The notes under the pieces were generated by a model. The model made no database searches and was not told the origin of the DNA. It saw only the letters and a list, made by a program, of their open reading frames with translations. Below are positions 1 to 64,000 of a stretch of 64,000 nt of DNA, one piece after another. The position numbers and the translations under genes were made by a program. Position 1 is the stretch's first letter. Every line of letters starts with the position of its first letter. The stretch lies in NCBI RefSeq assembly GCF_963678975.1, contig NC_089281.1:8085277-8149276 (forward strand). Direction: 5' to 3'. Source of the DNA: Dysidea avara. Its lineage: Eukaryota > Porifera > Demospongiae > Dictyoceratida > Dysideidae.

Positions 1-4659
<4,659 letters not shown>

Positions 4660-4763
4660 TTTTCCCGCCTCTGCACACCGTGTACGTACAACTGCAGTGA
4701 CTAAGTGACAAGCAAGTTAAAGAGAAAAGAAATATTACGCGGAAGGTGTCTGAGAAGCAATAA

Positions 4764-4788
4764 GCGCATGCGCACGTGAGTGACGTCA
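4764..4788. promoter_or_regulatory. NRF1 palindrome, E-box and CRE cluster upstream of the glucosidase gene
   Basis: Within 25 bp there is GCGCATGCGC (4764-4773, the full NRF1 palindrome), CACGTG (4773-4778, E-box) and TGACGTCA (4781-4788, perfect cAMP-response element). They sit about 105-130 bp upstream of the glucosidase ATG and between it and the NOP2 stop codon (4823). The sites are seen directly; use by these factors is inferred. Confidence 0.6.
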
Positions 4789-4822
4789 GAGCTACACAAT
4801 TAACATTTTAACAAAAATAATA

Positions 4823-6289
4823 CTATGTAAGTTTCTTTAGTTTGGCAATAAAAAACCCGTCCATGTTGTGAACATGAGGGTAGATTCGTTTTGTGTTTGC
4901 CATTGATGGATGAAACCTTCGTTCACGAAACTTGACAAACCCATCTTCACCCACATCTAGTCCAGTGGGTACAATTTTCACTTTGCGCATTTTCAGAGCG
5001 TAATCAATAACACATTCATTCTCTTCTACTAACACAGAACATGTGGAATATATGATGTAACCACCTGAAGAGGAACGTGGATTTACTGAGTCAATTGCAC
5101 TGAGAATTAGTTCACGTTGTAGATGTGAACACCTCTGGATGTCTTTTTCTGTTTTAGATGCTTTCACAGCTGAATCTTTGGAAATAACACCAGTTCCACT
5201 GCAAGGTGCATCTAGCAGCACACGGTCAAAATTCCCAATTACTTTAGGAAAGTTTCGACCATCATAACAACATACAATGGTATTTGTTACTCCCAATCGG
5301 TGGAGATTACCGACCAGAGCCTTTTGCCTTTCTTTGTTAATGTCATTAGCAAACAATATTCCCGTGTTCTTCATTAGTGCAGCAATGTATGAAGTCTTTG
5401 CTCCTGGAGCTGCACACATATCCAACACACGTTCTTTCTCCTGTGGAGCAAGTGCCATCACAGGCATCATTGACGATGCTCCTTGGAGAATATAATGCCC
5501 AGCTAAATATTCTGGTGTGGCCCCAATAGGCACAGAACTATCGTATATCACTAGACCAACTTTAGACCAGGTACCAATTGGGTCAAGATTGACTCCACGA
5601 CTGATCAAGGCTTGAGCTAAATCTCTTCTCCTTGTCTTAAGACTGTTAGTTCTAATAGTTAGTGGCCTTGGGGCTTCATTGGCATCCAGGAACTCCAATA
5701 GCTGAGTAGCAGGTACCAGCTCGATAAACTTTCCAATTAAATAATCACTGTATCCATACTGACTTTTTAGATCGTCTTGGAGCATCTGTAAATATTCACT
5801 TCGTGATTTTCCCTCTTCACACAAGCTCTTAAAATTGCTGAGAATGTACAATATCTCATGCACTCTCTGTCCACCCTCGTCAGTTGTTTTTAGCTCCGTA
5901 TCCACAGGATCTTCTGGTTTATGCTTCTTTTTCTTCCTAGGCTTCGCTGTAGCAATTGCCTCATCTTCTGAATCACTAGTGTGAGCTACTCCAGTAGCTG
6001 TAAGTGAAATTTCTTCATCATCTGAATCGCTATCAAACAAACGGGCCTCTTCTCCATCAGAATCAGACAAGTCTAATTTTAATTTCTTTTGTTGTACCTC
6101 TACGGAGGGCTCCGTAGCATCTCTAGATCTCTTCTTTTTCACGCCAGCCTTCGTGTGTGGCTTGGTCACTCTTTCTTTCCTGCCTTTAAGTTTCTTGCGT
6201 GGTTCTTCAGAGAATGGCGGTGGTTGTTTCCTAGCTTTCCTGCCAGGTCCTCTCTTCCCCAGCTCAGAACGATCTGATTTTCTTCCCAT
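4823..6289 (-). CDS. NOP2: NOP2/NOL1 25S/28S rRNA (cytosine-C5) methyltransferase
   Basis: Single-exon frame of 488 residues. Residues 1-130 are basic and acidic low-complexity sequence (lysine-rich tracts and Ser-Asp runs) as in nucleolar NOP2 proteins. From about residue 150 comes the NOL1/NOP2/Sun domain: SAM-binding LDMCAAPGAKT at 290-299, DAPCSGTG with motif IV Cys at 363, and the catalytic STCS Cys at 417. The C-terminal RRFHPS and MDGFFIAKL ends match the family. Known family role: methylation of one cytosine in large-subunit rRNA and 60S assembly in the nucleolus. At 488 residues it is shorter than the human protein (over 800), mainly through shorter tails. It diverges from ARFGAP1 with 112 bp between the two ATGs. 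Confidence 0.95.
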   Translation of the reverse strand: MGRKSDRSELGKRGPGRKARKQPPPFSEEPRKKLKGRKERVTKPHTKAGVKKKRSRDATEPSVEVQQKKLKLDLSDSDGEEARLFDSDSDDEEISLTATGVAHTSDSEDEAIATAKPRKKKKHKPEDPVDTELKTTDEGGQRVHEILYILSNFKSLCEEGKSRSEYLQMLQDDLKSQYGYSDYLIGKFIELVPATQLLEFLDANEAPRPLTIRTNSLKTRRRDLAQALISRGVNLDPIGTWSKVGLVIYDSSVPIGATPEYLAGHYILQGASSMMPVMALAPQEKERVLDMCAAPGAKTSYIAALMKNTGILFANDINKERQKALVGNLHRLGVTNTIVCCYDGRNFPKVIGNFDRVLLDAPCSGTGVISKDSAVKASKTEKDIQRCSHLQRELILSAIDSVNPRSSSGGYIIYSTCSVLVEENECVIDYALKMRKVKIVPTGLDVGEDGFVKFRERRFHPSMANTKRIYPHVHNMDGFFIAKLKKLT

Positions 6290-6401
6290 TCTGGAAACAC
6301 GTGAACTATACGATGCGCTTTAATTGCAATAATAACTTTTCTGTGTTTAATTTTAGAGAAAGAAACCAGTTTTACGGTGGGTCCCACAAATTTCGTCAAC
6401 A
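6290..6401. promoter_or_regulatory. Bidirectional promoter NOP2 / ARFGAP1
   Basis: Only 112 bp separate the divergent ATGs. A perfect E-box CACGTG lies at 6298-6303, 9 bp from the NOP2 ATG. MYC-type E-boxes are common in ribosome-biogenesis promoters, so control of NOP2 by a bHLH-zip factor is plausible but inferred. No TATA box is obvious. Confidence 0.5.
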
Positions 6402-9400
6402 ATGGCAAGTCCGACAACGAAGAAGATTTTATCAGAACTATCACGGAAGGACGAAAACAAGGTAAAATGTATCAGTATGGAGAATTTTAAGTTGATAATT
6501 TTACCGTTATCGTTACAACTGAAAGACACCACGCTGCCACGTGTTTTTGAGTTTGTTCTAAGAGTGACTGTGTATATGACTATACTTTTGACTATGTAAT
6601 CTCTTGTATCACGTTGTGATTTTTTTTTACAATTGGTTTAATTTTAGTTATAGTATTTCATCATCTTCATGCATTGTTCAACCCTTTAGGCCCCTATTCG
6701 GTGATTATTAGTTTCTCATCCAGCCTTTCTAATTATTATGATGCGGGGGGGAGGGTATTACCATTATGCCATTATTTTATAATATTAACACACTGATGTA
6801 CAGACCTTGTCCAAATTGTCTTTCTTTCTTACTACAAACATTTCCTTCACCAGCTGATTCTAATTTTCGTGATTGCCAACTGTTTTTCGACAGTCAACTG
6901 AAAGCCTGCTTTGATGAAGTCGATAGAGCACGATTGCAACTGGCACTGCAGCAATTTGCTAAGGAAAACAACAGTTCTCCTGGTGATATATAGCGCATTG
7001 TAGCGTTCATCAACAAAAATTGTAACAGTTTGGTATCACGTGTTCTTCTGAGCATGCGCAGAGTAAATAATGGCTTACCATGCGGTAGCTTAAGAAGGAT
7101 GCGGGCGGTGGATGAGAAACTAATAATCACCAAATAGGGGCCTTAGTTCTATAACCATTCATATTAACTCTGTTTGAGAGCACTGCTATACATACCTTGC
7201 TTTTGACTATGTAATCTCTTGTGTAGATAGTATCACGTTGTGATTTTTTTAGAAAGTGAATGGTGTCACTAGCTGTCCTTAAACCTTACCAATTGTCTTA
7301 ATTGGTCTGTTTGAGAAGGCATTTTAAGTATTCACGTTTTGATGCTTGACAATAAACAATTCTACTGTGTAATTATTTCCTGTAATTCATCTATAAAATA
7401 TTGAGTTCACATTTAAATATATTTCCCATAGAAATGTTTTGAGTGTAAAGCACTGTGTCCCCAATGGGTGTCAGTTACATATGGAATATTTATCTGTCTG
7501 GAGTGCTCAGGAAAACACCGAGGTCTCGGAGTTCATCTCAGGTATGAAGGAGAACTGTTCTTTATTAGTATAGTGAAATCTCATTGAATGTAAAGGATGG
7601 TGGCCCCAACAATGAGGTGTAACAAGGTTGTATGTACACCTTATGTTTTTGTCAATAATGAGGCTGTGAAGTACACCTAGCTATATTTGGGACAAAACCA
7701 TATTGATGATGTGGTTGATAAGGCTGCCGCTATGTGATATTTCAGTGTAGCCTGTAATTTATTTGTTGTTATGCAAATGTACTTTATTTTCTTTCTATAG
7801 TTTTGTACGGTCAACTACAATGGACAAGTGGAAAGATTCAGAAATTGAGAGGATGAAAGTAAGGTGTCATACAGTGTATTTCATTGCTGTATTCACATAT
7901 GTAATACACATGTACCCAGGTAGGAGGGAACAGAGCAGCCTGGGAATTCTTCTCTTCACAACCAGACATAACGGAAGGCATGAGCATTAAACAGAAATAT
8001 CAGACCAAAGCAGCAGCACTTTATCGTGATAAAGTAAAGCTTTCCACGTGTATTCCTATATTGACTGTACATTGTAAATTATGTAGATAGGTGCTTTAGC
8101 TGAAGGCAGGCACTGGAGTGCTGCCACATCATCAGCTAAGAACTACAAGCCACCGCCAGCTGATACATCAACAACTACTAGTCAACCTGAGTGAGTATGG
8201 TGATATTCTCAGATGGTACATATTTCATTTTGTCCTGGAAGTAGGTCTATGTATTACACTAAAGAAATGGCACAACAAAAAGATGATTTTTTCCAACGCA
8301 AGTTGAATGAAAATGCCAATAGACGCGAGTAAGAGATCGTATCAGTAAAGTGTGGCTAATATAAATGTTACTTGAAGTCTTCCAACCTCTTGCTGCCCTT
8401 TATGTTTTGTCTCGTGCATGTATACCAACTTTCCTCAGTGCATGCACACACATGTATGCAGTTATTACATGTGTGTGTGTGTGTGTGTGTCATCTGATTT
8501 ACTCTTACTTCAGTGATGTCCCTCCAAGTCAAGGTGGGAAATACGCAGGATTTGGGTCCACTGTTCAACAGGATACCAGCCAAAGCTCTTGTAAGTTTCT
8601 GCCCTCCGTCTTGTTGAAGAGACTACACGTTTTGTTTTCTAGCTGAATTCCTTAATGACCCATGGTCATCTCTATCATATGTAAGTGATTTTTAGTTTAC
8701 TATTTCCATAGTATTTCATTGTATTTTTGGTGTTAGGGATGGAGTTCTTTTTCAAGTGCTGCCAGTTCATGGGCTACCCAAGCACAACAAAAGGTAGAAG
8801 TTTCCTTATTCAAAAAACTATAAACATTTATCATCTACATACGTACTTAGGCTCAAGAACTTGGTACTACATTAAATGAAAATGTGATTAAACCATCAGC
8901 AGAACAAGCTTCACGACTTGGTACAGTCATTCAGCAAAATGTTGTCGAACCAACCAAGACTAAAGTACAAGATGGAACGTTGTGGACAGACATGAGCAAG
9001 GGGGCATCTTCTTTTGCCAGCACAGTGAGTAAATGATATAGTGTGTAGAGAAATTGTTAGAGGGTAAATTTGGCGTGCTTTAAAATTTGCTTTCCCAATT
9101 AAATTTATAAATGCTATAGATTTATTAAGTTTTGTGATGTGAGCATGTGGGTACTGAGTTTGTTTGTATCATTTCAGGTTGCCACTGTTGGGGAGACAAA
9201 GTGGAGAGATTTGCAGTCATATTGGACTGACACAGGGAATACAGAAAATGGACAGAATACTGACAACAATCAGGATAATGAATGGTCAAAATGGCCATCA
9301 GATAGTGAAGATAATGAGAACACAACAGAAAATGGTTGGGATGATGATGAATGGAACAGCACTGAATGGACTACCACCAAGGCTCCACAATCAAATCAAA

Positions 9401-9513
9401 CATCTAAACCAAAAGCCCCAGCCTCATCTAACAATGGATGGGACAATGTAGATATGGACCAGTGGGATAATGCTGACTGGACTCCCTCGAAACAAAGAAC
9501 AAAAGGCGATTGA
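6402..9513 (+). CDS. ARFGAP1: ADP-ribosylation factor GTPase-activating protein 1
   Basis: Eleven exons: 6402-6461, 7432-7541, 7801-7858, 7920-8033, 8087-8190, 8245-8328, 8514-8590, 8643-8680, 8737-8793, 8851-9024, 9178-9513. Phases agree and give 403 residues, the size of vertebrate ARFGAP1. The N-terminal ArfGAP zinc finger is intact: CFEC, sixteen residues, CLEC, then [15 protein letters not shown] with the arginine finger in HRG. MDKWKD and KAAALYRDK follow. The middle has the amphipathic, Ser/Thr-rich ALPS-like region ([10 protein letters not shown], exon 9) used to sense curved Golgi membrane. The C-terminus is acidic with several Trp-containing GWD/EW motifs expected to bind coat or adaptor proteins. 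Known family role: GTP hydrolysis on Arf1 during COPI traffic. An AATAAA occurs only 5 bases after the stop. Confidence 0.95.
6689..7142. mobile_element. PIF/Harbinger-like non-autonomous element in ARFGAP1 intron 1
   Basis: Terminal inverted repeats of about 34 bp begin GGCCCCTATT and read inward to a TTTCTCATCCA-type end; they differ at about one position. The element is flanked by the 3-bp direct repeat TTA (6686-6688 and 7143-7145), the target duplication expected for PIF/Harbinger elements. It is 454 bp long, too short for a transposase, and carries an open frame (see 6853-6993). Confidence 0.8.
6853..6993 (+). pseudogene. Open frame inside the Harbinger-like element, possible captured exon
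   Basis: An AG acceptor-like site precedes a 46-codon open segment that begins [12 protein letters not shown] and ends in a TAG at 6991-6993. It looks like globular or helical protein ([20 protein letters not shown]) rather than random translation. I do not recognise the family. It could be a captured host exon, a remnant of a transposon protein, or chance. Confidence 0.3.
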
Positions 9514-9517
9514 TTGA

Positions 9518-9523
9518 AATAAA
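9518..9523 (+). terminator. AATAAA poly(A) signal of ARFGAP1
   Basis: AATAAA begins 5 bases after the ARFGAP1 stop codon, implying a 3' UTR of only a few tens of bases. Confidence 0.6.
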
Positions 9524-9617
9524 ATGGCCATTGCTGATGTAGCAGTAAAAATCTTTACACCGCTCTATTGTTCTCTATAAAGAGACTAATCCACCAATTT
9601 GTATTGCAAATAATATA

Positions 9618-9623
9618 TTTATT
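9618..9623 (-). terminator. AATAAA poly(A) signal of the BRMS1-like gene
   Basis: The minus strand reads AATAAA here, about 117 bp past the stop of the BRMS1-like gene and 95 bp from the ARFGAP1 signal. The two convergent genes therefore end close together without needing to overlap. Confidence 0.55.
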
Positions 9624-9739
9624 AAAAAAAAAAGGACTACATACATATTTACAGATGCTTACTGATACCAGAGCAGGGGGTTTGTGACTATCTCTCTTGT
9701 GTGTGTGTGCCATAATATACACAAATGATTTATGCACAG

Positions 9740-12693
9740 TTATCCTGTAGGAGTTACTGTGAATAATCCTGTCTGTAGACTGCTCAAAGACATGGCTGCT
9801 TTACTATCATCCTCTCTAGCCACTGTAATCTATTGTAAGAATGATCTACGTATGCATAACATGGTATATGCATATACTTACCTTACTACTAGAAATACCT
9901 GCAATGGTGACCCTACAAGTAAAGACTCCACATATGCATCGATTCTGTTTTATAACGTACGCACTTACCTGTGTGTGTCTTGTGTTGTGGTGTTCTTGAG
10001 TACCACACGTGTGCCAACTGTTAAAGGGTTGTTATTAATCAGTAGCTTGTCACCTTGGACTACAATTGTGTTCTCTGCTTCATACTGCTGTTGTAGTTCA
10101 GTCACTTTTGATATCCATGACTGCAGCAGGGCAAGAAAAATTGATAAAGCTCAATTGTGTTACATTAGTGTAACATACATCCCATATGCATGTATGTACA
10201 CTTGATTTACACATACTTTTCTTATCATCTTGACGTCTTCTAAAATATCGATTTCTCTGAGCATGTATACAATATATGGACGTACTGAAGGTTAAAGAAA
10301 GAAACCAATTGCTGTGCCACACACAAACACATACAAACTAATGTATGTATGTATATATACTAGCAAGGATATCTGAAACACTTGAAGGCTTCTTTCTCTT
10401 TTCTGGTTGTGAAAATTCCAGTCTTCTTCGTTTTCTGTGTGTAGAACCCCATCCTTCAACTATGGTATGAAGTTTACGTGTTTATCGATAAAGGGGTAAT
10501 AAAAAAGTTCATACCTTCACTTAATTCATTTGCCACCATTTCTTCTTGGGACTGAGAAATTTTCTCTTTTATTTCTTGTTCAATCTTTTGACGTATAGTT
10601 CTCTGTTCCTCTTCTTGCTGTTTCTCAGCTGTTTGTAACTCTTCATCAAAACATGCTTGAATGTATTCCAACTAATTAAGTCAGGTTTGTCATCAAACAA
10701 ACCTTATATGTGGAAACACTCACCTTGCTCCTGTATTTCATTTCTGTAAAAAGGAAAAAATGTACAAAAAACAGCGAACTTTTAATTTACTAAACTTTGA
10801 ATCAAGGACTCTAATAATAAGGACAAATGATTTTGGGTCTGGCTGTATATATTTTAATGCACTAGAAATTTGTTGGTTATACAGTGCGTATATTGTTATC
10901 AAGAGGTTTCACTGCATTAGGAAGCTTAGCAGCTGGGATTCCACTTTAAATGGGTGAAGATTAAAGTTTGGAAATTTGCAAGAGCTTTCCTACTTGTCCC
11001 ATTTGTCTAACTAACTAACCTGCTAGCTTTTCACGTTGGTCAAGCACCTTCTCAAGTTCTTGTAACTGTTGTAAGTATTCTTGTGAGCTACCTGTTCAGT
11101 GACAAAAGGGGAGAAGGTGTAATTGTCTTTTCTACTTAGTTTCCAGATACACTACAATTCATGATACAGATTTACTTACTGTCTTTGACTGCATCTAATC
11201 TTCTGTCAATATCAGTCATCTTTTCATGATATAGACTACACATTGAAAAATGACAAATAAATTAGAGACTCTCACATATTATAATCACACAGTTCATTAG
11301 ATTGTTTGATCTGGAAATGCTCGTGAGGATTTTCCAAGCTAGTCAAAATCTCAAAAGTTTTATTTGTTCCTGTTGAAATGGTGGGGAATGAAAACTTGTT
11401 TCACTGAATAGTTTGATTTATGAAAGTTTGTTCTCATGAACTTATGATATATACCAAGTGTAGGTGATAATTAGATAATTGATAACACATATGATCAACC
11501 TTCTCTGGCCATGTGTGAGTACTAAATAATCCATATAACTGATTTTCAAATATCACATACCAAACACAGCTATGTATGTCAATATGTCAATACACCTGAT
11601 ATATGATGTATTGATATAGTAAAAATTATATTGATTGATGCCTGTACCGTTCTTTTACATGTTGTGATATATCATCCCAGGGCCCCAGCCTTACACTGTA
11701 TTCCTTATAGCTTACCAGTTCTTTAGTTCCATGAAGTACTTCTCAAGGGTTGTTACATCTTCAACACAACAAGACTTCCTCTTCTCATCAATTTCTTCAT
11801 CATCTACAACAATACGGCAAATAGAGTATAGCGAAACCTGTCTATTCTGGTCATCATATGGACAAAATTCTCATTAAGGAGGTGGCTGCATTAACTGGTC
11901 ACTTTGCACACAGTTGGCACATACGGGGATTTTATAATGGCCAGTTTAGACAGGTGATCTCTTTATGCAGTGACCTGATTAGACAGGTTTTACTATAATA
12001 ACTTTTACGCCACAAAATTATATTACAACTTCCACAGAGATTGCATGGTTCCTTCAAGAGACTACAACTCGGCTTCTGATGAATATGGTGATTTGAAACT
12101 TACATAGAACAAAAGTTGGAAGAATGTTATTTGGGCATCATGTTGGTTTTAGCTATAAAATAACTGTTTTGGGCTTACTTGAGAAAATTCAGTGAGCAAC
12201 AATGAACTGTTGTATGCTGACGTTGATATAAATGTTGTGGAGTAAACTTGTGCTCCAATAGTATGAGTATATTTTCTGCCCCGTTGAACTACTGTACCAT
12301 CAGGTGTTACCACTCTATATAGCACCTGTATAAGCTTCTACTGTCTATTGAGTGTCTAAGAAGTAAAATTTAACTTATGTCACAATGTATTTCCAGTACC
12401 TTTATCACATTATTGGGGATTCTCTATAATTATCACACTTCTACTAAAAAACTTTGAACAGGCAGACTAGACAACAGCACAATTATATTAAACTCTGTTT
12501 TAAAGTTTGAAGAAGAGGGCATACGAGGTCCACAAGTTGGTTGTCCCTACCTCGGTCCCTACAATAACCTCACCGATAACTCACATTCTGATTCATGAGA
12601 GAAGGTCGAATCGTCGTTTTCACTATTAACAGAATCGTTCTTCATTTCTTCTTCCCCAGATGGGGATCCGTTGTCTTCCTGTTTCCTTGGCAT
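9740..12693 (-). CDS. BRMS1/BRMS1L/SDS3-family subunit of the Sin3-HDAC corepressor
   Basis: Eleven exons: 12585-12693, 11716-11803, 11180-11235, 11020-11091, 10724-10743 (20 nt), 10515-10671, 10361-10453, 10217-10284, 9969-10120, 9882-9912 (31 nt), 9740-9829. Phases close to 311 residues, like human BRMS1L (323). An acidic N-terminus leads to the Sds3-like domain: DDEEIDEKRK, a long coiled coil (residues about 45-160), a basic RKRRR stretch, then the hallmark PYIVYML-REIDILED-V-IRK block. The C-terminal part resembles the SDS3/BRMS1 small beta domain and ends LSSLQTGLFTV. Known family role: scaffold in the nuclear Sin3/HDAC1-2 repressor complex. The donor ending exon 7 is uncertain: GTATAT at 10360 or an upstream GTGTTT, both in phase. 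BRMS1, BRMS1L and SUDS3 cannot be told apart here. Confidence 0.88.
11829..11995. mobile_element. TA-flanked MITE in intron 1 of the BRMS1-like gene
   Basis: A 25-bp terminal inverted repeat (about 21/25 matching; core AAACCTGTCTA) bounds a 167-bp segment flanked by TA dinucleotides, as expected for Tc1/mariner-type MITEs. A related end (GTGAAACCTGTTTAGCAGG) is seen near 34059 in a HECTD1 intron. Confidence 0.6.
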
Positions 12694-12791
12694 TCGTTGT
12701 GGTGGGCATTAATAAGAACGCCAATTATTCGCGGGGATTTTAAATTTGGTTTCTTTAATCTTTCACTTCTGCTGAGGATATTATTGGTGAT
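12694..12791. promoter_or_regulatory. Bidirectional promoter BRMS1-like / VRK
   Basis: The divergent ATGs are 98 bp apart. The spacer contains a CCAAT-like GCCAATTATT and a TTCGCGGGG stretch reminiscent of an E2F site. Both are by-eye matches. Confidence 0.45.
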
Positions 12792-14944
12792 ATGCCGCCT
12801 AAACGTGGTCCTAAGGCGTACAAGCTCGCCAAGCCACTGCCCCCAGGCGAGATCATGACAGACATGCTGAAGAAGCAGTGGGTGCTGGGCGCCCCTGTGG
12901 GGCAAGGCGGGTTTGGCCTGATCTATTTAGCAGGTGTTGTATAGATACAAACTAAATATTCAGTTATATCTGTTGTGCTAGCTCCTGAAAGCGAGAAACA
13001 TGCTGATGATAAGAATGCAGATTATGTCATCAAATTGGTGGGCATTTTTCCTTTCCATAAAAAAAAACAACTATTGTTTATAGGAGCCACATGAGAATGG
13101 CCCCCTCTTTACTGAGTTGGCTTTCTACCACCGTGTAGCAAAGAAAGAAAAAAGTAAATATAATTGAATACAATTTGTATGTTTATTAATTCCGACAACA
13201 GTGGATGAATGGAGGAAAACTCACACAGTCTCTTATTTGGGTATTCCAGTGTATATTGGATCAGGCAGCCATACTAACTCTGGTGTGCAATATCGGTTCA
13301 TGGTCATGCAGAGGTTTGGTACAGACTTAGAGAAGATTTTTAATGATTGTGGCCGTTGTTTTGGTCTACCTACTGTCTGCTTCTTAGCTTTACGTGTGGT
13401 AAGTGTGTGCGTGCATTTGTGTGTATGCAGATGAGGAGTGATATTGCCAAATGTCAATCATGACACCTGGTGTTGATACCAATGCTTTTTCACCAGACAT
13501 TTGAACTTAGCTAGGAAAACAATGCATTATGCTGGGTGGCTTACAAAAGGCTTGTATGGGTTCTGGGAGACTGGTATGCATACAGCATGGATAGAACTAT
13601 CATGAGGTGGGTGAAGGCATGATACCACAACCTCCTCTGGTGTTTGTTTGTTCTATGTAAATTAGTGTCCTTATGCAGTTGGAGTCACTGGAATACCTGC
13701 ATAGTCAAGGTTATGTGCATGCCGATGTTAAGGCTTCCAATTTGCTGACTGGTCACAAGAACAAACATGAGGTGATGCTTGTGTAGGAAGTGTGGCTGAT
13801 GGGTGTAGCTGTCTTTACAGGTTTATTTAGTTGACTATGGATTAGCAACACATTATACCCTTGGTGGGAAGCACCGTGCTTATAAAGAGGACCCACGTAA
13901 GGCACACGATGGTACCATTGAATTTACCAGTCGGGATGCACACAAGGGAGTAGGCAAGTGGATTCCACAGATTTTATTGTGTTTCACTGTACTACCCTTT
14001 AACAGCTCCATCGAGGAGAAGTGACTTAGAAATACTGGGCTATTGCTTGTTGCAGTGGGCTAGTGGCAGATTGCCCTGGGAAGGAAACTTATCTAACAAA
14101 CCAGCTGTAGCTAGTCAGAAAGAAAAGTTGAGTGATTTGCAGTATCTACAAACTTACTTGATACATACACACAGGTATATGAAGGAGCCATCTTCGTTGA
14201 TGAAGGCATGCTTCTCAACTGGACCTTCCCCTAAATGTCTTAGTGCCTATTTAGATAATGTCAGTGCTTTAGATTATGATGAGACACCAAACTATAGTAA
14301 TCTCAAACGTTTGTTTGTAAAAGAGCTTTCTTCGCTGGGATGTGACGACAGACCCGATGTGCTTGACTGGATATCAACAAAACCTAAAGCTGCTAAGAAG
14401 GTACAGGTGGAATGTATTGCTGTAAAGGCTGTGTAGAAGTCTTTGTTTCAGCGTTCAATAGTGGATGACACTGACATTGACAAACAACCAGCCAGAAAAA
14501 GAAAAACACCATCTCCTGCGGTTTCACCTGCACGTCCAGCTGTGGGAAGCTCATCTTCATCACCACCCACACGTCTTGTTAAAAAGACTGCTCGACCTGT
14601 GAAAAAGAAGAAAGTACTTTCATCTATTGCTGATGACATAGACAGCAATGAACAGCCTGTTCCATCTTCTCCACCGAAACCCGTAGTTAAGACATCCAAG
14701 CCTGCAAAAAAGAAAGCAGCTACGTCTCCTGATTCCCAATTATTACGAAGGTCTCCACGTCAACAGAAGCCTAATGCTCGAGAAATACTTGCTGCCAAGA
14801 TGAAAATTGGGGCAAGCATAATTCCTGGAGCAGTAACTGTAGTACCGGTAAGTTGAAACCTTTTGTGCACATTTATTAATTAAACTACTTACAACCCCCC
14901 AGCGTACGAAGGCCAAGCCCAAAAGCAAAAATGAAATGGTTTAA
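12792..14944 (+). CDS. VRK1: VRK-family serine/threonine kinase (VRK1-like)
   Basis: Exons 12792-12933, 12982-13037, 13084-13153, 13202-13398, 13679-13771, 13821-13953, 14006-14400, 14452-14847, 14903-14944; 507 residues. Kinase features: glycine loop [13 protein letters not shown], Lys in DYVIKLE, catalytic [10 protein letters not shown], and DYG in place of DFG ([10 protein letters not shown]), as is normal for VRK1. [33 protein letters not shown] is the VRK activation-segment signature. The C-terminal tail (about 145 residues) is Lys/Pro/Ser-rich with an SPRQQKP patch, suggesting a chromatin-bound nuclear kinase. In animals VRK1 phosphorylates BAF and histone H3. The intron at 13954 starts with GC (GCAAGT). 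The segment 14142-14174 may be a 33-nt intron or 11 extra residues. A stop at 14434 lies in intron 14401-14451, so the tail is part of this gene. Confidence 0.92.
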
Positions 14945-15030
14945 CTATAATTATAATATATTTCGTATATCTTGTACATGATAATATAATGTAATTTTTG
15001 GTGTCTTAAACACCCAAATTAATGTCAACA

Positions 15031-17222
15031 TTACTGGACACCTAATGGGGCTGTGTTTTCATTGATCATCATGTGTGTGGGTGGTACCTCGAGTTCCTTA
15101 TTTATTTTAGCATGCATGTACTGATGAAGGAGCAGTTTTAGTTCAGTGTTCTGTTGTTTTAACTGGCCTGCCTCCTGAATAAGACCTCTCCGAGATTCCA
15201 GAACAGAGTGGTACTTTTCCAAGCCCATGAGTAAAGCATCGGCAACTTTTTCATGGTCATCTTGAAGTGCACATTTGCTCATATCCTCCCAGAATTTTCC
15301 ATCCAGTAGTTTAGCATTCTTTTGTGTGGAATAAGCCCTAGAAGTTGCAGCAGCTGAGACTGGCTTTGAAAGGTTCTTACGCTGCTCAGCAAATTGTCGC
15401 AGAGCTTGTGCAACATGATTAGGATGGACAAGGGATATCCCCCCATTTGTAACATCATCAGTTCTGTCTGAATCCTCCTCATCTGCCTTTGGCTCCTAAA
15501 ACAGAAATCCCATAAATGGGCCATAATATCAGCACCAATATACAATACACAGGCATTGCCTTTATATCCTTAACAAATAATAATACCCAATATACAATGC
15601 TTACATACCTGTAGGCAGCAATATTCCACTAGCTTGTGAATATCTTCTTCCGTGTCTATCAGTAGTGCCTTAAAAATGGAGTCCAACTTCATCAGTAGCT
15701 GTTCATCCTCATCTAGAGGGGCCAACAGACGGAGCAATTTCTCTTCAATCAGAAAGCCTGATTCTTGGCAGACAAGTTTAAGCGCACGTTGTATCAGACT
15801 TGGTGAAAATTTCCCTTCAACCACAGTGGTGTTACTGTCACCTTCACTAGATAAAATACTGGCTACGTACTGGAGGGCTTGGCTCACAGATTCATTGCCA
15901 TCCTGCACTGTTGTAGCTTGCTGGGCCATGGGACTTTCAGGAAACTCCTGTAACTCACAATCTAGCCCAAGTTGTTGTTGGTAGATACATTTCTCTCCTT
16001 GTTGTACAACTGAGGCTAACTCCTGGACAGTTTCTTCAGCCATCTCCCAAATCTCTTCAAATTTTTTGGCATCAGCAGCTTGAAATAGCTTGTACTTCTT
16101 TTGAAGGTCAGCAAATTGTTGGCTGTTCTTTCTGTACTCTTCTGTAATGGCCACACTTTCAACTTGATATTGTTCTTCCTGTTTTGATAATTTCTTTCTG
16201 AGGTTGGTCAAAACATCTTGCAGCTTTGTGATCTTCCGTTTCTGTTGACTGATTGTTATCATGTTTTCTTCATCTCTCTTTTTCAAGACATGAAAGTTGT
16301 ATTCTAGTTTCTCAGCATTCAGTTGAAAGGTTGCCTTCATTTGCTCAATCTGTTGTTGCAGTGCCTGAATTTCTTTCTCAAATTTCATCATTATCTTTTT
16401 ATACTCCTCAGCATTTTGTTGGCGTAAGTGTTGCAATTGTTGTTCGTGATCATCAATTCGTCTTTCTCGTTCTTTCAAATATTCCACTTCTACTTGTTTT
16501 CTTTTTTCCATTTCTTTGTCCCAAGTGCTGATGTGCTGTCGCAGTAATGCTGCACGCTCAGCCACAAATGCTTTCTCAATCTCTTCCAATTCTTCACGAT
16601 ACCCTCTCATGATTGTCTTCACTTGATCTTCCATTCTTTCTAATATTAAATCCACATCTTCTGCCTGCTTCTTAAGGTCTCTCACATACTGGTCATCTTT
16701 GCTTTTCAATTCTTGTTGGAAGTCATTAATAAGCTTGTCCTTTTCATCTCTCATAGCATCACAAGCTGTCTTTTGCTCTGCTAACTTCTCTTGCAAATCT
16801 TGTGGGATCATTTTAGTAAGTGCCGGTTCCCATCGGCGCATAATCTCTTCAAATCGTTCCACACTGGCATTAGCTTCTGCCTCAAGCTTTTCAAAACGTG
16901 TTTTCTTTGTTTCATCTTCATCTAGTCTTCTCTGTACCTCCTTTGCATCTCCTGCTACTAAAACATTGGTGACTAATTGGGTGCCATCAGATGTTAGCTT
17001 TTCAAGTCTTTGTGTGCTTTCTTCCACTTGTTTCTTACTCCTTCTGTCTTTGTCCACTTCCTTTTCATCGTCTTCTTCTGTGCGAGGTTGTTCACCTAAG
17101 GCCTCTCTCCTAGCGACTTCAATTCGAGTCTTAATCCTATCTCTTCGTATTTGTATCCTCTCGTCTCGACTGTCTGATTCAGAGGTCGCTTGTTCGCCTT
17201 CTTTAGTAGCAGGACGGCTCAT
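15031..17222 (-). CDS. DRC1: Dynein regulatory complex subunit 1
   Basis: Two exons, 15609-17222 and 15031-15495, give 692 residues (human DRC1 about 740). Almost all of residues 1-450 is charged coiled coil, starting with a QIRRDRIKTRIEVARRE helix like the DRC1 N-terminus. The region KKYKLFQAADAKKFEEIWEMAEE and the C-terminal LEKYHSVLESR...LKQQNTELKLLLHQYM...ELEVPPT match DRC1 of flagellates and animals. Known role: scaffold of the nexin-dynein regulatory complex between outer doublets in motile cilia. Its presence implies flagellated cells. The gene is convergent with VRK (86 bp) and divergent from HECTD1 (235 bp). A minus-strand AATAAA at 14872-14877 falls in the last VRK intron, so the 3' ends probably overlap. 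Confidence 0.93.
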
Positions 17223-17457
17223 TACTCTTCAAATAGAACGTACAATGTCCATTAGATAGGAGTGGGTTGTGTGTTGCGCTGGTGCTATGGCAACAAGCTC
17301 TAATTAATGCCCACCAGTACTTGTATTTTAATCCACGTGATAAGAAGCCGCATGTAATGTAATTTCCCGAACTTTTCCTTTTGCCGGTGTTTCACGTTGT
17401 GATATGAACGTGGTGTGAACAGTGTATTAGTTGAAAGAGTGATACAGGACCAGGGGG
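17223..17457. promoter_or_regulatory. Bidirectional promoter DRC1 / HECTD1 with a possible RFX X-box
   Basis: The spacer is 235 bp. GGTGCTATGGCAAC at 17281-17294 has a perfect right half (GGCAAC) and an imperfect left half of an RFX X-box, about 60 bp before the DRC1 ATG. CACGTG follows at 17334-17339. X-boxes mark ciliary genes in animals, so this would serve DRC1 rather than HECTD1. Confidence 0.45.
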
Positions 17458-20400
17458 ATGGCTGAAGTTGATCCAGTGGCTCTTCTTGAGTGGCTACAGG
17501 TCGACCAAGGAGATGACCGCGAAATTCAACTCCTGGCGCTCGAGCAACTTTGCATGATGTTGCTTATGGCTGACAACATTGACAGATGTTTTGAACTGTA
17601 AGCACATCCTCGCTATAAACTACATTTTTATGATGTCAATTTTTAGTTGTCCTCCGCGTATGTTCATTCCTGTCTTGTGTAAAATATTTTTGGACGAAGC
17701 GGCACCTGATCATGTACTCGAGGTCACGGCTAGGTCGCTGACTTATTACCTCGATGTGTCTGCTGACTGTGCCCGGCGACTGGCCTCAGTGGATGGCTCC
17801 TTGCAGGCAATTGTACAGCGAGTGGCCACTGTAACTATTGATAGTAGGCCAAGCAAGGATCTAGCTGAGCAGTGCTCGAAGGTGCAGAGTGTATGCTCAT
17901 AACGTTTCCTTAATATGATGTACTTTAGGTGCTGGAGTTGGCAAGTACACGAGAGTCGGATAAGTTGTTTGAGGCAGGAGCGTTGGCTGTTGTGTTAACG
18001 TTTATGACAGAACATGGAGATAAACTACACAAGGATATCATGCTGTCCTGTATGTCCATTGTAACTAGATTGTGTGGCAGGCTGGAACCGGGTAATGAGT
18101 CATTGGACACTTGTGTTACGGCTTTGTCAAAGCTACTTGAACATGACGATCTGTCGGTATGTGTGTATGGTGTGTGTTGTGCATGTGTGTATGCTCAGCA
18201 AAAAATTATTAATGATTGGAATGTTATCATTATTGCAATGAAGTAAATTGAACTGAGAGTTCATAATATATTATGAGCTCTTGATGAAATTGATAGCGTC
18301 TGTGTTGCAGGTTGATTATCCCATAAAATTGTCACAGTTTTAAGTTGGTTGGTTCATGTCATTGTGGCAGTCAACTGGACTATTGACTTGTAGTACACAA
18401 GTTACATTACTATGGAGACCATTATACTAAAGATACACAACAAATTATCATGTATGCTTCATGGTAAACATCACACCTTGCACACACTGTCATTGTCACA
18501 GTGTGTTGGGTTGTAATAGAATTATTCATTGTTTTATTAACTTAAGCATAAAATATAAGATGACATGGAAAAGTTTGCAATAATTTTCGTAAAACTACAA
18601 TACTCGGAAATAAAATTATAGTTATGAGGCTTAGTATCAGCGTAGAATGTAGTTTGTTGTGACTTGATAGAAATGATAGATGGTTGTTTGTGTATAAGAA
18701 AAGTATTTAGATGTTTTTGTCATATTAGCTGGAATTGAATTGTCATTTTCTTTGTCTGGGTAGAATTTCACAAGTTTCAATTAATTAGTTTTCTTTCTGT
18801 TTCCTATTCTTCATTTTTCTGTACAGATGGTAGAAGGTTCCATTCGTTGCTTTGTAAGTCTTGTGGATCGATTCACTCGTCGTGGTCATAACACAGATCT
18901 CCTCACAAGCAAGGGTCTCCTTACCATTCTCATTGGACGCTTGAGGACTACTCCACCAAAAGGAAGCATTGGAACAAGTGTTGGGCAAAAATCTCCAGTT
19001 CTTCTCACCAGTACAATCATCAACCTGTTAGTAATATTCTGTCGGAGGTCACGGACTGCAACTGAGGTAGGCACCCTGTCTTTGTGTGGGGTAGTGTGTC
19101 ATTGTGTGTGTGTCCTGTTGGTAGGCACTTCTTGCTGCTAATCTATTGGATGCTCTAGCTATTGTGTTGAAGGGAGATGAAAGGTAATAGAAACCATTGA
19201 CATGCGCATTTGTATTATTGACAACTCTGATATACCAACCCATTGAGAGGGATACTGTAGTGTTAATATACACTTGTATTTCAAATATGGTGCCACAGCA
19301 TTTTAAGCAGTGGGAGCACCTATGTTATAAGTGTGCGTGGTGTCCTCATGTTATCTGGCTATTGTATTTATTGCACTTGTGTGCATGTATTCTCATAGAC
19401 ACTATAATTATAGTGCATATATGTATGTGTCTTGTGTAGACCAAATATACTACTGACATCAGTGTAGCATGCTTAATGCACACAAACACATCCACATAGT
19501 AGCGTCACTATGCTTATATTGCATGCACTTTTTCTCAATGAGCACAACACTGCACTGACAAACACATAGTATGCATACCAGATAGTCACACTTGAAACCC
19601 CAGAGGAATCCTTACCATAACAACAGAACCCATATGTACTACCTTTTACAGTTTGTTATTGGGTACACAGCATCCTTTACTCGCTTGTGAGCCCATCAAT
19701 AACTTCTTATGGTGACTGCAGTGGGTTGACCATTATAGAAGTTGAGTTACACATATTTACATACAAAACATCATGATTGTCTCTGAATTGACAACCGATT
19801 CCTTGTAAGTTCTGCCAGCTGGTGTGTGAGAAAATTTTCCCTTGTTAAATCAGCCTTACTATTTGATGATATGGCAGATTATTACATCTTGCAGCCTATT
19901 CTTGTTCTGATGTGAAATGTTAATAGTGGCACTACCTCTGGTACCCCAATCCTTATTAACGAGGCATTGAAGTACACCCTATTGCTATAGATTATCTTTG
20001 TGTGTTCCCATCATGTAGGAATGTCTCGGATGCCTTGCGACTGTATGATGTTTTGTTAGTGATTGCCATTGAAGGTCGTGAAGCCTTGAAGAACCAGGTC
20101 GGTCCCTTTCGCCGGCTGGAGAGCTCCATGTCCGATCTATCCCATCGGCAAATCATCGAGCACATCCGAAGTGGAAACACTGATGAGTTTTTAGATATAA
20201 TGGAAGCTGGTAAGTTTAAAAGATACACAGTATGTAGGCACTCCACATGTATGTAATTCTTATTCAAGGATTTGACATTAACTTTACTGATGATGTGGGG
20301 CAAACACTTCTCAACTGGGCATCAGCATTTGGCACAACTGAAATGGTTGAGTATCTTCTAGAGCAAGGTGCTGATGTTAACAAGGGCCAGAGATCATCTT

Positions 20401-23400
20401 CATTACACTATGCTGCCTGCTTTGGTAGACCCAACATTGTGAAGGTACCATAAAGTTAGCTAGCTAGAAATGTGTGTGCATGATTTGCTGTTGTTTTTAG
20501 TTGCTGCTTCGTTATGATGCCAATCCTGACTTGCGGGATGAAGATGGACAAACTGCTCTACAGAAGGCACAAGAAAGGGACAGCCAGTGGCACCAACAAG
20601 TGGCAGAAATACTTCGTGATCCATGTAAGAACTGAATAGAGGATATAAACATGTTTTGTTTACCATGATAGCGCACACATTTGTAGCCATATCTGTTTTG
20701 CTAGTTACTGCTGTTACTGCTGTTACTGCCTAACTCTATTAACTGTATTCAACTGTCTATATCATTGTCTGAGTTGTTATTGTATGGTATTGAAAAGTCC
20801 CATTCTATTATGTAGTACTCTATGAATTCAGTGGTCTGTATTGTGGTAATCATGTCTTCATATTTGTTAGCTGGTTACATTAACAAAGAATCACATAGCT
20901 CGGATTCTGATCATAGCTTCAGTGACCTTGAGGATGATCCACGCCCCCCGGAGGACAAGTTCCACCCACCTGTTGAGGGTGGAATCATCCAATCGTTGTC
21001 TCCAATTGACCAGAAGGCGCCAACTGCAATAGCGGATCTAGCGTCTGGTGATCCAGCTATGGCGGACATGTTACTGAGAAGCTTGCTACCTCTTTTCATC
21101 AACAATTTTTCTGCTACATCTAGTGCAGCCATCAGGTACCATAATATAACATGAGGCTGAAACGATGAAATCTTTTACCTTTGAAGCTTCCATTTGTTAC
21201 TTACTTCATGTATGAATACAATTGATTGGTATACATTGTAATTGTCTCATCTATTGTTTACTACAATCCTTATGAGGAACAGGTCCTAAAATTAGAAATG
21301 TACTACTAAGGTATTTCAATGGGACAGGTATTGTGTGGCTTTGCAGTGCTGGTTTGACATGTCAAGTGTCTGTGGTTTGGAAGCTTTGGAAAATGTTTGA
21401 AGGTTCTGAAGTCATTTGTACAAGCTACATCAGAAGTTGGACATAGCAGTCTGCAGTGTTCACTGCAGTTTTTCCATTCAAATTTTACCAACAGCCAAGC
21501 CAAACAAAATTACAATTTACTGCAGAGCATTTGAACCATTAAGTAGTAGTACACTATAGCTCAACAGAATTGATAATAGTAATCACAAAGTTAGCACATC
21601 TTTCTCCTTGTGTGTATTCTGCAATACAAAATTCATGTACACCTGCAAGACAGAATCTATTTTAGCCTGAGCATTGTTATGCATATCCTTGATAGCATGT
21701 GAATTCTCTTGATCTTTGACTTTTCTGTTACTAGATTCCTAGATGAAAGAGTTGTACATGTAATTTAAGAAATTCTGTTTATTGAGTGGGTTAAAGCCCA
21801 CATACTATTTGTAACCATATAAGGGTTGTTTATAAAAGTTACTATTAATGGATAGACTACATAAATGCCCAATTGTTTATTCCTCTTAAGATCAGCTTGC
21901 TAGAGTACAGGCCATTAGTGAAGCATGTGTAATATGGGAACATTGGGATCAAACAAGAAGTGTCTCATATTATCAAGGTGTCCTGGATTTTTCACTGTAA
22001 GCATGCTATACACAAATGTTTGAGGGAAAATTTTTTTAATAAATTTCACGAGTGATGACAGCTTTGCCATAGTCACCATTGATGTTTCAAGGATTTTGTG
22101 AATAAAATATATGAAAATTACGATACATATTAATTTTGTATTATGATGTTCTTGCTGTATCGCAATGACGATATTCTGCATGTCCACTTATCAATATTTT
22201 GATTGTACAATCGTGGAAATATGTAGGTCTGGGTTAACAGTGAGGCTGAGTTGTTTACCAGTTTCCTAGAGACTCTTCAGCCTTGTTATATAGCAGTGTA
22301 GTGGAGTAACAGCTAATACTAAAAACTGTCAACCATTTAATTAGACGTAGGATGACAAATGACACACAACTTGACTTAGCAGTAATCATTTACTTTATTG
22401 GACCTCAACCAGCTAAACTATGTGGCTATGACATACCGTACTTTGGTAGACTCCGTTTTGCTGTGGTGACATGTTGGTATTCTTTAGAGCGCCCAATATG
22501 GCGTCTATAACATCCTACAACTTATTTCATTTGGTTCCATGCTTTGCCACTACAATTCTGGTATTAGGTGCCCAAAGCTTATTACTACTATTGTACTCTT
22601 GTTTTAGCTCATTAGTATTCGGCACATACACTATCAAAGCTCTTACCAGATGCAGTAGTGTGAACTAGAGTCAATCAATTAACATCTCTAGTTGAATACA
22701 GTCTAAGGGATACTGAGGGTTTTTTAGCTCTAAGTGTTTGGATGATGTATAGGTATCCACATTAACAGGTTCCACATTAGTTTATAAATTGTACAGGACC
22801 TTGTTTTCTACTGATTATAGGGGGAGAAAAACAGTGTCTTTTCTTCACCAGGTGTGCTTTGCTGAAGGCTGTGCTAAAGATGTGTACATACGCAAACACT
22901 TCGATGATGATGGAGCAATTCTCTCGTGATGGGGATGGAACAACAGCTTCTAATTTGGCCACTCAACTGTGTGAGGTTATCTCTATGGTGATGATGGGGG
23001 AGGTGAGAATGGTATAAGAAATTGTCAGTGTTATGAGTTGTACTGTATACCTTTTTTATTCCCTCCATTTTAGTGTAGTATGTGACAATAAATATTTGTA
23101 ATTATTTTCAGGATTCTTCTGCGACTCATTTGAGTGCACTGCAAATGATGGAGCAATTGTTGAACAAGGCTGGAGACATTTTCATTGGCCAGTTTATGCG
23201 TTTGGGTACCTCCGCTAAGCTGTTGGAATTGGCTGGGCCATCAGAGGACACTTCTGCTGCTTTATCTGCTGGTAACGTGGAAGCTGTGGCACAGGATGAA
23301 CCAGATTTAGGATCCAGCAAGGAGCTGGACTTGGAAGCAAGCAAGGATCCAGAATCGGTATCTAGCAAGGAACCAGATTTGGAGTCCAAGGAACCAGAAT

Positions 23401-26400
23401 TGGAATCTAGCAGAGATCCTAATTCCAGTATGGAACCCAAACTAGAATCTAGCAAGGAATCAGACTTGGTTTCCAACAAAGAACCCAGTTTGGAAGATCC
23501 AAATTTAGATTCCAGTAAGGAACCCAACTTGGAAGTAAGCAAGGAACCCAGTTCTGGCAAGGAATCAGAATTGACAACTACCAAGGAACCAAATTTGGAG
23601 TCTAGCAAGGAGCCGAATTCAGAAGCTACCAAGGAAGCAGGTGCAGAGGAGCCTAGTTTGGAATCTAGTGTGGACCCCAACTTGGATAGCAGTAATAGCA
23701 GTAAAGAGCCTAACTTGGAATCTAGCAAGGAATCAAACTCAGAATCCACCAAAGAAGCCGGGAAAAGTTCTGCAAAAGAATCTGATAATGAGTCTGTAAG
23801 GTTTTAACTTGCTTGTAATGGAATAGTAATTGATTGCATTGTGTTATTTATCCCCTACAGCAATCTCAAGCTGCAGCTGCTGCAGCAACTCCAGCACCTT
23901 CTCCTGCTATAACATCACTGCAAACAGGCCGCGCCTACCACTGGCACGACTGGGATGTGATCCGGTCAATTGACTGTGTCTACATATGGAATGAGTTCTC
24001 AGTATTGGAGTTAGCCAATGACAGCAATGGTTGGTTCCGATTTGTGGTCAACAATCGACTGGCCACCATGTACTCCAGTGGTAGTCCGGAAATCAGTCCC
24101 AATCCTTCAGAGAATGCAGCAGAGTTTTGTCACAAAGTTCAGCGGCTTTGTTCACGCATCCACTCAGGCGGAACATCACCTGCTGTTATCCTACCTGCAC
24201 CAGGACCGACACAGTTGAAAGTTGGGAACTGGTGTATACAGTCGAAAAAGGAAGATGAGCTAACAATTACCAATATTGATAGTTCTAGGGTGAGTATACA
24301 TGCACTCCTTTTATTTCATGCAAGAGTATACTTAACTAAGTACATATGATAATTACAATTAGTATTATTATTTAAATTCATGTAGATTTTATAAATACAT
24401 TAAATATTTAATTAATTACAAGTGTATAAGTAGATACTGTATAGTGAAAAACTTTGGCGGTAAAAAACTTTGATGAATTTGGTGAATAGCATTCAATTCG
24501 CCAAAGTTTTTTTTGCCAATTATTTTAGATGATCATTGAGTCTCGCATTGAGTAACTAGAACTTGAGATGAAGGTGAGTTCATACCACCACGCAATAAAG
24601 ATTGAACTGACTTTGGAGATCTTGATCTTCCGGCCTAGGGATGTGTCCCACAGTTGTAAGCACTCATGCAGGCCTTGGGATAGCATTTCCAACCGGCTCC
24701 TCATTCGCACGTTAGTTAGATCGTCGTCTTGTGGAGGATTTGGCCAAATACTTTGATATAAGTGATAATCTCTGCTACTGGAGTTGACTGAGAAGCAAAT
24801 AGCTACGGTCGCTCTCGGCATTCGCAGGGGATAGAGAAGCACGTCCAGCCTTTGCTAGCACATCGCCAGATCAGTAGCTACAAAAGTACTGCCACAACAA
24901 CAACGCTAGCTACCTATACACTTACTACTAGCTGTAACACTACTTAACTGATGAGTTGGCACCTTGTCGTTTTATCCTTACCGAGATCCTTATGTACTGT
25001 ACAGTAAAAACTTTGGTGGTAAAAAAAACTTTGGCGAATATTATTTCAATCGCCAAAGTTTTTTCCGCCAATTTTTTTCAATAAGGGTTTCGTCACACTT
25101 TTTTTACCGTCAAAGTTTTTTACTATACGGTAATAAAATGTTTTTCTATGCTTTAGCAATGTACCACACTGTGTAAGGGACAACATGGGTTTATGTTTGA
25201 GTCTAACCGAGGAACATCTAATATGCTTAAAGCTGGAGCACTACAACTCCCCTTCGCACCTCCATGGTCTGAGAAGGCTAGCAGTGATATCCAAGCATCT
25301 TCTAAGAGCAAGACAGCATCCACTGCTGATAAGGTTTGTGAATACTCTCATCACCCACGTAAGACCTCAATATCTCAAACATTGGTAAATATGATTAAAA
25401 CTTTTGTTCTGTACAATTTTACAGGGGTACCCTCTCCACTTTTATTACTTGGTGTGGAAGAAATCCATCTAGTCATTTTCTAGTTAGTAATTTAGCAATC
25501 TTCTTCTTTTCAGGTGAAGGAGCTAGCAAGGGGACTACACACTCAGCACTTCAGTTCAATTAATCCCGATGGTTGCTTAGGTACCTCTGAACTAGGCCGG
25601 GTAGTCCAGGACATGATTTCAGCTTGTCAGGGACACAACCTGGACACTGTGAGTAACTGTAAACTATTTTTGTATAACTAACTGTTTTATCACTTGACCA
25701 GACCATTGTTTTCTTCTCTCTTTTTTTGAGTAGAAGTTGGTGAAAATATGAAAATAGGTGAAGGCATTTTAATAGGAAGAGGGTATAGCTGGTCTGTACA
25801 CTTAATTGTATACAACAACCATTTGTGCAAACTGCTGCCAGGAAGTTTATGAAAGTAGTTATGTTAATATTTTGATAAACTGGTATATAAGTCATGTTGA
25901 AGTATCCAAAAGGTGTTAGAGCATTGGTGAAGTAACTATGTGATTATTGTTCGGTTGCTGATCCTTCCTTCGTGTATGTTTGTTTGTTGTTTGATCTTAC
26001 ATGCCTGTTTGTTGTTGTTTTTTTGCAGGAGCTTGAAAATGGGGCTAATTGGGAGGAGCTACTGACGTCTGCTCTAACTCAGCTGGCTGCCATGCTAAAC
26101 GATGAGAAGACACTCTCTGTATTTGAAGTGCAAGCAAGCAACTTGGTGTCAGCACTTCTAACCTGCTTCACCATGGTAATGTGTGTATAGTGTGTATAAG
26201 TCATAGGTGGTGGAAATGAGCTTTTGGGAAGGCAGGGCCATGGCTGGGTGGCCCAGAATAAGATCTGGCCTGTATTTCAGATACACTGTTTCTAGAAGAG
26301 CTCCAAAGCCACTCAATGATACCTATACTTTATGGACCAGTCTAATACTCTAATAGAGCAGTCAATGTGCTTCATGGTATTGTCATCTGAAAGTGTAGTT

Positions 26401-29400
26401 TGAAATTGGAAAATAACCTTTAAAGACTGAGCCGAATCTATTTCCCTGTGTATCTTGCACCACAGTACCAAACCTCCTCCAATTTTTAAAAGTAAAATAG
26501 TTGTATAACTTCTGGGAGAGCTGGGGCATAGATCCTTCTACTCCTACAAATTCACTACTTCCCTCATATCAATAACCCTGTACATAGTTCTTAACAGTCA
26601 TGTTTTCATATGTGCTATCTCTAGAGAATGTTTCATGTGCAAGGGCCAAATGTCTTGTAAATTGAAGTTTGGCTTACATTTCAAGTGAACCATTTTGTCA
26701 TCGTATGCTACCAATCATATCTTGTGAATTTTGAAATTTCTACTGTCCAAAGGATATATTTGCAAAAAAAAATATGTGTCTTTTGATGAAATGGTTTTAC
26801 CTTATATGTGATCTCTAATTAGGGTGCACCAAACAAAGTACAACACAGATTAGGCTTATTCCAGAAGCTGTTTACTGAACAAGAGTCATACAGGTATGTC
26901 ATGTTGTTTGCATGTGAGCTTCAACTGTACTACACACAGCCCTGCCCCTGTACTGGTGCACAAAATGGTCGGTGTTCTGGAGTCAATTGAGAAACTGCCA
27001 GTTTACTTGTATGAAGCAGCGTCAACATCAGCGTCCACTTTTAACCTGCAGGTATATATAGTCAATTTCTTATATCTAAGTAATCCATGTGTCTTGTATC
27101 TAAGTACTTAGTGTCTTGTATTTAGTGTGGGTGCTAGAATCTAAACGCAAATTTGCATTGTTGGTCTGTTAAATGTTTATAAAGGGAATTAAGTGCGTAA
27201 CTAAAAAGTGATTAGGTGTGTACCTGGACTAGGTATATTTGCTTATCTACTTAGGTACTACAGAGATGTGTCCACTTGCAAGTTGAACGAGCAGCTGGTG
27301 AGAAGAACCTCATCGATCGTAATGGGTGTGGTTATAAGGTGGATCCCCTAACGTCTGTCCTCACATTAGAGAAACATTTACACACAATGGTAAGACTACT
27401 GTAGTATCTACCTGTATATACAGTTGATAGTGTTTGGGATATTTACAGTGGACCCCTTGGGTATCTGAACCCCCCTGGAGAGTGACCACGTGATGCTTAG
27501 ATAGCTTAAAAGTCCTTACTATGAAACTGTCTTTTCCCTTATGTCAACGCCAAATTTAAATATTAAATGGATGGCTGCATTAGGCAGACGGGCAGATTTT
27601 ACTCATAAAATGTGTGGCATTAATGAATGCATTATTGTTCCACAAAAATGGTCAACTGCTCTAATCCAACAATCATCTTGGCAACAGTGTTTCAAATAAC
27701 TGATAATACAGATGACTGAGGGTGCCACAAATGATTTCATTTGCAAGGCCTATGGTATGTAGACATTGAGCTGGGTCTTCAAAAACATTTAATAACTCAT
27801 GGATGCAATTAGATACGATCTTGAAATTTGGCTCATTTGTAGTACTGTGCTTGACCCACTAAAAATATTTCAAAACCTTTTTGTTCAAATGTCTGACATA
27901 ATATTTATGGTCAATCAAATTTTTCACCATACATTTCCTGTGTGGAAGCCATAAAAGCGCAACATTCATTACAGCCCTTTCCCAAACTTGTAATAGAGCC
28001 AAACTGTTGTTGCACCTTTGCTGTCATCATTAATCATCTGATTGACTGAAATGTTTACTCTCTTGAAAAAAAATCCACTTTTAAGTTTTAGCTGTTTTTC
28101 AGGATCCAGCTCAACTTGTACATACTACTGTATAACTCTGCGTTGTCATGGTTTGAAACTTTCAATAAATCTACTTTCTATATATTTGCTTTGCATTTGC
28201 AAACTGGCTTCTGTGTTGTCATCAGACATCAGAAGACAGGATGGCAGTTGCTTTGGTGGTGTTTCTTTTGTTAGGGTACAGCTCTGGTCCTGTTCTTGTC
28301 TTGTCTGGTTACAATTTGCATGTCATTTTAAATTTAGGTGTGCGTTCTATTAGAGTTTTTGCAAAAAACATGGGCGATCCCTATTATGAACCCACTATCG
28401 TGGTTCATGATATAAGAATAAGTGAGACAAGTGACAAGCAACAAATTCTAAGCCATGTGGGGCATTTTTCTGTGTTTGTTATGTAAACTCTTGGGAATGG
28501 TCAGATGTACGGTCTTACGTACAGTTGAGCACTACCAGTGTAAGGCTGTCCGTGTTCATTACATAAACTCTTGGGAATGGTCAGACGTACCGGTCGGACG
28601 TACGAGTGACTACTGCCATTTTTGGGGCTCGCTCAGGCTCGCCCCAACAAGGTTATGTAGTGCACAAGTACCATTTCAAATTGGAATAATAAATTCGTGA
28701 CTTTTTGAGTTCCAATGAGTGTTTGCTGCCTTTGTCTTTCATCTCCACTTTTACTGGTTCTTCACACAAGAATATCATACCGGGGAATTTTAAATTTTCC
28801 GAATAGTTACTTTGAGCATATTTAGATGCCACAAATTATTCAATGCTCGTTATGCTACTACTGTTAGAGGACTATGATTGGTTTGCTACAGGAGACAGAA
28901 TACAGCGACCACGTCCACTTGCAATTACTGTGTAATGATTGGTTTGCAGAAAACAAGGTACAGTAACCGTGCCCCTTGATGTATCACTCAGAAATTATAC
29001 TCTAATAAAGCAGTCACCGTAAAACATGTACAATATTTATAGAGGACAGCCACTATGTAATGATAGCTTTGCTAAACAAATAATGTAAATTATTAATTTA
29101 AGTAGGGATCCAAACGAAAAAAAGCTTGAAGCAAGATATGAATATGATGGCAGGATCAAGTACATTGAATCCTATGGAGAAGGGAGTATGCACTACTAAT
29201 GTTATGGGCGAAATTCAAACATGGCATCTTGTGCTAGTGACGTATATCATAAGTTACATCATTCTTACGTGCAACAGGGATGCACAGAAAATGAGCTGCT
29301 ACTCCATCGTTTTGTATGAAGGCAACAAGGCTGCTTTGTTGGGAAGTCCGTCAAGTTGAAGGAGCAGCTTGGAATAGTCCACTTGAGTAATTCTATGTCA

Positions 29401-32400
29401 CTAGCAAATGTATAAAGGCTTGTCCACTATGTCTGTGCTACCATTGTTCCATTGTACCATTCAACTAGCTTCAGTGTGTAGTGTCAGTAATGTGACCTAC
29501 TTAAGCATGCACCTCTGAATAAAATGTTATTTTTTATACTACACGGCAGCCATGTTTGAATTTTGCTGTTTACGGAGTTTCATGCTCCCTTGTGATTCAA
29601 TGTACTCCTGATATGACATATCAATGTTACGTAACATGTCAATGTAGAGATTTTCTCCATTTAACTATATGTAATACAATCATTAATATATCTTGTTTCA
29701 CTACTGATATTTTGACTTTAATGCCAATGTTCTAAGAAAAATACATAACCATGCTGAAGAATTTATTAACTGATTACAGTAAAGTAGTGTAAAAATTTCC
29801 TTCATTGTCAGAAGACAGGATGGCCGAGTGGTCTAAGGCGCTGGTTTAAGGCACCAGTCACTTTGGTGGCGTGGGTTCGAATCCCACTCCTGTCATTGTT
29901 TTTGTTTGTCTTTTTTCTCCACGTCTAGTTATTTGTTTTTAATCTTTGTTATCCCCAGGTTGCTAAGCAATGGTATGATTATGAGAGGGAGTCGTTCCAC
30001 TACATTCAGTTGGCAAGGCAACCAACTTCTCCACTGGTGTTCCAACATGTAACAGATTTTGACCAAAATGGGATCCTCTACTGGATAGGCACCAATGGCT
30101 GGTAAAGAAGGTAGCCAATGTAATTAATTCTTACTAATCATTTTGTAGTACTGCTGACTGGGTGAACCCAGCAGCGTTTAAACTGATAGCATTGAGCACT
30201 TTGGATGGTCAGTATCTACCTTATGGTAGAATTGAAGATATGGTTGGGCGCGATACTGTTCCACGAAATTGTCACACCAAGGACAACATGTAAGTTTGTT
30301 GTTGAATTGGTGGGGCTTGTGTGTTTTCAACTTATTTGAATCTGTAGCGTGTATGTGTGTTTTTTGTTGTTGTGTTTATTGGTTTGTTGTTTACAGTAAC
30401 GCTTGGTTTACTGTTGATATTGGGCTGCTGGTGATACCAAGTTGTTACACATTACGTCACTCTCGAGGATATGAAGGGTATGTAATTACCTCCCTGTGTT
30501 GGTGTAATTTGCCGAGCTGCATGGTCCCTGTATTTCTGATGTATCAGTGTTGCTGAAGTGTGTACATGATTGTCTATTTGTACAAAAAAATGACCCTCTA
30601 AGTGAACTCTGCTTATCTGTATGAAAGTTCAGGATATGATTGCCACAACCTTGAGGTTAATGTAGCCAATAGTTGATGGTGACTCACTAATAATTAACAC
30701 ATGCTCCATACTCACACACATAAACTTGTGTGCAAAAGAAAAAAGGTTTTTTAAGGACAGGAAATTATACTGCGTCAGTAGTCAATAATTTAACGTAGGA
30801 CTTACCATAATTGAAGCACGTAATCCATTTCACTTTCACATTATTATAGTTTCTGCTCATCAAATTTGATGGTGGGTAGCAATGTTTTGCATATTTCAAC
30901 TTTCAGATCAGCTCTTCGTCATTGGCAATTTCAAGCATCCAAAGATGGTGATAATTGGATCACACTTCAATCTCATGACGATGATACCAGTCTGAATGAT
31001 CCAGGGTGAGCAAGTGGTGTTGTAACATTTTCAACATATCAGTATTATTTATGTTACATTCGGTGAAACAAAATTATTTTTGTGCTGTACACAATCGTAT
31101 GAATTGTTTATTGTGTATGTTGCTGAGTAAGTTAACATGCATGCACCACTGTATTGCAATAAATTGTATACTGGCATTCATATGCACATTATTCCTTATT
31201 AAGGTCCACTGCATCTTGGCCTGTGGAGCCTCCCTCTGATGATACAGAAGGATGGAGGTACTTCAGGATCAAGCAGAACGGGAAGAACTCCAATGGACAC
31301 ACCCACTACCTGTCGCTGTCTGGCTTTGAGATCTACGGTGAAGTGAAGGGCGTGTCAGATAAGGATCTCGGTAAGGTCATTACTATGGGATGTGATGTAA
31401 TAGTATGTCATTATTGTAGGGATGGCAGCAAAGGAGGCCGAAGCTGCTGTACGGAAAATGAGAAAGCACATCCGTCAAAATGTATGAACTAATATCTCAT
31501 CTAGCAGTCACTTTCTTAATAATGCCACGAGGCCATTTGTTTGTCCCCATTAATGAGGTTTCTACTTGTGAAGTCTTCCTGTATGTATTTCCTCTCACAG
31601 GTACTAAAGGACATGGTAGTTGGAGCCAGGGTTGTCAGGGGTGCTGATTGGAAGTGGCGCAACCAAGATGGCCGACCACCTGGAAAGGGCACAATCACTG
31701 GAGAGCTAAGAAATGGTGAGAGAGAAGCAGACCAACAAAAGTTAAGATACTTTGGGACACATGATAGGTTGGATTGATGTGACATGGGACCATGGAGGAG
31801 CTAATTCGTATCGTATGGGAGCTGAAGGACGTTATGATCTGCAACTTGCAGATAATGAGGGTGTGGCTCAGGAACAGGAGACATCTGCAGAGGCATCACA
31901 AAATGAGCAGCAGCAAGAGGTATGCTGAATACTTTTGGGTGGGGAGGGGGTGTGAGCTAGTAATCAGTATGGTACTGTATGTCTTTGATGATTGACCTAG
32001 TAATCACAAGGCTCCAGTGCATTGTTGTTTCCTTCAGCATGAAACTTTGTTTTCTTGTACAAGAAACATTGCTCCAGTCCACTCAGTTGTATTGATGGGA
32101 ACTTAGTGTTAACTGGGAAGCAAATGCCAATTGTCCACGTCTCATATGATGAGTTGTCGCACATGAGACATGGTACAGCCTCCTAGTCCTAACCTCCAGA
32201 GGATTTTCCCTCACTGATTCATACAAAGCACCCAAGTTGTGCTTTTTCACTGGTTATAGACGTGAATGCCGTACAGCATGAGTGTGGGTGTAATAAATTA
32301 TTTACACTGTGGTCATTAACATATATCAATATGCATGAGATCAGTCATGTCAGTGGAAGTTTCAAGAGATCCTGTGTGGGTGTGTTGGTGTGTGTTATCA

Positions 32401-35400
32401 TGTGTAGGTGCTGAACTGAAAATTGCCATTTAACGTGTATGGGGAGGATAAGTGTGGGTGTTTAGGTACCTGGTACAAACCCAAAATTAAAAGCAAGACC
32501 TCATTAATAGAGCCATCGATCTTCATGTACAGTATTTTTGTGTATTAAGCTGCTATCAGTTGCCATGTACATTAACACTGTATGTATTTGAGTAGGTCCA
32601 CATGTTCAAAAATTTCCTTTGTGTCTCACTATCAAGTTTATGTACAGGAACTTTGCTAAATCTAACTATCTGAATAAGAAAGCACAGGTCCCAAGAGATC
32701 TGGGTGGCTTTTTACATATAAAAGAGGAAAACCTCTACATGTATAATGTGCCAAGGACAGACCCAAAACTTCTTTGTTTCACAGTGGCCATTATGGAGAG
32801 GTTCAATTTGTACTATAAATGTATGTCATGTGTTTTTCCTGACAATGTATCATGTAATCGTATAGGCTATCAAGATGGCTTTAAAATATTACTATATATA
32901 ATAGTTTGGGCAGGTGCAGTGGGTGGATGTGGTGTGTCATTTAATGGGGTATACTATCACAAATATTATATTGATTATGTCATCATACAGGATGATTATG
33001 ACTCCAGTGATGATTGTAACGATGCTGCTGATGAGGAGCCACACTTGTTGGAAATGGAGATGGGATCTAGTGAAGATGAGGATGACGTACGTATACATCA
33101 TGTTCTGTATTGACCTTTGATAATACTGCAAGTGTATGATTAAGGTACACTGTAGTCCTGTAACTCAGATTTTTTTTAGCAATGCTACCCCATCCTGTTT
33201 TCATGCCATCCTGCAACAGTGCATACCTCTTGCATACTACCTGATAGCAAGATAAAAAATATCCTGGCATAATGATTTGCCATATAAGGCAGTTTTCGTA
33301 TTATCAAAGAAGAAACCATTCAACTATTGTGCTTTACAAAACAAATGGCTGTTTTTTCTCAATTGAACACTGCATGGTAACTAAAGAAACTTGAGTTTTA
33401 ATACTACCAAAATATTTTGCATTTGATGGTTTAGCCACATCCAATTTGGGCAAATGGTAGCATTTACAAGGTGAATTTCAGTTCTAAATCAATACCACTG
33501 TCCATTCTTTGTGTGGTAACCAAGCGATATAATATAACTGACCTCTTCAATGCTTTTGGTTAACCACCTTGTTCCAGTATATTACCACATGTTTCTATAA
33601 ATAACTATGTGGCTCTACCCACAAAACTAAGACACTCATCCATATATGGTGAAGTATTTGATATGTTACCAAATTTGAATTTGTATCCATAGTAGTTACA
33701 CCTACAGTATTGTAAGAGATAGTGTTAAAACAGAATTACAGGATGTTTGTAAGACAATAACAAAATTGTTTATTAGCAACTGGTGTGTGTAAATATACTG
33801 TCAGGAGGAATAACTAAGGTATTGATTACACACTGGCCTCTTGCAGACCCCTAACTAGTGAAGTACCATTGCTTTAGAAATTTTGATGTCTGTAAGTTTG
33901 TGTCTCAATTACAGCTTGTAAATAAAGCTTCAAAATATAAACTGTAAAGCAGCTGAAGAGTAAGCATTTTCAAATTGTTGTCATTTCTATCTACCTGGGG
34001 AGCCTCCAAGCTACTTACAAACTGAATAATATTGTTTTGTTGCTATGGAAATACAGTGAAACCTGTTTAGCAGGTCACTACATAATAAGGTTACTGGTCA
34101 GTCCACCTTCAAAATTCCCAAAAGACCTGATTCATATACTGCGGTTCTATGAGACCTTGCGCGACAACAAAACATCACGTGCGATAATTATAGTTTGAAC
34201 TTCAAAAATGAATTGATTTGATTGGACGAAATCTTGTACACGTGATTTTCGCTTGTTTTGTTGTCGCGCAAGGTCTCTTAGAACCGCAGTACATAGTGAC
34301 CTGCTTGATGCAAGTCGCCTGCTTAGTGTGGTCAGGAAATTCTGATACAATTAGAGGCAGGCCTTTGTAATGACTTGAGTAAAATCATTGCTATAAAGTT
34401 CTGCTGCTAATAACATTTACATGTATAGCCTTGTTTTCCTGCCTTTTGGAAGTAATTATGACAACCAAATTAGTTAGCAGGCCACCAAACATATTCATAG
34501 CTCTGTTAAGTATGCTTGGGTTAGGGAGTTTGCAAGTGTGGCCAAAATCCCTTACCTTGTCAAGGTAAGCAACTAGTGTAGAACTGTGGAAGAAGCCTTG
34601 TAGTTATTATCTAGAGATTTCAGTTAGTGTTTAAAACTTCTACTTTTATGGAAGAAGCATATGTTCTTTGTTTACTGGTGCTTGACAATATGAATGCCAC
34701 TTCTATTGTATATGATCGTGTCACTTCTATTGTATATGATCGTGTTGGTATGTGTGTCCATGTGAAAACACTTGCCATTCCTTGTGTACTAATGTGTACT
34801 AATGTATTTCTATTGAAATAACATTGTGGAATTCCATTAAAATTGATACAGTGAAATTGAGAAAGGAAGCATGCTTCCTTTCAGTGGTAACTACCACACA
34901 CCACAAGACTATCAACTGTTTTATTATTTAGTGGTCAGTCAAATGACAGGTAGAGGTAAGTAAGCACATGACAAATCTCAATGTTTACTTGCTGTACCAC
35001 TCATTCGACGGGCTTCCTTTGTGTACAAACCATGAGTCAGTTTAGCATGTGTTTTATGCATTTCCTGTGAATTAAAATGATGTAATGAATGTTTCCAACT
35101 AAAACTTTTTATTGTCATTGTTTACTGTATAGGGTGGTGTAGTGTTGTCCCACAAGCGGCGAGCTTGGTTGGATAATGTGATGTTGAAGAGACAGTCCAG
35201 TGCTCTAGTACCGATATTTGATCCACGACCGGGCAAAGCAATCATTCCAACCCTTGTAGATATGCCTATACCTACACCTGGTGTGTTTGTGTGTTGTGTG
35301 TAGCATGCATGTGTGTATGTGTTTGTGTAACGCTGTGTGTCACCCGTAGTGTGTGACCTTTTATAATATAGTAGTATATGTGTCTGGTGGATGTGCAATC

Positions 35401-38400
35401 ATTTATAGTACTGTTATTGTGTTACAGAGTCACAAGCTGCCACTCTGCTTCTGTCTAATTCCTCTCAACAGTCAACAGTTGTTAGGGAACAAGTTTCACT
35501 AGTGTTAAAGGTAAGTGCATACTAGTATGTGTGCAAGCATGCGTGTGTGTGTGTGTGTGTGAGCTATGATGTTGCTTCTCTCATGTCAGCTGGATAATGT
35601 TGAGTTACCCATGGATGATTCAAGCAAGACGTTGTTTTATTACATTCAGAAGTTAATTTTGAAACTAAAGTCAGATAAGTACAAACGAGTCTGGGACCAC
35701 ACATTTACGTACGTGAAAGTTGCTCATTTTATCTGCTGCTTGCTTCTTGACTGGTGTACATGTATATAATTTAACCATCTCATAAAATTTGCTATGTGTA
35801 CATTTTTAATTTCTTTTCTCATACAGTGTGATATATCAGAGTAATGATCAGGTGTGCAATGACAAGCAGATGAAGCCCCTCTGGCCGGTCAGCCATGTTG
35901 AACAACACCTTGGCTCATCGGTGCTGCCAGAACCAGCTCTGATTGGCTATCTGCAGCACAATGCCTCAGGGGAATGGCTCCGCAAGTGGAAGCTCCACGG
36001 CACAAGTGGACTGGCTACCAACAAGAGCACCATGCTAGCAGCATACAAGGTGAATGATATGCACATACAGTACAGTGGATCCTAAATAATGTACAACTTA
36101 GGTTCTGTGTTCATTGTTAGGACTTGTTTCCTTGTATTTAGAAACATGTAATGTGAAAATGTCATGGGTTGTTGACCTTTTCTCTTCAATGAATGTACAT
36201 GCTGCATGTTAGCAAAGAGGTGTTAGATTCCTATGCATCTTGTAAAATCCGGAACTGAAATCGCTGCAGCAATTCTTTTATGTTCATTGTGGTTTTATCC
36301 TGAAATGTCTTTTATTTTACTGAGTGTTTTCGTTTTATAGGGAAATTCCTAGTAGCAAAATACATTATTATTGTACAGTAGATAAGTTTCAGCTCTTTAC
36401 CAAACATGTGTTTTTTTTTGTTTTTTGTGAATAGCCAACTTTCCAACTATTCAATATTTAGTTCTATTTTTCACTTTTATTGACATTTCACAGTGTTGAC
36501 AAAATATTGTGTAGTCATCTCCAAAATTTTAGTATGTGAATAAATTATATAGTACTATTACAGGACTATTGTGGTAACAGGAGGTCACGTGATGATGCAG
36601 AAGATGATGGAGTACTGTCATCACTCTCAGAAGTGTTGACAGTTCTTCAGCTGCTTTACAAACTAGGTACGTCAGAGCAGGGAGAATTGCTATCCTTGAA
36701 ACCGGAAGACTTTCACTGCCACAAACTTATCAACAAGATCAGTAAACAGCTTCGGGTATGTCAGTGTAACCACCTTGCTCCATCTACAGTCATGTTATGT
36801 TTTTGTTTATGTCACCAGGACCCCCTTGTGTTATGCAGTGGTTCTGTACCCACGTGGTGTCGTATTCTGTGCACACAACAACCGATGCTTATACCGTACA
36901 GTGTTAGACAGGATCTGTTTGCATCCACTGCCTTTGGTGTATCAAGGTAGTAATATTGTTTAAACTTCTTTGTATGTTGATGTATGTGGTTTTTACTATC
37001 CACTACCTTTTGGATAGCTTTTTTTCCACTATATGTGCCACTGTGTTATTTTCATATTTGCAAGCTTTCATGCAAAGTTGAGGTCGGAATACAATAAGGA
37101 AAACAGCCTTTTTGGTGTAGTCCCAAACATTTTGTAGAGCAAAGATTCATAGCCAACTGCTGGTGTATGGGGAAAGGTTTAACAGGAAAGGGAGTAGTGA
37201 AAGTAAACACAAAATTATTTTGCTTTATGTCAGTGCACTCTGTAGTATGTGTGTGCATGTGTGTTGTCTGTGAAGGGAAAGTACATTAATTTCGGTGCCA
37301 ATGGTCCACTCACAATTAGTATAACAATAGTAGGAGTGCTATTATAGTATACCATCACCTCTCAGTATTGATATTGTGGGTAACTTGTTTATCATAACCA
37401 CTTGTGTTTAGAAACCACCGTCTTTAAAAGGGAAGCAACACAAGCACAACAATATTGTCATACCATTTTAGTTTTAACATAAAACCATAAGCACAAACAA
37501 AAACATTAAGAAATGCCTCAGTGGTAGACTGTAAAAACTATCAAATAAAACATAGACCTTTATATGGTGTAGCAATGTTCCTAAATAAGAAGTGAATCAA
37601 TTGATGTACCTTAAATGACAGCTTAGTTTAGTTTTGTGGATGAAATCAGTTTCAAATTATAGGCAATTATTTGACAAGTGACCAAAAAGACTGGCAAGGT
37701 ATTTGTTGGTGAATTTATGACCAAAATAAGAGCATTACGTAGACAATGACAGTTAACTTCTCGGTGAACTTGTGAATCACTATATATTTGTGTCATTTGA
37801 AATCACAGTTTAATCTTACAGTTTTAAACAAAATATAATCATCAAATTTCAGTATACTTTGTTACTTATCTTCCCTCATCACAAACGTTAGACATGTTTA
37901 GTAGAAAGTTCTGTTAACCAGCTGATGTACCCAGTAGGCCAGTACACTATATAATTAATTTTTTTTTTAGGTCATGCACCTGAATACACTGTAAACTGGT
38001 CACTTTTTGTACAAATCTAGTTGTGCATAATTTTCAAATGTTTGATAAAGCTCAATGGTCACTGCTTCAACCACATTACTAACCAAGTGGTTTGTTGGTA
38101 GGCTCCTGACTTGATTAACCAGTTTTGGGAAAATTCTGCGGGTGCACAAAATCAAAACTACTGATACAAATCGTTAGCAGCACTTTTTTTTCACCTTTAT
38201 CTTGTTACTATAGCTATAATGTCTGTTTCTTGGAAGTTGCATATCTTGAGTTGTGTAGAAGTAATGGATCACTGTAAGCCAGGCACACTGCGGCACTTGA
38301 GAAGTGGCTGCTAACAATGGCCTTGAAATTAACAAGTTTTAGTTGAACTGTTAGATTTTTGTGAAAATTTTATCGTAACAGTTTCTGGTGAAATCCTTTC

Positions 38401-41253
38401 CTTAGGGTTTAATACACAGTATGAAAATTTGATGGGAAAACTATCATGGTTACTCAATTGTCATACAAGAAATTTGCGGGGAACATATTTGTAGTAGTTA
38501 CATATGTAATGTTTTCTACAAGGCCGGAATTGAGTAGAATACTAGGTATTTATTTTGAGTTGATAATTCTTTGTGAAGGCACAGGGGTCTGAGTCTAGTA
38601 TGAACATACACCAATAGTAAGGCTGTATCTTTTTTTTTTTACTGTGATAAAAAGAACAGGTGAAGACATTTGCCTTGTAGTTGGACCTCAATATTCCATA
38701 GTGGTAACTATATTAGACTGTTTGTCCAAAGTAACCATATGCTTTTGGCCACACACACACACACACATGTAGATATTGCCAAATAACAACTTTTCTATTA
38801 TGGGGTATATAAAGCCTATAACTCCTCATTCCAGTGATAGACAGTCTGTCTCTGGGGCTATATAGAACAATAAATTGGTTTTACTGGTTTTATACGTCCT
38901 CACACAGTAAGGAGGTTTCTGTTTAATGGACACAGCTTGTACACATTGCTTTGTGTTTGGTGTAGACAGACAACAGACCTGTTGCTTGTTGGCATAGACA
39001 GCCAATGGTGTAATTAAATACTTTGGAATTTCCTTTGGCTCATTTGTTTATTGCTGCTTTCTTTCCCAAATATAAGGGTGTTTTTTTTGTAGTGTGGTAT
39101 TCTATTTCTCCTGTATATATCCTTCTAACATTTTTATTCACTGAAGTGATGTGTTTCACAATCACAGACCAACAGACTTCTTCACTTTTTAAAGATTTTT
39201 TTTCTTGCAGGTCAATTGTTTGGATTCAAGCTCAGCGGGATAAACAGCTGGAGCAGATGAAAGGAAGCACTCCTCGGAAAGATGAAACCCATGAATATCG
39301 TGTTGGTCGGTTGAAACAAGAAAAAGTTTCAATACCTCGAGGAGACAATGTTAGGATTAAAAATAATTCCATAGGTGTGCTTGCTTTAAAGATTTTTATT
39401 TTAGTTATTAGACTGGTCAGAGATAGTGTTACACAGTCATGCAGCTAAAAAGTCTATGCTAGAGGTGAGGCAGTGGGTGGGGCTCAATTCCTGCATTGCT
39501 CACATGTTGCTGTCAGGTTGAGTACATCAATGAAGAAGGAACAGGACTTGGTCCCTCATTAGAGTTCTACACTTTAGTATCAGCCGAGTTGCAACGACAT
39601 GATCTAGGATTATGGGTGTGTGATGATAATTATCACGACGAGTTGGAAAGAGAGGTACGTGTTTCTTGATTACAATGGCTGTTCAGATTTGTGGTCAGGT
39701 CGATATTGGTGATGGGATGAAACCAGTGGGATATTATGTACAGCGATCATCAGGGCTGTTCCCTGCTCCATACCCACAAGACCATTCCAAGTTGAAACGT
39801 ATTTGTCAGTTGTTTCAGCTACTTGGAATGTTCTTAGCCAAGTGTTTACAAGATGGTCGATTAGTGGATATACCGTTGTCAAGATCATTCTTCAAGTTTA
39901 TGTGTGTTTCACATGCAACAGAAACTGATGATGTTTATCAAATAGAACAATCCATTGAAGAAGGACCAACTAATGAAGACGATGTGAGAGTTGATAGTAA
40001 TATTGACAACCAGACACGATCTGATCAAGAACTTACTGATAAAGAAGTTGCGTTTCAAGAAATGTTACTTGATAGCTCATCTGATAAAATAATGACAGCT
40101 GCTATGGCAATGGATGATGTGTGTGCATCCACTGCAGGAGACCCTGAGAAGGGTGTGGCTGAAATAGAGTCATGTGAGCAAGTACAAAGCAGTACTGTGG
40201 GCTATTCATCATATGAACTACCATGGTATCGTGGCATTTTGGACACACAAGATTTTGAAACTCTTTACCCTCAACATGTAAAGTTTCACCATCAGTTATT
40301 ACAACTAACTCATGAACGTAACAAAATACATGAAAACTCCCAACTGACTGATATTGAAAAATCAAAAGCTGAGGGAGAATTATTATTACAGGTAGAAGGC
40401 TCTGATACTCCTGTAAGACTAGAAGACCTTTGGTAAGTGAAGGCTGTACAAAATTCCACTATCTATATATTACCTTATATAGCCTTTCAATGGTATTCCA
40501 GCCATCCTCAACAGTCTATGGCTATACTGAACACCCATTAATAAAAGATGGAGACAAAGTGGTATGTGAATAACCAAGTATCAATTACAACAAGCATAAC
40601 AATGCTATGTTCATTCCATTCAGGAGTTGAATGTTGGTAATGCTGAACAGTATGTTCACTTAGTACAGGATTTCTGTCTGGATACTGGAATTAGGCACCA
40701 ATTAAATGCTTTCAAGAGTATGTTTGTTATGTTGATAACAATGTGAATGTGACACTTTTTATTCACTCTAGGCGGCTTTTCTCGTGTGTTTCCATTGGAA
40801 AATTTATACTTATTTTCTGCGGATGAACTACAGCTTTTGTTGTGTGGTGACCAGGCGCCTAGTTGGACGAGAGAAGATCTACTACATCACACGGAACCCA
40901 AGAATGGCTACACACGAGACAGCCAGGGCTATCTTATGTTTATCGATGTGGCCATGGATATGGATGCAGATGAAAGAAAGGTACATTGGACATAAAACAA
41001 GCTGTCTTTATTTGTGTTCTTTTTATAGAATTTCATTCAGTTTGTGACTGGTAGTTCTTCACTGCCTCCTGGTGGCTTGGCTAACTTGCATCCAAAATTG
41101 ACTGTTGTACGCAAGCACTATGAAAATGAACATGTCCTACCTTCTGTCAACACATGCGTCCACTACCTCAAGATCCCAGAATACCACAGCAAAGAAATAC
41201 TAAGAGAACGATTACTTGTAGCATGCAGGGAGAAAGGTTTTCATCTGAACTAG
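17458..41253 (+). CDS. HECTD1: HECT-type E3 ubiquitin ligase HECTD1
   Basis: Forty-one exons, 2,444 residues (human 2,610). Exon starts-ends: 17458-17597, 17647-17881, 17929-18156, 18827-19066, 19125-19183, 20019-20209, 20269-20444, 20501-20624, 20871-21135, 22852-23002, 23112-23795, 23861-24289, 25157-25333, 25514-25648, 26029-26175, 26823-26893, 26940-27051, 27255-27389, 29959-30101, 30149-30289, 30397-30477, 30907-31005, 31204-31370, 31420-31481, 31601-31715, 31768-31919, 32991-33086, 35133-35280, 35428-35510, 35590-35708, 35827-36049, 36564-36755, 36819-36946, 39211-39374, 39421-39464, 39517-39654, 39699-40432, 40483-40561, 40624-40717, 40772-40980, 41029-41253. Domains in order: ARM-like helices (1-360), ankyrin repeats (about 365-465), Ser/Glu/Pro-rich insertion (620-830), SUN-like domain (1235-1440), MIB/HERC2 (1465-1555), HECT (from about 1955). 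Catalytic Cys is residue 2413 (NTCVHYLK, codon 41155-41157); it ends KGFHLN. Confidence 0.95.
18157..18826 (+). other. HECTD1 intron 3, nothing recognised
   Basis: A 670-bp AT-rich intron. I see no tRNA, coding similarity or clear inverted repeat. Confidence 0.6.
19184..20018 (+). other. HECTD1 intron 5, repeat trace only
   Basis: An 835-bp intron. The stretch near 19960-19990 (GAGGCATTGAAGTACACCCT) resembles sequences near 7663 and, inverted, 48505, so it is probably a fragment of an interspersed repeat. Nothing else is recognised. Confidence 0.4.
21136..22851 (+). other. HECTD1 intron 9, 1.7 kb, nothing recognised
   Basis: AT-rich sequence without a convincing exon, tRNA or terminal repeat that I can see. 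Confidence 0.55.
23327..23765 (+). repeat. Degenerate coding repeat (SKEPNLES-type) in HECTD1 exon 11
   Basis: About 150 residues are built from 8-11-residue variants of S-S/T-K-E-P-N-L-E, for example [19 protein letters not shown] and [10 protein letters not shown]. The DNA repeats at about 24-33 bp. It lies in the linker between the helical region and the conserved [10 protein letters not shown] block, where human HECTD1 has only a shorter acidic stretch. Confidence 0.85.
24437..25130. mobile_element. TA-flanked MITE or MITE pair with an internal unique segment, HECTD1 intron 12
   Basis: The left end begins CTGTATAGTGAAAAACTTTGG after TA (24435-24436). The right end is its inverted copy, CTATACGG then TA (25131-25132). 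Sub-motifs ACTTTGGCGG and CGCCAAAGT recur in both orientations at 24455-24520 and 24995-25125. The right 138 bp (24995-25132) is a palindromic unit on its own. The middle 450 bp is non-repetitive and holds an open frame on the minus strand. Confidence 0.7.
24525..24842 (-). pseudogene. Open frame carried inside the MITE pair
   Basis: A 105-codon frame on the minus strand. Its middle part ([19 protein letters not shown], then [16 protein letters not shown]) has the composition of a real protein, and a CAG acceptor-like site precedes DYHLYQS. I do not recognise the family. It may be a host fragment trapped between two MITE copies. Confidence 0.3.
26346..26364 (+). repeat. TACTCTAATAGAGCAGTCA repeat fragment
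   Basis: A 19-bp motif in HECTD1 intron 15 that recurs at 28998, 54710 (three tandem partial copies), 60758, 62863, 62906 and 63965, usually with one or two changes. Most likely the tail of an interspersed SINE-like family. Confidence 0.7.
28481..28640. repeat. Tandem duplication, period 80 bp
   Basis: AAACTCTTGGGAATGGTCAGA occurs at 28485 and again at 28565, followed in each copy by a GTACGG/GTACCGG and ACGTAC stretch. The two copies have diverged. Confidence 0.75.
29814..29895 (+). tRNA. tRNA-Leu(AAG)
   Basis: An 82-nt tRNA with a 7-bp acceptor stem GACAGGA/TCCTGTC, A box TGGCCGAGTGG, anticodon stem CTGGT/ACCAG with loop TTAAGGC (anticodon AAG), the long class II variable arm typical of Leu, and a perfect T arm GTGGG-TTCGAAT-CCCAC. 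TTTTT at 29899-29903 serves as a Pol III terminator. It has no intron. It lies on the coding strand of HECTD1 intron 18, 63 bp before exon 19. Confidence 0.95.
33087..35132 (+). other. HECTD1 intron 27, 2.0 kb: MITE and short tandem repeat
   Basis: Contains the 151-bp MITE at 34139, a 24-bp tandem duplication at 34698-34745 (unit ends TATATGATCGTGT), and traces of a GTGAAACCTG repeat at 34059. No exon is seen. Confidence 0.6.
34139..34289. mobile_element. 151-bp TA-flanked MITE
   Basis: Terminal inverted repeats of about 35 bp start CTGCGGTTCTATGAGACC and end GGTCTCTTAGAACCGCAG, with GCGCGACAACAAAA inside each arm. TA flanks both ends (34137-34138, 34290-34291). The size and target site suit a Tc1/mariner-derived MITE. 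Confidence 0.85.
36947..39210 (+). other. HECTD1 intron 33, 2.3 kb, nothing recognised
   Basis: AT-rich, with one short (AC)n near 38752-38766. No exon, tRNA or clear transposon end was found by eye. Confidence 0.55.
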
Positions 41254-41277
41254 TTAATGTACTGTATAGATGTTAAC

Positions 41278-41661
41278 TTATTTTGATCTGTCCCACACAC
41301 ACATGCAAATTCCACATACAACTAAAAATATTCCAATAAAAGTTGTTTTGTTCTGAATTCGTTCACCCAGTAAGTGTCCAGTGAATAAAGTAACTAGCAG
41401 AGTTAGCCAGTTAACTACTGGTACTGCTAAAGATAATTCTGTACTAGCTAGCACGTAGTGGTAAAGGATTGAGCCAGATTGGTTGATAAGGAATGGAATT
41501 GTGTAGCTCCACTTTAGTGCTAGAAACTTGAGCTCCATAAATAGTTGCGATAATCTGTTTGTAGCACGTGTGTTCTCAATCCCCTGGCCACCTCTTTTCA
41601 TCAGAGGGTTGGTTGTTCCCCATAACAACGCGACCACTACGAGTAGACTTGCGTGAGCCAT
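41278..41661 (-). CDS. TMEM234: TMEM234-family membrane protein
   Basis: Single exon, 127 residues, four predicted membrane helices. The start LLVVVALLWGTTNPLMKRGG, the middle IPFLINQSGSILYHYVLAST and the end LLGERI...IGIFLVVCGI match TMEM234 (UPF0546), an EamA-like small membrane protein of unclear function. It is full length for the family. Convergent with HECTD1, with only 24 bp between the stop codons. Its ATG (41659-41661) overlaps the ATG of the plus-strand EF-hand gene by two bases. Confidence 0.9.
   Translation of the reverse strand: MAHASLLVVVALLWGTTNPLMKRGGQGIENTRATNRLSQLFMELKFLALKWSYTIPFLINQSGSILYHYVLASTELSLAVPVVNWLTLLVTLFTGHLLGERIQNKTTFIGIFLVVCGICMCVWDRSK
41335..41340 (+). terminator. 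AATAAA, probable HECTD1 poly(A) signal inside TMEM234
   Basis: First AATAAA after the HECTD1 stop (82 bp). It lies within the TMEM234 coding region on the other strand, so the HECTD1 mRNA should be antisense to TMEM234 at its end. Confidence 0.5.
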
Positions 41662-42839
41662 GGACGAAGAGGAGCAACAGCGAGACGCACTCTGGTGGAT
41701 TAAGGAAAAACAAGCACTCGAGCAACAACTAGCAGAAAAGGATAAAGAAATAACAACGGTGAAATCACGTAATTACGACTTACTCAAACAGGTGGAGGAG
41801 CTTACCCAAAAGTTACAAAAGGTGGGCGCTTATTTTGTCGTTGAAGCCATTTTATAGATTAAATTTAGTTTTTTTTTGTTGTTGACTTATTGAGCTTTGA
41901 ACTCACTAATCGAAGCACTGTATGTGTTATTAGAGTGCTGGCTTGTCCAAGAAGCCACAAAGAAAAGCAAAGCAAAAGCACAAAACAGACAAGACCACCA
42001 CTGGAGGCAGTGGTACAGGCAAACTGTCAACAGAGTCAGCAACTGTTAGCAGTTCAAAGATCAGCATAGCTGAAGACCCAGAACAGTTTTATAAAGTAAT
42101 GAGATTTTTACTGTCTGTTTACTTGGTGGTATTGTTCTAGGAGATTGCTGAAAGATTTCCAAAGATTGCACTGTCTGCTGTTCTCAATGCTGAGAAACGA
42201 TTTGTTGAAGCAGACAGCAATGGCGATGGGGTGAGCCAGACACTGGACCGTCTATAGGAATCCTTCTTGTGAGGATGTGCTCTGCACCATTGAGCCCACT
42301 GGATAACCAATGTGTGACCTAATCCATCTGCAAAGCTTCTTCATGCAGTTGGGGTCAAGAAGTTGGACTGTAGGATCCTAGCATGATATAATGTATTAGT
42401 GACAGAACAATAAAATCAGGTCCAATTTGGTAACAAAAACAGATTTTATGTTGTGAACGTTTTTACCTTTAAAGGAGATTTTGGTCTATACCAAACCATT
42501 GTCTTATGTAAATTAGTGTGTTTTATGCTAGCAGAGGTCATTCTGTGTGTTCCCATATAGACAATTGATGCAGATGAGCTTGAAAAGATGTTAGACCAAA
42601 GCGGGTTGCTATTTAGCAAGAAACAGGCACAAGAAATCTTAGCTACCATAGATATGGATGATACAGGGACGCTGGATTTTATGGAATGTCTGGAGGTACA
42701 AGTCACACAACTAATTGTGTAATTTGCTATAGATACTGCTCAGGTCATTGACAAGATCACTCAAAACAGAGCCACAAATTTACCACAGGTCTTGACAACC
42801 TCAACAGAAGTTAGATCACACCTTTGCACCATTCAATGA
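41660..42839 (+). CDS. Coiled-coil and EF-hand calcium-binding protein, not assigned
   Basis: Five exons: 41660-41821, 41934-42095, 42141-42230, 42561-42695, 42744-42839; all in phase 0, 214 residues. Residues 1-54 are a charged coiled coil (WWIKEKQALEQQLAEKDKE), followed by a Lys/Ser/Thr-rich linker. Residues about 125-180 are an EF-hand pair: DSNGDGTIDADE is a canonical loop, and DMDDTGTLDFME is a second with Thr at position 5. A TGA lies in frame two codons before the ATG, so the start cannot be further upstream without splicing. I do not recognise the family; the EF pair resembles calmodulin-type sensors. The exact acceptor of exon 5 is uncertain. Confidence 0.75.
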
Positions 42840-43062
42840 CCTTATCAACACCTTACAATACTACCATCAACATCTATTGTCACCAACCCTGTTGATAACC
42901 ATGACTTGATAATGAAAATAATTTTTATATGTACCTGATCACTTATTTTTGATTTACACATGACTTTACAACTACATTACATGAAAAATACTGCTGGTAA
43001 TATATAAAATTTAAGATGCTGTTAAAAAAACACTGTTCGATGAGTAGGTTGGAGAAATGTTA

Positions 43063-43985
43063 TCACACTTTGGCACCAATGCAGTTATGTTCTTTGAGGA
43101 TTGCTTCCAGTTTTTCTTTTTCCTGTGCTAGCTTTCTTATTTCAGCCTGTAAGCCATCATTAGTTTCTGAATATTCCTCGTATTCCTAAATTTTTTTAAT
43201 AAAAAAAACAACATGATATTTGTCTCAAACATGATTTGTGATTTTGTCTCACCTGTCGAATTTTGATACTCTCTTCCTTTCTCTTCACACGACATTTTTC
43301 TGCTGCCCTCTTATTTTTTTCTCGTTTCATTAATAATTTCTGCTTTTCTGATGGGCACAGCAGGTCAGCCTATAAGATTACAAACAAGATTCATCACAGG
43401 ATAGGAAACGAACCGTACATAGTTTAAATTAACATCCTGTTACAGGAAATTGGCCACTTAAGATTAAAATAATTTTATGTACTTACGTTTATTCTCCTTT
43501 TCTTCAGTGGAGCTATGTCTTCGGCCATGTCAGATCTGCTGGGTTGTTGCATGCCTGGCGGCAGTATGATGCAAGCTTGTGGATGTGGTCTGGGCACCAT
43601 GTCCATTTCAGGAACGGAGGAATCGCAAGGTGCCATCGCCATTGCTGTAGTAGTAATGCCAGTAGAGCTGATCATTGTTCTCTCCAGGTCAAGCGATTGT
43701 GCGTAAGGTAGATTACCGCCTGGTACCTGCAAATCAACAGTAACACAATTAATTCAACTGAGAAGCTATATCAGAGCTTAGTAGCTAATACCAAGAGTAC
43801 ATAATATTATGTACTCTTGCTAATACTTGTATTACTATTAACACGCACAAATCATCCCTTACCTGTGCTGGAAGCTTTAGAGCGCTCAAGTGGTTTGTTA
43901 CTAGTGGAGAACTGCGATAATCGTCTACTTGGTGAATCGCTTCACCGGGACCCCAACCGTAGTGCTGTTGTTCGGAAAATGCCAT
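43063..43985 (-). CDS. bZIP transcription factor, ATF3/FOS/JDP2 type
   Basis: Four exons in phase 0: 43863-43985, 43487-43726, 43253-43369, 43063-43185; 200 residues. The basic region KREKNKRAAEKCRVKRKEE carries the N-x7-R DNA-contact pattern (N..A..CR) of AP-1/ATF factors. The adjoining zipper EYEEYSETNDGLQAEIRKLAQ continues to LEAIL across the next exon. The N-terminal half is Pro/Met/Ser-rich with a KKRR patch before the intron. Splitting of the basic region from the zipper by an intron (after IKIRQ) is also seen in FOS/ATF3 genes. Family position among ATF3, FOS, JDP2 and BATF is not settled. Known role of the group: homo- or heterodimers on TRE/CRE sites in stress and growth responses. 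Confidence 0.85.
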
Positions 43986-44159
43986 TGAAACCCGATTACT
44001 CTGGTTAATATCTCTATATCAGTGAATTTGTGGGCTATCTGTCGAATGCTCAAGCTGTGAGATAATGCTCCCTTTTATACCAGCAGGAGCGGAACTAACT
44101 ATGGTTATCACAGCAACCGGAAGACGATCGTAAAGTATGTGAACTACGAAACTACAGCT

Positions 44160-44212
44160 TGTGCGTCATCGCACGCGCAAAACGTGTAATTCGATAATTG
44201 TGCGTCACATGA
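44160..44212. promoter_or_regulatory. Two TGACGCA (CRE/AP-1-like) sites upstream of the bZIP gene
   Basis: The minus strand reads TGACGCA at about 44162-44168 and again at about 44201-44207, 177-222 bp upstream of the bZIP ATG. These resemble the half-CRE sites bound by ATF/AP-1 dimers. Autoregulation is known for ATF3 and FOS; here it is inferred. Confidence 0.4.
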
Positions 44213-44254
44213 TTAAAGGGCAGTTCACATTACAACCATAGATTCCAGCACATT

Positions 44255-47200
44255 CTAGATCTCTTCTAGTCTCATCACAAGAGTTCTCCATTGTTCTAAC
44301 CACTGGTTGATATTCATTCCTTGCTGTGTGAGCCATGGTACTAAAACTTGAGCTGGCTGTGTCCACCTAAAATGTTGAAAGATTTTTTACAGTAAGGAAA
44401 TGGGTGATAGGATATACTAACCAGTCCCCAATGGAGGCCTTGATATCATCACACTGCTGAATAGCACTGTGTGTCCTGTTGAGTTGATTATGTAACTGAG
44501 GAAGTATTACTAATTGTGTATGTTGGTTGATTTCCTCCATGAACTTGCTATGAACTGTATGAAGGGGCAACGAGAGGGTCAACGTCAACAAATTTAATAT
44601 TCAAGACACACACATGCAGCATAGCTTAAATATTTTGAGGGGCAATACTTTCAAGGTTGAGCAATAAAATTTTGGCAGATTTGCAAACAGTTCCAAAATG
44701 TATTAGCTGCTATAATGGAGTTCAAGGATAAACTTTTCGCTGTAAACCCCCAAATCCTTGAAATCAGCAAAAATTTCTTCCTCAAAATATAGCACTCATA
44801 CACACAAAGCAAAGCCTTTGGCACAGTCATCCCTAAACATTGTTCACCCATCACTTTGAATGTCACCCACTACATGAGATGAGGACAGTTGGTACTACAC
44901 TCTACACACACTACACACATGCCCACATACCTTCTAATAAACTGGTATCCACTCTTACTTCATTCACACAAAGTTCTCTTTCCTTTAACTCTTTTCTTAA
45001 CTCATCAGCTACATGGAAACAAAGTGCTACAAAGCTCCAAAGAAGACTAACAAGGATAAATTATTCAAATGTACCACAGAACATAAAAGATATTTTTAAT
45101 TCAAATTCCTTAAACATTACACAGAATTTGAAATTACACAACTCACTTTTCTCCAGAAGTTCGACCACTTTCTCCAACATCAACTCATGCCTTTGGTAGC
45201 TATGACAACCCAATGCTTCACACACCAAACCAACCCTTTTTAAAAATCAATCAAAAAAATTATTTGATGTGCTAACAACTGTTAAGATACAGAATCCATA
45301 TAATTTAAAAACTGCATGGTGACTAGAAACAGGAGCTCATCAAGTCTTCGGACTTGATGAGCTCCTGCTAGAAAATATGACTAAACAATTAGTGGATCTT
45401 GAAAAATACTAGTATTTTTATGTGTCTGTTTTGTACAGCAATATCAACAGCAAAATATTACATGTATATACATTCACATAAATATAAACAGCAAACATTT
45501 TTATTACAGATAAAATAAAATTAATGCAAATTTAATTTCAAAGCCTAACACAAAATTGTGGTTTTAAACTATTAAACCAGAGAAACCACTAGTAAAATGT
45601 TCAAAGACAAAATTATCATGGTTCAAAGCCATAGAGAGACAGATAAAAGTGGTAGAGGTTACCTGTTTAATTCATGATGGGGTAACTGCTGTAGCTTCAA
45701 CTTGCTAAGGATGACTGCTTCATGGTCTGGATTGTCCTTTAGTTGGTCAGCAGACACCACCAGTGACACATGTTGTGACATAACCTTCTGTTGTGCATAA
45801 GATATCACCTATATGATGTCAGACAGGATATTTGTACGTAGCACTTGCATAATGTGTAGTGTATATATCTGTGCTGTGTGAGAGAACACGAGTGTGCGCT
45901 GAGTTATAAACATGTACATACATACCTATGCCAAATATAAAACAAACCAAACTTACCTCTCGTCGCTGCTTAAGCAACTGTTGTTTAGCATCAGAGTTGT
46001 GCCTCACCAGTTGGTGGATCTTGTCTTGTTTCATTCCCTATCAACAACATCAGCATATCTCTGACAGTGCATGTCAACCACTGATAGATTTTATTACATA
46101 CTTGCTGGTCTGTGTGTATGTGTGCGTGTGCACAGTACACATCTCCACACTTATTAACAGCAAATAAACATTTAGCAGATCATTCTGATAATTGTGATGT
46201 GGTCTAATCAAATACCAAACTGCTTATTTTAACACTACACTGCCATTTTACTGTGGTCAAGATTTGACGTAAACAATTGCTTCATTCGGTCTAATGGCAG
46301 GTAAATAAACAAACCACCTTCCCATGATAGTTTACAACTAAAAAAAAAATTTGGTAGACTCCCTTGTTTGATAAAGTCTTCCTGCTTGATGAAGTATGTT
46401 TATACACCTAACAAAACTGACCACTGCAAGCTTGTATGTTTGTTTGTTTATTTATTGAGGAAAATATGCATCGATTGTTTGTTTGTTACAACAGACAGGA
46501 AATGCTTTATAGATGATGTAAGTATGCTTGTGCCTTGTAAACACATGTAATTTCAAGATCATAAAATTCACAGTGTCAGATAGTTTTACAATGCCCAATT
46601 TAGGGATGCAATGGACCCTTGAATGGGCTTTGTTTTGCAGGTGGTTGAAATAGACAGGTGGATTAACTACTGAATAAGGAAGAGGGGAGAATTCCTACTT
46701 CACAGCTGGTGCTACTCTGTATACAGGTGGTGACTACAACAGGTTCCACCATCACATATACTTAGAAAAATAATATCCACAGACCTTCAAAAAACTTGCA
46801 ATTGTACGCATACCACAGCTATATTATATTACTCACTGTGCGGTCAGTATATTCTTGTATTCTCTGACTTTTCTGTTGTAATTGTTGTAGAAGAGTTTGT
46901 TTTTTATCGCATGAGGCACGAAGGGCATGCTCACTCAACAGGAGTGCTTGCAAGGCAGCCCTGCTACCTGCCAATTCACGGTCCAATTTCACCCGAGTTC
47001 TATATAATTTGGTACATTAATTTTACATGATATAAATTCATTTTTGATACCTGGCTAATTTCAGCAAGGTTGGTCGGGCCTGGTAGTGCTTCCCAAGTAG
47101 TTGGTTAACCTGCTGTTGTAACAAGACTAGTTTCTGTTGTGCATCTTGTGTCGTTTGCTGAAATTGTTTGATGCTTTGTGAATGTGTGACATGATCTTTC

Positions 47201-50200
47201 TGAGCCTCCTAAGCACACAATTTAGAGGGGATACTATACATGAGGGAATAGAGAAGTGAGGTGTCACCTTAACATGAAACTGGATGGCTTGTAGCAGTGA
47301 TGGTTGAGTGGATATGTCTTTGAGCTCTCCACTGTTTGTCTGACACTGAAATCTTTGTGACAAACAAGTGTAAAGTACATGTATACATGAAGTACATCTA
47401 TAAATCCTCCCCTCTCCTACACACAACATATACACATATTACACTACTGTACCAGCACACCACATATTTTACAACATGCAATTGACACATAATCACAAAT
47501 ATGTGTGCCTGCTACATCACAACACACTCACAATAGTGACAGACATACCCACACTAGCACACCAAAATATACATAAACATACACACCTTCATACTATGAA
47601 AGCCATACACAAACACATGGTTACACACCTATAGCATTAATACACACACATAAAAAACACTGCTGGAAACTCACACACACTTTAATTGCTGAGTATCTCT
47701 TTGCAGGTCAATATCAGAAGTATCCTTCCTCAGTTGCTGTCCAGTCTCCACGGCAATATCACACAATGACCACAAGATGTCCCTGATACTATGGTTGCCA
47801 AGAAGTTGCTAAGCATCAACCACAAATGTATGCATAAGTAATTGAACAATTATCATGGTTTCTTAAACATTTTCTCTGAACAGGGTAGGTAAACAAAGGT
47901 ACAGAATTCACAAGAAAGAACTTGACTTCTCCCAAGTACCACCATTAGTGGTCTTGACAAAACTGCCTCCTCAGAAAACCAATTACTGTGCATAGTGAGG
48001 TCATCTTACATCATTGTACTCTCACCTCCACACTGGTCCAAGCTCTTTCCTTTGCCTTCTGTACCAGTGACCTAAAGTGACATCCACAAACATAATAAAC
48101 ATCATTGTCAGCAAACAGCAGTTGTGGTGTGGGCAGTTGAAATACACTTTAATGTTTAGTGGTCTGGGTGCTTTGTTAATGATGGATACAGGGGTAATTA
48201 CTATGTTCCTTTGGTGTCCAATAATAATTATATTTATAGGGTGTTGTATAAGATTTTCATTGAGTGCAATTGTGTAGCATATAAGGTCTTGACGCCTCTA
48301 CAATACGAACTCATTGGAGGGAATTTTTTTTTACTTGACTGATGTAAAATAGTTTTATTTAGTACATAGAATTTAAATTAATCATCTGACTATTTTTTGA
48401 TTTGTTATTTTGTGTAAGTGTATTGACAAATTTACACTTCGTTTAGCAACCACTGGACTACCTCATTATACATTATAATGGCCATGTCATTCAAACATAG
48501 CTAAGGTGTACTTCACTATCCCATTAAGCTCATTATAGTGAAGAGGTTTCAAAGTTTAAACACAGCTAAAGTGCATTTCATAACCTCATTAAAAGACCAC
48601 CTCATTACTGATTTTTGGGCCTGCTGCCATATTGTTTTTGCATTTGTATCCATTGTTCTAGTCAGCCAGCTTTGTTGTCCTAGCCCATTATGTTGGTCTG
48701 GTGACAAACACTGAAGTTTTAGGCCCTACAGCATTTTTATTTTCTGACTAATCAGATGCTTTAATTCAGCTACAGTGGGTGGGATCTGGGCATGAGACTA
48801 AGGCCATATTAATAAATATGGTTTCAATGTACTGAAAAATAAATATATGAATTAAGAATTTTCAAGGGATGTAGATCTCATGAATTTCACAAACCACAAG
48901 TAATGTTTAGGGCATAACCCACCATCTGATAGACACTAATATTACACAACACACACACACACATACACACACAAAGAGTGATAATTCTCTGGAGCACTAA
49001 ACTTGGTGACATTTTTGTATTCCACCAATTTTTTTAGTTAATATCTTTGGAGTGTACACCACAAAGTAGTGTATGATATTTCTCACTTGTCAGAATCACT
49101 TTCTCCAAGAACACACAACAGCTGTTTGACACATGATAAAGCATCTCTCACTACATGCTACCAAAAATGACGTGAAACAATATACCGTGTCATGACATAA
49201 TAATGCTCACCATGGTAACAGACTCCAAATGCTGTGTAGCTCCATGTCCAGTCATTACATAAGACACATCATTATGGTCTGCCTTGCAGCTACAGTAATT
49301 GTGATAAATGAATAGGCTATAATTATGTGATGGAATCTGCAAAACTTGATACTGTTTCTAACAAAAATTCTAAAATTTAGGAATAGTACTAATAAGGCAA
49401 TATGGGGTCATGAGTGATTGTTGGCAGATTGTAAAATTGAAAACTTGAATATATTGTGGTTTCTAACAATAGTTTAAACACATTTTGTTAATTTTAGTCC
49501 ATGTTAGGACATAATTTATGCAGAATCCTGAAAATAATACCTCTCAATAACAGTAAGAGTATATAACAGAAACCTTAGGCCCAAATTTTCAGTGCTCCAA
49601 TTTTACCCATATTAGGAGATAAAAACTACCAAGGCTCACTGTCTTCAAATTAGGTTTAGCATGAACACATACAAAGCGTTCCATAGGTACCACAGCACTT
49701 CACAACTTTGCAGATCTCTTTGAGAACAACTTTTAACTACCATCAGTTGGTAACTAAACTAAATGACGTCCACACAAGCAAGTTATGGTATCCATAAGAT
49801 ACTACATAACAATAGAAAATTTCTAATTTTCCTTGTACTTGTTTGTTTAACATAACCATGATTAATGAACCTGTGACAAAGGTAAGTCCCATTTTTTATG
49901 TACTGCAGTATGCCAAAAAGGCATCTGTAGGGTTGAAGCAATGTCTAACAGTGAAGCCTATAGTCTTAGCTGTTATTGGTCTGAAGGAATCAATCAGTCA
50001 AAAAGTCAGCAGAAAATTCTACTGAATAAAACATTTCGTAGCAACTTATTGGAAGCATTTCAGGTCACACTGAAAGCACTTTTGGGCTTGACTATACCTA
50101 TCCAATACTGCCAAGGTGTATTGTGAAGCTGGTTTCTGTTCAATATTTTTTGTGAGAAAGTGCAAACCCCTGTATGATAAAAGGGCATAGATATTAAGCG

Positions 50201-53200
50201 GTACAAGTACAACCAGGTTTGACAAGATTTAGTTCATCCCAACATCTTATTTCTAAACAATTAGCTGATCCAGACATCATTCCCAGTGTCATATAAGCTC
50301 AATGGTCAAACCTGAAATTTTCCACACTGTTCTTAAAGTGGAACTTCTCTAACAGACACCTTTGGAAAAAATTGGGCCAATTATAGAAGTTTTCCTCCTT
50401 CAGAGGTAAAAAATGGGTACCAATTTTATAGATTTTTTTTTCCTAATGTGGAGTTTGCTAAAAAGTTTCACACTGTAGTAATAAAATAGTTGTGGAGGCT
50501 CACAGGATGTATGTTAGGAAACACGTGTAACCACTTAAGTAAATTTCCACTGGGTTCAACAGGACATTATAAAAAATATTTTTCTACAAAAGGAAGTCGC
50601 TTACTAATAATAGAAAATTCCTAACAGAGGTCATACAAGGTGGCCAACTCAACCCATGCATTGCCTGCTTTTGACTTCCTACAACTACACTGCCATTTGA
50701 GTAGGTGTTTTAATTTGTAAGGGTCTTGTTAAATGCATTAATATGATACAAAAATGTGCAGCATAATTATTTCTCAAAAGTAGACATCTCTTGACAACTG
50801 GATGTCTGTTTGTTCATGGTCCAGTCATTCAAGTTAACACAGTTTTAGATCTTCCAAAGACAGGAGACCTCTCTGATAAGGACATGCTACAAGGTATTTG
50901 GAAAGATTATAAAACCCTGCTCAAGTGTCCACATTAACAGGTTCACTTGTACACTATAGCAGTCACTACATACAAGAGGTATACTAATATGATACTGGAT
51001 GACCTGTACTGCTACTATAGTAGCAGTACATAGTAGTAGTTAAGCTGTTATAGCCTGTTATAGCCAGCTATAACAGGCTATAACAGGCTATAACAGCTTA
51101 AGCTTACATAACAGCTTACATAGTAGTCACTGCTACTATGTAAGCTGGCTATAACAGAAGCTGTACATCCACCAGCTACGTAGCTGTACTATACAGGGTT
51201 TGGTATAATTATATGGTTTGTCAGGCACAAGTATTTCAAGTATTTCACCTGGTCAAGAACTTGTTATGTAGTGTTATTCTTTGTTGGTACTCCTGGATCA
51301 CCTGACACAACTGATCACATGATCTCTGTTGCCCGGACAACAGGCTACACCTGGTCATCAACTCGGCACCGCCGTCATGATGGATCACATGATCCCTCTC
51401 TGGAATGAAATATGCACCACAAAATTCATAACATGTTAAATATACGAACACAAACCTAATGATGAAATTTTTGCATGAAGATGATCAATCTCTGCGTCTC
51501 TCAACCGGATCCCATTCTGAAGAGAACCTAGCTCTCTAGCAAGCTTATTCCTTTGCTCCAAAAGCAACTGCCTTTCATCATCATTTCTGTCCACTGCTAA
51601 AGGCACTGTTGAAGAATGACTAACAAAATGTTAAGGGAGTGTCTTGGAGTGACATCAGAAGTTGTCATCACTTAATAACTCATTAAACAAATTGCTCTAC
51701 ATATCACATATCAACTCTATGACTCATTTCCTGTGTGTAATGAAATGCAGACACTACCTGAAGCCTTGCATGTGAATATTATTGAATAAACGTGCAGCTA
51801 TTATGGCAACTACAACAGTTTTACTAACCGCCAATTAGTGTGATGTGTTAATGTGATAAACTGCAGTGATTAACTGGCCATAACAATGTTTAGTAACTAT
51901 GAGATTATATACATAAACACACATGGCTTATATTATTATTATTTAACTAACCAGCTGGTGACATTAATTAAATTGAAGCCATTTTATTATGGATCTTATT
52001 GGAAAAATCTATTGAGGATCAGCACACTAAAATAAAAAGTTGTTAATCCATGAGCACTTCATTCCATTGCTTGTGTACATGTGACAATAAACAGAACATG
52101 TTTGGCCAAGTGGTTACAATAAGAGGAGGCTAGTAACGTGTCATCAAACACAAAATATTCTAATGTGGTTCTCAGAGGCCTTCTTTCAGCTCTGCTGCAA
52201 CACTTTGTGTGGCTTTCCTAACTAAGAAACATCTGCATACTTCTAATGAATGTGACAAAAGGACTACATAATAACGACACCAATTTCAAGCACCATGCTT
52301 GGTTGTGTGATTACAAGTAGCAATACATCATGTATGACACATCTTCCGAGTTAAAATCAAAGAAGCTTTAGCAGTACTTTTTGGTCAATTATAAGTCCAC
52401 TTTCAACTATGCATATAAGCTCACTTAAATTTGGCTTAAAATAAAAGGTACTAGACTACTTGGTAAAAGTATTAGGCATCCACCAGAACTGTAAAAGAGG
52501 AATTGTATGGGTCAATATGTCTGTGATTCCCATCTTATCCTTTTTCTGGTTAAGCTGGCTATAACAGGATACACTTGTACATTGAACCAATAGGATTTAC
52601 TGTTGATTGAACCTATGCCCTGTCTTCTCTCCTTTCATTAGAAACTGTTGTAAACATATTAAATCACGTAGCAAATAGTAGTAAATCGCCTACATAGGAA
52701 CACATTATGGGCCTTTCTTGTAAAAAAAAACAACTGAAATTCCTACTGACAGTATAATGATTGACTGCCTTGTTGCTAGACAACTATGGTGTCTACAAGA
52801 CAAACACATTCAAAAGAAATACTGTTTACTATAAGCAAGTCAAAACAACACACTTAACCACAACACAGTCAGAGGAAGTTTACTATTGCTCATACAACCA
52901 AATAAAAACTGGTGTCTCCAAGGACATGATTAGCTATTGAGGGAATGGGAAATTAAACAGCAGCAGTAACTTTCAGGTGGCAGTTAAAACTAGTAAGCTT
53001 GGTATGTGTGTTTAAATATATGCTATGCATTTATCGGTAACATAGAAACAGAGGAAAGGTCTTGTCTCTGATACATTGGTGGTATGGAAACCACTTCTAA
53101 GATTCTTAAATATACAAGTTACGCATTGTGTGGATGAGTGTGTACACACGTGTAGTTCCATACAATACTTCATATACACATACAAGCTACCATTAAAGGA

Positions 53201-54235
53201 TACAGCAAAAGTGTGCCCCTCAAAGTAGCCACAGTCCTATACACACCATATAATACAAATCAACCAGCATGTGTGGCTAGATTGCCATATTATGGAACTG
53301 TAGTACATCTTCTACTTACACAGGATCATGAAATTTCACACTGGTGTATAGTGTACAATGACGAAATGCAACAGACAAGTGTACATGTCATAAGGATGTT
53401 GCATCACTTGTATAGATTTTTGTAAAGTGTGTCATCACATTCGATTCAGGCCAGGTAAACTCAATTACCATCCTATAGTATACGCTGGTAAAAATAAAGC
53501 TCCAACTAGTGTTCCACACTGCTATCAAGACAAAGCAGCTTGGTATCAAAGGATTACAATTTTTGGGAGAATAATCTCCAAGAGTACAACTTTGTGATTT
53601 TTTTTCTTTGGGCATTTATAGGGAACCCTTATGGAAATTTCAAAAATTAGCCACCCACAATAAAATACATCCCTTCATAATAATAACAGGCAAAGATGCC
53701 TATCACAGCAACACACACTAAGATATGGAGCATGTGATCTAGTAATGTACTATCCAACCTCATGCATGGGTACACAGACAGTCAGACAGGTAGGGGGCCA
53801 TGTCTACAGCAATTCTGCAATACACATTATCATCTTTGGCAACATGGCCTCACAATATAGTGGCACAGCCTTCAGTGAAATTCTCGTAGGAAGTTGTAAA
53901 ACTAGGTACAAGAGTCTCTATGGGGGACTTTTAACTATCACAAGTTTTGAAAATTGTATCACATCAAAAACATCCTCAGTAGTTGGGACTTAGGCCTAAT
54001 ATGATATAATACATACCTGGAAGGTTGCACATTGTTCACTACATTAAGCCAGAACTGTCCCAAGTCGCCTTGGCATAGTCTGTGGGAAACCAGAGGAATG
54101 ACATTCGCGCCGTGGAGCGAATTAATTAGAAACATACTGTTTCCAGTCCTGCGCAGTCATAGTACCAGCATAACCCATGACGTTAGTAGCCCAATGTTGT
54201 AACCTGCTACCATCCGAGGCTTCTGAGTTGTTCAT
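44255..54235 (-). CDS. HAUS5: HAUS augmin-like complex subunit 5
   Basis: Seventeen exons: 54138-54235, 54017-54079, 51456-51619, 51249-51399, 49211-49289, 49087-49157, 48026-48071, 47675-47808, 47268-47352, 47051-47208, 46837-46999, 45957-46037, 45663-45808, 45147-45235, 44931-45008, 44422-44554, 44255-44366. Phases close to 616 residues (human HAUS5 633). N-terminal LCQGDLGQFWLNVVNNV resembles the HAUS5 start. Long coiled coils follow (RQLLLEQRNKLARELGSLQ; QQKLVLLQQQVNQLLGKH). C-terminal DIKASIGDWWTQPAQVLVPW matches the conserved HAUS5 end. Known role: part of the eight-subunit augmin complex that recruits gamma-tubulin to spindle microtubules. The junction of exons 8 and 9 has two possible solutions. 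A short extra exon in intron 51620-54016 cannot be excluded, since the family's IRGNLLWY-like motif was not found. Confidence 0.85.
45330..45367. other. Perfect 17-bp hairpin with TTCG loop in HAUS5 intron 13
   Basis: CAGGAGCTCATCAAGTC, TTCG, then the exact inverted copy GACTTGATGAGCTCCTG. The loop is closed by C-G, giving the unusually stable C(UUCG)G tetraloop in RNA. Nothing around it looks like a transposon end. Confidence 0.9.
51006..51029. repeat. Perfect 24-bp palindrome
   Basis: GTACTGCTACTA followed directly by its own reverse complement TAGTAGCAGTAC. Part of the motif (ACTGCTACTATGTA) recurs at 51129. Confidence 0.9.
51041..51100. repeat. Inverted repeat, 24-bp perfect stem and 12-nt loop, with 12-bp direct repeats
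   Basis: The left arm 51041-51064 (TAAGCTGTTATAGC, then CTGTTATAGC) is an exact reverse complement of 51077-51100. The unit GGCTATAACA is itself repeated in tandem, and GGCTATAACAG recurs at 51147 and GGCTATAACAGG at 52557. Confidence 0.9.
51620..54016 (-). other. HAUS5 intron 2, 2.4 kb, no exon identified
   Basis: Searched for a short phase-2/2 exon that could carry the motif expected after NVQPS; none was convincing. A 12-bp copy of the GGCTATAACAGG motif lies at 52557. Otherwise AT-rich and unremarkable. Confidence 0.5.
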
Positions 54236-54980
54236 TGTAGAGTAATGTCACCGTCTCCGTTACCCAATATTAAGCGCATGTGTCATATATAAGCGCACAA
54301 TGACAATGAGTTGCCAGCATAGATAATCTGTAATAAAAGGTCACATATTTTTGTGCTTTTACTAAGTACTTATATTTTTCATATTTCAGTATAGCTAACT
54401 CTGCTAAGGCCACTCCAAATAAATTCTCAGACTGTTTCCCGTCCTGGACTCAAGCATATTTGCATGCGTGCGGGCGGTTCATTTCCATTATTTCAGGGGC
54501 GTAGGGAGGGGGGTTCCGGGGGGTTCAGGAACCCCCCCTGTAAAATTTAGACTTCTGCAAGCAGGATCCTAACACACCATTTAGTGTGGCAGGACAAAAT
54601 GAGTGAGCAATATAGTGTAATGGCACAGCACAACAATTGATAAAACTTACATTCATCTCTCAGGGAAGGATTTACATAGGTAGCATGAGCCCTCTTCAAA
54701 AGATCGATATACTCTAATAGAGCAGTCAGGTATATACTCTAATAGAGCAGTCAGGTATACTCTAATAGAACATGCATGTAAATATCCATGTCCATATGAA
54801 GTTTTTCAGACATTCCAACATTAAATGCAAAACTTAGCATGACCTCATACTGCTATAGGTTTGGTGTGCAGTGTTTAAAGATATAGAGCTCCAGTAATTT
54901 ATCACTTGTGTTATGCAAAATGAATTCATGCTATGCATATTTGTATAGCTATATTGTTTTTAATATCTGTAACACTATGT
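54236..54980. other. HAUS5 upstream region and repeat fragments
   Basis: 54236-54310 is the likely HAUS5 promoter, with CCAAT at about 54263-54267 and a GCGCATG stretch. 54483-54540 holds a G-rich then C-rich inverted stretch (GGGGCGTAGGGAGGGGGGTT and GGAACCCCCC), the look of a common invertebrate repeat end. 54708-54775 has about three tandem partial copies of the TCTAATAGAGCAGTCA motif. Confidence 0.45.
54708..54775 (+). repeat. Three tandem partial copies of the TCTAATAGARCAGTCA motif
   Basis: TACTCTAATAGAGCAGTCAG occurs twice, 24 bp apart, followed by a third copy changed to TCTAATAGAACATGC. Confidence 0.85.
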
Positions 54981-55039
54981 TGTTGCTGACTGAACCTATG
55001 ACCAGGGTTTATTTAAACAAATCTGATGTTGTATATATC

Positions 55040-56290
55040 TTCTAGTTTGTTGATTGTTGTTTGGTGATGAGGGCCCCAGATAGCTGAGTAGTATTCAGTG
55101 GAAGGTAACAGTAATTGATTTGAATTGGAGCATTATATAAATTCCTTTTCATGAATCCAAGAAGTTGGTTTGCCTGTAATTTAGATAGGTTCCCAAGATA
55201 GTCTATGGTGGAGGCAGACACCAAGATAGTTGTGTTCTGTTACTATATATATTCAGTGAAATATTGGACATTTTATATACAAAGTTGCTTTTACTGTGAT
55301 GAGTTGTAAATTGTAGATTACATTTGGGAATGTTAGTTTCCATCAACCAGTTTTTTGCTCATTGTGTTAGGGAGTCAAAGTCATTTTGAAGCATTCTATG
55401 GTCATTGGGTGTAGCTATAGAGTAGAATGTCATCGGCAAATAATCAAATTTCACTTTTGATGCTTGTTACAATATCATTAATGTAAATTAAGAATAGCAC
55501 AGGACCAAGTACGGATCCTTGTGGAACACCAGATGTCACTTGACACACAGATGACTTTAAGCCTTCAACCACAACCTGTTGAGTACGACAACGGAGGAAG
55601 GACTCGAACCAATGCAAGATATTTCATAGTAATTTGTAAAGAAGTCTAGAATGAGCTAGCTACTCTGTCAAATGTTTTAGAAAAGTCTAATATGGCGGCA
55701 TCAACTTGTTTAGATTTCTGTCTATACCGTTTGCAATGTCATTAATAGTAGTTAGTATTTGTGTTTCACAGGAATTTTAGATCTGGTTATCTGAGAGGAT
55801 GTTTTGATCTTCCAAATGCTTCATGATTTGACTTACAATGATATGCTCCATTGTTTTACAAACAATTGAAGTAAGTGAAATTGGACGATAGTTACCTGGG
55901 TTAGACTTTGCACCTTTTTAAATACTGGAGTGATGTAAGCATGCTTTGGAACTGTCCCAGATTCTAGTGATTGTTTGAAAATATGTGTTATAGAAGCAGT
56001 TGTGGCCTTCAGTACACACGGATGTAGAGAATCTGGTCCAGGAGATTTGGATGTGTCAAAATTGGTTAGCAAATTATAAACACCTTGTTCAGTAATCCAA
56101 ATGTAGGAAAGGATGGAAATAAAGACAGACGTTTGTCAGGAATGTTATCTTCAGTTGTAAAATAGACTAGAAATGTTGGTTTAGGAGGTTAGCTTTCCCA
56201 ACAGAGTCATTTACAGTACGGCCATTTAGAGGGATTTTTTTAATGCACTGATACCACTGTCTCTTGTTGTTGTGACTTAATATGATGCCA
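55040..56290 (-). pseudogene. Degenerate non-LTR retrotransposon (LINE) reverse transcriptase fragment
   Basis: Read on the minus strand, 56072-55833 codes DTSKSPGPDSLHP...LKATT and IFKQSLESGTVPKHAYITPVFKK, the RT fingers of Jockey/CR1-type LINEs. Around 55540-55430 lies [13 protein letters not shown] and, after a stop, LFADDILLY, the catalytic palm motif. 55200-55060 resembles the LLGFMKRNL thumb region. Stops and frame changes throughout show it is dead. No endonuclease domain was identified in the window. Confidence 0.85.
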
Positions 56291-56299
56291 TAATGACTA

Positions 56300-57130
56300 T
56301 TTACTGTTTGGTGAGTATATACCTCATCACATACACCTTCACTTTATTACAAATTAGCTATGTATATAATATATATATATATATATGGAAAGATTAGTAC
56401 ATCATGAAGGGACAATTAATGAAAGAAAGCTACAAAAAAATCAAGCAAGACACTTCTGTGTTGCATGGTGAGGGGGAGTGGGGGAAGGGCAGTGGTGTAG
56501 CACACAGTGTGTTGTTTACAGGGTGTATGTGCATAGCTCTGTGCATGGTTATCCTTTCTCCAATTCTCCAATGAGATTATTTTTAGCGAAGTCAATCAGG
56601 CACACACCAAATTTAAGTGAAATCATTCTGGCCATTTGCAAGACACGCATAGCCCAAAACATCAATATCCTTATTATTATTATTACCACAACAGATTTCA
56701 TTGTCTAAGTGTTCACAGAACTATACAACTATTGACTAAAAGACCAATTCATTATGTTATATGCATGCAGGGAAACTGTATAGATCACTGAACCATTGTA
56801 ACAACTAGTACATGCCTTTCAGTAGTAAGCAAACAGAGTAATGACTAGAAAGTTATAAGGTAATACCAAGCATATAGCAAATGTGCAGCATGGTTGAGAC
56901 TCAGTACAGAACAGTCATTCACGTAAAAGGCCAGTACAAAGTAGAATCAGAGCAGCTACCATTGGTTTCCCAAATTTTTAATCCTTGTTTTAATTTAGCT
57001 GTTTTGGCATGGGTTTGCTAATAGTTTCAATAATTTCTATGACTGTTGTATTAGAATGCAAAAATAATGCTCAGAGCTATATACAACAATAAAAAAAGTA
57101 ACTGCTGCATGCAGAAAATAAACAGCATTT
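56300..57130. other. Intergenic, AT-rich, nothing recognised
   Basis: Contains an (AT)n stretch at about 56367-56386. No gene, tRNA or transposon end was identified. Confidence 0.5.
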
Positions 57131-57136
57131 AAAGGC

Positions 57137-57752
57137 TATATATAGTAGTATTGTGGCACAATGCAAAAATCGTACACTTTTTCATAAAAGCATGAAACTT
57201 TCCACAAAAGTAGTATAAATTTTTTGGTATAGTGCCATTGCAGATTTGATCTTTGGGGACTTCTATGGCCCTTTTTGCCCAGAATAAAACATGGTACCGA
57301 TATAAAGATCTTTTTGAACAAAACAACGTTAATAGTTTTTAATAGGTGATTTTATTTATTATACATGAGTTTTGAGATAGTTTACCTCTCCATGGGTAAT
57401 TTACACCCCAAGGGCAGGTAAATTTAGGAGATGATAATAACAATCATATAGCTATATAATTTCAAAGCGGAATTATCTATTAACTTCAAATAAAACCAAA
57501 TTGTTTCATTCAACAAGACCTTAACTTACTTTGGTGCCATGTTTTAGCATGCCAATTAATGCCTCAGGGAGATAAGGACAGAAATGATCAAATTTCTGGG
57601 CAAAAATGGCCATAAAGGTCACCAAAGGTCAAATCTGTGATGGCACTATATCAAAAATACATGTCATGAGGAATACTATATAATTATGTGGAAAGTTTCA
57701 TGCTTTTATGAAAAGGTGCACGATTAGCTAATGTGTACTATATAAATATAAA
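57137..57752. mobile_element. Fold-back element with about 125-bp imperfect inverted arms
   Basis: 57163-57290 and 57597-57727 are inverted copies: both contain, in opposite orientation, GAAAGTTTCATGCTTTTATG, GGCACTATA and TTCTGGGCAAAAA. The arms differ by substitutions and short indels and enclose about 300 bp. Open frames in the left arm are by-products of the repeat. Confidence 0.8.
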
Positions 57753-60055
57753 TATGGTCTATGCAGCACATTCCACTACCTCTGCATGACCACTGTGTTT
57801 CATGTTTCAGTATATATAGCTCTTGATGCAATCCTGCAATTCTGATCTGAAAACAAGTACCTTATGGAATTAGCTCCTAGGTGGCCCCCATGCTTTAGGA
57901 GCAGTTCACTTTTTTTTCATGTAAATATCAGAGTACACACGATAATCTACTAAAATAAATCAACACAATTAGATGTGTATATGACTAAACTACAACACAA
58001 AAATAGCTAACAACTATGCAGAATGTGCAAACTGCACAATACATTGCATGGTGACATGGTATAAATGTAAGCATAATGATATGCTAAATCTAAGATGCAA
58101 GCATTTAAGTTGTCACTTCAATTCTTGTGGTAGCTCTCAGAGTCATTACTTGGCTATAAATCTTCATTAATATTGACATTGCTTAGTTCAGTGACAAGTC
58201 CTGGATTTGGAATTATTATCTCAGCAGCTACATACCTATAGTTTGCAAAATAGTTATATATCTGTAGACCATGTTGTACACTGTAGGAGCACCTTAAACC
58301 TGCATGTGTCTGTTTAAAGTAAACATCAACATTAAATTGTCTTGCAATATAATATATATATATATATAAACTTGACATTTTACATATTTGGGGTTACTAC
58401 AAAAATTAAAAACTGTCTCTGAAGACTCCACACGTTATTAGAATAAATTGCAGATTTCTAGTATAACATAATTTCCATGGTTCCTTAAGTTTTAAATTTT
58501 TATAGAGCAATGAGATGTTGACGCTCATTTTCAACAGTAGCAAAGTTCTCATAGTCATAGTGAACAGCAGCAAATTTACAGCACAGTTGTTGCACATCTT
58601 TATAAAAAGGACAAATACAAGCTTTACGAACATCTTTGGTGTTGTCTGATCTTTGTACCTTCAAGGGAAGGTATGAGTCTGCTGGTCATTGCTGACCGAG
58701 GTAAGTTAAATGCATGGTATGCTACTGTTCCATTATCACTAAAATAATCTATTAGTACAGTCAGATAGTTTGTGGTACTACAGTTTCTAATACAATAATA
58801 TACCACATGTTTTAACCACCTCACTCAGCTTAAAAAGCATGGAAAATTTGCTCTTATAATATGGGTCATCTAGAGTGCAACACACACCTGATTATGTAAT
58901 GAGCTTCCATAGATGATAGCATATAAGTATAACGTCATGTATAGAATATACAGCCTTATGCAGCAGCATTGTATATAGTGGCTAGCTACCTGTTTTGTGT
59001 TATAAAACAACTAATGTGGGTCATAACTAGCTGGTCACTATTATATAACAAGCTACTCTAGTACTTGTTTCAGACTCAGTCTCAGAAAAAGATGGCTTTT
59101 GCCACAAATAGTCTTGGTAAACCTTAACTTTCTAGATGTGGTTACTTATTCTACATGCAACTACTATTATGCCAACTAGCTACAGACAAGTTGCTTGGCT
59201 AGTAAAATTTAGGTATTAGCTTTAAAGAGTCAAGGATTTGCACCAAAATCATTGAAGATCTTTGCACTGGAAATTTCACCTCTGCCAACTAGCCAGATGG
59301 TTAGAAAAGTCACAGTTTTTTCAAACTTGGTGTGTAGATCCATCAATTATTGTGATAGGATTTCTCTTGGCTGGTGGATCACCTTTGAACCAAAATTTTG
59401 CTCAACTTGTTCGCAGAAAACAAGCCTCTGCAGAAAACACAGGAAAAGTTTTACTGTGTAGTTTGGTAGGCCAATAACACTTGAAATCACACTCAAAATC
59501 TGGGAGCTCTTTTGAAGCACACAAAATAAAAGAAAAATATGACCAAATCATGTGAGATATTAAAATCCACTTGTCTGTCCAACAAAGTGAACACAGTTCT
59601 AAATCAAGGATGGTATTAGTGATGGGGGCACTAATGGTAACAAAGAGATTTGTTTCTTGCTTTCACTTTGCAGACCCTAGCATAGTTTTGTTCTCCTTGT
59701 ATAGCAGTGTGATCTCAACCTGCAAAACAAAAGACACTCCTCAGTAACCATTGACCTTTGTAATAACTATAGCTCTTAATTCTATACTCAATCAGTAACT
59801 GCATGGTCACATAAAAATTTTCTAGCTGCACTGCTTTGCACAAATATCACAGTGCATGTAGAAAAACAAGTATTTCCACTATTTAAACTCTATGCAAGGA
59901 TATTTCATGAAATTCTCAATCAACCTAATAGGTAAATCCAATTATAAAGCTGGACTACACATTCATCACCATTACGACATGCACAGCCAGCCAAAAAAAT
60001 TACTTTAGTCAGACAAATGGGAGCTATGCACTTACTAAAAGTCCACATAATATAT
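57753..60055. other. Intergenic, 2.3 kb, nothing recognised
   Basis: AT-rich, with (AT)n at about 58350-58367. Short open frames at 58154-58824 and 59252-59477 show no recognisable similarity or splice context. Confidence 0.5.
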
Positions 60056-60061
60056 TTTATT
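60056..60061 (-). terminator. AATAAA poly(A) signal directly after the ALKBH1 stop
   Basis: On the minus strand the TAA stop (60062-60064) is followed immediately by AATAAA, implying a very short 3' UTR. Confidence 0.6.
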
Positions 60062-63000
60062 TTAATGATAAACTTGTCTGATATTCATATTAATTCTAGT
60101 AGTATTTAGATATTGTTCAAAATGTTTCCAATTACTTAACAACCATTGATAGTCAAATTTCAATATGTCTGTAAAGTGAAAACCACTTTTGTTATGTTCT
60201 TGTAGACTCAAATCTTCATCAGGATTAACAGTGTGTCTTTCCATCTCAACTAAACAACATTGTAGTTTCTTAATTTGTTGTATTCTTTGACGTAAAGCTG
60301 CTTCAGTTAGACAGTCAGGAACAGATGGGTTTCTAGGAGTCAGTATCTTGGGTACTCCATGGTAAGCCAATCTTGACTGCTGGGACATGACAATAACATC
60401 ACCACTGTGAACAAACAAAGCTGTTGGTTTGATGTCCTTGGTCTGTCCTCCAATAAGGAAAACTGCTGACTGACTGAAACTAAAGTGCAGTAGTGTATAC
60501 TATCATAATAATACAATCACACACAACACACTATACTAAACCACTCTAATAATACAGTCAGGCATTGTGTAGTATTAATTGTGGCTGCACTGGGAAAACC
60601 AGTCTATACCTTCCTATGTAGCTCCATGCTACTTTCTCCAAATGGATTGATTTTTATGCTGCAAATTCTCTCCACCTTCAGCACCACACATACCCCATAT
60701 TTGAGCTATACATTCATGAAATACAAGTCCTCAGTACCTAAGTAAAAATGTAGGGAATACTCTAATAGAACAGTCACATAGAATTTAAAGAGTTGAAAAA
60801 ATTGTCCAGGGTTTGTTTGAACCAGGGGCCTTCTTCACACAAACTCTTCACCACTGAACTGCTGTTGTCAGCTGATCAGTTCACTTAATTTCTACAAATG
60901 AAAATTCTAGCTGAAATCTATTCAGTAGTAAAAGTTATAGATCTACCAATGGAGAATCTAGATTGTTCTACATCATTCTGTGTGTTCTAACATAAGTCTT
61001 TGAAAAAAGTGTGCATTGTATTAGATTATTCCCAAAAATAATTAAATAAAGTTTACTATTGAAAAATCTGTCTCCCATTTTGTGTTTAAATACCTCATAG
61101 TCAGTCAACGGTTTGTTTTTACCCAATTTCTTATCTACAGATACAATGATGATTATACAAATTGAAATCCATACAAACACAGCCAAGCCCTAAAAAGGGA
61201 TGCAGCCTGGGTAAAAAAGTTGTGATGGTAGCCAAGAAATGGCTGCAGTGATGTTAATGCTAAATAATGTTCACAAACTTTTCTACACAGGCTTTTAAGA
61301 CCGCACTTTTTTCACAGCTCGGTTCTTTTTACTATATAAGGTAATGGGTAAACTTCCAATGGACTTACAATGTGTCCTAAAATTAAGTGCATGCACAAAA
61401 AAAAACAAAAAAAACTGATGTTCCTGCCTGGAAGTGAACCAGGGACCTTGAGGGTGTAAGACTCACGTGATAACCACTACACTACAGGAACAACACATCA
61501 TAATGAGTCAAGAGTTGTACTCTAAATTTCTTAGCTAGTCACTTAGTGAGTCATCAACACACTGACTACCCATAGATTAAATGACTACTTTTAAAACATT
61601 ACTTTTACAGAGTAAGTGTATATTCCAAACAGTTAAACTAAGCTCTAAGGGGTTTAAACAAATCCACACTTAAACCAGGTGCACGTCCACAACCGGCTGA
61701 AGGTCAGCTGTGGGTGCATGCCTGGTTTACTAAAATTGCTTTTGCAAAATTTGTGTGAGTGTACCTATCTATCTACTGTTGTTTGTCTGTATGCACCCAC
61801 AAGAGCAAACTCTTTTAGTGGCAAAAGCAGTCAACCTATGAGAATTAAACACTTATGTATCAAACTTCTGCATAGGCACTGAGGCGGTTTCTTTTCATCA
61901 GCAGACCTCTTAGGATACTACGAAAAGCATATCTCATTGACTTGAAGGGGGGTATGTCCCTTACATATGTGAGGGCAGCCTTGAGGATTTGTAGAAATTT
62001 TTTTGGAAAAAACATGATAGACAAACTATAAAACAGTAGAGAAGATACTTATGTGTGTAATATGCAGTTTGTTTGGATAGTGTTTCCTTAGCAATGCATA
62101 GCAACATAATCAGAGGATTACGAACTAATCATGAAATTACAATTATTGTCTTAATTTTGATAATTCTGTATGACAGAAACTTACATTGTTGATTAATTCC
62201 AGCTACATAACTAGCTAGCTGCATGCGCCTGGTTTTTAGAAGCAGCACAACATCAACTTGTTTGGATTACCTGTGTACCTTCAGCAGTAATTTTGGAGTG
62301 TAAGTTGTAAACAGTACAAGCAGTATGATAACATCATTTGTCACTTTTGCTCAACAAAGAGCGAAGAGTTTTAGCATTTCTAAATTCTAATGTCAAATCT
62401 CTGCTAAAAAAAAACAAAAACAAAAAAAACCCTATCATATCGCCACCATTTTATACCACAATACTTAACTCATGTTGTAGCATGTGCCTTTTGGGTTCTG
62501 ACAAGTGTCTACCCTCTGTACCTGTTTCTTCATGCACAATATCATATTGAGGCATCAATTTTCTGCCGTATCGACACTTTCCATAAGGAGCATATTTACA
62601 GATAGATATTTGAGATGCATATGCTAAAAGACATTTGACACCTGTAACTGCACGATAAGCTACACCTCACCCCTTAATAATCTAGTCAGACCAAGCACAA
62701 AAACCACACCTTTTAATGGCCTAATTGTTTGAACATGGTGACCACACCCATTAATGATCTAGTGGTACTTATAAACAGTGACCACACCCTTTCGTTAGAA
62801 TAGCTGTGCTTATGATAGCATAACAAAAGAAAGTGCTGTGACCACGTCTCTCTCACCCAAAATACTCTAATAAAGCAGTCACCCTAATACAACAGCCAGG
62901 TATGATAATCTAATAGAACAGTCACATGTGTATATCATAGCTATATGCTATAATTTAAGGGATAAGAAGTAGTAAACAAAAGATACGAATGATGATATAG

Positions 63001-63431
63001 CAACATAGCTTGGTGGTGAAATCTTTACTTTGGCTGAACAGTTATGACATGCCAACATAAGGATTTTCCTAGTGTTGTTTAAGCTTAAGTTGAATTCAGA
63101 GGAGATTCCAGATCTCAGCTCCTTTGAATTCAAAGGATTGTGCCACTACTAGTCTGGCAAAATTCAACATAGCTTTGAAGTCAAGAACTCCCGGTACATG
63201 TATTAACAACTATATAGCCTTCTCACAGGTCCCTAGTGGGACAACACTTATGACATGATGATGGTATGTTATACTGCTCACATTCATCAGATCAGCTAAT
63301 ACACACAACATGGTATCCTAGTGTAGTTACCTGATGGATATGAGTGGAGCAGTGAGGTCTTGTTCAGAATGATCAGTGTGGCCAGACAGGGTAGCTCCTG
63401 TTTGGTAGTAATTTACAATTGCTGCCTCAGC
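60062..63431 (-). CDS. ALKBH1: AlkB homolog 1 dioxygenase, last two exons (5' part beyond the window)
   Basis: Exons 63331-63431 and 60062-60473. The upstream exon reads [23 protein letters not shown], with the HxD iron ligands (HTD). The next continues [38 protein letters not shown], where YHG carries the distal iron-binding His. It ends [11 protein letters not shown], with the R-x5-R 2-oxoglutarate-binding signature. These blocks match ALKBH1 rather than ALKBH2-8. Known roles: demethylation of m1A58 in tRNAs and oxidation of tRNA and DNA methyl marks in nucleus and mitochondria. Phases agree (2 into the last exon). The human protein extends about 35-40 residues past the RQV block; this one stops two residues after it. 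Upstream exons lie past 64000; none is clear in 63432-64000. Confidence 0.88.
60758..60880 (-). repeat. tRNA-derived SINE-like copy
   Basis: On the minus strand an A-box-like CAGTTCAGTGGTGA (about 60866-60853) and a B-box-like CTGGTTCAAAC (about 60831-60821) have tRNA-like spacing. The 3' part ends in TGACTGTTCTATTAGAGTA, the reverse of the dispersed 19-bp motif. This links that motif to a SINE tail. Confidence 0.5.
61407..61414 (-). terminator. T-run Pol III terminator after the tRNA-Val-like gene
   Basis: Minus strand reads eight T about five bases past the discriminator base of the tRNA-Val-like gene, with a second T-run beyond. Confidence 0.6.
61419..61491 (-). tRNA. tRNA-Val(TAC), atypical
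   Basis: 73 nt on the minus strand in the ALKBH1 intron. Acceptor stem GTTCCTG/CAGGAAC pairs fully. The D arm GTGTAGTGGTTATCAC is the usual tRNA-Val form. Anticodon loop CTTACAC gives TAC. T stem CCTGG/CCAGG pairs fully. Two oddities: the last anticodon-stem pair is T-C, and the T loop is TTCACTT, with C at position 58 where A is nearly universal. A T-run follows. It may be a working gene, a recent pseudogene, or a SINE head. Confidence 0.65.
62470..62930. repeat. Dispersed repeat, copy 1
   Basis: GTAGCATGTGCCTTTTGGGTT...TCTGACAA and CCGTATCGACACTTTCCATA are shared in order and orientation with 63740-63990. The copy ends in the TCTAATAGAACAGTCA motif, as does the other. Confidence 0.65.
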
Positions 63432-63481
63432 CTTAAACCTGTGTGGAATGGACACATAGCTTGACCAATGAAGAACGTTAT

Positions 63482-63500
63482 ATTACTACTACTACTACTA
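63482..63500. repeat. (ACT)n microsatellite
   Basis: Five to six tandem ACT units in the ALKBH1 upstream intron. Confidence 0.8.
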
Positions 63501-63739
63501 CCATATAGTGCTTGTCCACCCAATTACCTAACATTCTTAGACCAATGCAAAGCCAGACAACCAAGTGTTTGAATAGTAAAATGTTTAGACAATTGGTTCC
63601 AGCTAAGCAAACCCTTACAGAAACATCAATATTGAATTGGAATTTTTAATTGCCAAAATAAATTTTCAGTCCATCTGCCTCAAAGGGCTAAATGACACAT
63701 CTTCTAATCACAATTTTATGTCACAATAACAAATTTACT

Positions 63740-64000
63740 AGTAGCATGTGTCCTTTAGGATTCTGACAAATGTTTGCCCTCTGTATCTTGCTTACTTTTC
63801 ATCTCATCATCTACTCCATGCATAGAAACTATATGGAAGCATTAATTTTCCGTATCGATATTTTCCATACAAGCAGGTACATAATTTGGTACAAAATTAT
63901 TTGAAACACTTACAATAACTTATTTATCAGTCATGTACACCTCTTACACAACCACTTGCAATATTATAATAGAACAGTCATGGATCATATCAAAGATATG
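63740..64000. repeat. Dispersed repeat, copy 2
   Basis: Second copy of the repeat at 62470: GTAGCATGTGTCCTTTAGGATT, then TCTGACAAATG, CCGTATCGATATTTTCCATA and a terminal AATAGAACAGTCA near 63968. No coding exon is seen between 63432 and 64000. Confidence 0.65.

Follow-up and report, generated by a model that had tools for sequence, protein, structure and literature searches.

Overlapping start codons of a TMEM234 gene and a divergent EF-hand gene in the sponge Dysidea avara

In a stretch of 64,000 nucleotides of the Dysidea avara genome (contig NC_089281.1; hereafter the window), a single CATG at positions 41659–41662 supplies the start codon to two genes lying on opposite strands, one for a TMEM234 protein (ATG at 41661–41659, minus strand) and one for an EF-hand protein (ATG at 41660–41662, plus strand). 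The two coding sequences overlap by 2 bp at this site. This is a direct reading of the DNA, in which positions 41654–41662 of the plus strand are TGA GCC ATG, and it bears out the preliminary description of the locus, which had given the same start coordinates, the two shared bases of the CATG and a TGA two codons 5' of the plus-strand ATG (in frame, at 41654–41656). No in-frame ATG occurs further upstream within the same exon, either in the TMEM234 frame or in the EF-hand frame. Thus, start codons of two domain-bearing genes overlap on opposite strands, with exon 1 of the EF-hand gene being defined by a gene model only, and we conclude that the overlap is real and unusual.

We consider it probable that one CpG-rich bidirectional promoter lies within coding sequence of the two genes and gives rise to mutually antisense leaders; the position of the promoter, the transcription starts and the overlap of the leaders are what we infer here. 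In such an arrangement, a very tight head-to-head pair would be served by a single bidirectional promoter at about 41550–41830 which spans the CATG. RNA polymerase II would initiate rightward inside the TMEM234 coding region to produce the EF-hand mRNA, and leftward inside EF-hand exon 1 to produce the TMEM234 mRNA, each mRNA having a 5' leader that runs antisense to the opening codons of the opposite gene. Ordinary scanning would then reach the CATG on each strand, as the leaders would be free of ATG. The features on which the analysis is based are collected in Table 1.

Table 1. Features at the TMEM234/EF-hand locus, in positions of the window.
Feature	Position	Strand	Basis or remark
HECT ubiquitin-ligase gene, last coding stretch and stop, convergent with TMEM234	41029..41253	+	Pfam HECT
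TMEM234 coding region (127 aa and stop) in one exon	41278..41661	-	ORF, Pfam PF10639
CpG-rich region across the 5' coding ends of the two genes, proposed as their common bidirectional promoter	41550..41830		CpG counts
G-box CACGTG	41565..41570		90-95 bp upstream of the EF-hand ATG, within TMEM234 codons 31-33
Candidate acceptor for a spliced EF-hand leader, first exon bases	41605..41606	+	Acceptor score; 55 nt before the ATG
CATG common to both start codons	41659..41662		Sequence reading
EF-hand exon 1, start codon to donor	41660..41821	+	Modelled; coiled-coil-like; without homology support
Two candidate acceptors for a spliced TMEM234 leader, exon from 41728 or 41691	41691..41728	-	67 and 30 nt before the ATG
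EF-hand exon 2	41934..42095	+	Modelled
EF-hand exon 3	42141..42230	+	Modelled
EF-hand exon 4	42561..42695	+	Modelled
EF-hand exon 5, to stop	42733..42795	+	Modelled

The start of TMEM234 is well supported. Its product matches the TMEM234 family (Pfam PF10639) with an E-value of 3.2e-39 and a score of 133.9 bits, the curated cut-off being 30.1, and the match covers the complete profile (1–113 of 113). It had been proposed earlier that the N-terminus aligns with the family from the first residue; the Pfam alignment in fact begins at residue 7 and runs to residue 122. The frame remains open for 37 codons 5' of the start (to 41772), and this stretch contains no ATG. The next methionine is residue 21, and a start there would cut off the beginning of the profile, which makes a downstream start implausible for TMEM234. 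Since the gene is intronless, we also considered a retrogene copied beside the EF-hand promoter. This idea is unsupported: no second TMEM234 locus was found among the reported matches in the source genome (550,814,596 bases, only the best candidates being scored), which leaves no parent copy for comparison. A search with TMEM234 confirmed no relative in viral contigs or in GTDB genome contigs.

The EF-hand gene was modelled as five exons with GT-AG introns throughout (41660–42795, plus strand), encoding 203 aa. An EF-hand_7 pair (PF13499) is found at residues 126–183 of the modelled protein, with a score of 36.7 bits against a curated cut-off of 30. The second methionine of the protein is residue 148, which lies within this EF-hand pair. 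Given the positions of the domains and of the methionines, downstream start codons were rejected for both genes, and neither protein plausibly starts at a later methionine. When the EF-hand protein was searched against the source genome, only the self-match appeared at E <= 0.001 among the best candidates, which were the only ones scored; as the other EF-hand genes that we expected did not appear, this search is not very sensitive. A search with the 501-bp locus, scored in the same way for its best candidates, likewise returned only the self-match at E <= 0.001.

The weakest part of the gene model is exon 1, and one may ask whether the true first coding exon of the EF-hand gene is a different one, in which case the frame opening at 41660 would be incidental and only TMEM234 would start at the CATG. 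Exon 1 is indeed without homology support, and CATG sites from which ORFs of 60 aa or more run both ways are not rare, 3 of 1063 CATG sites in a sample of the genome being of this kind. However, exon 1 is a 54-codon frame with a good donor and an in-phase join to exon 2, and its heptad pattern is coiled-coil-like, with hydrophobic residues at 10 of the 15 a/d positions when the most favourable of seven registers is taken. Moreover, exon 2 requires a coding exon upstream of it, because a TAG (41931–41933) directly precedes it in frame. An error of this kind in the gene model is therefore very improbable in our judgement, the least probable of the alternatives to the shared promoter. That both starts are real is well supported for TMEM234, by its domain and the positions of its methionines, and reasonably so for the EF-hand gene.

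The chance expectation of paired ORFs was assessed in the window and in a 200-kb genome sample made up of 20 sampled 10-kb stretches. One of the 377 CATG sites in the window has both ORFs at 60 aa or more, a rate similar to that in the sample, so that a threshold of 60 aa does not set the site apart. When the lengths actually found, 65 and 127 aa, are required, the figures are 1/377 in the window and 0/1063 in the sample, and none of 100 first-order simulated 64-kb sequences contained such a pair. Ranked by the shorter arm, the best ORF pairs among the 1063 sampled sites measure 62/63, 61/97 and 60/1148 aa. ORF length is thus a modest argument, and the domain matches are a stronger one.

If transcription begins inside the opposite gene, each leader has to carry the scanning ribosome to the CATG. 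The plus strand is free of ATG between the ATGs at 41493 and 41660, and the minus strand between those at 41850 and 41661, so that an EF-hand leader could reach about 166 nt, and a TMEM234 leader about 188 nt, before meeting an upstream-ATG problem. Compared with synonymous recoding, the lack of upstream ATGs has a probability of 0.068 in TMEM234 codons 1–54, 0.75 in exon 1 and 0.05 jointly. The whole TMEM234 coding sequence is low in CAT (2 versus 6.3 expected, P=0.022), which means that the lack of ATG is not peculiar to its leader portion. Of 24 further coding blocks of 54 codons, 5 likewise contain no such ATG. With these P values and control blocks, upstream-ATG depletion is too weak to be used as proof of antisense leaders; the ATG-free stretches are compatible with them, hardly more.

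Another way to reach the same start codons is a very short leader, both transcripts beginning about 10–20 nt from the ATG, as in TISU-type initiation on short 5' untranslated regions. The extended TISU (short 5' UTR initiator) motif around the ATG is SAASATGGCGGC. The start contexts are GAGCC-ATG-GACG for the EF-hand gene and CGTCC-ATG-GCTC for TMEM234, the latter weak at -3 (T), and a direct reading of both showed that neither matches this consensus. We regard very short leaders as improbable.

The preliminary description had offered a choice between nearly leaderless mRNAs and antisense leaders. This choice is not exhaustive, since a spliced leader is a third option and acceptor-like sites are present on both strands. 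Either mRNA, or both, might begin at a more distant site and carry a short non-coding 5' exon joined at 41605 on the plus strand, or at 41728 or 41691 on the minus strand; the start codons would still overlap, and the promoters may then lie elsewhere. By crude splice-site models, these acceptors rank in the top 0.7% (plus) and in the top 1.3% and 2.0% (minus) of the 7824 AG sites of the window. The best whole-intron candidates (41370–41604 on the plus strand, 41805–41692 on the minus strand) have GTAAGT/GTAAGC donors. However, out of 600 random sites, 7.7% and 9.0% yield leader introns that score as well, so that these candidates are possible but unproven, and their symmetry about the CATG is indistinguishable from chance as a signal. 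In addition, the introns of the EF-hand model have weak acceptors, so acceptor strength is no guide here, and the CpG peak lies on the CATG and not at 41250–41370. Spliced leaders on these grounds seem rather unlikely to us, although they are the most serious competitor of the shared, embedded promoter.

The embedded promoter itself is suggested by base composition, CpG being an indirect mark of promoters. The window as a whole is depleted of CpG (observed/expected 0.34; 0.40 in the 200-kb sample), while the 150 bp at 41627–41776 contain 11 CpG with a ratio of 1.4. Among non-overlapping segments of the 64 kb, the stretch is tied for third place when the segments measure 150 bp, and comes fourth with 200 bp and sixth with 300 bp. 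Counted over 300 bp with the CATG at the centre, there are 13 CpG, the median being 3; counts are 0–2 per 100 bp to the left of 41500 and to the right of 41850. Segments of 300 bp with at least 13 CpG make up 2.3% of those in these 64 kb and 5.98% of 3880 in the genome sample; with at least 11 CpG, the figures are 5.3% and 9.6%, respectively.

The four other gene starts measured in the window have 12, 14, 11 and 14 CpG per 300 bp (NOP2-like, NYD-SP28, HECT and bZIP-like, in this order). For the NOP2-like and NYD-SP28 starts, the ORF concerned has a Pfam hit (RsmB/F-type methyltransferase and NYD-SP28, respectively). The HECT and bZIP-like starts were placed by eye, and the stretches searched there matched nothing in Pfam. 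The name NOP2 is our presumed identity for the ORF with the methyltransferase hit, and that of bZIP is likewise our assumption for a bZIP-like peptide, which gave no match in Pfam or PDB. One further start region, near 4660, was left out of this control because it had been found through its own CpG peak. A CpG-rich stretch at 4506–4887, with a CACGTG at 4773, lies between the NOP2-like ORF and the leftward ORF that follows it, the two ORFs being separated by about 160 bp. The G-box at the locus (Table 1) belongs to a common motif: CACGTG occurs 16 times in the window, with 6.3 expected, and 2.2 times per 10 kb in the sample.

As the CpG peak covers TMEM234 codons and EF-hand exon 1, the promoter would be coding DNA, if the peak does mark it. 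The earlier suggestion that the promoter must lie in coding DNA gains indirect backing from the CpG peak over the 5' TMEM234 codons and exon 1.

TMEM234 is closely packed on its other side as well. Between its stop codon and that of the HECT gene, which converges on it, lie only 24 bp (41254–41277). Downstream of the HECT stop, the first poly(A) signals (41335 and 41384) are situated within the TMEM234 coding sequence; leftward from TMEM234, the nearest signal has its left base at 41007, just before the last HECT exon. Taken together with the overlapping starts, these positions suggest that the TMEM234 transcript probably overlaps its neighbours at both ends. The nearest PDB match of the last HECT exon is TRIP12, and searches with this exon confirmed no relative in viral contigs or GTDB genome contigs. 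We take the HECT gene to be HECTD1-like and place its start at about 17458; its putative first exon gave no Pfam hit.

Other observations were made along the window. A second divergent pair lies at 17222–17458, where NYD-SP28 (a sperm-tail family) runs leftward from 17222 and the HECT gene, from its presumed start, rightward from about 17458; 235 bp lie between these two starts, with a CACGTG at 17334 among them. An AT skew of -0.282 at 16001–18000 lies largely over the leftward NYD-SP28 gene. Within the span assigned to the HECT gene, a tRNA-Leu (AAG) gene is found at 29814–29895 (plus strand), and positions 34142–34291 contain 11 CpG (observed/expected 1.84) and two CACGTG boxes, possibly an internal promoter or a nested gene. 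A tRNA-Val (TAC) gene lies at 61417–61492 on the minus strand.

Comparable arrangements are found in several systems. In Enterocytozoon bieneusi, two potential sets of opposite-strand ORFs with overlapping start codons in different frames are described in the passages concerned (PMC2607024), and the start codons overlap on opposite strands there as they do in the TMEM234/EF-hand pair. That organism, however, is a microsporidian whose genes follow one another at about 1.1 kb per gene, whereas the genome considered here measures 550.8 Mb and contains introns; moreover, each of the E. bieneusi sets includes at least one hypothetical protein, while one member of our pair belongs to a well-defined conserved family (PMC2607024).

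Among sponges, passages on Amphimedon queenslandica give 11,379 head-to-head genes with starts within 1 kb, and G-boxes that are four times commoner in bidirectional than in unidirectional promoters (PMC4773876). The likeness to our locus consists in close divergent genes, C and G contents that go up around the starts and G-box motifs; the Amphimedon promoters, however, were defined from mapped 5' UTR ends, whereas our locus is known from sequence and has no intergenic space between the coding regions (PMC4773876). Head-to-head packing is thus common in the compact genome of that sponge. As a rough inference, if start offsets were spread evenly over 1 kb in Amphimedon, a few pairs would be expected at any given offset, the present one included.

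Human divergent overlapping protein-coding genes are also arranged head to head, as in our pair, and tend toward co-expression (PMC6746723). Overlap is defined there on whole genes, and the passages concerned do not describe coding sequences that meet at shared starts (PMC6746723). Among the titles and openings of abstracts listed for start-codon overlap in divergent genes, there was no animal example, and this is no claim of absence.

Finally, the shared CATG could be more than close packing. It might be kept by selection as a dual start within a wholly coding promoter, with complementary leaders, each start being pinned by the other gene and the expression of a membrane protein coupled to that of a calcium-binding protein. 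We would give this little credence. The likeliest reading of the pair is an extreme but ordinary case of head-to-head packing, and it is probably not a new kind of system. If transcript ends confirm the embedded promoter, the locus would be a natural promoter with little or no non-coding DNA, in which nearly every base is also part of a codon. It would then offer a direct test of the limit of gene packing in a genome that has introns and is of such a size, and also of whether the sharing of bases can lock two start codons together.
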